NCBI GenBank assembly: GCA_948444795.1
Contig: CAOJUX010000008.1
Span: 1-41,288 of the forward strand
Source: an uncultured Erysipelotrichaceae bacterium
GTDB taxonomy: Bacteria; Bacillota_I; Bacilli_A; RF39; UBA660
Direction: 5' to 3'
DNA: 41,288 nt
This document shows, one piece after another, positions 1-41,288 of this stretch (the stretch's first letter is position 1; each line of letters opens with the position of its first letter). Under the pieces are notes generated by a model. The model saw nothing but the letters and a program-made list of their open reading frames with translations. It was not told the DNA's origin and searched no databases. The position numbers were made by a program, and so were the translations under genes.

Positions 1-12
1 AGTTTCCCTTGG

Positions 13-68
13 CACACATCGTTATTGGCTTGCCAATATCGTAGTGTGTTACTATAATGAAATTATAG
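13..68. repeat. Two stacked inverted repeats at the window edge
   Basis: An imperfect palindrome with 17-base arms (13-29 and 32-48, CACAC...GTGTG outermost, TATTGGC/GCCAATA innermost, TT loop) is followed by a perfect CTATAAT/ATTATAG stem (52-58 and 62-68, GAA loop). No coding frame was seen. It could be the 3' end of a structured RNA, a recombination site or a mobile element end lying mostly outside the window. Confidence 0.5.
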
Positions 69-72
69 AGTT

Positions 73-119
73 AAAACCGAGCCATTAGTTATGAAATTTC
101 TTTTGGCTCGGTTTTCGAT
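73..119. terminator. Bidirectional intrinsic terminator
   Basis: An 11-bp perfect stem AAAACCGAGCC (73-83) / GGCTCGGTTTT (105-115) has T-rich sequence following on either strand. It lies 3' of the minus-strand hydrolase gene and probably ends it and any plus-strand transcript entering from the left. Confidence 0.7.
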
Positions 120-151
120 TTTAATCTCTCGTAGAAATTGTAATTTAACAA

Positions 152-907
152 TTATTTTTTCAATACTTTATTTAAAACTTTTATGTGTTCCTTTGGATTT
201 AATAAAGCATCCTCGCAATGTCCTTTTCCATCCAAACATATAGTCTCAGCATTTTTATAATTTTTTTCTATAAACCTAGCTACTTTTTTAAATAAAATTT
301 CGTTTATTTTGCCACCATATAAATAATAAATTTTTGTTTCTGGTATATTTATATCACTTGAAAATTTATGTTTTCCAATTTCTCTAATATAATTAGTAAT
401 TGTAGTATCAGAAATATGATCTAATAATTCCATAAAAATATCTAATTTATCTTCAGTAACCATAGAATTTACTGCTTGTCTTACAGTTTTTCTATCACGA
501 GCTTGTGCTTTATGTGTAATTGTTAAATATTGTTTAGTTAATATTTTCATCATCATATTTCCAAATCCTAAAAGAGGAGAACTTTCCATTATCAATTTAT
601 CAATTTTAATATTTCTATTTTGCCATAATACACTAGCAAAAACACCACCCATACTCATGCCATAAACCGTAAAAACTTTATTCCCATATTTATAAATATA
701 ATAATCTTCTAATTCTTTAACACATTTATCAAAAGTTTCAAAGTCTTTATTTTCATTGATATTATGTCCTGTTAGTATTGGAACAATTACACAATACTCC
801 TTTTTATAATATTCAATATAATCATTCCATATTTGATATGGACTTTCAAATCCATGAATTAAAATAATTTTATTATTTTTAGGATTTCCATATTCTAAGA
901 TTTCCAT
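152..907 (-). CDS. Alpha/beta hydrolase
   Basis: A 251-residue cytosolic alpha/beta-hydrolase fold protein. The N-terminal strand ends in IHGFES, which would supply the oxyanion hole. The nucleophile elbow is GMSMGG with Ser near residue 85, and a late GKGHCED supplies the catalytic His near the C terminus. Substrate cannot be told; esterase, lipase or peptidase are all possible. I start at the ATG reading MEILEYG because AAGGAG lies about 7 bases before it; a longer frame begins 10 codons upstream without a ribosome site. It lies downstream of the CDF transporter on the same strand with a modest gap, so co-transcription is possible. Confidence 0.8.
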   Translation of the reverse strand: MEILEYGNPKNNKIILIHGFESPYQIWNDYIEYYKKEYCVIVPILTGHNINENKDFETFDKCVKELEDYYIYKYGNKVFTVYGMSMGGVFASVLWQNRNIKIDKLIMESSPLLGFGNMMMKILTKQYLTITHKAQARDRKTVRQAVNSMVTEDKLDIFMELLDHISDTTITNYIREIGKHKFSSDINIPETKIYYLYGGKINEILFKKVARFIEKNYKNAETICLDGKGHCEDALLNPKEHIKVLNKVLKK

Positions 908-968
908 AGTACTTCTCCTTTTTAAATAGTTTTTCATTTTTTTAAACTTACTTTAATTAACAATTTTT

Positions 969-1823
969 TTAATTTTCTACTGGTTCTATATCTATAAATC
1001 TAATTGATTGATTTATAGCTTTTAGTTGCTTTTTTACTTTCTTTTCTATATTAAGATATTTTTTTATTGTTAATTTTTCATCTACTATCACTTGTAAAAA
1101 TAAACTATAATATGTTGCCATTTTTATTATTCTGATTTTTTTAATCTTAAGTTCTTTTATCCTTTTAAGGTTATTTAAAATTTCTTCTCTTATTTCATTA
1201 TTTTCTTCATCATTTGTCAGTATGCCTCTAATATTAGATACTATCATTTTTACCGATACATAAAATACGTAAAGTGCCATTCCTAAACTTCCTATTTTAT
1301 CAACATTTATATAGCTTGGTATATAATTTTCGAAAAATGTAATTATCATGACAACAAAAACCACACAAGTAGATATAAAATCTGCTTTCGATTCTTTATA
1401 TGATTCAATCATTAATTCACTTTTATATTTTTTTCCATAATATTGTAATAATATCATTACAATAAGTTTTAAAAACAGAATAATAAGAAGTCCAATAGTT
1501 AAAATATAATTTGGTTTAAATTCTCCTTTAAAAAAGAAAAACTGATATAGAATAAAGATTCCAATTAAGAATAGCAAAAATCCAGTAAAGAGGTTGGCTA
1601 TATAATAGATTTGACCATAACCAAATGGATAAGTTTTATTAGCTCTTCTTTTTCCAATTTTATTTGCTATCAAACTCGTAATATCTGTAATAAAATCAAT
1701 AAAAGATTGAACTGAATCAGCAATTAAAGTTGAAAAGGAAAAAAATATTCCAAATGATAATTTTAAAATAGCTACAATTAAATTAAATATGGTTGTAATA
1801 ATTATTATTTTATTTTCTTTCAT
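969..1823 (-). CDS. Cation diffusion facilitator (CDF) family protein, atypical metal site
   Basis: A 284-residue integral membrane protein with about five to six hydrophobic helices and a C-terminal cytoplasmic domain, as in CDF metal/proton antiporters. The signature region ADSVQSFIDFITD sits in helix 2. In known CDFs the transport site is H/DxxxD in helix 2 and HxxxD or DxxxD in helix 5; here the aligned positions read Q39/D43 and E144/D148, so both usual His/Asp partners are replaced. The metal specificity therefore cannot be assumed to be Zn, Fe or Mn. Its ATG overlaps the TGA of the upstream P-type ATPase (ATGA), implying translational coupling and a shared role in cation handling. Confidence 0.8.
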   Translation of the reverse strand: MKENKIIIITTIFNLIVAILKLSFGIFFSFSTLIADSVQSFIDFITDITSLIANKIGKRRANKTYPFGYGQIYYIANLFTGFLLFLIGIFILYQFFFFKGEFKPNYILTIGLLIILFLKLIVMILLQYYGKKYKSELMIESYKESKADFISTCVVFVVMIITFFENYIPSYINVDKIGSLGMALYVFYVSVKMIVSNIRGILTNDEENNEIREEILNNLKRIKELKIKKIRIIKMATYYSLFLQVIVDEKLTIKKYLNIEKKVKKQLKAINQSIRFIDIEPVEN

Positions 1824-4447
1824 ATTTTCCGTTTTACTCCATTATTGATCTTTTTATAAATCTCTATAACAACTAATATTGATAATGCAATTAAAAATAA
1901 ATAAACTAAATGTATCATTGGAACTGAAACTGTGTGTAATATACTAGATAATATGGGCGTTTCCATCACTATGATTTGTAGAGCAATAGAAATAAGTACA
2001 CCAATAAAAATCAATTTATTATTTTTTATAGGAATAGCAAATGCTGATTTATGTTCACTACGACAATTAAATACATGAATATTTTGTATGAATACCATTA
2101 ATGCCATTATATAGCCACGAGCTACATCTATATCCATATTATATTTTTTAATCATTAAAAACCAAACTACAAAAATTACCCCACCTATAATCAATCCAGA
2201 TACAATAATTTCTTGTAGTAATTCTTTATTAAATATAGATTCTTTAGGTTTACGTGGTTTTTCTTTTAAAATACCTTCTTCAGCTTTCTCAAATGATAAT
2301 GCAAAATCTTGAATACCATCAGTAACAACATTTAACCATAATAATTGAATTGCGATAAGAGGCATAGGTAAATCTAAAGCAATAGATAAACAAAAGAATA
2401 CCACTTCTGCTAAACCACAAGATATTAAAAATAAAATAATTTTACGAATATTAGCATAAGCAACTCTGCCTTCTTTTATTCCCAAAACAATTGATTTAAA
2501 ATTATCATCCACGATTATCATATCAGCTGTTTCTCTTGCTATATCAGTTCCACTTCCCATTGCTACACCAATATTAGCAGATTTTAATGCAGGAGCATCA
2601 TTCACTCCATCCCCTGTTACTGCTACAAATTCGCCTTGTCTTTTCAATGATTCCACTATTTTTAATTTTTGAAGAGGTGTAACTCTTGCATAAACCTTTT
2701 TACCACAAATAAATGCATCAAATTCTTGCTCACCTTTGTTAAAATTTTCATCTACTTCTAAACCCGTTGTAACCTCATCATAAGAACTTGCTAAATTTAA
2801 ATCTTTAGCAACACTAAAAGCTGTAAGTGGATGATCTCCTGTTATCATCAATACTTTTATTCCAGCAGTATGACAATCTTCTATAGAAGCAATTGCCTCT
2901 TTTCTTATTGGATCTATAAATCCGACCATTCCCATAAAGTTTAATTTCTTTATATCAGAGTTATTATAACTTTCTTTTCTTTCAACTTTTCCATTTGCAA
3001 GTGCAATAACTCTATATCCTTGTTTTGCTAAATTTTCATTTTGTTCTTCTAGTAGTGGTGTATCTATTTTATCATCTATGAAATTGATACTATTACAAAA
3101 AGTTTTAACTGCTTCCAAAGAACCCTTAACAGTACAAAATGTTTCTCCATCTTTTTCATAAAAAACTGCAGAATACTTATTTTCAGATTCGTATGGAATT
3201 ATCTCTAAAATATTTATATTTTCTGTTTTTATTTCTAATTTTTTCCCTAAAACTTTAAAGGCAATATCTATTGAATCACCAACACAACCATCACTACTAA
3301 TATCAGCTTCATTGTTAATAACTCCTAAAATAGCAAGTTCTTTTGCATAAGATAGATCTTCACCAATTACCTTACCATCAAAATCATATCCAGTTCCAGT
3401 TATATCATATTCCATATTATTAGGTAAAATAATTTTTTTAGCTGTTTGCTCATTAACTGTTAAAGTGCCTGTTTTATCAGATGCAATTACAGTACAGCTT
3501 CCTAAAGATTCAGCTGCCTTTAATTTTCTAACGATTACACCCTTTTTTGCCATTTTATTAGAAGCAATTGTTAAAGCCATAGTAAGTGCTAAAGGAAGTC
3601 CTTCTGGCATAGCAGAAACTGCAAGAGCAATTACTGATAAAAATATTTCATTATATGGTACATCTTTTATAATAAGCAATGTAGTAGTAATAATTGCTAC
3701 GATTAAAACTAAGATACTAATTTGCTTTGATAATTTTTCTACTCTAATTGTAAGAGGAGATTTCTCTTCTTTAGCATTATTTATACTATCAGCAATCTTT
3801 CCAATTTCTGTTTGAAGACCAATATTAACTACAATTGCCTTTGCTCTTCCTTTCACAACTGTTGTTCCTGAAAATACCATATTAGATTGTTCAACTATAG
3901 GTACATTTTGTTCTTTTATCGTATTATTGTTTTTGGCAACTTGTAAACTCTCTCCTGTAAGTATTGATTCATCCACCATTAAATTATGAGATTCAATTAT
4001 TCTCATATCAGCACTTATCTTATCTCCAGATTCTAAAAGTACATAATCGCCAATTGTTAAGTTTTCAGCCTCAATAGAAATTACTTCGTTATTTCTAATT
4101 ACCTTTGTTTTTGTCGATATAAGTTTAGATAGAGAATCTGCCACTTTATTGGCTTTATTTTCTTGATATGCTCCCATTATTGCATCAACTAAAACAATAA
4201 AAAGAATTGCTAAAGCATCTTATACTTCCTTAGATACAAAGGATATAATAATTGCAACTAATAGCAGCAACACCATTGGATCTTTAAATTCACTAAAAAA
4301 TATTTTTAATATACTATCTTTTTTCTTTTTAGGTAATATATTTTTTCCATATTTATTTTGTCTATTTAAAACTTCGTTTTGTGTTAAACCAGTATCATCT
4401 ATATTTAAACTTTTTTTAATTTCATTTATTTCCTTGTTATAATACAT
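1820..4447 (-). pseudogene. P2-type cation (calcium-like) ATPase interrupted by one in-frame TAA
   Basis: Read through the stop, this is a complete 875-residue P-type ATPase. It has an N-terminal cation-ATPase domain (about 1-75), the TGES actuator loop (about residue 165), PEGLP in M4 (about 280), the phosphorylated Asp in DKTGTLT (about 324), a GDGVNDAP hinge and C-terminal helices. PEGLP with this length fits Ca2+ or related P2 pumps of the plasma membrane. Codon 76 (complement 4220-4222) is TAA where relatives usually have Tyr, one base from TAT/TAC; the frame is open on both sides. The 3' piece has an ATG (complement 4175-4177) but no ribosome site. AAAGGAG precedes the first ATG. Most likely a recent nonsense pseudogene; a sequencing error or mixed population is possible. 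Confidence 0.85.
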
Positions 4448-4474
4448 TATTTTGCTCCTTTCGCTATAAACCGT

Positions 4475-4483
4475 ATTTTATCA
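4475..4483 (-). promoter_or_regulatory. Extended -10 promoter for the ATPase/CDF operon
   Basis: On the minus strand TGATAAAAT (a TGn plus TAAAAT) lies about 30 bases before the AAAGGAG of the ATPase gene. No good -35 is seen 17 bases upstream, as at several other promoters here. Confidence 0.4.
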
Positions 4484-4651
4484 TTCTATATTTTACCCTT
4501 CATATTAAATTATATCATATTTTGCTCAAATGTACCGAAGAAAATTAAATGTAGCCGAATTTCAAGGGATAATTTTACTATAAGGCTAACTATTAAAAGT
4601 CAATAGTTTTTCTTAAAAAAATTAATATGGAAAAGAATCCCACGCCAAAAG

Positions 4652-4686
4652 ACTTCAAAAATCATAATTTTTAAAATTTTTGAAGT
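4652..4686. repeat. Perfect 11-bp inverted repeat
   Basis: ACTTCAAAAAT (4652-4662) pairs with ATTTTTGAAGT (4676-4686) across a 13-base AT-rich loop. It lies in the 413-base gene-free stretch between the ATPase and the IS110 transposase. No T-run clearly marks it as a terminator. Confidence 0.5.
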
Positions 4687-4716
4687 TAGTAAAATAATTT
4701 AATTTATTCCAATTTC

Positions 4717-4840
4717 CTTTTGACAAGCAGAAATATTTTTGATGATTTATAGTCGTTTAAATGATTAACATTTTCAAAAATGAAAATAACAATCATTAAA
4801 CTCTATTAAGGTAAAAAAATATTTCTTTACTTGTAAAAAG
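4717..4840. repeat. Large nested inverted repeat 3' of the IS110 transposase
   Basis: The outer arms 4717-4740 and 4815-4840 are near-perfect complements (AGAAATATTTTT against AAAAATATTTCT, then ACAAG against CTTGT, then CTTTT against AAAAG). They enclose a second hairpin (about 4755-4801) built from AATGATT/AATCATT and ATTTTC/GAAAAT. It sits just downstream of the transposase stop. It may be the right end of the IS, a structured target site or a separate miniature element. Confidence 0.55.
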
Positions 4841-4860
4841 TTTTCTCGGCATAAAATAAA

Positions 4861-6021
4861 TTATTTCAGTAAAGACGGATCAAATTGGATGTTTTTAGTT
4901 TCAAGAATGTAGATAACTCTAATAAGCTTTTTACAAACATGAGATAAAGCAACTCTATGACATTTACCTTCAGATATTTTCTTGTAGTAATAGTCATAAA
5001 AAGTTGTATTAAATCTAATTACAGTAAGGGCTACATTCATTAATGAATATCTTAAATATCCAGAACCGCGCTTCACCATTTTGCCTTTGGAAGACATAGT
5101 GCCTGATTCAATAATCCCAGGTTCTAAACCAGCAAAAGATAACATTTTACTAGGATTAGAAAATTGAGAAATGTCTCCAAATTCAGAAATGATGGAAGCA
5201 CAAGTAATCACACCAATTCCAGGAATAGAAAGAGTTGGTGGATTAAGATCTTTGATAATTGTAGAAATCTGTTTATCTAGTTCAATAATTTGTTCATCTA
5301 TGTTTTTATAAAGATTAAGAATAGAAGATAATTCAAGTTCAAAAATATCATTGGATTCTCCAATCGTATTTTTAGCTAAATCTTTTAATTTAACAAATTT
5401 AGCGTAAGTAAATTTACCACGAGATATTTTACTTAAAGAATCAAAATCTCTCATATTAGCAATCTTTTCAGGAGTTTTATATTTCTCTAAAATATAAAGA
5501 GAAGTAACTCCAAAAGAATTACTAAAAAAAGGTTTAAACTCTGGAAATATCATATCTAAAATATTTGTTAACTGAACTTTGTATTTACTTCTTTGTTTCA
5601 CTAAAGTTTCTCTTAATCTTGTAAGTGACTTAATTGAATATTTATGATAAAATAGTTTCGAATTTGGTTTATATGGAACTGACATAAGTTTCCTTGCAAT
5701 AACAGTTGCATCAACTTTATCAGTTTTAGTCTTTCTTAAAGATAAAGATTTATAGAATTCTTTAACTAAAAGAGGATTAAATTCCATAAAACTATAATTA
5801 TTCTTTTCTAGGAATAATTTCAAATTCAAACCGTAATGTCCAGTGGCTTCTAATCCGATATGGACATTAGAATTATCATAGGGTTTCAATAAGTCTAAAA
5901 ACTGTTGAAATCCTTTTTTGTTATTATCAAAAGATAAATTTTCTACAATAACTTCACCTGTATCTTTGCAGATGAAACAATCGTGTTTGTATTTAGATAT
6001 ATCTATTCCAACATATATCAT
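4861..6021 (-). CDS. IS110-family transposase (bridge RNA-guided recombinase type)
   Basis: A 386-residue transposase with the N-terminal RuvC-like DEDD domain (D7 in VGIDIS, E58 in GLEATGHYG, D101 and D104 in TDKVDA) and the C-terminal Transposase_20 domain. The latter has a PGIG helix-hairpin-like motif and a Ser-rich GTMSSKG stretch where the catalytic Ser of IS110 enzymes lies. The length is normal and the frame intact, so the element may be active. I start at the second ATG because GGGAGGTG is 8-9 bases before it; an ATG two codons upstream is too close. The structured region just 5' of the gene fits the non-coding RNA of the IS110 group. Confidence 0.92.
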   Translation of the reverse strand: MIYVGIDISKYKHDCFICKDTGEVIVENLSFDNNKKGFQQFLDLLKPYDNSNVHIGLEATGHYGLNLKLFLEKNNYSFMEFNPLLVKEFYKSLSLRKTKTDKVDATVIARKLMSVPYKPNSKLFYHKYSIKSLTRLRETLVKQRSKYKVQLTNILDMIFPEFKPFFSNSFGVTSLYILEKYKTPEKIANMRDFDSLSKISRGKFTYAKFVKLKDLAKNTIGESNDIFELELSSILNLYKNIDEQIIELDKQISTIIKDLNPPTLSIPGIGVITCASIISEFGDISQFSNPSKMLSFAGLEPGIIESGTMSSKGKMVKRGSGYLRYSLMNVALTVIRFNTTFYDYYYKKISEGKCHRVALSHVCKKLIRVIYILETKNIQFDPSLLK

Positions 6022-6035
6022 ATACATGCACCTCC

Positions 6036-6228
6036 CTGATTAGTTTTTAATGCCTGTATGTTTGCCACATAGCTTTCTATCTTGTAACCTCGCTGAACCT
6101 ATAAAACGTCAATGCGTTAACTAACTAATCAACAATAAAATAAAAAGTCTGTGGTAAGAGCCTTTCAAAACAGTCAAAGCTGTAGGATGGTAGAAACAAA
6201 TCCACAGGCAAGAGTTATTATAACTCAA
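6036..6228 (-). ncRNA. Putative IS110 bridge RNA
   Basis: On the minus strand, just before the transposase ATG, three stems occur in the order known for IS110-group bridge RNAs. First is a short 5' hairpin GAGTTA/TAACTC (complement 6212-6226). Next is a stem CTGTGG/CCACAG (6149-6154 with 6202-6207) closing a 47-base loop with an inner ACAG/CTGT pair. Last is a stem GATTAGTT/AACTAATC (6038-6045 with 6123-6130) closing a 77-base loop. The first big loop would be the target-binding loop and the second the donor-binding loop. The stems are seen in sequence; the role is inferred from family knowledge. Confidence 0.6.
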
Positions 6229-6245
6229 AAAATATAAATAGAAAG

Positions 6246-6284
6246 AATCAATCTAATAGATTAATAATTTCTATAAGATTGATT
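6246..6284. repeat. 9-bp inverted repeat upstream of the dus operon
   Basis: AATCAATCT (6246-6254) pairs with AGATTGATT (6276-6284) across 21 bases. It lies between the IS left end and the small gene before dus, and may be part of the integration site or a leader hairpin. Confidence 0.45.
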
Positions 6285-6303
6285 ATACGAGGATAGATTA
6301 AAT

Positions 6304-6498
6304 ATGAAAGTAATCGAAAAATCAAAGTGTGTTGATATTATTATTGATGATAATGATATATTAAAAGTTATAGATTCTTCTAATAATCAAATTATTATTA
6401 ACAAAAATTCTTTTAAAGATATACTAAATTTTCAAAAAGAGCAAAAAGAAATTATAAAAATGCAGGAGATTATTAATAAGCAAAATAAAGAAAATTAA
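6304..6498 (+). CDS. Small hypothetical protein
   Basis: A 64-residue protein of unknown family. The first half is Ile/Asp-rich and probably beta-strand (CVDIIIDDNDILKVI); the last 25 residues are Lys/Glu-rich and look like an amphipathic or coiled helix. No membrane segment or signal peptide. A weak GAGGAT lies about 8 bases before the ATG. It precedes the dus gene by 54 bases on the same strand and could be co-transcribed with it. The frame is short, so there is some chance it is not expressed. Confidence 0.5.
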   Translation: MKVIEKSKCVDIIIDDNDILKVIDSSNNQIIINKNSFKDILNFQKEQKEIIKMQEIINKQNKEN

Positions 6499-6552
6499 TT
6501 ATTTACTTGAAATTGAAATATTTATAATGTATCATAAGTGCGAGGTATATAA

Positions 6553-7542
6553 ATGAAATGGTATATTAAAAATATTGAAATTAAGAATAGAGTTGTTTTA
6601 GCCCCTATGGCGGGGATTTCTAATCCTACTTATATGAAAATAGTAGAAGATATGGGCTGTGGGCTTTTTTTTACCGAACTTATTAGTGCTGTAGCTATTG
6701 TGCGAAATAATGAGAAAACTTTGAAGATGTTAAATGGACTTGAAAAAATAAAAACTCCAGTAGGAATACAATTATTTGGAAATGATCCAAAAATCATGGC
6801 AGATGCTGCTAAGATTGTTACTAATTTATATAAAAATTGTTTTATTGATATAAATATGGGGTGTCCAGTACCTAAAGTAGCCATTAAAAATAATGCTGGA
6901 AGTGCACTTTTAAAAGATCCTGATAGAGTTTATGAAATAGTATCAAGTGTTGTAAAAAATATTAATAAACCAGTAAGTGTAAAAATTAGAAGTGGTTGGG
7001 ATAATTTTAATATTAATGCAGTAGAGATTGCTAGAAAAATAGAAGAAGCAGGCGCCAGTTGTATATGTGTGCATGCCAGGACTAGATCTCAAGGTTATTC
7101 AGGTGTTGCTGATTGGAGTATTATAAAAGATGTTAAGGAAAATGTTTCTATTCCAGTGATTGGGAATGGAGATATTAAAAGCCCAGAACTTGCTTTAAAA
7201 ATGCTTAAAGAAACTAATTGTGATGCTATAATGATTGGTAGGGCTGCACTTGGTAATCCATGGATTATTAAAGATTGTATTGAATTTTTGGATAAAGATA
7301 AAGTTATATTAAAGACTACTGATTTAGAAAAAGTGTCTATGATGAAAAAACATTTTAAAATGCTATGTGAAGATAAGAATGAAAAAGTAGCATTGTTAGA
7401 AATAAGAACTAATATTTTATATTATTTGAAAGGAATGCCTAAAAGTAAAGAAATTAAAAATTTGATCTGTAATTGTAAAGATAAAAGTGAATTAAATGGA
7501 ATTTTAAATGAGTACGAAAAATATTTAAAAGAATTGATTTAA
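6553..7542 (+). CDS. dusB: tRNA-dihydrouridine synthase, DusB-like
   Basis: A 329-residue flavoprotein that reduces uridines in the D-loop of tRNA using NAD(P)H. The TIM-barrel start LAPMAGISN binds FMN. Cys104 in NMGCPVPKV is the catalytic proton donor, and the GNGDI and IGRAALGNPWI segments form the flavin phosphate site. The shorter helical C-terminal domain follows from about residue 245. Length and motifs match bacterial Dus proteins; the DusB class is the best guess from the NMGCP and SGW patterns. Its end overlaps the convergent membrane protein gene by 18 bases, leaving no room for a terminator between them. Confidence 0.9.
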   Translation: MKWYIKNIEIKNRVVLAPMAGISNPTYMKIVEDMGCGLFFTELISAVAIVRNNEKTLKMLNGLEKIKTPVGIQLFGNDPKIMADAAKIVTNLYKNCFIDINMGCPVPKVAIKNNAGSALLKDPDRVYEIVSSVVKNINKPVSVKIRSGWDNFNINAVEIARKIEEAGASCICVHARTRSQGYSGVADWSIIKDVKENVSIPVIGNGDIKSPELALKMLKETNCDAIMIGRAALGNPWIIKDCIEFLDKDKVILKTTDLEKVSMMKKHFKMLCEDKNEKVALLEIRTNILYYLKGMPKSKEIKNLICNCKDKSELNGILNEYEKYLKELI

Positions 7543-8022
7543 TATAGCAAGTATTATGAATAAAAGACCTGAAATTAATTCTTCTTTTTTTATGTGTTTA
7601 AATATTTTGGCAAAATAATATCCTAAAATAAGAATAATTGTTGATGATATACTAAATAATAATATTATAAAAATATTATTATAATTATAAATGAATGAAA
7701 GTGAAACAATGGTACCATCTAAAGAGTGGGCTAGTGTTAAAAAAATAGTGTTTTTAATTGTTAGGCAATTAAAATTATTGCTTTCTTTTGATTTAATTGT
7801 GTTTATAGCAAGAATTAAGTATAGAATAGTAGTTATGTTTTTGGTCATAAATTTTAAATCAAAAAAATAATATAAACTGATAAATATACTATATATTATA
7901 ATATTCCCGATAAAAAAGATTAAAGTATTTTTGGTTTCGAGTTTAATTTTTTTTAATTTAAGACTTATACCAATTATTAATCCATCTAGACTAGCAATTA
8001 CTGAATTTAAAATTATAAACAT
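7525..8022 (-). CDS. YtaF/MntP-like membrane protein
   Basis: A 165-residue membrane protein with about six hydrophobic helices arranged as two repeats, each starting with a short Asp motif (SVIASLDGLIIG near the N terminus and AHSLDGTIVS near residue 96). This repeat with a membrane Asp is typical of the MntP manganese exporters and the YtaF sporulation membrane protein. Which of the two it is cannot be settled by eye. I start at the ATG preceded by AAAGGTGAT; a GTG three codons upstream overlaps that site. The gene overlaps the 3' end of dusB tail to tail. Confidence 0.65.
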   Translation of the reverse strand: MFIILNSVIASLDGLIIGISLKLKKIKLETKNTLIFFIGNIIIYSIFISLYYFFDLKFMTKNITTILYLILAINTIKSKESNNFNCLTIKNTIFLTLAHSLDGTIVSLSFIYNYNNIFIILLFSISSTIILILGYYFAKIFKHIKKEELISGLLFIILAILNQFF

Positions 8023-8150
8023 ATATATCACCTTTTATATAATATTTATAATGGTAATTTTTGTATGGGCAAAAATAGATAAATTTAAAATCTACAAGTA
8101 ATAATTTTATAAAAAAATAGCAAAAATTAGAAAAAAATGGTATAAAATTA

Positions 8151-8180
8151 TTGACAATGTATATAAATATAATATATAAT
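8151..8180 (+). promoter_or_regulatory. Promoter of tRNA-Asn
   Basis: TTGACA (8151-8156), 18-base spacer, TATAAT (8175-8180), with the tRNA starting 11 bases after the -10. This is a consensus sigma-70 type promoter. Confidence 0.8.
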
Positions 8181-8191
8181 TTATTTGTGTT

Positions 8192-8267
8192 GCCCGATTA
8201 GCTCAGCCGGTAGAGCGCACGGCTGTTAACCGTTAGGTCGTAGGTTCGAGTCCTACATCGGGCGCCA
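8192..8267 (+). tRNA. tRNA-Asn (anticodon GTT)
   Basis: A full 76-base cloverleaf. The acceptor stem GCCCGAT/ATCGGGC (8192-8198 with 8257-8263) is followed by a G discriminator and encoded CCA. The D-arm contains AGCTCAGCCGGTAGAGC, the anticodon loop reads CTGTTAA with GTT as anticodon, and the T-arm GTAGG-TTCGAGT-CCTAC is perfect. Confidence 0.97.
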
Positions 8268-8276
8268 TATGTTAAT

Positions 8277-8306
8277 TAACTCTTGCTTTGCGAGAGTTTT
8301 TTATAT
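8277..8306 (+). terminator. Terminator after tRNA-Asn
   Basis: The stem AACTCTtGC / GCgAGAGTT is followed directly by a T6 run. It ends the tRNA transcript 10 bases after CCA. Confidence 0.85.
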
Positions 8307-8331
8307 TTTTAAATTTTTATTAAATTATTTA

Positions 8332-8360
8332 TTGCATAAAAATTAAATATGGTTTAAACT
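8332..8360 (+). promoter_or_regulatory. Promoter candidate for the ABC exporter gene
   Basis: TTGCAT (8332-8337), 17-base spacer, TAAACT (8355-8360), about 40 bases before the ATG and its AGGAAAGG ribosome site. The -10 is a weak match. Confidence 0.45.
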
Positions 8361-8399
8361 AAAGTAGTTGTTAAATTTTATTAGGAAAGGAAAAATTAA

Positions 8400-10691
8400 A
8401 TGTTAGAGTTAAAAAAAATTAAAAAAAGTTATAAAACTGGAGATTTTGTACAAACCGCTTTAAAAGATGTTAGTCTAAGATTTAGAAAAAGTGAATTTGT
8501 AGCAATTTTGGGTCCTAGTGGTTCAGGAAAAACTACTCTTTTAAATATTATAGGTGGTCTTGATAGATATGATAGAGGAGATTTAATTATAAATAATAAA
8601 TCTACTAAAAAATTTAAAAATAAAGATTGGGATGCTTACCGAAATAATTGTATTGGTTTTATTTTTCAAAGTTATAATTTAATTAGTCATATGACAATAC
8701 TTTCTAATGTTGAGTTATGTATGACTTTAAGTGGAATTAAGCCAAAAGAAAGAAAAAAAAGAGCAATAATAGCTCTTGAAAAAGTTGGGTTAAAAGATCA
8801 TATTCATAAGAAGCCAAATCAATTATCTGGGGGGCAAATGCAGAGAGTAGCAATTGCACGAGCACTTGTTAATAATCCAGATATAATACTGGCAGATGAG
8901 CCAACTGGAGCATTAGATTCAAAAACAAGTAAGCAAATAATGGAACTTATAAAGGAAATTGCTAAAGATAAACTTGTAATTATGGTAACTCATAATCCTG
9001 AACTTGCAGATGAATATTCCAATAGGATAATAAAAGTTAAAGATGGTAATATTATTAATGATACAAATCCATATGATGAAAAAGAAGAGGAAAAAGTTTA
9101 TAAATTAAATAAAACATCTATGAGTTTTTTTACAGCACTTAAATTATCATTTAATAATATTCTAACTAAAAAAGGTAGAACTTTGCTTACAGCATTTGCC
9201 TCTAGTATAGGAATTATGGGTATTGCTCTTATTTTATCATTATCAAATGGCTTTAAAATTCAAATAGATAAATTTGAAAAAGATACACTTTCGCAAGCTC
9301 CAATTGTTATTAGTGAGCAATCTATGAATATGGATACAATTTCTTTAAGTGGAGAAGAGGAAGAGTTAGAAGAATTTACAAGTGAAAAGAAAATATATCC
9401 ACTTAAAAATATGGCTACAGATACTCATGAAAATAAACTTACTAAGGATTATATAGATTATATAAATGAAATAGATAAAAACTTAATTGGAGGTATATCA
9501 TATCAAAGAATAGCCAATTTAAATTTATTAACTAAAATAGATAATAAAGTTAAATCTTTAAATTCAGCAGATATATTATTTCCACTTCCAACTAATATGG
9601 ATGGAAGTATAAGTACAGTTATTGATGATAATTTTGAGGTTATAGAAGGAGAAATGACTGATAAAAAAGAAGAATTATTACTGCTTGTAGATACTAAAAA
9701 TAGAGTAGATGCAGATGTTTTAAAATTATTAGGTTATGATAAAGATGCAAATATAAATTTTGATGAATTATTAGGAAAAGAATTTAAAGTTATATTAAAT
9801 AATGATTATTATACAAAATCTGGAGTTAATTATATTCCTGTATCTGATTATGAAAAGTTATATAATAATGAAAATGCTATTACCCTTAAGATAAGTGGTA
9901 TTGTAAGAGGAAAAAAGGATAGTGATTTTGCTAAATTATCAGGAAATGGACTTGTATATAAAAAATCACTTATGGATTATGTGCTTGAAAAAAATGATAA
10001 ATCTAATATTGTAAAAGATCAAATTAGTAAAGATTATAATGTTATGACTATGGAGAAATTTGATTTGAATACAGAAGAAGGAATTAAAGCTAAAAATAAT
10101 ATACTATCATATTTAGGGGCTGATACTGTACCTATGTATATTCAAATTTATCCGAAAGATTTTGATTCAAAGGATGAACTTATTAAATATTTAGATAAGT
10201 ATAATGAAGGAAAAAATGAAGATGATAAAATTCTTTATATAGATCAAGCTGAGTTAATAACTAAAATGTCTGGTAGTATTATGGATGCTATAACAATTGT
10301 TCTTATTGCGTTTTCTGCTATTTCCCTTGTTGTATCAACTATAATGATAGGGATAATTACATATATATCTGTACTTGAAAGAACGAAAGAAATTGGAATA
10401 CTTCGTGCTATTGGGGCAAGAAAAAAGGATATCACTAGAGTATTTAATGCTGAAACATTTATGATAGGTCTAACATCAGGTTTAATTGGAATTATTTGTG
10501 CTATATTATTAACTTTCCCAATAAATAATATAATTGAGAATTTATCAGGTTTAGCTTCTGTTGCTAAATTAAATATAGTTCATGCAATAATTTTAATAGT
10601 TATAAGTATTATTTTAACAACATTAGGTGGATTTATACCAGCTAAAGTTGCAAGTAAAAAGGATCCAGTTATAGCTCTTAGAACAGAATAG
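8400..10691 (+). CDS. MacB-type ABC transporter, fused ATPase and FtsX permease
   Basis: A 763-residue fused exporter. Residues 1-225 are the ATPase: Walker A GPSGSGKTT (38-46), signature LSGGQ (142-146), Walker B IILADEPTGALD (162-173) and the switch His in VTHN. A first membrane helix follows (about 258-282), then a large extracellular domain to about residue 615, then three C-terminal helices with the FtsX motif TKEIGILRAIGARKKDI. This topology is that of MacB/LolCDE-like mechanotransmission pumps, which move lipoproteins, peptides or antibiotics across the outer face. It has its own promoter and terminator. The PadR repressor gene directly downstream suggests local regulation. Confidence 0.9.
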   Translation: MLELKKIKKSYKTGDFVQTALKDVSLRFRKSEFVAILGPSGSGKTTLLNIIGGLDRYDRGDLIINNKSTKKFKNKDWDAYRNNCIGFIFQSYNLISHMTILSNVELCMTLSGIKPKERKKRAIIALEKVGLKDHIHKKPNQLSGGQMQRVAIARALVNNPDIILADEPTGALDSKTSKQIMELIKEIAKDKLVIMVTHNPELADEYSNRIIKVKDGNIINDTNPYDEKEEEKVYKLNKTSMSFFTALKLSFNNILTKKGRTLLTAFASSIGIMGIALILSLSNGFKIQIDKFEKDTLSQAPIVISEQSMNMDTISLSGEEEELEEFTSEKKIYPLKNMATDTHENKLTKDYIDYINEIDKNLIGGISYQRIANLNLLTKIDNKVKSLNSADILFPLPTNMDGSISTVIDDNFEVIEGEMTDKKEELLLLVDTKNRVDADVLKLLGYDKDANINFDELLGKEFKVILNNDYYTKSGVNYIPVSDYEKLYNNENAITLKISGIVRGKKDSDFAKLSGNGLVYKKSLMDYVLEKNDKSNIVKDQISKDYNVMTMEKFDLNTEEGIKAKNNILSYLGADTVPMYIQIYPKDFDSKDELIKYLDKYNEGKNEDDKILYIDQAELITKMSGSIMDAITIVLIAFSAISLVVSTIMIGIITYISVLERTKEIGILRAIGARKKDITRVFNAETFMIGLTSGLIGIICAILLTFPINNIIENLSGLASVAKLNIVHAIILIVISIILTTLGGFIPAKVASKKDPVIALRTE

Positions 10692-10704
10692 CTGTTCTTT
10701 TTTT
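10680..10704 (+). terminator. Terminator overlapping the exporter stop codon
   Basis: AGAACAG (10680-10686) pairs with CTGTTCT (10692-10698) followed by T-rich sequence; the TAG stop lies in the loop. Confidence 0.8.
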
Positions 10705-10714
10705 AATTTAGTAC

Positions 10715-10743
10715 TTGACAATACATAGTAGTAGGTTTATCAT
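10715..10743 (+). promoter_or_regulatory. Promoter of the padR-HAAS pair
   Basis: TTGACA (10715-10720), 17-base spacer, TATCAT (10738-10743). TACAT and ATGTA half-sites flank the -10 region and could be bound by PadR itself, though their arrangement is not the usual ATGT-N8-ACAT. Confidence 0.6.
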
Positions 10744-10760
10744 AAATGTAAAGAGGTGAT

Positions 10761-11081
10761 ATTATTAATACCCAATTTAAAAAGGGAGTACTGGAATTAT
10801 TAATTTTAATGATAGTTAAAGATAAAGACTTCTATGGCTATGCTTTAGTAGAAGCTGTTAGTAAAATTATAGATGTTAATGAAGGAACAGTATATCCGAT
10901 ATTAAAAAGATTAACTAATGAAGGTTTTTTTGAAACTTATTTGGAAGAATCTAGCGAAGGGCCAGTTAGGAAATATTATCATATAACTGTAGCTGGTAAA
11001 AAAAGATTAAAGATTTTATTAAAAGAATGGAAGAGTTTTTCAGAGAGTGTAAATAATTTTATAAATGGGAGTGATTTATGA
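10761..11081 (+). CDS. PadR-family transcriptional repressor, apparent ATT start
   Basis: A winged-helix repressor of about 106 residues. The helix-turn-helix and wing (FYGYALVEAV, GTVYPILKRLTNEGFF, RKYYHITVAGKKRL) are typical of PadR-s1 proteins. The first ATG (10809) would delete the conserved opening helix. The frame upstream reads INTQFKKGVLELLIL, which matches the usual PadR start (M)INTQFKKGVLEL, and AAGAGGTGA lies just before. No ATG, GTG or TTG exists there in frame before the TAA at 10749, so an ATT codon (10761, or 10764) must initiate. The stop overlaps the ATG of the HAAS gene (ATGA). Confidence 0.8.
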   Translation: MINTQFKKGVLELLILMIVKDKDFYGYALVEAVSKIIDVNEGTVYPILKRLTNEGFFETYLEESSEGPVRKYYHITVAGKKRLKILLKEWKSFSESVNNFINGSDL

Positions 11082-12559
11082 TGAATAAAGAAAAGTTTTT
11101 AAATATATTAAGAAAGAAATTAAGTGTACTAGAAGAAAATGAAATAGAAGAAAATATAGAAGAATATTCTAATTTTATTGATGAAAAAGTAAGTAAAGGA
11201 GCTACGGAAGAAGAAGCAGTTAAAGCTTTGGGAAATCCAGAAGTACTTGCTAAAGAAATATTAAGTGCTTATAAGATTAAATCTGATAATTTAGATTCAC
11301 ATGATATGATAAACAGTGTTGTTAATAAATTAATGAATATTTTTGATAATATAATTAATATTTTTTCAAATAAAAGTTATAATGAAATAATTAGATTTGT
11401 CTTAGAATTAATAGTAATTTTTGTAGTAATAGCTATTTGTAAAATTCCTTTCTATATTATTGAAGAAATTGGAAGAAATATATTTACTTCTTTTGATCTA
11501 AGCATATTTAGAGTTATGAATAGTATTTGGGCTTTTATTTTAGAAATTGCTTATTTGTTATTTGCCATTTTATTGTTTATTAAAATATTTGAGAATCATT
11601 TTAGTGAAGAAATAATTAAAACAAAAGAAAATAAGAAAGATAATAAAAAAAATAAATCAGAAAAGAGTAAAAAAGTAGTATCTGAAAAACGTGAAAAAAG
11701 TGAAAAACAAATTGTAGTACATCAAACTAGTTTTGGAGATTTTCTTTCTAAAATTTGTATTTGGTTTATTAAATTTATATTTATAATGTGTTTGATGGGA
11801 GTAAGCTTTTATCTTATTGGAATGTCTTTTATGATTGGAATAGTAATTTATTTACTTTTTAAAGGCGTTTTCTATGTCGGAGCTTATTTAATTGTTCTTT
11901 CTTTGCTTTCATTAGGTATTGTTGTATTTATTATGTTATTTAATTATATTTTTGATCATAAAAATAAACTGGGATTATTATTAATAGTGTCTATAATAAG
12001 TATTGGATTACTTGGTCTTGGTACAGGAATATTTGCAATTGAATTTGCAAGTTCTACAATAGAGTATAAAGAAAATAGAGATTATAATAAACAAGAAGAA
12101 TTTGTTTATCAAGTTAGTGATGATTTAATAATTCCTCAAAGTATTTTAAATGATGAAAACGTAGTTATTGATGATAATATGGGAAGTGATTTTAAAATTG
12201 TTTATAGCTATAATGATAAATATTTTGAGTCAATAACTAAACCGGAAATAAGTTATTATAAAAATTATAAAATATTACACACAAGATATTTTGTAACTTC
12301 ATTTAGGTATAATCATGAGTATTTGGATAAATTTATAAACAATTTAAAAAAGAAGAAAATAATTATAGAGAATTTTGATAATTTTGATATTAAAATATAT
12401 TTAAGTAATGAATCTTTAGAAAAAATGAAAAAAAATCAAAAAAAATATGATTATTATGATCATGATTTTGATTTAGAAGATATTTGTAATAGTTTAAATG
12501 AAGATGGTTATGAACTTCCAAGTTATTGTAGAGATTATGTATTAGAGAATGAACTATAA
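11078..12559 (+). CDS. HAAS/DUF1700-domain membrane protein, PadR partner
   Basis: A 493-residue membrane protein. Residues 1-65 form the HAAS (DUF1700) helical module with the GATEEEAVKALGNPEVLAKE pattern that accompanies PadR regulators in Firmicutes. Then come about six to seven hydrophobic helices between residues 108 and 325, broken by a Lys-rich cytoplasmic loop (about 185-215). A C-terminal region of about 165 residues follows, probably extracellular, that I do not recognise. Start overlaps the padR stop (ATGA), so the two are translationally coupled. In known cases such pairs respond to membrane or envelope conditions; here the upstream MacB-type exporter is a plausible target. Confidence 0.8.
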   Translation: MMNKEKFLNILRKKLSVLEENEIEENIEEYSNFIDEKVSKGATEEEAVKALGNPEVLAKEILSAYKIKSDNLDSHDMINSVVNKLMNIFDNIINIFSNKSYNEIIRFVLELIVIFVVIAICKIPFYIIEEIGRNIFTSFDLSIFRVMNSIWAFILEIAYLLFAILLFIKIFENHFSEEIIKTKENKKDNKKNKSEKSKKVVSEKREKSEKQIVVHQTSFGDFLSKICIWFIKFIFIMCLMGVSFYLIGMSFMIGIVIYLLFKGVFYVGAYLIVLSLLSLGIVVFIMLFNYIFDHKNKLGLLLIVSIISIGLLGLGTGIFAIEFASSTIEYKENRDYNKQEEFVYQVSDDLIIPQSILNDENVVIDDNMGSDFKIVYSYNDKYFESITKPEISYYKNYKILHTRYFVTSFRYNHEYLDKFINNLKKKKIIIENFDNFDIKIYLSNESLEKMKKNQKKYDYYDHDFDLEDICNSLNEDGYELPSYCRDYVLENEL

Positions 12560-12573
12560 TTCATTCTTTTTTA
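12547..12573 (+). terminator. Terminator at the HAAS gene stop
   Basis: GAATGAA (12547-12553) pairs with TTCATTC (12560-12566) followed by T6; the TAA stop is in the loop. It separates this gene from the convergent XRE gene. Confidence 0.75.
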
Positions 12574-12801
12574 TTCTTTGGTTATTATGCTTTTAGGGTA
12601 TGATTTTCTTTCGTCTGTTAAGTAAAGTATATAGTCTATTGAAGTATGATAGTATTTAGCAAGAGTAATTAATTGATCATATGTCATTTCACAAAGTTCA
12701 TTTTCATATCTAGAATATTGTTGTTGTGAAATGTTTAATATTTTTGCTATTTCATGTTGAGTTAAGTCTTTATCTTCTCTTAAATCTCTAATTCTATTCA
12801 T
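12571..12801 (-). CDS. Small XRE/Cro-CI family regulator
   Basis: A 76-residue DNA-binding protein. The helix-turn-helix is LTQHEIAKILNISQQQYSRYE (about residues 13-33), followed by the two helices usual in the Cro/C1 fold, including LAKYYHTSIDYILYLTDER. No effector domain is present. AAAGGAAC lies 8-9 bases before the ATG. It lies next to the IS200-like element; no toxin partner or phage gene is adjacent. Confidence 0.88.
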   Translation of the reverse strand: MNRIRDLREDKDLTQHEIAKILNISQQQYSRYENELCEMTYDQLITLAKYYHTSIDYILYLTDERKSYPKSIITKE

Positions 12802-12877
12802 ATAAAATGTTCCTTTCCTTTAAATTTTATCGTACAAATAATATGAGTATTGACCGTTACGAAAAAAGGTTCATGCC

Positions 12878-12976
12878 ACGTGCTTCAGCACGTAAACCCT
12901 TGGAGGGTTTAGAGGCAATTTATTGCCGTTGTCTAAAAAAAGCGATATAATAAAAAACCGATAGCGAGGCGGTTTT
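12878..12976. repeat. Four tandem hairpins forming the IS200-type left end
   Basis: Four short stems follow each other: ACGTGCT/AGCACGT (12878-12893), AAACCCT/AGGGTTT (12894-12910), GGCAAT/ATTGCC (12914-12927) and AAAACCG/CGGTTTT (12954-12976). The last lies directly before the original transposase ATG. IS200/IS605 ends are recognised as single-strand hairpins, and an inner hairpin can block read-through transcription. Confidence 0.65.
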
Positions 12977-12979
12977 GAA

Positions 12980-13388
12980 ATGAGAAAATCAAGTCATGTG
13001 CAATATGATATACATATGGACAACAAAATATAGATATAAAGTATTAATTGGAAGAATAGCCGAAAGAACAAGAGAAATAATAAGACAAAGTTGTAATAGT
13101 ATGGACATAAGTATAATAAAAGGAAGTATAGGGAAAGAACATATACATGTATTAATATCATGTCCGCCGAGTATATCGGTTTCAAAAATAGTACAACAAT
13201 TGAAAGGAAAAACATCAAAAGTGTTACTTAGAGAATATAAAGAATTAAAGAAAAGATATTGGGGTCAACATTTATGGTCAAGTGGATATTTTTGTAGAAG
13301 CGTAGGATTTATAACTCAAAATACAATAAAAGAATATATAGAAAATCAAACAGATGAATATGAGGAAACTTTTAAAATAATAGGGTGA
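12980..13388 (+). pseudogene. tnpA: IS200 TnpA Y1 transposase, frameshifted
   Basis: The conserved opening MRKSSHVQYDI starts at ATG 12980 but runs into a stop after 17 codons. The rest of the protein (WTTKYRYKV onward) continues in another frame from about 13005. Alignment by eye to the family opening suggests about 11 bases are missing around 13008-13016. The remainder holds the HUH motif (HIHVLIS) and the catalytic Tyr region (QNTIKEYIENQ), so only the N-terminal strand is lost. An ATG at 12996 in the second frame could give a shortened 130-residue product, which may bind but is unlikely to be fully active. Confidence 0.85.
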
Positions 13389-13446
13389 GTTTACTCACGA
13401 AAACGTGCTTTCAGCACTCACAAAAGCCACGTGATTTATTGCGTGG
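13385..13446. repeat. Right-end hairpins of the IS200-type element
   Basis: GTGAGT/ACTCAC (13385-13398) overlaps the transposase stop; GTGCT/AGCAC (13405-13417) and CCACG/CGTGG (13427-13446, 10-base loop) follow. The last is the likely right-end recognition hairpin. Confidence 0.6.
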
Positions 13447-13540
13447 TGGTTAACAAAATTGGGACTTTAAAACATAAAAGTGAAAATGAATATTTACACG
13501 AAATTATAATTGAAAAAGAATCTTTATTGTATAAAATAAT

Positions 13541-14509
13541 AAAAAAAGAAATAGTATAATAATTATAAGTGTAGTAATAGTAGTAGGAATAGTCTCTATA
13601 GTAAGTTTAATTAAAAGTCATGCATACTTTGAAACTAGAAAGAGTTTTGATGTATTAAAAGGAAGAGTACCAAATTTTGTAAAAGGAGATATCAAGTTTG
13701 CGTTTGTAGTAGATGGAGTGGAAGAAAAGACGTTACCTAAAAAGGATAGTGGATATCATTTTGTAGGTTCAGAGTGTACAAGTGGAGCAAAAGCTTCGTG
13801 GAATGAACTATCGTGGAGCGTGAGTGTATCAAATTTAAGTGAAAACGGAACATCTTGTACATTAAAGTTTGAAAAGAAAGAGTTAAATTTTGATTATGGA
13901 GATGGTTCTTTAAATACAGTATCTAGAAGTTGTGAATTAAATGGAAATAGTTGTGGGTTATATAGTGGTGATTTTGGTTATAAAGACAAAGTATATGTAT
14001 ATGATTTAGTGAGTGGAAATGATAAAAAATTAGAGTCTGTAGATGTTGAAATGAAAAAGGGGGGAAATTATAATGGAAATTATTATCCACTTAATGGAAC
14101 AATGATTTCATCTCCAATGGAAATATTAGAAAATAATAATTCATTAATAATGAAAAAAGGAGAAAATATTTATACAACTAATGTTCAAACTGCTGATGAT
14201 TCTATAATATATCTTAATTTTAATATATTTGGGCAAGGACCTTTAAATAATTTAGAACAAGCTGTAAATAATAAAAAAATAAAACCTCTTGTAATTATTT
14301 TTACTTTGGATAGGATAGGAGATAATCCTGTTAATTTATATAACGGAGGCACTTTAAGTGGTTACTTTAATTATTTGAGAATATATTTTATGCTAGAAAA
14401 TAATGTGTCTATTAAAGGAATGAAGTTTAATTCTGGTGTTGAACTTAGAAGAAGTTCAGGTCATATTTCAATTCAAAAAATAGAAAACAAAATTCTTCAC
14501 TTAAAATAG
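13541..14509 (+). pseudogene. Membrane-anchored surface protein remnant
   Basis: From about 13541 the frame encodes a basic start (KKRN), a strongly hydrophobic helix (IIIISVVIVVGIVSIVSLI) and an extracellular part with Cys pairs. That part holds a repeat-type motif, YHFVGSEC...SWNELSWSVSVSNLS...CTLKFE, seen in cell-surface proteins of gut Firmicutes. No ATG, GTG or TTG exists in frame before GTG 13718, which has no ribosome site and would skip the anchor. Another frame just upstream ends in IIKKEIV and then TAA, suggesting an indel near 13553 and loss of the start codon. The C-terminal part (from about 14200) is unrecognised. Probably decayed after the neighbouring IS200 insertion. Confidence 0.6.
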
Positions 14510-14579
14510 GTATAAAAAATCTTAATTTTTCTAAAATAAGAATGGACTTTAAGTTGGCATTTTCATTTATTATTTTTTT

Positions 14580-14588
14580 TGGTACAAT
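14580..14588 (+). promoter_or_regulatory. Extended -10 promoter for the Clp-like gene
   Basis: TGGTACAAT, an extended -10, lies 16 bases before the chosen ATG (14605). Transcription from it would exclude the longer upstream frame. Confidence 0.5.
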
Positions 14589-14604
14589 AGTTATGGTGAA
14601 TAAT

Positions 14605-15537
14605 ATGAATTCTGAGAAAATAAGTATGTTAGAAAGATATGGAGAAAACTTTACTCAAAAAGAATATATTACAGATCCAGCAATAGCTAGAGACGAGGAA
14701 ATAAAAGAATGTATTTTAACACTTTTAACGCCGGAAAAAAGTGCACTTTTAGTGGGGAAGCCTGGTATTGGTAAAACTGCTATTGTTGAGGGTTTAGCTT
14801 TTCGTATAAAAAAGGGCTTAGTTCCAAATGCTTTGATAGGTTATGAAGTTATTAAAATAAATATTACTAGTTTGTTAGGGACTAGTATTAGTGATGGTCA
14901 AGTAGAAAATAGAATAGATTTATTAGTTAGAGAATTAGAAGCAAGAGATAAAACTATATTATTTATTGATGAAACTCATGTTTTAGTAAACAATAATACT
15001 ACAGATAATGGTGGTATTGATTTTGCAAATTTACTTAAGTCAGGACTTGATCGTGGTTCAATTAAAATGATAGGAGCAACTACTACGGAAGAATATGAAA
15101 GGTATATTTTAAGAGATAGAGCTTTTTTGCGAAGATTTCAAAAAATCGAAGTTATGGAGACTTCTAAAGATGATACTGTTAAAATTCTTATGGGCACTTT
15201 ACCTAAATTAGAAAAGCAAATTGGTGTTAAATTAAATTATACTGATTTTATTAAAATAAAAATTATGAGTTTTATAGTTGAAATGACTGATGAATATAAA
15301 AGAGTATATGAAGTTGCAAGTAGATATCCTGATATTTGTTTAACTATACTTTCTAACGCTTTTACATATGCAGTATTTGATAATGAAGCAAATGTTAGAA
15401 TAAAACATGTATATAAAGCTGTTTGTAATGCTAAAAATATATATGAAGATGCTAAGAAAAAAGAGATTGAAAGATTTAAAATAGAATTTGCTGATTTAAT
15501 TAGAGAAGAAAATGTTGATTTAAATGATATAAGATAA
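14605..15537 (+). CDS. Single-domain Clp-like AAA+ ATPase
   Basis: A 310-residue ATPase matching only the first AAA+ domain (D1) of ClpA/ClpB/ClpC. It has Walker A GKPGIGKT (about 51-58), Walker B ILFIDETH (118-125), sensor GATTTEEY (158-165), arginine-finger segment RDRAFLRRF (170-178) and a helical lid to the end. It lacks the Clp N-domain, the middle domain, the second AAA+ domain and any ClpP-binding loop, so it is unlikely to be an ordinary protease partner or disaggregase. I start at ATG 14605 (GGTGA 5 bases before); a frame extension upstream encodes a hydrophobic stretch but lies ahead of the likely promoter. Target unknown. Confidence 0.8.
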
Positions 15538-15553
15538 AAAGGAGATTGATTAA

Positions 15554-16630
15554 ATGGAAAGAAAAATTAAAGTAGCTCAAATTGGTTGTGGTAAAATGAG
15601 TGAATATACAATGAGGTATGTGTTTGAAAAAGGTGGAGAAGTTGTAATTGCAGTAGATGTTAATAAAAATATTATAGGAAAAGATATTGGCAATATTATG
15701 AATACTAGTGATAAGGGAATTATAATAGAAGATGTTAAGAATTTAGAGAAAAAATTAAATGAAGTTAAACCTGATATTGCAATTGTTACTACAATGAGTT
15801 TATTAAATGATATTGAAAATGTAGTTAGAGTTTGTATTAAGTGTGGTGTTAATGTAATTACTACATGTGAAGAGGCTTTTTTTGCAAGTAATTCGAATCC
15901 TTATTTATATAATGAACTTGATACTTTAGCTAAGAGTAAAAATGTAACAATTACTGGTTGTGGATATCAAGATATATTTTGGGGCAATTTAGTTGCTTGT
16001 CTTGCTTCATCTACACATAAAATCAAAAAAATTATTGGCTTATCTTCATATAATGTTGAAGATTATGGTATTGCTCTTGCTCATGCTCATGGAGCAGGAT
16101 TATCAAAGAATGAGTTTGATAAAAATATAAAGGCTCAAGCTGAAATAAGTGAAGAAGAAAGAGATCGTTTAAAGCGTGAACGATTATTTGCTCCAAGTTA
16201 TATGTGGAACGTTGCAGGCTGGCTTAGTGAAAAAATTGGGCTTCATATTACAGATATAAATCAAGAATGTATTCCAACAATTGCTAAATGTGACATTCAT
16301 TCTGATACTTTAAAAATGGATATAAAAACTGGAGAAATAACAGGAATGAATGCTATTGTTAAAGCAAAGACAGAAGAAGATATTGAAATAGAAATTGAGT
16401 GTATTGGTAAAGTATATGATAAAGATGATGCTGATATAAATAAATGGACTATAGAGGGAGATCCTACTACTACTATGATTAATGAAAAACCAGATACAGT
16501 ATGTCTTACTTGTGCAGATATTGTAAATAGAATCCCTGATGTTATCAATTCTAGAGCTGGTTTTGTGGCAACTTATGAAATGGGAGAAGCTAAATATTTA
16601 GTAAAAGATTTAAATGAATATGTAAAATAA
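15554..16630 (+). CDS. NAD(P)-dependent dehydrogenase like 2,4-diaminopentanoate dehydrogenase
   Basis: A 358-residue soluble oxidoreductase. The Rossmann start VAQIGCGKMSEYTM binds the nucleotide. The order of segments (AVDVNKNIIGKDIG, PDIAIVTT, VNVITTCEEAFF, TITGCGYQD) follows the DapB-like family that includes 2,4-diaminopentanoate dehydrogenase of ornithine fermentation. No other ornithine-degradation gene is in the window, so the substrate is open. AAAGGAGATTGATTAA precedes the ATG, 16 bases after the Clp-like gene, so the two form a likely operon. A terminator follows. Confidence 0.7.
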   Translation: MERKIKVAQIGCGKMSEYTMRYVFEKGGEVVIAVDVNKNIIGKDIGNIMNTSDKGIIIEDVKNLEKKLNEVKPDIAIVTTMSLLNDIENVVRVCIKCGVNVITTCEEAFFASNSNPYLYNELDTLAKSKNVTITGCGYQDIFWGNLVACLASSTHKIKKIIGLSSYNVEDYGIALAHAHGAGLSKNEFDKNIKAQAEISEEERDRLKRERLFAPSYMWNVAGWLSEKIGLHITDINQECIPTIAKCDIHSDTLKMDIKTGEITGMNAIVKAKTEEDIEIEIECIGKVYDKDDADINKWTIEGDPTTTMINEKPDTVCLTCADIVNRIPDVINSRAGFVATYEMGEAKYLVKDLNEYVK

Positions 16631-16660
16631 AAAATAAAACTTGATTTTAAGTTTTATTTT
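16631..16660. terminator. Bidirectional terminator
   Basis: The 12-bp stem AAAATAAAACTT (16631-16642) / AAGTTTTATTTT (16649-16660) with a GATTTT loop has A and T tails on both sides. It serves the dehydrogenase gene and the convergent small membrane protein gene. Confidence 0.8.
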
Positions 16661-16857
16661 TTGTTAGAAATATAGAGAAATAAATAAACAAATCCAAAAG
16701 CTAGTAGAATAATAAGTGTAGTGATTATTGCTTCTTTTGACATAAATTGATTAAGAAATGAATATATATAATTTAGTATATTCTTAATAGCTATACCAAA
16801 AGAGCCTAAAAAATCTTTTAGTTCTTCAAAAAAAGTTTTAAAAAAATTAATAATCAT
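16654..16857 (-). CDS. Small membrane protein
   Basis: A 67-residue protein of unknown family. An amphipathic aromatic-rich N-terminal half (FFKTFFEELKDFLGSFG) is followed by one transmembrane helix (ITTLIILLAFGFVYLFLYI) and a short basic end. I start at the ATG preceded by TAGGGATG; a longer frame upstream would lie over the promoter TTGAAA-TATAAT read on the minus strand (about 16868-16900). It is monocistronic between two terminators or tRNA. Confidence 0.6.
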   Translation of the reverse strand: MIINFFKTFFEELKDFLGSFGIAIKNILNYIYSFLNQFMSKEAIITTLIILLAFGFVYLFLYISNKK

Positions 16858-16931
16858 ATTACACATCCCTATTAGGATTATAATATAGACTTGCTTTTTT
16901 TTCAATTATTTGTTATTCTATATTTGCATAT

Positions 16932-17008
16932 GGCGGGATTGGTGAAGTGGTTAACACGCCGGATTGTGGCTCCGGTATGCGTGGGTTCGATCCCCACATC
17001 TCGCCCCA
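16932..17008 (+). tRNA. tRNA-His (anticodon GTG)
   Basis: A 77-base cloverleaf with the extra G at -1 (16932) that marks tRNA-His, paired with C73. The acceptor stem GGCGGGAT/ATCTCGCC is closed by one G-T pair. The anticodon stem CCGGA/TCCGG holds loop TTGTGGC, and the T-arm GTGGG/CCCAC is perfect. CCA is encoded. Confidence 0.97.
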
Positions 17009-17046
17009 TATTGAATTTTACGCACACCTTTGTGCGAAAGATAAGT

Positions 17047-17083
17047 AAAAGTTCGTAATACTTGATATTATGGACTTTTTTTC
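17047..17083 (+). terminator. Terminator downstream of tRNA-His
   Basis: The stem AAAAGTTC-TAATA / TATTA-GGACTTTT is followed by T-rich sequence. A small CGCACA/TGTGCG hairpin lies before it (about 17021-17036). Confidence 0.65.
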
Positions 17084-17109
17084 TTTTGCAAAGGTGGTGA
17101 GTGTATAAA

Positions 17110-17409
17110 ATGAATGTGTCCATAGAACTTTTAGAATTTCCTTTGTGTATAAAAAATAAGATATTAAGAATTAAAAATATTACCAAACTAAATATAGAAT
17201 ATATTGCAGGAAAGAATATTGTTTTTAATAACTCTAATTTAGGATTAAATGAACCACATAAAATTATTATTAGTAATGATAAAAATAAAATAGTTTTACT
17301 TTGTTATGATGATGATACAAACTTATATGATGAAGAGTTATCTAGGACTATTACAATAAATGAATTAACTAAAATTATAAATACATTGTTAGAAAAAATA
17401 TCAAATTAA
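17110..17409 (+). CDS. Hypothetical protein
   Basis: A protein of about 99 residues that I do not recognise. It looks like a soluble mixed alpha/beta domain, with alternating hydrophobics (RIKNITKLNIEYIAGKNIVF, HKIIISNDKNKIVLLCYDDD) and a C-terminal helix. AAGGTGGTGA precedes it; the start may be ATG 17110 (9 bases after GGTGA) or GTG 17101. The ASCH-domain pseudogene follows 30 bases later with its own extended -10. Confidence 0.6.
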   Translation: MNVSIELLEFPLCIKNKILRIKNITKLNIEYIAGKNIVFNNSNLGLNEPHKIIISNDKNKIVLLCYDDDTNLYDEELSRTITINELTKIINTLLEKISN

Positions 17410-17418
17410 TGGTATAAT
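17410..17418 (+). promoter_or_regulatory. Extended -10 promoter for the ASCH gene
   Basis: TGGTATAAT with a perfect TATAAT, 22 bases before the ASCH ATG; AAGGAG follows at 17425-17430. No clear -35. Confidence 0.55.
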
Positions 17419-17439
17419 TGTCATAAGGAGTGATTTTTT

Positions 17440-17784
17440 ATGGGAAATCATGATATGAGATTAAATGAATAACCTTTTGATATGATTGCAAATGATATTA
17501 AAGATATTGAATATAGATTAAATGATGAAAAGCGGAAACAAATACAAATTGGGGATACAATTACTTTTTATAAAAGACCATTAGAGAAAGAGATAATCAA
17601 AGTATTAGTAACTGATTTAAAATATTATAAAACTTTATTGGAAATGTATTCTGCTACTTTTGAAAAAGATTTTAAAGATAGATATGATAGCCCACAAGCA
17701 GTTGTAGATGATACGCCATATTATACAAATGAAGAAGTAGAAAAATATGGATGTGTAGCAATTTACTTTAGAAAAATTAGATAA
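17440..17784 (+). pseudogene. ASCH-domain protein interrupted by in-frame TAA
   Basis: From ATG 17440, with AAGGAGTGA at the right distance, the frame reads MGNHDMRLNE, then TAA (17470-17472), then PFDMIANDIKDIEYRLNDEKRKQ. The pattern M-L-x-x-x-P-F-x-x-I-x-x-G/D-x-K-x-I-E-x-R-L is the opening of small ASCH RNA-binding-like proteins, so the stop replaces one residue of the conserved start (for example AAA or GAA to TAA). The rest (IQIGDTITFYKRP to the end) is intact. Restart at ATG 17482 has no ribosome site and would lose the first strand. Likely a recent nonsense pseudogene of 114 codons. Confidence 0.8.
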
Positions 17785-17789
17785 TATTT

Positions 17790-17858
17790 GCTGTTTTTAA
17801 ACTATTAAATAAAAAAATTAAAATTTGTTTTTTCCTTTATTTATAAGGACTAAACAGC
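17790..17858. repeat. Imperfect hairpin region in the gap before the recombinase
   Basis: GCTGTTT (17790-17796) pairs with AAACAGC (17852-17858) around a long A- and T-rich inner pairing. It may end the ASCH transcript or belong to a recombinase attachment site. I found no matching copy at the far side of the accessory region. Confidence 0.3.
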
Positions 17859-17890
17859 TGCTTTTAGATATAATTATCAAATTGTGTCCG

Positions 17891-17919
17891 TTGCATGTCC
17901 TAAAAAAATGTGGTATTAT
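17891..17919 (+). promoter_or_regulatory. Promoter of the serine recombinase
   Basis: TTGCAT (17891-17896), 17-base spacer, TATTAT (17914-17919). Confidence 0.6.
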
Positions 17920-17923
17920 GGTA

Positions 17924-19773
<1,850 letters not shown>

Positions 19774-19778
19774 AAATA

Positions 19779-19787
19779 TGATAAAAT
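19779..19787 (+). promoter_or_regulatory. Extended -10 promoter candidate
   Basis: TGATAAAAT lies 33 bases before the hydrolase ATG and just after the recombinase stop; no clear -35. Confidence 0.4.
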
Positions 19788-19820
19788 TATATTAGATTAA
19801 TCTTTAAGGAGGAACTAATT

Positions 19821-20687
19821 ATGAATATTGAATTTATTACTGATGCTTATACAAGTGATGGCTTAAAATTGCCTATGGTTCATTTTGAAAGTAAAGAAAA
19901 AGATATATGTGTTATTTGTATTCATGGTATGTGTGGAACAATTATAGACAATTATTTTGCTACAGTATGGGGTAAATTATTATCTGAAAAAAATGTTGGC
20001 TTTATTTATGAACACAATAGAGGTCATTCTATTGAAAATGATATTGTTATGAAAGATGGATCCTTTAAAAGATGTGGATGTATGTATGAACTGTTTGAGG
20101 ATTGTATTTATGATATAGATTTAGCCATACAAACTGCAAAAGATAAAGGATATAAAAGAATTATCTTGTTAGGACACAGTTATGGATGTAATAAAGTAAT
20201 CTATTATTTTTATAAAAAGCATCCAAATATTTTAGGAATAATATTTGCAAGTGCTCCAGATATGATTGGTTCACACTTATCTGCACAATCAGATGAGTAT
20301 GAGAAATTAATTAATGAAGCAAAAGAAAATATAGACAATAATGAACCCACAAAATTGCTTCATAAAATGATTGAAGATTATATGTATATGAGCTCACAAA
20401 CTTATTATAATTGGTATAATGAAAACTCAAAATTAAATAACCTACCTGTTATTTCTAATCCAAAACAGTGGGATCAATTTGAAACAATTAATGTTCCGAT
20501 TCTTACTTTTTCAGGTTCTAACGAAGAGGATTATTATTTACATTTAGATTTATTAAAAGATAAAGCAATTAATTGCAATAACTTTGAATATAACGTAATA
20601 GAAAACACAGGACATACTTATAAAACTAAGGAATTAGAAATTGGGAATTTAATTTTTGATTGGATAAATAAAAATTTTAATAATTAA
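19821..20687 (+). CDS. Alpha/beta hydrolase, serine aminopeptidase/DUF1749-like
   Basis: A 288-residue soluble hydrolase. The oxyanion segment is IHGMCG (near residue 34), the nucleophile elbow GHSYG has Ser near 117, an acidic residue lies in FSGSNEED, and the late GHTYK carries the catalytic His. The GCMYELFEDCIYDI stretch and overall order resemble DUF1749-type hydrolases. The substrate is unknown. AAGGAGG lies 8 bases before the ATG, one of the strongest ribosome sites here. It heads a plus-strand run of accessory genes. Confidence 0.8.
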   Translation: MNIEFITDAYTSDGLKLPMVHFESKEKDICVICIHGMCGTIIDNYFATVWGKLLSEKNVGFIYEHNRGHSIENDIVMKDGSFKRCGCMYELFEDCIYDIDLAIQTAKDKGYKRIILLGHSYGCNKVIYYFYKKHPNILGIIFASAPDMIGSHLSAQSDEYEKLINEAKENIDNNEPTKLLHKMIEDYMYMSSQTYYNWYNENSKLNNLPVISNPKQWDQFETINVPILTFSGSNEEDYYLHLDLLKDKAINCNNFEYNVIENTGHTYKTKELEIGNLIFDWINKNFNN

Positions 20688-20704
20688 TTAGAAAGGAGCA
20701 AATT

Positions 20705-21715
20705 ATGTTAGAAAAAAGTAATATGCAAATGATTGAAGAAATCAAAGATGTAATTATAAGTAGTAGAAATAAAATAGCTTATGAAGTAAATAATACAATG
20801 TTACTCGCATATTGGAATGTTGGTAGAATTATTGTTGAAAATGAGCAAAATGGTAATATCAAAGCTGAATATGGTAAACAAATAATGAAAGAATTATCAA
20901 AAGAATTACGAAAAATTTTAGGATTGGGTTTTTCAGTTAGTAATTTATTTAATATGCGTAAACTGTATATTACTTATCCAAAATTCCAGACACTGTCTGG
21001 AAAATTGAGTTGGTCACATTATTGTGAGTTATTAAGCGTTGAAAATGAGGATGAAAGAAATTTTTATGAAAAAGAATGTGTTAATTCTAACTGGAGTGTT
21101 AGAGAATTAAAAAGACAATTAGAAACATCATTATTTGAAAGATTATTATTATCTGATGGAAAAAATAATAAAGAAAAAGTTTATGAATTATCAAAAATTG
21201 GACAAACGTTAAGTACACCAGAAGATATATTAAAAGAGCCATATGTTTTTGAATTTTTAGATATTAAAGAACCAAAACCTATTCTTGAAAAAGACTTGGA
21301 AAGAAAGTTAGTAAAACACATGGAAGAATTCTTACTTGAATTAGGCAAAGGTTTTATGTTTGTGGGAACACAACAAAGAGTAACTTTGGGGAATACTCAT
21401 TATTATGTAGATATGGTTTTTTATAATAAGATTTTAAAGTGTTATGTTTTAATTGATTTAAAGATAGGACAAATGAAACCTGAATACGCAGGTCAAATGA
21501 ATATGTATTTAAATTATTATAATGAAGAAATTAATGATGAATTTGATAATAAACCAATCGGAATTATTCTTTGTAAAAGTAAAAAAGAAGTGGCTATGGA
21601 ATATGCTTTAGGTGGACTAGAAAATAATGTTTTTACTTCAACTTATACTTATTATATTCCTAATAAAGAAGAATTAATAAATGAAGTAGAAAAAGTTTTA
21701 AATGAAAATAAATGA
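20705..21715 (+). CDS. YhcG-like PDDEXK nuclease (DUF1016)
   Basis: A 336-residue protein with an N-terminal DUF1016 helical domain (AYWNVGRIIVENEQ, LGLGFSVSNLFNMRKLY, LSWSHYCELL; residues 1-150). A C-terminal PDDEXK nuclease-like domain follows (YYVDMVFYNKILKCYVLIDLKIGQMKPEYAGQM, about 230-265). The active site reads D...D-x-K with Q downstream; relatives usually have E-x-K, and here it is IDLK, a conservative change. The family is widespread next to restriction systems and mobile genes and is thought to act on DNA. No methyltransferase or restriction partner is adjacent. AAAGGAG precedes the ATG, 17 bases after the hydrolase stop. Confidence 0.88.
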   Translation: MLEKSNMQMIEEIKDVIISSRNKIAYEVNNTMLLAYWNVGRIIVENEQNGNIKAEYGKQIMKELSKELRKILGLGFSVSNLFNMRKLYITYPKFQTLSGKLSWSHYCELLSVENEDERNFYEKECVNSNWSVRELKRQLETSLFERLLLSDGKNNKEKVYELSKIGQTLSTPEDILKEPYVFEFLDIKEPKPILEKDLERKLVKHMEEFLLELGKGFMFVGTQQRVTLGNTHYYVDMVFYNKILKCYVLIDLKIGQMKPEYAGQMNMYLNYYNEEINDEFDNKPIGIILCKSKKEVAMEYALGGLENNVFTSTYTYYIPNKEELINEVEKVLNENK

Positions 21716-21749
21716 TTATATATGTTTAATTAATTAGAAGAAGCAATTT

Positions 21750-22391
21750 ATGGAAGAGATTAGATTAACCCAAATTAATGATGAAAATTTAATAGATGAA
21801 CAAATTGATAATATTGTTTATTCGGATATAGAAGATGATGGATTATCTTCAGAATATGGTTTTGTTTTTGGAAATAGTATGCTAATAAATGAAAGAGTAA
21901 ATACTTCTTTGGAGGCTTATAAAAAAGGTAGAATAAAAAAAATAATATTTATGGGTGGAGTAAATGGAGTTCGTAATCAAGATAATTCTACAATACCAGA
22001 AGCAATAAAAATGAAAGAATTAGCATTATCATTAGGAGTAAAAGAAGAAGATATATTGATAGATGATACCTCTAATAATACTTTTGAAAATATAGAAAAT
22101 GCTATGAAATTATTATCAAATAATATTAATCATATATCTATTGTTACAAGTGAATTTCATTTGAAAAGATGTTATGCAATATTAAAGAAAAATTACCCAA
22201 ATATTTCAGTTACAATGATTCCTTCAAAAGATGGTTTTTCTGATAGAGATAATTGGTTTTTATCGGATAATTCATGGAATTCTGGAAGAAGTCTTGCAAC
22301 CTATGAAGCACATTTATTAGTGAAATACGCAAAAGAAAATAAAATTTATGATTTAGAAATTAGAAATTTAAATAAAGAGAGGAATTATTGA
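21750..22391 (+). CDS. YdcF-family protein (DUF218)
   Basis: A 213-residue protein of the DUF218/YdcF family, a Rossmann-like fold proposed to bind SAM or nucleotide. Matching segments are FVFGNSMLINERVNTSLEAYKKGRIKKIIFMGG, EAIKMKELALSLGVKEEDILID, NTFENIENA and VTSEFHLKRCYAI. There is no membrane anchor, unlike SanA/ElyC members, so it is cytosolic. AGAAG precedes the ATG. It follows the nuclease by 34 bases. The C terminus (SDNSWNSGRSLATYEAHLL) fits the family end, so the gene looks complete. Confidence 0.82.
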   Translation: MEEIRLTQINDENLIDEQIDNIVYSDIEDDGLSSEYGFVFGNSMLINERVNTSLEAYKKGRIKKIIFMGGVNGVRNQDNSTIPEAIKMKELALSLGVKEEDILIDDTSNNTFENIENAMKLLSNNINHISIVTSEFHLKRCYAILKKNYPNISVTMIPSKDGFSDRDNWFLSDNSWNSGRSLATYEAHLLVKYAKENKIYDLEIRNLNKERNY

Positions 22392-22419
22392 ATGAAAATA
22401 AATGATAGGAGAACACCTT

Positions 22420-22836
22420 ATGAATAGTAAATTAGAATTTAAAAAAGTAACTGATAATAAAGATTTAGTGTCAAAGTCTACTTATGCATGTATTGATAAT
22501 TTATTTTCAGAAGAAGAAAAAGATGATATATTAGTTGCTGAAATAAATTCAGAATATATGGATGGTATTAAGTTATGTGAACATTACAATATTGATATAA
22601 AAATAGGAGTAAATTGCTTAATAGTTGAATGCAAAAGAGGAGAAAATAAAAGCTATGCTGCTCTTCTTGTACCAACTGGATATAAATATAATATGTCATC
22701 TACAGTAAGAAAATATACAAATTCAAGGATGGTATCAGTAGCACCACTTGATTATGTATTAGAACAAACAAAAATGGAGTATGGTAGTATCAATCCTATT
22801 GGATTACCCCAAGAGAGTAATGTATTTATACAATGA
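22420..22836 (+). CDS. YbaK/aminoacyl-tRNA deacylase-like protein, C-terminally truncated
   Basis: A 138-residue protein with the YbaK/ProX editing-domain pattern (CLIVECKRGENKSYAALLVPTGYKYN, VRKYTNSRMVSVAPLDYVLEQTKMEYGSINPIGLP), which hydrolyses mischarged tRNA in the cytosol. Family members continue about 30 residues past IGLP with a second conserved GSG segment. Here the frame stops after QESNVFIQ, so the C-terminal strand and part of the pocket are missing. AGGAGAACACC lies before ATG 22420. The TGA overlaps an ATG (22833) of the next frame, though the real next start is a little further on. Probably a partly deleted gene. Confidence 0.65.
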   Translation: MNSKLEFKKVTDNKDLVSKSTYACIDNLFSEEEKDDILVAEINSEYMDGIKLCEHYNIDIKIGVNCLIVECKRGENKSYAALLVPTGYKYNMSSTVRKYTNSRMVSVAPLDYVLEQTKMEYGSINPIGLPQESNVFIQ

Positions 22837-22850
22837 ATAGAGGTGAATTT

Positions 22851-24226
22851 ATGAGGGAAAGAGTAACTTTTATTTCTATTTTTGATGATTTTAATTTACA
22901 AAAAATAAATCATTATACAAAAGAAATAAATGATAAATTATGTAAAGTTCCATTTGGGCAAAATGTAGCTAATCGTGAAGAAGTAGATACTCTACCTTAT
23001 CATTTTACTACTTTATCAGCATGGGATATTTCTTATGAAGATAAAGTCATAAATGATTTATCAAAGATAAAATATCCTAATTTAAAAATACTTATTAATA
23101 ATATAGAAATAATGAATGGAAAAGAAAATAGCTTTGTATTATATTTTAGTATTGAACAAAATGAAGAACTAAAATTATTACAATCTAAAATATATCAAAT
23201 ACTACCAAGTGAAAAATATAATCCTGACAATTTTAAATTTCATATTACTATTCATATAGATAAAGATTATAATAAAATAAATTCAATGAAAGAAAAATTA
23301 CTAGAAAATTTTATTCCATTTGAATTAAATGTTGGTGAATTTAACTTATATGAAATTTATCCAGCTAAATTGGTTAGACAATTCAAACAAATTATAAATG
23401 ATGAAAATTATGAGGAAATAAGCCCTACTGCTATTGTCACTTCATATCCACGAATTTTTACAGATATACCTTATGAAAAAGATATATATAATTGGTTAGA
23501 AAAACATTGCAATACTAAAGTTGCTTTATATAAAAATATGGCTCCAGAAATGGAAGCAAGATATAAATTAATTAATAAGATTTTAGATAAATATGGAATA
23601 AAACAAGTATTGGAATTAGCAGCAGGATATTCATCACGTGGCTTATTTTATTCTCAAAAAGGATATAACTATATTGAGTTAGATCTAGAAAATGTTTCTA
23701 AAAATAAGAAAAAATATTGCATTCTATTCAAAAAAAGATTCCAGAAAATTTAAAGGTTATTAGTGGAAATGCTTTAAGAAATGATGATTTTAAAATGCTG
23801 GAAAATTATTTTAAAACTGATGAGGAAATTATAGTAATTAATGAAGGGTTACTTAGATATTTAACTTTTGAGGAAAAAAGAAAAGTAGCACAAAATATTT
23901 ATGAATTATTATCAAAGTATGGTGGTATTTGGATAACTTCTGATGTTACACCGAAAAAGTTTATTAAATCTCAAAATAATGCTCTTATGAACTTCAATAA
24001 AAATGTAAATAATATTACTTTTAGAAATGCTATAAATGATAGATTTGAAGATGAAAATCATATAAAAGAATTTTTTGGTGATATTGGGTTTGAATTATTT
24101 GAAATTCATAAATTTAACGAAGTAAAAGACGTACTTTATTCAATAAAAGAATTAGATATATTTGATGATAAAATAGAACAAACTTTAGAAGATGCTATTG
24201 TTGTAGTTATGAAAGTTAAGAAATAA
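22851..24226 (+). pseudogene. 2H phosphoesterase fused to class I SAM methyltransferase, frameshifted
   Basis: The first frame (22851-23753) starts with a 2H phosphoesterase-like domain holding both HxT motifs (YHFTTLS near residue 57, FHITIHI near 127), typical of 2'-5' RNA ligase folds. It then enters a methyltransferase (PTAIVTSYPRIFTDIPYEK, VLELAAGYSSRG as SAM motif I, YIELDLENV). After NKKK it derails. The other frame (to 24226) carries on as ILHSIQKKIPENLKVISGN, NEGLLRYLTFEEK and ITSDVTPKKF. One extra A in the A6 run at about 23709-23714 restores a 458-residue protein. AGAGGTGA precedes ATG 22851. A pseudogene, or corrected by slippage on the A run. Confidence 0.82.
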
Positions 24227-24264
24227 ATTATTTTTTCTATCGAAATTTAGAAAGTGATGATTAA

Positions 24265-24399
24265 ATGAGAAATATATATTTACAAGATGTAATTGAAATG
24301 TTATATATTAATAAATTTGAAGAGTACAATAAAGAATTTATAATTTGGTGAAGATCTATTGAAAATGAAAAAACTAAGAAAATAATAGTGGTAATTTAA
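24265..24399 (+). pseudogene. Short decayed gene remnant
   Basis: The frame from ATG 24265 reads MRNIYLQDVIEMLYINKFEEYNKEFIIW, then TGA (24349-24351), then RSIENEKTKKIIVVI and TAA. It resembles the opening of an acetyltransferase-like protein but is too short to name. It sits in a 269-base gap with no other coding signal. Confidence 0.3.
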
Positions 24400-24495
24400 T
24401 TGAAATAGATATAATGATAAAAAATATTTAGTTATTATTATGAAACAAGTGTTATAATAATTATAAATATAATTAATTAAAAGCAGGTGGGTTAA

Positions 24496-25287
24496 TTGGA
24501 TTTCCAGTGTTTGAATAAAATGATTGAATATATTGAAAAAAATCTTGATAGTAAAATAAATTTTAAGGAATTAAGTAAAATAAATTATACTAACATATTT
24601 ATTCTTGAGAGAATTTTTATGTTTTTAACTAATATGACGATAAATGAATATATAAAAAAAAGAAGACTAAGTAAAGCTTTTGAGGAGATAAGAAATACAG
24701 ACCTTAAAATAATTGATATTGCTTTTAAATATCAATATAATTCTGCGTCATCTTTTAATAGAGCATTTAAACAACTATTTAATATAACTCCTACAGAATG
24801 TAGAAAAGGTATTGGTAATTATAAAATAATTCCTATTGAATATTTTGAAAATAATAAAGAAAAATATAATTTTGATTATAAAATAAATAAACTTGATTCT
24901 ATATTTTTATATTGCTATCATATTACAACAAAAACTCATTTTGATTTATTATATAATATAAAGAAATTATATCAAAAAGTTAAAACAACTGAAAGATATA
25001 ATGAGTTTAATGAAGTAGGAATGTATGGAATATTTTCTAAAAAAGAAGGTTTATATCATTATTATTTAGGATCTACTAAATACTTTTCTGATTTAGAAAA
25101 GTATGAAATTAAGGAAAATGAATATGCTGAATTTAAACTTATATCAAGAGAACAAAAAAAAATAGTTGATTTTGAAGAAAAAATTATTAAGCAGTGGATA
25201 CCTTCAACAAACTATAATATTAAAAATCCACTTAAAATTGAATTATATAAGGGTAATAATTGTTTTATATATTTACCAATAAAATAA
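24496..25287 (+). CDS. AraC-family regulator with Rob/GyrI-like effector domain
   Basis: A 263-residue transcription factor. Residues 1-105 hold two AraC helix-turn-helix motifs (INFKELSKINYTNIFILERIF and IDIAFKYQYNSASSFNRAFKQLF...TP). The C-terminal 150 residues look like the GyrI/Rob ligand-binding fold (YHITTKTHFDLLYNIKKLYQ, NEYAEFKLISRE, WIPSTNYNI). The start is TTG at 24496, supported by AGGTGGG 5-6 bases before and lack of an upstream ATG in frame. Such proteins activate multidrug efflux, and an ABC exporter gene begins 73 bases later on the same strand, its likely target. Confidence 0.85.
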   Translation: MDFQCLNKMIEYIEKNLDSKINFKELSKINYTNIFILERIFMFLTNMTINEYIKKRRLSKAFEEIRNTDLKIIDIAFKYQYNSASSFNRAFKQLFNITPTECRKGIGNYKIIPIEYFENNKEKYNFDYKINKLDSIFLYCYHITTKTHFDLLYNIKKLYQKVKTTERYNEFNEVGMYGIFSKKEGLYHYYLGSTKYFSDLEKYEIKENEYAEFKLISREQKKIVDFEEKIIKQWIPSTNYNIKNPLKIELYKGNNCFIYLPIK

Positions 25288-25360
25288 TCTTAACAAATTT
25301 AATATTTAAAATGTAAAGAAATATACTTAAAATTATTTTATGATTTTTTTGGTGAAGTGT

Positions 25361-27070
25361 ATGTTTTTTAGAAATATTAAAATTACAAAGGATTATTTTT
25401 CTTTAGTAAAATTTAAAAATAAATATTTAATAATTTTTATAATTATTGATTTAGTAAATGTTTTAGTGAGTCTGTTAGTACCTTATTTTATATCGTTAAT
25501 AGTAGAAAATGTAACTAATAAATTATATAATATATCATTTATTTTTGTTATCATATTAGGTATAACTTATCTATTTAATAAAATTGGCTCATACTTTACT
25601 AATTGGTGTTATGCTAATTTTTTTAAAGAAGCTTATGTAGAAGTGCATGAAACACTTGTAAATAGTATATATAATTTTGATGAAGAATATTCAAAAAAGA
25701 TATCAATAGGAAAAATTATAAATTCTTCAAATACTGATATTATTAATATTGCTGAAATACCTTCTTTTATAATTGAATTATCTATTGAATTAGTTAAACT
25801 TTTAGTTATATATTTTGTTTTTGCTAAGCAGAGTATTTTAGTTGCTTTATATGTTATATCAATAGATTTAATATATTATAATTTTGCAAGAAAATGTAAT
25901 GAAAAAAATACATTTTATTTAAAAAAACAAAGAAATTATGCTGATAAAATAACAGGAATGCTATCCCAAATTTTAATAGGGCTTAAAGATGTTAAAAGCT
26001 TTGGGATTGGGGATAAGTTAAATAATAAATTAGATGGATATAGAAAAAGGTGGCAAGAAAGTTATTTTTTAAAAAGAAAATTTTATTTTACAAGAAAAAC
26101 ATTGGTAGGTTTAATAATTGATTTTGGAAAAATCATATTATATTTTATTATGATAATTCTTCTTATAAAAGGTAAAATACAAATAGCTATGTTTTTATTA
26201 TTAATTTCTTATTATGATAAAGCAAAAGATTCAATTAATGACATAATGGGATTTGATGTATCGATTATGGAAGAAGCAGTTTCTTTATATAGGATAAATG
26301 AAATAATTAATTATGGAAATAATGCTTTAAAAGTAGATGGTATGATTGATAATGATGATATTATAGGCCTTGTTGAATTTAAAAATGTATCTTTTAAATA
26401 CAATAGGCTTCCAATATTAAAAAATATTTCTTTTGTGGCCAATCCAAATCAAGTTACAACAATTGTTGGTAAAACAGGAACAGGAAAAACTACAATATTT
26501 AATCTTCTTTTAAGAATGTATAAGGTAGATAGTGGTAATATTTTAATAGATAATGTAAATATTTATAATTATTCTAAAAATGTATATAATTCTAATATTA
26601 GTATTGTAAATCAAAAAACTTTTATTTTTAATATGAGTATAAGAGCTAATCTTTCTCTTATTGATTCGAATAAAAAAAGGCAAATTGATGCTTGTAAAAG
26701 AGCGGGAATACACGATTTTATAATGTCTTTACCCAAAGGATATAATACAGTTCTTAAGGAAGATGCAACAAATATAAGTGGAGGGCAAAAACAATTATTA
26801 TCTCTAGCTAGAGCACTTCTTACAACCTCTGAAATAATTCTTCTTGATGAAGTTACTTCATCATTAGATCCTAATACAACTAATAAAATCATAACTCTTT
26901 TAGATGATTTAAAAACAGATCATACACTTATTGTTATTACCCATAATAGAGATTTAATGAAAGTCGCTGATAAACTAATTGTGCTAAATAATGGTAAAAT
27001 CGAATGTATTGGAAAACACATGGAATTATTAAAAAATAATGACATTTATAGAAAATTATATGATGCTTAA
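25361..27070 (+). CDS. ABC exporter, MsbA/LmrA-like half transporter
   Basis: A 569-residue half-transporter acting as a dimer in the membrane. About six helices fill residues 20-310. The ATPase follows: Walker A GKTGTGKTT (about 376-384), signature ISGGQKQL, Walker B IILLDEVTSSLD and switch His in VITHN. The membrane part aligns poorly with well-known pumps, so the cargo is unknown; drugs, lipids or peptides are possible. I start at ATG 25361 (GGTGAAG 5 bases before); an ATG seven codons earlier lacks a ribosome site. The AraC/Rob-like gene before it probably controls it. Confidence 0.88.
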   Translation: MFFRNIKITKDYFSLVKFKNKYLIIFIIIDLVNVLVSLLVPYFISLIVENVTNKLYNISFIFVIILGITYLFNKIGSYFTNWCYANFFKEAYVEVHETLVNSIYNFDEEYSKKISIGKIINSSNTDIINIAEIPSFIIELSIELVKLLVIYFVFAKQSILVALYVISIDLIYYNFARKCNEKNTFYLKKQRNYADKITGMLSQILIGLKDVKSFGIGDKLNNKLDGYRKRWQESYFLKRKFYFTRKTLVGLIIDFGKIILYFIMIILLIKGKIQIAMFLLLISYYDKAKDSINDIMGFDVSIMEEAVSLYRINEIINYGNNALKVDGMIDNDDIIGLVEFKNVSFKYNRLPILKNISFVANPNQVTTIVGKTGTGKTTIFNLLLRMYKVDSGNILIDNVNIYNYSKNVYNSNISIVNQKTFIFNMSIRANLSLIDSNKKRQIDACKRAGIHDFIMSLPKGYNTVLKEDATNISGGQKQLLSLARALLTTSEIILLDEVTSSLDPNTTNKIITLLDDLKTDHTLIVITHNRDLMKVADKLIVLNNGKIECIGKHMELLKNNDIYRKLYDA

Positions 27071-27113
27071 CTTTATGATTTCTTACAATTTTCATTTTAT
27101 ATCGCTTTTTTTA

Positions 27114-27142
27114 TTGTGTATTGAAAAAATAAATGGTAAAAT
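27114..27142 (+). promoter_or_regulatory. Promoter for the 27.2-28.6 kb genes
   Basis: TTGTGT (27114-27119), 17-base spacer, TGG-TAAAAT (-10 at 27137-27142, extended). Confidence 0.5.
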
Positions 27143-27166
27143 TTATTAAAAGATTGGGTGTTTTTA

Positions 27167-27595
27167 TTGGATATATTAAATGATTTTTATCGTCACTTAA
27201 ATAATAAAAGTGAAAATATTAGCTCTTATGCTATAGTAATAGATAGAAAAGGGGAGTATTTAAAAGATATTTTAGATGAAAAGCCTTATAACCATGCGAC
27301 TTCTTTTAATTATTTGGCTTCATTGTTTAACATACCTTATGTTGAAACTGAATCTGTAGTTGAAGCTGCTAAAAATTTAAATAATTATGGGTATATTGCT
27401 TTACAAATAAGAAAAGAGTATTGTGTAATTTATTTCCCAGAATCTATTACATTGGAACAATATGATAAACTTTATGAATTATTAATAGATAAAGATTTAA
27501 GTTATTCTTATGAAGAAGAAACAGAGGGATTTTTAACTCAAGAGGAAATATTAGAATATGCTAAAAGTTTAATACAAGAAAAAAGAAAGTTATGA
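27167..27595 (+). CDS. Hypothetical protein
   Basis: A soluble protein of about 142 residues that I do not recognise. Features are an opening helix (DILNDFYRHLNNKSE), a strand pair (SYAIVIDRKGEYL), a segment NYGYIALQIRKEYCVIYFPESITLEQYDKLYELL and an acidic helical end. The start is probably TTG 27167 with GGGTG before it; a GTG three codons upstream is part of that site. It opens a run with the cupin (28 bases later) and the Cys-rich gene. Confidence 0.6.
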   Translation: MDILNDFYRHLNNKSENISSYAIVIDRKGEYLKDILDEKPYNHATSFNYLASLFNIPYVETESVVEAAKNLNNYGYIALQIRKEYCVIYFPESITLEQYDKLYELLIDKDLSYSYEEETEGFLTQEEILEYAKSLIQEKRKL

Positions 27596-27623
27596 TTTGT
27601 ACATTTAAAGGTGGTTACATTTT

Positions 27624-27992
27624 ATGGGATATAAAATTATAAGAAATGAAAATGCTAGTCATTTTAATAAAAATGGAGTAGATTTTACAGGATATGAAGA
27701 TTTTGGGATGGATCTTGGTATTGTTATTGAAAACGTAGAAAAGGGTCATTTTGAAGAATTTGTCCATGAAAAGAGTACGTTTATTTATATATTTTTAGAA
27801 GGAAAAGGGGTATTTGTTTTAAATGATGAGGAGGTAAGTGTTAAAGCTGGTGATATTCTTATAATAGAACCAGGTACTAGAATATATTATTATGGTAGTT
27901 TAAAGCAAATTTTAATTACTTCACCAAAATGGGATGCTGCTTACGAAAGACATATCAGAATACTAGCGGAAGATGAATTAAGAAATTTATGA
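27624..27992 (+). CDS. Cupin-domain protein
   Basis: A 122-residue single-cupin protein. The beta-barrel motifs are visible as FVHEKSTFIYIFLEGKGVFVLNDEEVSVKAGDILIIEPGTRIYYYG. The usual metal ligands of motif 1 (HxH...E) are only partly present (His in FVHEKST, Glu in FLEGKG) and motif 2 has Tyr in place of His, so metal binding and catalysis are doubtful; it may be a sugar- or ligand-binding cupin. AAAGGTGG precedes the ATG. Its stop overlaps the start of the Cys-rich protein (ATGA), so the two are coupled. Confidence 0.82.
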   Translation: MGYKIIRNENASHFNKNGVDFTGYEDFGMDLGIVIENVEKGHFEEFVHEKSTFIYIFLEGKGVFVLNDEEVSVKAGDILIIEPGTRIYYYGSLKQILITSPKWDAAYERHIRILAEDELRNL

Positions 27993-28558
27993 CTATAAAA
28001 ATTAGCAAAGATAAAATAAAAAATTTTTATTTACTATTACCATTTTATAAATGTTTTTTGTTTAAATTATTTTCTTTTCAAACAGATTCTTTAGATGAAC
28101 AAGTTAATATTATTATTAATGCATTAAATATTAAGTCTAGAAAATTGCGAATAACTTATATATATGATAAAGCTTGTAAAATTATTGATAATAATAATTA
28201 TGGTAAAAATATATGTGGCTTTAAAAATTGTAAATGTTATGTGCAAAGAAAATATAAAAAGCAACAAATATATGGTTGTTGCCGAAAATGTGTTTATGTT
28301 ACTGATAATGGATGCCCTTCTTCTAATTTAGCATGTAAATTATTTAATTGCTCTGAAGTTTATAATAGATGCAAAGTTACTACATATAAAGATTTAAAAA
28401 TATTAAAAGCGCTTAGCTTAAGAGGGAGATTTATTGTAAAATCAGACTATTTTTCTTTAAGAGAGGATGTTTTAAAAGATTTATATTCATATAGTATATT
28501 ATATTCTACCTTTAGAATAGTTTATAGATTATTTAAAAATTTAATATTGAAAAAATAA
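27989..28558 (+). CDS. Cys-rich hypothetical protein
   Basis: A 189-residue protein with twelve Cys packed between about residues 64 and 128 (CGFKNCKCYV, YGCCRKCVYVTDNGC, LACKLFNCSEVYNRC). The pattern suggests one or two metal or Fe-S sites rather than disulfides, since no signal peptide is present. The family is unknown to me; similar CxxGxC/GCC patterns occur in uncharacterised Firmicutes proteins. The C-terminal part is basic and helical. It overlaps the cupin stop by 4 bases and converges on the chaperonin-like gene with 1 base between. Confidence 0.65.
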   Translation: MTIKISKDKIKNFYLLLPFYKCFLFKLFSFQTDSLDEQVNIIINALNIKSRKLRITYIYDKACKIIDNNNYGKNICGFKNCKCYVQRKYKKQQIYGCCRKCVYVTDNGCPSSNLACKLFNCSEVYNRCKVTTYKDLKILKALSLRGRFIVKSDYFSLREDVLKDLYSYSILYSTFRIVYRLFKNLILKK

Positions 28559-28559
28559 T

Positions 28560-30056
28560 TTATAGTATATTGGAATCATCATAATTTATATTTTTATATT
28601 CATTAATAATTAAACTATTTGTAGTAAGTAACATACTAGCAATACTAATTGCGTTTTTAAATTCTTCAATAACAGCCAACGTAGGATCTAAAATATGGTT
28701 ACAATTAATAAATTTTTCATTTTTAACATCGTAAACAATATTATAATTTTCTTCAATAATTTTATTTTTAATTTCTAAAATATTGTTTCCAGAATTATAA
28801 ATAATTTGGTCAAAAACTGTATCTAGAATATTATAAATAATTTCATCGCCATTTGTTTCGATTTTAAATTGTTTTTTGAGTTTTAATAAGCTTATTCCAG
28901 ATCCTATTAAAACTCCATTTTTGGCAATATTAATGGCTTTTAGAGCATCTTGATAACGCATTAATGCTTCTCTTTTTTCAACAGTTGTATTGCCTCCAAT
29001 TTTAATAGTAGCAAGTCCGTTTTGGAGCATACTTATTCGTTCATTTTTATTAAATTCATTATTATCTTTAATTGTCTTTATTCTATTAGTTATATTTTCA
29101 TTTTTTTTGTAACAAATTATAGTTTCATTTTTACAAATTTTTATATTTTCAATTTCGCCTAACCAGTAATTATTAATATTATAACTATTAGAAATTGCTT
29201 TTATATCGTCTAAAAAATATTTTTGGTTTTCACCATAATGAGGATTTTTTAATAAAATAATATTTATTTTATTTTCTAAATATAAAGATAAAAAATTATT
29301 AATAATGTCATCACTATAATCTTTGGCAATAATAATTAATTTTTGATTGTTATTAATTATTTTGTTTAGTAAATAACTAATATCTTCTAAATTATCAATT
29401 GTGGATTTAGTTAATAGTATTTTTGCATTCTTAAAATTTATTATATTTTCTTTGAAAAAATAATCAGATGCGATTATAGTTTCAAATTTATAACCTTTAT
29501 AAAAAATAGTTTCTGTAAATTCATTTTCATTTTCTTCTAAAGTTATGCCGTCAATGTTTTTAATTTTAAAATATGTATTGCTTATTATATTTCCAATGTT
29601 TTTACTATTCGAAGAAATCATTGCAATAATTTTTAAATCTTGTTTTTTAGGTTTAAAGCTTAAAGATTTAATTTCTTTTATTAATTTATTTAAAGAAACA
29701 TTTAGTTCTTTTTTTAACATAATTGGATTTATTCCCTCATTAATATATTTTCTTCCTTCGTTATAAATATTTTTTAATAATAATAAAGTAGTTGTAGTGC
29801 CATCTCCAATTATATCATCAGTTTTTACTGAAGAAGTTTTAACAATTTCAAAAATAGTATTTATTATTTCATCTTCACTTTCAATATTTTGAGCAATGGT
29901 TACACCATCATTAGTTATAAAAGGACTACAAGCTGAGTGATCAATTATTACGTTTTGACCTTTGGGACCTAAAGTTCCTATAACTGTGTCACATAGAGTA
30001 TTTACGGCTTCATTTATTTTATTTATTAAATTTTTTTCATTGATAATTTTTTTCAT
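28560..30056 (-). CDS. Divergent GroEL-like chaperonin in a DNA-repair-type operon
   Basis: A 498-residue group I chaperonin relative. ATP-site motifs are kept: TLGPKGQNV, NDGVTIA, GDGTTTT (Asp87 equivalent) and YQDALKA (Asp398 equivalent), so ATPase activity is likely. The apical domain (about 180-350) is very divergent and Asn/Ile-rich, the protein is about 45 residues shorter than E. coli GroEL, and the C terminus lacks the Gly-Gly-Met tail. No groES gene is adjacent. Its ATG overlaps the TGA of the DUF4130 gene (ATGA), and that gene overlaps the radical SAM gene. It may be a specialised chaperonin for these partners or the organism's only GroEL. Confidence 0.85.
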   Translation of the reverse strand: MKKIINEKNLINKINEAVNTLCDTVIGTLGPKGQNVIIDHSACSPFITNDGVTIAQNIESEDEIINTIFEIVKTSSVKTDDIIGDGTTTTLLLLKNIYNEGRKYINEGINPIMLKKELNVSLNKLIKEIKSLSFKPKKQDLKIIAMISSNSKNIGNIISNTYFKIKNIDGITLEENENEFTETIFYKGYKFETIIASDYFFKENIINFKNAKILLTKSTIDNLEDISYLLNKIINNNQKLIIIAKDYSDDIINNFLSLYLENKINIILLKNPHYGENQKYFLDDIKAISNSYNINNYWLGEIENIKICKNETIICYKKNENITNRIKTIKDNNEFNKNERISMLQNGLATIKIGGNTTVEKREALMRYQDALKAINIAKNGVLIGSGISLLKLKKQFKIETNGDEIIYNILDTVFDQIIYNSGNNILEIKNKIIEENYNIVYDVKNEKFINCNHILDPTLAVIEEFKNAISIASMLLTTNSLIINEYKNINYDDSNIL

Positions 30057-30796
30057 AGTTCACTTTCCATTTCTGTTATATTTTTCCAATATTTTTTTGG
30101 CATATTGTTCATTCTTAGTTTTTCATTTTTTCTTTCTTTTATAGTAATATTTTCATAAAATGTTTTCCAAATAGCTTTTATTTTATCTTCATCTTTACTG
30201 ATGTTTTTTTTGGTTTTTATATTTTTATCAGAGATATAATATAATTTATTTTTATCATAAATGCATATTATGTGATTATTAGTGTCATGAATTATAAAAT
30301 ATTCAGAACTTAATCTATTTTTGAAATGATGAGCAAGCAGAAATATTATTTTGTTTTCTGGAGTAATTATAGCACTATAAATATGATTTTCTAATTCTTG
30401 AAATCTAGTAAATTCTTTAAATTTATGATTTTCATTACAAACTTTTTTATTAATTTTAAGAGCAAGATTTACACATTTTAAATTTAAGTGATATCTAGTT
30501 TTATCTTGATATTTAATAGCATTTAAAATAAAGTAAAATATTATATTTTCTTTATTTTCGTTATGTGATAAAAATACATGAAAAATAATACTAAAATTTT
30601 GATGCCCAATCTTTTTTTTGAAATAATTTATAATATTAACATTATCCTCTAATTTTAAATTAATTATGTTATCAAATAAATTAGGAGTATAACTAGCTTC
30701 TTTAATTTGTATATTATTAACTTTATGTTCTGTTAAATTTTTAATTAATAGTAAAAGATTTTTAAATTTTCCATTATAAATATAAATATTATTCAT
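30053..30796 (-). CDS. DUF4130 / TIGR03915-type putative DNA repair partner protein
   Basis: A 247-residue protein that matches the family always found beside the TIGR03916-type radical SAM protein. Key segments are FKEFTRFQELENHIYSAIITPENKIIFLLAHHF, FIIHDTNNHIICIYD and the late KLRMNNMPKKYWKNITEM, a variant of the conserved RxMPKxYW motif. No membrane part. The function is unproven; a role in repairing or modifying DNA with the radical SAM enzyme is assumed from pairing. The start is ATG 30796 inside the end of the radical SAM gene (8-base overlap), with no own ribosome site, so it depends on coupling. Confidence 0.85.
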   Translation of the reverse strand: MNNIYIYNGKFKNLLLLIKNLTEHKVNNIQIKEASYTPNLFDNIINLKLEDNVNIINYFKKKIGHQNFSIIFHVFLSHNENKENIIFYFILNAIKYQDKTRYHLNLKCVNLALKINKKVCNENHKFKEFTRFQELENHIYSAIITPENKIIFLLAHHFKNRLSSEYFIIHDTNNHIICIYDKNKLYYISDKNIKTKKNISKDEDKIKAIWKTFYENITIKERKNEKLRMNNMPKKYWKNITEMESEL

Positions 30797-32006
30797 TTTC
30801 AAATAAAGAAAGTTGTTTTCTTGATATAATTAATTTTTCTTGATCTTCTACTATTAGATTTTTTTCTATAAACTTTTTATTAAATAGGGATGAATTTATA
30901 AAATATTTTTCATTACATGTAATAAAATATTTCGCTCTTTTTAATATTACTCCAATGTTTTTTAAATCTGTGAAATTTAGTCGATAAATTTTTCGAGCAG
31001 TAATTATTCTTTTGGCTGATTTTATTCCTATTCCGGGTATTTTTAATAAATCATTATAAGAGCATCTATTTATTTCTTTAGGATATTCATCTAAATGTCT
31101 TAAGGCATAATCAGCTTTGGGATCTAGTAATAAATTAAAATTAGGATTTGTTTTATCTAATAAATCATTGACTTTAAAATTGTAATATCTTAATAGAAAA
31201 TCAGTTTGGTATAAACGATGTTCTCTTTTTAAAGGTGGCATGTTAATTACTGGTAAATATTTATCATGATTTACAGGAACATAAGCAGAATAGTAAACTC
31301 TTTTTAAATTTTTTGTTTTATATAATACTTCACTTTTATTCATTATTTCTAAATCAGTTTCTTTTAAGGCACCAATGATCATTTGAGTACTTTGACCAGC
31401 TGGCACAAATTTTCTACTTTTATTATTTTTTATATAGGTCATAATATTATTAATAGAATCTTCATTTTTATTAGGCGCAAGTAATTTTAAACCATTACTA
31501 GTTGGAAGTTCAATATTAGTGCTCATTCTATCTACAAGATTGCCTAATTTTTTTATTAAAACTTCGCTTGCACCAGGAATAGCTTTAGCATGAATGTATC
31601 CATTAAAATGGTAGTTTTCTCTTAACATTTTGATAGTTTCTATTAATAAATTCATTGTATAGTCTGGATTTTTAATGATTCCTGAACTTAAAAATAGTCC
31701 TTCTATATAATTTCTTTTATAAAAATTAATAGTTATTTCACATATTTCTTTTGGAGAAAGAATAGTTCTTTTTATGTTATTTGATTTGCGGTTTATACAA
31801 TATTTACAATCAAAAATACAACAATTAGTCATTAAAATTTTTAAGAGAGAAATACATCTTCCATCACTAGAAAAAGAATGACATATTCCTGAAAAGGCGG
31901 CTGATCCTATACCTTTGTTATTTTTTCTATTGCTTCCACTTGATGCACAAGAAACATCGTATTTGGCACTACTTGCTAAAATTTTTATTTTTTCTTGAAT
32001 ATCCAT
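30789..32006 (-). CDS. Radical SAM protein, putative DNA modification/repair type (TIGR03916)
   Basis: A 405-residue iron-sulfur enzyme. The 4Fe-4S site is CIFDCKYC (CxxxCxxC, about residues 62-69), preceded by the family hallmark KYDVSCASSGSNR...GICHSFSSDGRCISLLK. A helix-hairpin-helix DNA-binding motif, LLKIPGIGIKSAKRIITARK, lies near residue 320-340. The combination with DUF4130 is known across Firmicutes and thought to act on DNA damage or modification, though no reaction is proven. AAAGGTGAAG precedes ATG 32006; a GTG three codons earlier overlaps it. First gene of the three-gene operon, with its own promoter. Confidence 0.92.
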   Translation of the reverse strand: MDIQEKIKILASSAKYDVSCASSGSNRKNNKGIGSAAFSGICHSFSSDGRCISLLKILMTNCCIFDCKYCINRKSNNIKRTILSPKEICEITINFYKRNYIEGLFLSSGIIKNPDYTMNLLIETIKMLRENYHFNGYIHAKAIPGASEVLIKKLGNLVDRMSTNIELPTSNGLKLLAPNKNEDSINNIMTYIKNNKSRKFVPAGQSTQMIIGALKETDLEIMNKSEVLYKTKNLKRVYYSAYVPVNHDKYLPVINMPPLKREHRLYQTDFLLRYYNFKVNDLLDKTNPNFNLLLDPKADYALRHLDEYPKEINRCSYNDLLKIPGIGIKSAKRIITARKIYRLNFTDLKNIGVILKRAKYFITCNEKYFINSSLFNKKFIEKNLIVEDQEKLIISRKQLSLFENE

Positions 32007-32023
32007 TTTCTTCACCTTTTTTA

Positions 32024-32052
32024 ATTATATAATAAAGATAGAAGAAAAGCAA
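32024..32052 (-). promoter_or_regulatory. Promoter of the radical SAM-DUF4130-GroEL-like operon
   Basis: On the minus strand TTGCTT (complement 32047-32052), 17-base spacer, TATAAT (complement 32024-32029), ending 18 bases before the ATG. A small palindrome CCAA-TTT-TTGG lies just upstream (about 32067-32077). Confidence 0.65.
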
Positions 32053-32096
32053 ACTAATATTCGCGTCCAATTTTTGGCATAAAATAAAATTTTAAA

Positions 32097-32579
32097 TTAT
32101 ATCAAATTTTCTTCAATTAGATAATCTTCCAAATATTTATTTTGGGGTAAAATTATTGTTTTGTAATTATATTTAAGTTTGCTCCAATTTTCTAAATCTG
32201 TAATAGCAAGTTTTATAAACATTTCATTATTACCTCTTTTTTTATATCTTAAAATTAATTCTGACTTACTATCAATGCTTGGCATAATAAATACAAATTT
32301 TATTTTTTCTTTTATTAAAATATCACGTATTTCTAAATCTGCAGGTACAAATATAATTTTGTCTTCTTTTATTATTTCTTTCAAAGCTAATAAATAATTA
32401 TTAGGATACTCCTCATTTTTTTATCTATTGCGGGTCGCTTTTTTTCTTTCTTGTTCTTCAATAGTCTTACCATACTTCTTATATTTAAATTGGATTATAT
32501 CAAAGTCAATGATATTTTTATACTTTTTTGATAGATACGTTTTTCCTAAACCAGCAAATGCACATATAATTATTGACAT
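32097..32579 (-). pseudogene. P-loop kinase-like protein interrupted by in-frame TAA
   Basis: From ATG (complement 32577-32579), with AAGGAGAG upstream, the frame reads MSIIICAFAGLGKTYLSKKY. AFAGLGKT is a Walker A loop followed by IIDFD. After ATRNR a TAA (complement 32421-32423) interrupts, and the same frame continues KNEEYPNNYLLALKEIIKEDKIIFVPADLEIRDIL to a proper end (YLEDYLIEENLI). The whole is 160 codons and resembles small P-loop kinase-like proteins of gut Firmicutes and their phages, of unknown substrate. The downstream 95-residue piece alone lacks the P-loop. Likely a nonsense pseudogene. Confidence 0.8.
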
Positions 32580-32630
32580 TTATAGACATCTCTCCTTTTA
32601 ATAATAAATAATAAAAGCTATTTTATTTTT

Positions 32631-33461
32631 TTAAATTGACCATATTGAAACTTTTAAACTTGGAAAAAATAGCTTATGAATTTCTTTTTCTAAACTAATA
32701 AGTAATTTTATTTCATAATCAGAAAGTTTATATTTTTTTCGAACAGTTGTAAATATTTCTTTATAATTTGATAGAGATTCATAAATATTTAATATTTCAA
32801 AATCTGTATCTCCATTCAAAATGAGAAATAAAAGCTTTTTAATAGTACTATCTAAAAAATCTATATTGTCTATAAATTTCATACTTGTAAGTAGATTGTG
32901 ATTAGGATTATCATATATAGTAGCTAAATTACTAATATAATTAAATTCTTCATTAGTAATATTTTGTAATTCAAAGCTTTTTGGATTGTACTTTATAATT
33001 AATTTTCTAAAATCAAAAATATCTTCATTTTTTTGATCTAAACATTTTAATCTTTTATAAAGTATTTGTTCGAATTTTAGTAAATAAGGGTCATAATAAC
33101 CTAAAAAATCTTTAGAAAATTTAATGAATTCTTTTTTATCTTGGGGATTTTTAGAAGATATTTTATAATATTTTTTAAAAATTAATAGATTAGGGTCAAT
33201 AGCCATAATGAAGAAAAGAATTTTAGTATCTATAATATCAGTTCTATTTGAAAAATCACTTATTTTATATGAAATACTTCTCTTAATTGCACTAGTATAT
33301 TTTATTAATTTATTATCAATTTCTGAGTAATGACTCGCATTTTTTGTTATTGTTTCTAAATCTTCTCTTGAAATATTACTAAAGTTATAAAAATTAATAT
33401 TGTTTTTTATATACAAACGATTTTGTAATTCTTTAATATTTGAAATATTGATTTGTTTCAT
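32631..33461 (-). CDS. Hypothetical helical protein
   Basis: A 276-residue soluble protein, not recognised. It is rich in Lys, Ile, Asn and Phe and mostly predicted helical (REDLETITKNASHYSEIDNKLIKYTSAIKRSI, KKEFIKFSKDFLGYYDPYLLKFEQILYKRLK, YKLSDYEIKLLISLEKEIHKLF). No signal peptide, metal motif or nucleotide motif. AAGGTGATTAA precedes the ATG and TATAAT lies a little upstream (about 33480-33485 on the minus strand), so it is a stand-alone gene. It is upstream of the kinase-like pseudogene on the same strand. Confidence 0.65.
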   Translation of the reverse strand: MKQINISNIKELQNRLYIKNNINFYNFSNISREDLETITKNASHYSEIDNKLIKYTSAIKRSISYKISDFSNRTDIIDTKILFFIMAIDPNLLIFKKYYKISSKNPQDKKEFIKFSKDFLGYYDPYLLKFEQILYKRLKCLDQKNEDIFDFRKLIIKYNPKSFELQNITNEEFNYISNLATIYDNPNHNLLTSMKFIDNIDFLDSTIKKLLFLILNGDTDFEILNIYESLSNYKEIFTTVRKKYKLSDYEIKLLISLEKEIHKLFFPSLKVSIWSI

Positions 33462-33560
33462 TTAATCACCTTGGCGTTATTATACTATTTTTATTTCAAA
33501 TATCAAGTTTCTTTTAATGAAAATTATGTTATAATCTTGAATAGAAAATAATGTGATAAA

Positions 33561-33821
33561 ATGGATATAGAAAAAATAATTAATGATACAATTAATAGAA
33601 ATAGTTTAGTCAAAGTAAATAATAAGATATATTTAAAAAAATATCAGATAGAAGTATTAGAAATGTGTCATATTGATTATAGAAATGCATCGAGTGTTAA
33701 AGAAATATTATTTTTAATAGAAGAAGCTATAGAATATGATAATGAGATTAATAATGAATTACTTGAGGATGTTGCATCATCTTTACAAGAATTTGATTAT
33801 TATAATAATACTAATAAGTAA
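33561..33821 (+). CDS. Small hypothetical protein
   Basis: An 86-residue, acidic, mostly helical protein of unknown family. The middle holds a strand-like basic part (LVKVNNKIYLKKYQIEVLEM) and then helices (SSVKEILFLIEEAIEY, NELLEDVASSLQEFDYY). It is cytosolic. GTGAT is a weak ribosome site about 4 bases from the ATG; TATAAT lies about 27 bases upstream. It stands alone before the SDR gene, which has its own promoter. Confidence 0.6.
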   Translation: MDIEKIINDTINRNSLVKVNNKIYLKKYQIEVLEMCHIDYRNASSVKEILFLIEEAIEYDNEINNELLEDVASSLQEFDYYNNTNK

Positions 33822-33841
33822 TTTATTTTTAAAAATATATA

Positions 33842-33850
33842 TGGTAAAAT
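33842..33850 (+). promoter_or_regulatory. Extended -10 promoter for the SDR operon
   Basis: TGGTAAAAT lies 26 bases before the SDR ATG; AAAGGCGTGATATT provides the ribosome site. No good -35. Confidence 0.5.
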
Positions 33851-33876
33851 AGCTTTATTAAAAAAGGCGTGATATT

Positions 33877-34614
33877 ATGGATAAAGAAGTAGTATTAGTA
33901 ACTGGTTCATCTAGGGGACTTGGAAAAAGTATTATAGAAAAATTTGCTTCAAAAGGCTATAATGTAGTTATTAATTATAATCAAAGTAAAGATAAGGCTT
34001 TAGAACTTGAAAAACAAGTAAAAAGTAATTATGAAGTAGATGCATTAGTTATTAAAGCAAATATTTCGAATGAAGATGAAGTTAAATTAATGGTAGATAA
34101 AATAATAAAAAGATTTGGGCATATTGATTGTTTGGTTAATAATGCTGGTATTGCAATTGATACTTTAGTCGAGGATAAGACTTATGATAACTTTATAAAA
34201 ACTTTAAGTGTTAATCTAGTAGGTGCTTTTTTAGTTTCAAGAGAAGTTGCAAAATATATGATGATGCAAAAAAAAGGGTGTATAATAAACATTTCATCTA
34301 CTAATGGTATTGATACTAATTACCCTTATAGTCTTGATTATGATGCCTCAAAAGCTGGATTAATTTCACTTTCTAATAACTTAGCTTTAGAATATGCTCC
34401 TTTTATAAGAGTAAATACTATTGCGCCTGGTTGGATTAATACTGATATGAATAAAGAACTTGATGAAGATTATATAAAAGAGGAATGCTCTCATATTCTG
34501 CTTAATAGGTTTGCAGAACCTTTAGAGATAGCAAATGTAGCTGTTTTTTTGGCAAGTAAAGAAGCAAGCTATATAAATAAATCAGTTATTAGAGTAGATG
34601 GAGGATTTAAGTAA
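33877..34614 (+). CDS. Short-chain dehydrogenase/reductase, FabG-like
   Basis: A 245-residue SDR enzyme. Cofactor loop VTGSSRGLGKS (TGxxxGxG), NNAGIA in strand 4, catalytic Ser in NISSTNG, YxxxK in YDASKAG, and PGWINTDMN after the active site. The Arg/Asn after strand 2 (NYNQSKDKA) fits NADPH use. 3-oxoacyl-ACP reductase activity is possible, but no fatty-acid gene is adjacent, so a different ketone substrate is equally likely. Its stop shares one base with the ATG of the following small gene, so the genes from here to the pseudouridine synthases likely form one transcript. Confidence 0.88.
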   Translation: MDKEVVLVTGSSRGLGKSIIEKFASKGYNVVINYNQSKDKALELEKQVKSNYEVDALVIKANISNEDEVKLMVDKIIKRFGHIDCLVNNAGIAIDTLVEDKTYDNFIKTLSVNLVGAFLVSREVAKYMMMQKKGCIINISSTNGIDTNYPYSLDYDASKAGLISLSNNLALEYAPFIRVNTIAPGWINTDMNKELDEDYIKEECSHILLNRFAEPLEIANVAVFLASKEASYINKSVIRVDGGFK

Positions 34615-35047
34615 TGGATAGAGAATTAATTATAGTACCAAATAAGGATATATTAGATGTCCCACCAGTATTTAAAAAGCTAAAAAAAGGAGAACATCAT
34701 TCAGAAGAAGCTTTAAATTTTTTACATCAAAATAATATTTTAAGAGAAAATGAAATTAGTGGTTATCCCCCTAAATTAGTAGCGGGGGGGGGTCTATAGT
34801 TTTATGTTTAGATGATAAAGATAATTTTAATATTGTTTATTTGCCAGATAAAATAAATAAGGATCAGTATGACTGGTTAATTTTAAGAAAACAATTTTTT
34901 GAAGAATTAAAATATTCTTTGATATTAGAAATTGTTGATGAAAATAGCAAAAGTATTTTTAGTTATCATGCTAGTAATGTTGATGAAGTATTATGTGAAA
35001 AATCCTTAGAATGTTTACATAATGATGAAATAGATAAAAGAAGGTAA
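34614..35047 (+). pseudogene. Unknown small protein put out of frame by a G9 tract
   Basis: The frame from ATG 34614 runs 61 codons to KLVAGGGL and TAG. The cause is a run of nine G (34784-34792). With ten or seven G the frame would go on as SIVLCLDDKDNFNIVYLPDKINKDQYDWLILRKQFF and end at 35047, giving about 144 residues that flow into the next gene 3 bases later. The protein is unknown: soluble, with a DDKDNFNIVYLP strand pair and an acidic helical end. A G run in such AT-rich DNA is the form of a slipped-strand contingency switch. Alternatively an indel error or a decayed gene. Confidence 0.75.
34784..34792. repeat. G9 homopolymer tract in a coding frame
   Basis: Nine consecutive G following GTAGC, the longest G/C homopolymer I see in the window; other G runs reach about six. 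Its length decides whether the surrounding gene is in frame. Confidence 0.9.
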
Positions 35048-35050
35048 AAT

Positions 35051-36310
35051 ATGTATGATTTTATAAGAAATGAAAAATTAATTAATTTAAGTTATGAAAT
35101 AGAAAAAGATATAAAAGAAATATTTAAGAAAATAGATGAAATAGAAAGTAAAAATTCTTTAAAAGTTTTAAAAGCGTTTCAAACTAATAATATTACAGAA
35201 ACATGTTTTAATGGCACTACTGGGTATGGTTATAATGATGTAGGAAGAGATGCTATTGAAGGGGTTTTTAAAGATATTTTTAAAACAGAGGCAGCGTTAG
35301 TAAGAAGTCAAATGATAAGTGGTTCTCACGCTTTATCAACTTGTTTTTTTGCTCTTTTAAGACCAAATGATATACTTCTTTCTATCTCTGGCCTTCCTTA
35401 TGATACTTTACATGAAGTTATTGGAATAAAAGAAAATGATAGTAGTTTAAAGAGTTTTGGAATTAAATATGAGCAAATTAATTTAATAAATGATGATTTT
35501 GATTATGAAAAAATAGAAAATTATTTAAAAAAGACAAAAGTTAAAGTTATAGAAATTCAAAGAAGTAAAGGGTATTCTACTAGAAAAAGTATTTCTTTAG
35601 AAAAAGTAGAAAAGGTCATAAAACTTATTAAAAATATTGATAAAGATATTCTTGTGATGATTGATAATTGTTATTGTGAATTTGTTGATATAATAGAGCC
35701 TAGTGAAATAGGAGCAGATATTGTAGTTGGATCTTTAATAAAAAATTTAGGTGGAGGTATAGCTCCTAATGGAGCTTATATAGTTGGAAAGAAAAAATTA
35801 ATAAAATTATGTGGAGAGGCTCTTACATTACCTGGAGAAGGATTAGAAGTTGGACCAACTCTTGGTATTAATAGAAGTATTTTACAAGGGATTTTTTTAG
35901 CACCTAGTGTAGTAGCTAGTAGTTTAAAAACTGCAGTTTTTACTAGTCGAATATTAGAAAAATTAGGATATAAAGTTGAACCATTATATAATGAAAAAAG
36001 AGTTGATATTGTTCAAAATATTATTTTTGAAAATAAAAGTGATTTAATAAGATATGTTCAAGGTATTCAATTAGGATCACCAATTGATTCTTCCTTTTTG
36101 CCTATTCCAAGTCCTATGCCTGGGTATGATGATGAAGTAATTATGGCAAGCGGTTCTTTTACCCAAGGTAGTAGTATTGAACTTTCTTGCGATGGCCCTT
36201 TACGTACACCTTTTATTGCGTATCAACAAGGGGGACTTACCTTTAATTATGGGAAATTTGGCGTTTTAAAAGCAATAGATTTTATGTTAGAAGGCAAAAG
36301 TGATGATTAA
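35051..36310 (+). CDS. Aluminium-resistance / methionine gamma-lyase-like PLP enzyme
   Basis: A 419-residue fold-type I PLP enzyme of the Alum_res/YnbB family (cystathionine beta-lyase-like). Segments: TTGYGYNDVGRDAIEGVF, ALVRSQMISGSHALS, the Asp binding PLP in VMIDNCYCEFVD, the Schiff-base Lys in VGSLIKNLGGGIAPNG, and the C-terminal SGSFTQGSSIELSCDGPLR...YQQGGLT. Members are often annotated methionine gamma-lyase, cleaving sulfur amino acids, but the physiological role is unproven. Length and motifs are complete. It begins 3 bases after the G-tract gene and overlaps the GNAT gene start by 8 bases. Confidence 0.9.
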   Translation: MYDFIRNEKLINLSYEIEKDIKEIFKKIDEIESKNSLKVLKAFQTNNITETCFNGTTGYGYNDVGRDAIEGVFKDIFKTEAALVRSQMISGSHALSTCFFALLRPNDILLSISGLPYDTLHEVIGIKENDSSLKSFGIKYEQINLINDDFDYEKIENYLKKTKVKVIEIQRSKGYSTRKSISLEKVEKVIKLIKNIDKDILVMIDNCYCEFVDIIEPSEIGADIVVGSLIKNLGGGIAPNGAYIVGKKKLIKLCGEALTLPGEGLEVGPTLGINRSILQGIFLAPSVVASSLKTAVFTSRILEKLGYKVEPLYNEKRVDIVQNIIFENKSDLIRYVQGIQLGSPIDSSFLPIPSPMPGYDDEVIMASGSFTQGSSIELSCDGPLRTPFIAYQQGGLTFNYGKFGVLKAIDFMLEGKSDD

Positions 36311-36881
36311 ATTAGAAGAAGTAGATTATAAATTTTTTAAAGATAATATTTATGAATATTATGTAGAATTATTTCCAGAAGATGAAAGACAACCACTTAA
36401 GTTATTAGAAAAATTATTTCAAGAAAATATTTTAAAGTTTATGACTATTATGAAGGATAATATAAGTGTTGGTTTTATTATCTATGTAACTATAAAAGAT
36501 AATCCATATGTATGGCTTGATTACTTTGCTATTTATAAACAATTTCAAAATAAATCTTTGGGAAGTAATGCGATTAAGAGGCTGAAAAAATATTTTAATG
36601 ATAAGTCAGGAATATATGGAGAAATTGAAAAAATAGGAAAGGGTAATACGGAAGAAGAAAATAATACTAGATTAAAAAGAGCAAAGTTTTGGGAATCTTT
36701 AGGTTTTGAATTTTTAGATTATGATTTAGACTTATATGACGTTTTATATACTCCTTGTGTTTTAAAATTAGATAATTCAAAATATAGTGATAAAGAAATA
36801 TTAGAGTATGGCTTTTCTATATATAAACAAGTGCAAGGAGAAGAAAATTTAAAGAAACATTGTTTTGTGATAGAGAAATAA
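36303..36881 (+). CDS. GNAT-family N-acetyltransferase
   Basis: A 192-residue acetyltransferase. The beta-alpha core is visible as NISVGFIIYVTIKDNPYVWLDYFAIYKQFQNKSLGSNAIKRLKKYF, with QNKSLGS in place of the acetyl-CoA loop Q/RxxGxG/A, and RAKFWESLGFEFLDYD as the later helix-strand. The substrate is not predictable. The ATG overlaps the PLP enzyme stop; I prefer ATG 36303 over the GTG just before. It lies 10 bases before the RluA gene. Confidence 0.85.
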   Translation: MIKLEEVDYKFFKDNIYEYYVELFPEDERQPLKLLEKLFQENILKFMTIMKDNISVGFIIYVTIKDNPYVWLDYFAIYKQFQNKSLGSNAIKRLKKYFNDKSGIYGEIEKIGKGNTEEENNTRLKRAKFWESLGFEFLDYDLDLYDVLYTPCVLKLDNSKYSDKEILEYGFSIYKQVQGEENLKKHCFVIEK

Positions 36882-36891
36882 ATGGTGAAAT

Positions 36892-37581
36892 ATGAAAAAA
36901 ACGAAAAAAATGGATATAATATATGAAGATAAAGAGTTATTAGTTATTAATAAACCAGCAGGGTTGCTTACTATAGCTACAGAAAAAGAAAAAAACAATA
37001 CTTTATATCATCAAGCTAGAGAATATATAAAAAAACAAAACCCTAATAATAAAATATTTATTGTACATCGTCTTGATAAAGATACTTCTGGTATTGTTTT
37101 ATTTGCTAAATCAGAAAAATTAAAACATATGTTACAAAAAAATTGGAATGATTATGTTTTTTTGAGGGAATATATTGCTATTGTAGAAGGAAGAATAGAT
37201 AAGAATAGTGGTACAATAAAATCATATTTAACTGAAGATAAAAGATTACATACTTATGAAACTGATTCTAAGCATGGCAAACTTGCTATAACAAATTATG
37301 AAAAATTAACAAGTAATAAAGCTTATTCGCTTCTGAAAGTTACGATTGAAACAGGAAGAAAGAATCAAATTAGAGTAGTTTTTTCTTCTTTAAATCATCC
37401 TATTATTGGAGATAAAAAATATGGTGCTATTAAAAATCCTATAGGAAGACTTGGTCTTCATGCTATTAGACTTGGAATTTGTATTAATGATAAAAAGTAT
37501 TTATGGACTTCAAAAATTCCTAAAGCGTTTAATATTATGTATGAAAAAGAATTAAAAATGTATGAAGATAATAGGAGGTAA
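36892..37581 (+). CDS. RluA-family pseudouridine synthase
   Basis: A 229-residue rRNA or tRNA pseudouridine synthase. The catalytic Asp is in HRLDKDTSGIVLFAKS (near residue 65), preceded by LLVINKPAGLLT. GRKNQIRVVFSSLNHPIIGDKKYG and RLGLHAIRLG complete the fold. There is no N-terminal S4 domain, so it is a short RluA-type enzyme. GGTGAAAT is the ribosome site. Its stop lies just before the AGGAGG of the next synthase gene, so two uridine-modifying enzymes are in tandem. Confidence 0.92.
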   Translation: MKKTKKMDIIYEDKELLVINKPAGLLTIATEKEKNNTLYHQAREYIKKQNPNNKIFIVHRLDKDTSGIVLFAKSEKLKHMLQKNWNDYVFLREYIAIVEGRIDKNSGTIKSYLTEDKRLHTYETDSKHGKLAITNYEKLTSNKAYSLLKVTIETGRKNQIRVVFSSLNHPIIGDKKYGAIKNPIGRLGLHAIRLGICINDKKYLWTSKIPKAFNIMYEKELKMYEDNRR

Positions 37582-37585
37582 AGGA

Positions 37586-38299
37586 ATGGAAAGATTACAA
37601 AAAGTTATTGCAAATAGTGGTTATACTTCTAGAAGACATGCAGAGATATTAATAAAAGAAGGCAAAGTTAAAGTAAATGGAAAAATTGTGAAAGAATTAG
37701 GAACAAAAGTAAATATTAATGATGAGATTGAAGTTGAGGGCAATTCTTTAGCTAAAAAAGAAGATAAAGTTTATTTTTTACTTAATAAACCAAGAGAAGT
37801 AATTAGTAGTGCATCTGATAAAAAGGGCAGAAAAACAGTTGTTTCTTTAATAAATACTGATAAACGTATTTATCCAATAGGAAGACTTGACTATGATACA
37901 ACTGGGCTGTTACTTTTAACTAATGATGGAGAACTTACTAATATTTTAATGCATCCTAAAAATGAAGTGCCCAAAACTTATGTTGCTAAGATAGAAGGTA
38001 ATTTAAGCCCTAAGGAGTTTTATTCTTTAAAAAAAGGGTTAATTATTGAAAATAGAAAAGTAATTCCTAACTATGTAAAGGTAAGAAAAAGTATTCAAGA
38101 TAAGTATGATATTGTAGAAATAACAATTGTTGAAGGGCGTAATCATATAATAAAAAAAATATTTGAAAGTTTACATCATAGTGTTATTAAATTAAAAAGA
38201 CAATCTTATGCTTTTTTAACTTTGGATAATTTAAAATCAGGAGAGTATAGAGAACTATCAATCAAAGAAGTCAAAAAACTGTACAGTTTACACAAATAG
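37586..38299 (+). CDS. rluB: RsuA/RluB-family pseudouridine synthase
   Basis: A 237-residue rRNA pseudouridine synthase. The N-terminal S4 RNA-binding domain (ERLQKVIANSGYTSRRHAEILIKEGKVKVNG) is followed by the catalytic motif GRLDYDTTGLLLLTNDGEL, TYVAKIEG, and EGRNHIIKKIFESLHHSVIKLKR. RluB (23S uridine near 2605) is the usual Gram-positive member; RsuA cannot be excluded. I start at ATG 37586 with AGGAGG 7 bases before; a longer frame begins inside the RluA gene. Last gene of the operon, with a terminator behind it. Confidence 0.92.
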   Translation: MERLQKVIANSGYTSRRHAEILIKEGKVKVNGKIVKELGTKVNINDEIEVEGNSLAKKEDKVYFLLNKPREVISSASDKKGRKTVVSLINTDKRIYPIGRLDYDTTGLLLLTNDGELTNILMHPKNEVPKTYVAKIEGNLSPKEFYSLKKGLIIENRKVIPNYVKVRKSIQDKYDIVEITIVEGRNHIIKKIFESLHHSVIKLKRQSYAFLTLDNLKSGEYRELSIKEVKKLYSLHK

Positions 38300-38308
38300 A
38301 AATAAAAC

Positions 38309-38336
38309 AAAAAAAGTGGGATAATCCGCTTTTTTT
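38309..38336. terminator. Bidirectional terminator
   Basis: The stem AAAAAAAGTGG (38309-38319) / CCGCTTTTTTT (38326-38336) contains one T-G pair. It ends the pseudouridine synthase operon and the convergent ferredoxin gene. Confidence 0.85.
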
Positions 38337-38360
38337 GCTCTCATTAAGTGTGTAAAATTA

Positions 38361-38684
38361 CTACTCTTTATCACAGTGACAACCATGCTCACAATCATTA
38401 CAACTATCATCATTGCAGTCGCAATCATCATCACATGTACACTCTTTGCCATCTTGACATCCACATTTGCAAGTTTCTTTACAATTACAATCATTTTCTT
38501 CTTTAATACTAATAGCACTAGTTGGGCAAGATTCAATGGCATTTTTTAAGTTTTCGCTATCTAAGTTTTCATTTGAAATTACTGTAGATAATCCTTCATC
38601 ATTAAATTCAAAATGCTCACTGTCAATTGCGACACACGCGCCACATCCAATACAAGCATCTTTACTAACATTTATTTTTTTCAT
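38361..38684 (-). CDS. Single-cluster ferredoxin with Cys-rich metallothionein-like tail
   Basis: A 107-residue protein. Residues 1-62 are a single 4Fe-4S ferredoxin (CIGCGACVAID at 11-17 and ESCPTSAI near 53), an electron carrier of Clostridium/Bacillus type. From about residue 65 the chain turns into an acidic tail with 13 Cys in about 43 residues (CNCKETCKCGC, ECTCDDDCDC, CNDCEHGCHC), which resembles a metallothionein. Ordinary ferredoxins end at about 60-80 residues. AAAGGAAG precedes the ATG. The tail might store metal, sense redox or dock a partner. A plus-strand frame over it is a shadow. Confidence 0.9.
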   Translation of the reverse strand: MKKINVSKDACIGCGACVAIDSEHFEFNDEGLSTVISNENLDSENLKNAIESCPTSAISIKEENDCNCKETCKCGCQDGKECTCDDDCDCNDDSCNDCEHGCHCDKE

Positions 38685-38800
38685 AAATTTTATCTTCCTT
38701 TCATCAATATTATAAATAGTATTGTAATAAAAATCAATTAATATGTATTTAAAAAAAGTAAAATATATGTTATTATATGGCTATAAAGTAGGTGATATAA

Positions 38801-39589
38801 GTGAATTCTAGGATGGATAAATATAACCAAGAAAAAGATAAATATGTTAGCTCTCGAACAAAACGAAATGAAAAGTTATATCAAGATATAAATTATGATG
38901 AACTAGAAGAGGTTAATTTAACTAGCAATGCTCATGTAATAGGTGATAATGATAAGAATATTAATATTGATAAAATAAAAGAAATTTTAGAGTCACGTTA
39001 TAAAGATAAACCTAGAAAAGTTAATTCACTTGCTTTGTCTAATCTTGATGAAGAACAGGAAAAAAATGATGAAATTACTAAAGAATATAATATAAATACT
39101 ATTTTAGAAAAAGCTAAATTAAATAAAGAAGTTGACTATGAAAGAGATAGACTTAAAAAAATTAGAGATACTCAGTATAATATTTTAAAAGATCTAGATA
39201 TTTCAGAGGAAAAAAGTAAAGAACATGACGAGGAAGAATTAATAAATTTAGTGAATAATATTAATGATAAAAACGATAAAAAAGAAGTAGATCCTTTAGA
39301 TATTTTAACTGACTTAAAAGGAAGCGATGATACTGTTGTTTTAGAAGGTATAAATGAAGAGCCAAAAGAAAGTTTTAAGGAGGAAGTAAAAAAAGAAAGT
39401 GAAAAAACTGAAGTTTTAACTAATTCTTTAACTTTTACTCAAAGTGATTTTGATGATTTTAATGATTTAAAAGAAGATGTTTTTTCTAATAAAATACTTG
39501 TAAGAATCTTATTAGTAGTAGTAATTCTTGCGCTAGTGATTGGTATATTTGTTATTTTAAATACTGTTTTAAAGTTAGATTTATTTTAA
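38801..39589 (+). CDS. Tail-anchored hypothetical protein
   Basis: A 262-residue protein: a charged, Lys/Glu/Asp-rich, partly coiled cytoplasmic part (residues 1-230) and one C-terminal membrane helix (ILVRILLVVVILALVIGIFVILNTVL) with only a few residues outside. No enzyme motif. The start is GTG 38801, supported by AGGTGAT 5 bases before; an ATG four codons later lacks such a site. It lies 35 bases before yunB and may function in the same envelope or sporulation context, which is inference from position only. Confidence 0.7.
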   Translation: MNSRMDKYNQEKDKYVSSRTKRNEKLYQDINYDELEEVNLTSNAHVIGDNDKNINIDKIKEILESRYKDKPRKVNSLALSNLDEEQEKNDEITKEYNINTILEKAKLNKEVDYERDRLKKIRDTQYNILKDLDISEEKSKEHDEEELINLVNNINDKNDKKEVDPLDILTDLKGSDDTVVLEGINEEPKESFKEEVKKESEKTEVLTNSLTFTQSDFDDFNDLKEDVFSNKILVRILLVVVILALVIGIFVILNTVLKLDLF

Positions 39590-39608
39590 CTTCTTTTTTT
39601 TGGTAAAT

Positions 39609-39614
39609 TATAAT
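39609..39614 (+). promoter_or_regulatory. -10 element very close to the yunB ATG
   Basis: TATAAT ends 10 bases before ATG 39625 with no ribosome site between. If used, it would give a nearly leaderless transcript. Confidence 0.4.
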
Positions 39615-39624
39615 ATGTTTTAAT

Positions 39625-40362
39625 ATGAAAGCTAGGTTATATAGTAAAAAAGTTATATTTAAAAATTCTTATAAGACGGTATGCGCAATATTATTAATCT
39701 TATTTTTGACAATTACTTTTCTATTTAATTTTAATAAAAAAGTAACTCCAAAACTTTTAAATGTTGCAGAAGCTAGTATTGATAAATTAAATGAAGATAT
39801 TTTAATGAATTATAAAGTTAGTGATGTTTATAAGAAAGTAGATTTAAATAATATTATTAATATCGAAAAAAATAGTAAAGAAGAAATAATAGATATTGAT
39901 TTTAATTTAGAGAATGTTTATGAAGTATTATCTTTAATGCTTAATTATTTACAAGAAAAACTTAATAATGTAGATGTCAGAAAACAAATATTAAGATATT
40001 ATAGTGATGATTTAAGTTCTTCTTTAGATGATATTGTTTTGAATATTCCAATGGGAGTGGCTAGTGATGGTATTTATTTAGTTAATTTAGGTCCTAAAAT
40101 TCCAGTTAAAGTTAGTTATGTTGGATATTTTTCAGGAAAAATAAGGTTAGAGGTTAAATCTTATGGTATTAATAATTCATTAATTTCTATCTATATTGAT
40201 TCAAATATTTCTAATGAGTTTATATTACCTAGTTTAGAAGAAAAAATTAATCATACTTATAGCATTTTGCTAATATCTAAAGTTATTCAGGGTATAGTGC
40301 CTAAGTATTATGGGGGATATATAAATGAAAAAAGTGAAGTATTAAATGTTCCTATAAGTTAA
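39625..40362 (+). CDS. yunB: Sporulation protein YunB
   Basis: A 245-residue protein with an N-terminal membrane helix (VCAILLILFLTITFLF) and an extracytoplasmic domain. The family pattern is visible: IVLNIPMGVASDGIYLVNLGPKIPVKVSYVGYFSGKIRLEVKSYGINNSLISIYIDSNISNEFILPSLEEK and the late IQGIVPKYYGG. In Bacillus subtilis YunB is a sigma-E-controlled protein needed for efficient sporulation. Its presence suggests a spore-forming ancestry. No Shine-Dalgarno sequence is seen before the ATG. Confidence 0.82.
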   Translation: MKARLYSKKVIFKNSYKTVCAILLILFLTITFLFNFNKKVTPKLLNVAEASIDKLNEDILMNYKVSDVYKKVDLNNIINIEKNSKEEIIDIDFNLENVYEVLSLMLNYLQEKLNNVDVRKQILRYYSDDLSSSLDDIVLNIPMGVASDGIYLVNLGPKIPVKVSYVGYFSGKIRLEVKSYGINNSLISIYIDSNISNEFILPSLEEKINHTYSILLISKVIQGIVPKYYGGYINEKSEVLNVPIS

Positions 40363-40368
40363 AAATTA

Positions 40369-40377
40369 TGATATAAT
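40369..40377 (+). promoter_or_regulatory. Extended -10 promoter candidate
   Basis: TGATATAAT with a consensus TATAAT, 20 bases before the next ATG; AGGTGAAT is the ribosome site. Confidence 0.5.
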
Positions 40378-40397
40378 TTATAATAGGTGAATAGAAT

Positions 40398-41228
40398 ATG
40401 CAAGGGACTATATTTGTAAATGATGCTATTAGTTATGCTATAAATTTATATCTTTCTAGTAAGAGTAACCCAAATAGTGAAGAGTATAACTCTTTTTATA
40501 GTAATATTATAAAAGCTTTAATTTTCATATATGGCGAACTTGATATTATTAACCCATATAAAACAAATCATGTTAGTGGTATGGGTGGATTTGATGATAA
40601 TTTGAAAAAATATGGTTTAAACAATTTAAAATTGGATAATTTTAAAAATAGTATATTAAAATATCATCAAGAAGAATCAGATGTTGGTAAAGCTAAATAT
40701 TTTGTTGAAATTCAAAAATTATTAATTGATATGCTTTTTTGTAAAGCCAATCATATATTTATGAGTGATGAAGAAATAGAGCAATTTAAACAGTTTTTAT
40801 ATTTTAAAGAAGATCAAAATAATTTTAAATTAACTTTATATAGTAAATTAATACCTAATAATACAGAGGTCATGGATTATTTAAGTAGTAAAATTTTTAT
40901 AAAAAAACATGACTTTAATTTTACGGAATATAAAAATATTACTCTTATTCCAGAAGCTTATCAGCTTGCTGGTTATAATATTGTAGAAGTTATGAAAATG
41001 AGTGATGAAGAAATTCATAATGTTAATAATAAAGTATATCATTTTTTTAGAATAAGAAATAATGATCTCAATAAAAAACAAAGACTAGAAACAGCAGTTA
41101 ACTTTTATAAAAAATATGGTAAAATGTTTACAAGTGGCAATGGTTTTGTTGATACTTTATTGTTGTCTAGTATAATTGCTACCTTTAGTATGTTTTTAGT
41201 TATGATTGTAATAAAATTTGTTAGTTAG
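40398..41228 (+). CDS. Tail-anchored hypothetical protein
   Basis: A 276-residue protein of unknown family with a soluble, mostly helical region (1-245) and one C-terminal membrane helix (LLLSSIIATFSMFLVMIVIKFV). Visible segments are IIKALIFIYGELDIINPYKTNHVSGMGGFDDNLKKYGL and YKNITLIPEAYQLAGYNIVEVMKMSDEEIHN. AGGTGAATAGA precedes the ATG. It follows YunB, and together with the 38.8 kb gene is one of two tail-anchored proteins flanking it. Confidence 0.7.
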   Translation: MQGTIFVNDAISYAINLYLSSKSNPNSEEYNSFYSNIIKALIFIYGELDIINPYKTNHVSGMGGFDDNLKKYGLNNLKLDNFKNSILKYHQEESDVGKAKYFVEIQKLLIDMLFCKANHIFMSDEEIEQFKQFLYFKEDQNNFKLTLYSKLIPNNTEVMDYLSSKIFIKKHDFNFTEYKNITLIPEAYQLAGYNIVEVMKMSDEEIHNVNNKVYHFFRIRNNDLNKKQRLETAVNFYKKYGKMFTSGNGFVDTLLLSSIIATFSMFLVMIVIKFVS

Positions 41229-41284
41229 AAAGAATAGGGCAACCGCATAAAAATAATAAAAATTAATATTCAGAAGGAATAACA

Positions 41285-41288
41285 TTGA
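41285..41288 (+). CDS. Possible start of a gene cut by the window end
   Basis: AGAAGGAATAACA precedes a TTG at 41285-41287, the spacing of a ribosome site and start. Nothing of the protein is visible. Confidence 0.25.

Follow-up and report, generated by a model that had tools for sequence, protein, structure and literature searches.

The window (the whole stretch of 41,288 nucleotides that was analysed) carries three overlapping genes encoding a radical SAM protein (rSAM), a DUF4130 protein and a GroEL-like chaperonin. We consider it probable that these genes constitute a self-contained module, in which a putative DNA repair pair is accompanied by a GroES-independent chaperonin that serves only that pair. 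The client role is inferred and rests on no experiment: there is no direct evidence for physical interaction or client dependence, and ring assembly, ATPase activity and client binding are inferences as well. The idea of a dedicated chaperonin had been raised in an earlier note on this DNA, and it is now supported by the tight linkage of the three genes and by the mostly GroE-less character of the order of gut bacteria in which they occur; folding or assembly of the pair by the chaperonin remains an inference.

The three-gene cassette and its linkage

Both proteins of the pair scored well over the curated cut-offs of their families (Table 1), confirming their initial identification as the TIGR03916/TIGR03915 pair. 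The rSAM protein of the window additionally yielded a Pfam Radical_SAM match and a weak C-terminal helix-hairpin-helix (HHH) match, and the CX3CX2C cluster motif was present in all 98 cassette rSAM homologues. Its partner matched Pfam DUF4130 with a score of 147 (cut-off 27). The score of the third protein was far under the TIGR02348 GroEL equivalog cut-off of 582.1 bits, so that membership of this family was not met. As previously described, the chaperonin nevertheless retains the ATPase residues D52, D87 and D398, lacks a Gly-Met tail and has no adjoining groES.

Table 1. Features of the three-gene locus and its convergent neighbour in the window.
Feature	Coordinates	Strand	Evidence
Radical SAM protein TIGR03916 (rSAM_link_UDG)	30789..32006	-	NCBIfam 596.6 bits (curated cut-off 343.5)
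TIGR03915 / DUF4130 putative DNA-repair protein, rSAM partner	30053..30796	-	NCBIfam 207.7 bits (cut-off 112.25)
GroEL-like protein of 498 aa, a divergent group I chaperonin without GroES	28560..30056	-	GroEL profile 279.7 bits
Cysteine-rich 189-aa protein, convergent with the chaperonin gene	27989..28558	+	No Pfam or NCBIfam match

With their ATG starts, the rSAM and DUF4130 ORFs overlap by 8 bases and the DUF4130 and GroEL-like ORFs by 4 bases, although an alternative GTG (at 32015, for rSAM) and an alternative TTG (at 30802, for DUF4130) are also open. The earlier proposal that the genes overlap behind one promoter therefore stands as far as the overlaps are concerned, but a single promoter could not be demonstrated. 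A promoter scan of this AT-rich stretch returned 64 promoter-like sites versus 54.6 ± 7.1 in shuffled sequences, which is no excess, and only weak promoter-like sites were listed in the short gap immediately 5′ of the rSAM gene. Co-transcription of the three genes is thus inferred from their overlaps alone.

The window stems from a fragmented metagenome-assembled genome (MAG; 81% complete, with an estimated contamination of 5.8%) that contains a second cassette (locus L033, G000:C13, 6526-10031), in which the rSAM gene is frameshifted. The GroEL of this second cassette is nearest to that of a same-genus genome (70% identity to locus L040), and no other GroEL shares more than about 50% identity with that of the window. 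Given the fragmentation, the contamination estimate and the presence of two cassettes, one of the two contigs may be foreign.

Linkage was examined in a sample of 385 genomes from 117 genera of the order, the window's own genome included. TIGR03916 was present in 96 of these genomes and a chaperonin (PF00118) in 99, with both being present in 95 (Fisher p about 1e-83, without phylogenetic correction, although the pattern spans 22 of the 117 genera; genus-level hypergeometric p about 7e-21). All 101 loci displayed the gene order rSAM > DUF4130 > GroEL-like, mostly with overlaps, and the commonest arrangement of the DUF4130 and GroEL genes was an overlap of 4 bases. Likewise, in a set of 60 relatives, TIGR03916 matches over the cut-off and close GroEL homologues shared the same genomes (20 of the 21 same-genus genomes, plus G032), and a same-genus genome (G014) had neither. 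Among the apparent exceptions, the rSAM gene (G214) or the cassette-type GroEL gene (G327) was truncated at a contig end. The loci also include two genomes (G097 and G402) whose DUF4130 gene itself was broken by contig ends. At one locus (L141 in G267), all three genes had decayed together.

The earlier note had reasoned that a chaperonin that is the sole GroEL of relatives and placed away from the pair, or a lack of linkage in all neighbouring genomes, would argue against a functional connection. Neither was encountered: the search for the third gene revealed linkage in all relatives that bear the pair, and the only apparent exceptions were contig ends, a phage-type contig and canonical groES-groEL operons. 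The genes flanking the cassette were not conserved (the largest flank family occurred in 20 of the 101 loci) and no fourth gene was shared, indicating that the unit consists of three genes.

GroE status of the order and the pair outside it

About three quarters of the 385 sampled genomes encode no chaperonin whatsoever, and in nearly all cassette-carrying relatives the cassette chaperonin is the sole one. No GroES (PF00166) over the cut-off was found in any tested genome with the cassette type as its only chaperonin, including the window genome, and the two sub-threshold matches both lay inside long ORFs. Because the identical search did reveal GroES directly upstream of all three canonical GroELs of the order (in G277, G368 and G416), the method works in this order. 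Two of these genomes (G368 and G416) carry groES-groEL without the rSAM/DUF4130 pair, and G277 (3% contamination) is the only cassette genome with a canonical operon. These rare operons (L143 in G368, L144 in G416 and L146 in G277) are apparently separate regains or contamination. A further GroEL-like gene of 457 aa (L145 in G414, 4173-5546) is located amid phage-type genes, in a genome in which GroES was not found.

The second, canonical groEL/groES that had been expected alongside the cassette was thus missing from cassette genomes save G277, because the order mostly lacks GroE. This absence makes the case for a dedicated chaperonin stronger. It does count against this case that other genomes of the order run their proteomes without a chaperonin, so that the need for one is not obvious.

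As Mollicutes have regained GroE several times via lateral transfer (PMC5810989), the cassette GroEL might also be a regained general-purpose chaperonin for the entire proteome, its position beside the repair pair being incidental, which would fit its intact ATPase residues and its being the only chaperonin of its genomes. However, such a generalist should sometimes lack the pair, and does so in none of about 95 genomes. Moreover, it would be expected to evolve slowly and to be served by GroES, whereas the cassette GroEL evolves fast without GroES being present, and the apparent regains in the order (G368 and G416) took the form of groES-groEL without the pair. We consider a general-purpose GroEL unlikely for these reasons.

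Within a phylum sample of 392 genomes, TIGR03916 was confined to the window's order. With the rSAM alignment as query, a genome-wide scan revealed 80 loci, of which those on the Bacilli/Tenericutes side with sufficient contig all carried the triad. In about 50 loci, which came from Clostridia, Negativicutes, Halanaerobiales, Enterococcus, Geotalea and others, rSAM was present, nearly always together with DUF4130. They have the same proteins in the same order but no GroEL beside them within the retrieved flank (a few of the contigs ended within 1-3 kb), and phage and plasmid records agree with this pattern. All 24 of the outside pair-bearing genomes tested encoded GroEL elsewhere. The simplest reading of these data is that the chaperonin joined a widespread pair in a GroE-lacking lineage.

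Features and evolution of the chaperonin

In a residue survey of 97 cassette GroEL homologues, the ATP-pocket residues G32, P33, D52, D87, G88, T89, T90, D398 and G414 were invariant and the hinge residue G192 was retained in every homologue. Of the eleven positions that in GroEL contact GroES and substrate, about nine were altered, and consistently so. The changes included Y199 to L/I, L234 to S/A, E238 to N (in 88 of the 97), T261 to E/N, V264 to S/A and N265 to L/I; S201, Y203 and F204 were mostly retained, and the segment around L309 was absent from most homologues. Mean identity among the cassette GroELs dropped from 0.51 in the equatorial to 0.32 in the apical domain. The ring-ring positions R452, E461 and A109 were unconserved, and none of the 97 proteins had a Gly-Gly-Met (GGM) C-terminal tail, the C-terminus instead being a short tail that is often NKxNEYxEL-like.

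An AF2 single-chain model of the window chaperonin (pLDDT 90) yielded a complete group I subunit with a TM of about 0.9 to GroEL chains of GroES complexes. As judged from this model and the surveyed residues, the cassette chaperonin meets the expectation of a group I fold with a complete ATP pocket.

The rebuilt apical groove, the changed C-terminal tail and the unconserved ring-ring positions, together with the very tight linkage to the pair, could also be accommodated if the ring were a structural or regulatory subunit of a repair complex (a scaffold, or a holder of DNA or protein) instead of a folding machine. An invariant or nearly invariant ATP pocket, a hinge glycine conserved in 97 of 97 proteins and a full group I fold in the model are nevertheless what is expected of an ATP-cycling chaperone, and we deem a structural or regulatory role of this kind quite unlikely.

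The cassette GroEL also evolves in a manner of its own. At rSAM identities of 0.60-0.65, the mean identity of cassette GroELs was 0.36, versus 0.68 for the canonical GroELs of 22 outside pair-bearing genomes. Canonical GroEL is therefore more conserved than rSAM, whereas cassette GroEL is much less conserved than rSAM. Between close pairs of cassette GroELs dN/dS was 0.09-0.26, indicating purifying selection on a gene that is not decaying. Distances in the three protein trees were correlated (r 0.73-0.80, versus a permutation maximum of 0.27) and the nearest cassette relatives belonged to the same genus in 86-91% of cases, suggesting one origin and mostly vertical inheritance. The cassette was probably lost as a unit in some lineages. 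These correlated distances attest to co-inheritance and are not evidence of binding.

The patchy presence of the cassette (22 of 117 genera) and its varied flanks could in turn indicate a mobile or anti-phage element to which the chaperonin became linked through hitch-hiking. This explanation appears scarcely credible, given the mostly same-genus relationships, which point to vertical inheritance with loss, the lack of a fourth gene common to the loci, the lack of any PADLOC match, and IMG/VR scans that returned only two rSAM matches and no DUF4130 relative. A defence system was accordingly rejected as a candidate, as was a phage origin, phage GroELs being at most 32% identical.

In phylogenetic analysis (FastTree), the cassette GroELs formed one clade (support 0.94-0.99) on a long branch, which grouped with the divergent second chaperonins of Heliobacterium and relatives and with phage GroELs. 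This grouping may be due to long-branch attraction, and the source of the chaperonin is unresolved.

The pair as putative client and comparison with known systems

TIGR03915 and TIGR03916 are annotated as putative DNA repair families, and DUF4130 has been described as a predicted mutagenesis-related enzyme tied to SplB-like radical SAM photolyases (PMC3765255). In the open-licence literature we found no paper on TIGR03915/TIGR03916 and a single passing mention of DUF4130, and sequence searches found no solved structure for either the rSAM or the DUF4130 protein. An AF2 model of the latter (pLDDT 87.5) had no Foldseek match under an E of 0.001. With VIA-align, this model showed a weak DHH-type phosphoesterase likeness (best Z 9.3, to PAP phosphatase 8a8k), and many chains of RecJ and Cdc45 came next (Z 6-7.5); this provides a fold lead only.

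LigD (3′-phosphoesterase and Prim-Pol) was located within 7 kb of the cassette in about 20 of the 101 loci. Genes for LigD 3′-phosphoesterase/Prim-Pol and ATP-dependent DNA ligase were often seen near the cassette (as at L062:8302-9684 and L065:8055-10327). Across the order, LigD Prim-Pol was present in 79 of 95 cassette genomes versus 28 of the 290 remaining genomes, and SpoIVA in 44 of 44 tested cassette genomes versus 30 of 36 others (p 0.006), both without phylogenetic correction. In the cassette-less same-genus genome G014, SpoIVA and LigD were likewise absent. Most members of this GroE-less order with small genomes encode SpoIVA, so many of them may form spores. The most economical reading is that the pair is probably used for DNA repair in spores or dormancy; this is inferred, and its biochemical role is unproven.

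No rSAM-chaperonin module was found in the open-licence literature. Among the closest known systems is MmoG, a GroEL-like protein encoded in the soluble methane monooxygenase operon without an operon GroES and with a proposed role in folding or assembly (PMC9324122). In both systems a GroEL-like gene stands alongside one metalloenzyme with GroES missing from the operon, and in all 101 cassette loci the chaperonin gene likewise lies beside its candidate client (co-transcription being inferred). However, methanotrophs keep housekeeping GroES/EL whereas cassette genomes have no other chaperonin or GroES, and the partner of MmoG is a diiron monooxygenase instead of a radical SAM/DUF4130 pair. The chaperonin of phage EL (gp146), an evolutionarily distant GroEL with active ATPase that prevents aggregation while showing no interaction with the GroES of E. 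coli (PMC7185714), offers a parallel for GroES independence, but is phage-encoded in an unrelated context and acts in a GroE-bearing host, whereas the cassette GroEL belongs to bacterial genomes, where it accompanies an enzyme pair. The cassette protein shares its group I fold and ATP pocket, as well as re-entry into a GroE-less lineage, with canonical GroEL (TIGR02348) and the GroE that some Mollicutes have regained. The cassette GroEL differs from them in falling under the equivalog cut-off, lacking GroES and the GGM tail, having an altered apical groove, evolving fast and being tied to the pair.

In the dedicated-chaperonin reading that we favour, the clients of the chaperonin would be the rSAM protein, bound in its non-native state, and/or the DUF4130 protein, and our data do not choose between the two. 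The rSAM protein is an Fe-S protein of the TIM-barrel type, and TIM-barrel proteins are over-represented among the obligate substrates of GroE (PMC10068320). Like the phage EL chaperonin, the cassette GroEL would cycle on ATP without a co-chaperonin lid. Bacteria with a housekeeping GroE would not need to provide the pair with a chaperonin of its own, and carry none beside it, whereas in the GroE-less order the pair would persist solely together with its chaperonin, its repair function probably serving spores or dormancy. To the stricter proposition that a GroE-dependent pair survives in GroE-less bacteria only by means of a single-client GroEL, relieved of both GroES binding and the general proteome, we give even chances.

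Chaperonins are viewed as generalists. How bacteria manage without GroE is unclear, as is whether dependence on a chaperonin limits the genes that they can acquire. In the present order, otherwise devoid of GroE, about one genome in four carries GroEL-like genes, which are tied to a single enzyme pair and come without GroES. These genes provide about 100 natural variants of what is possibly a one-client group I chaperonin, allow chaperonin specialisation to be tested with two defined candidate clients, and offer a way into the TIGR03916/TIGR03915 repair pair, which is uncharacterised. If the stricter proposition is true, the cassette would represent a naturally occurring module of client plus chaperonin and a direct example of how the need for a chaperonin restricts the genes that a lineage can keep.
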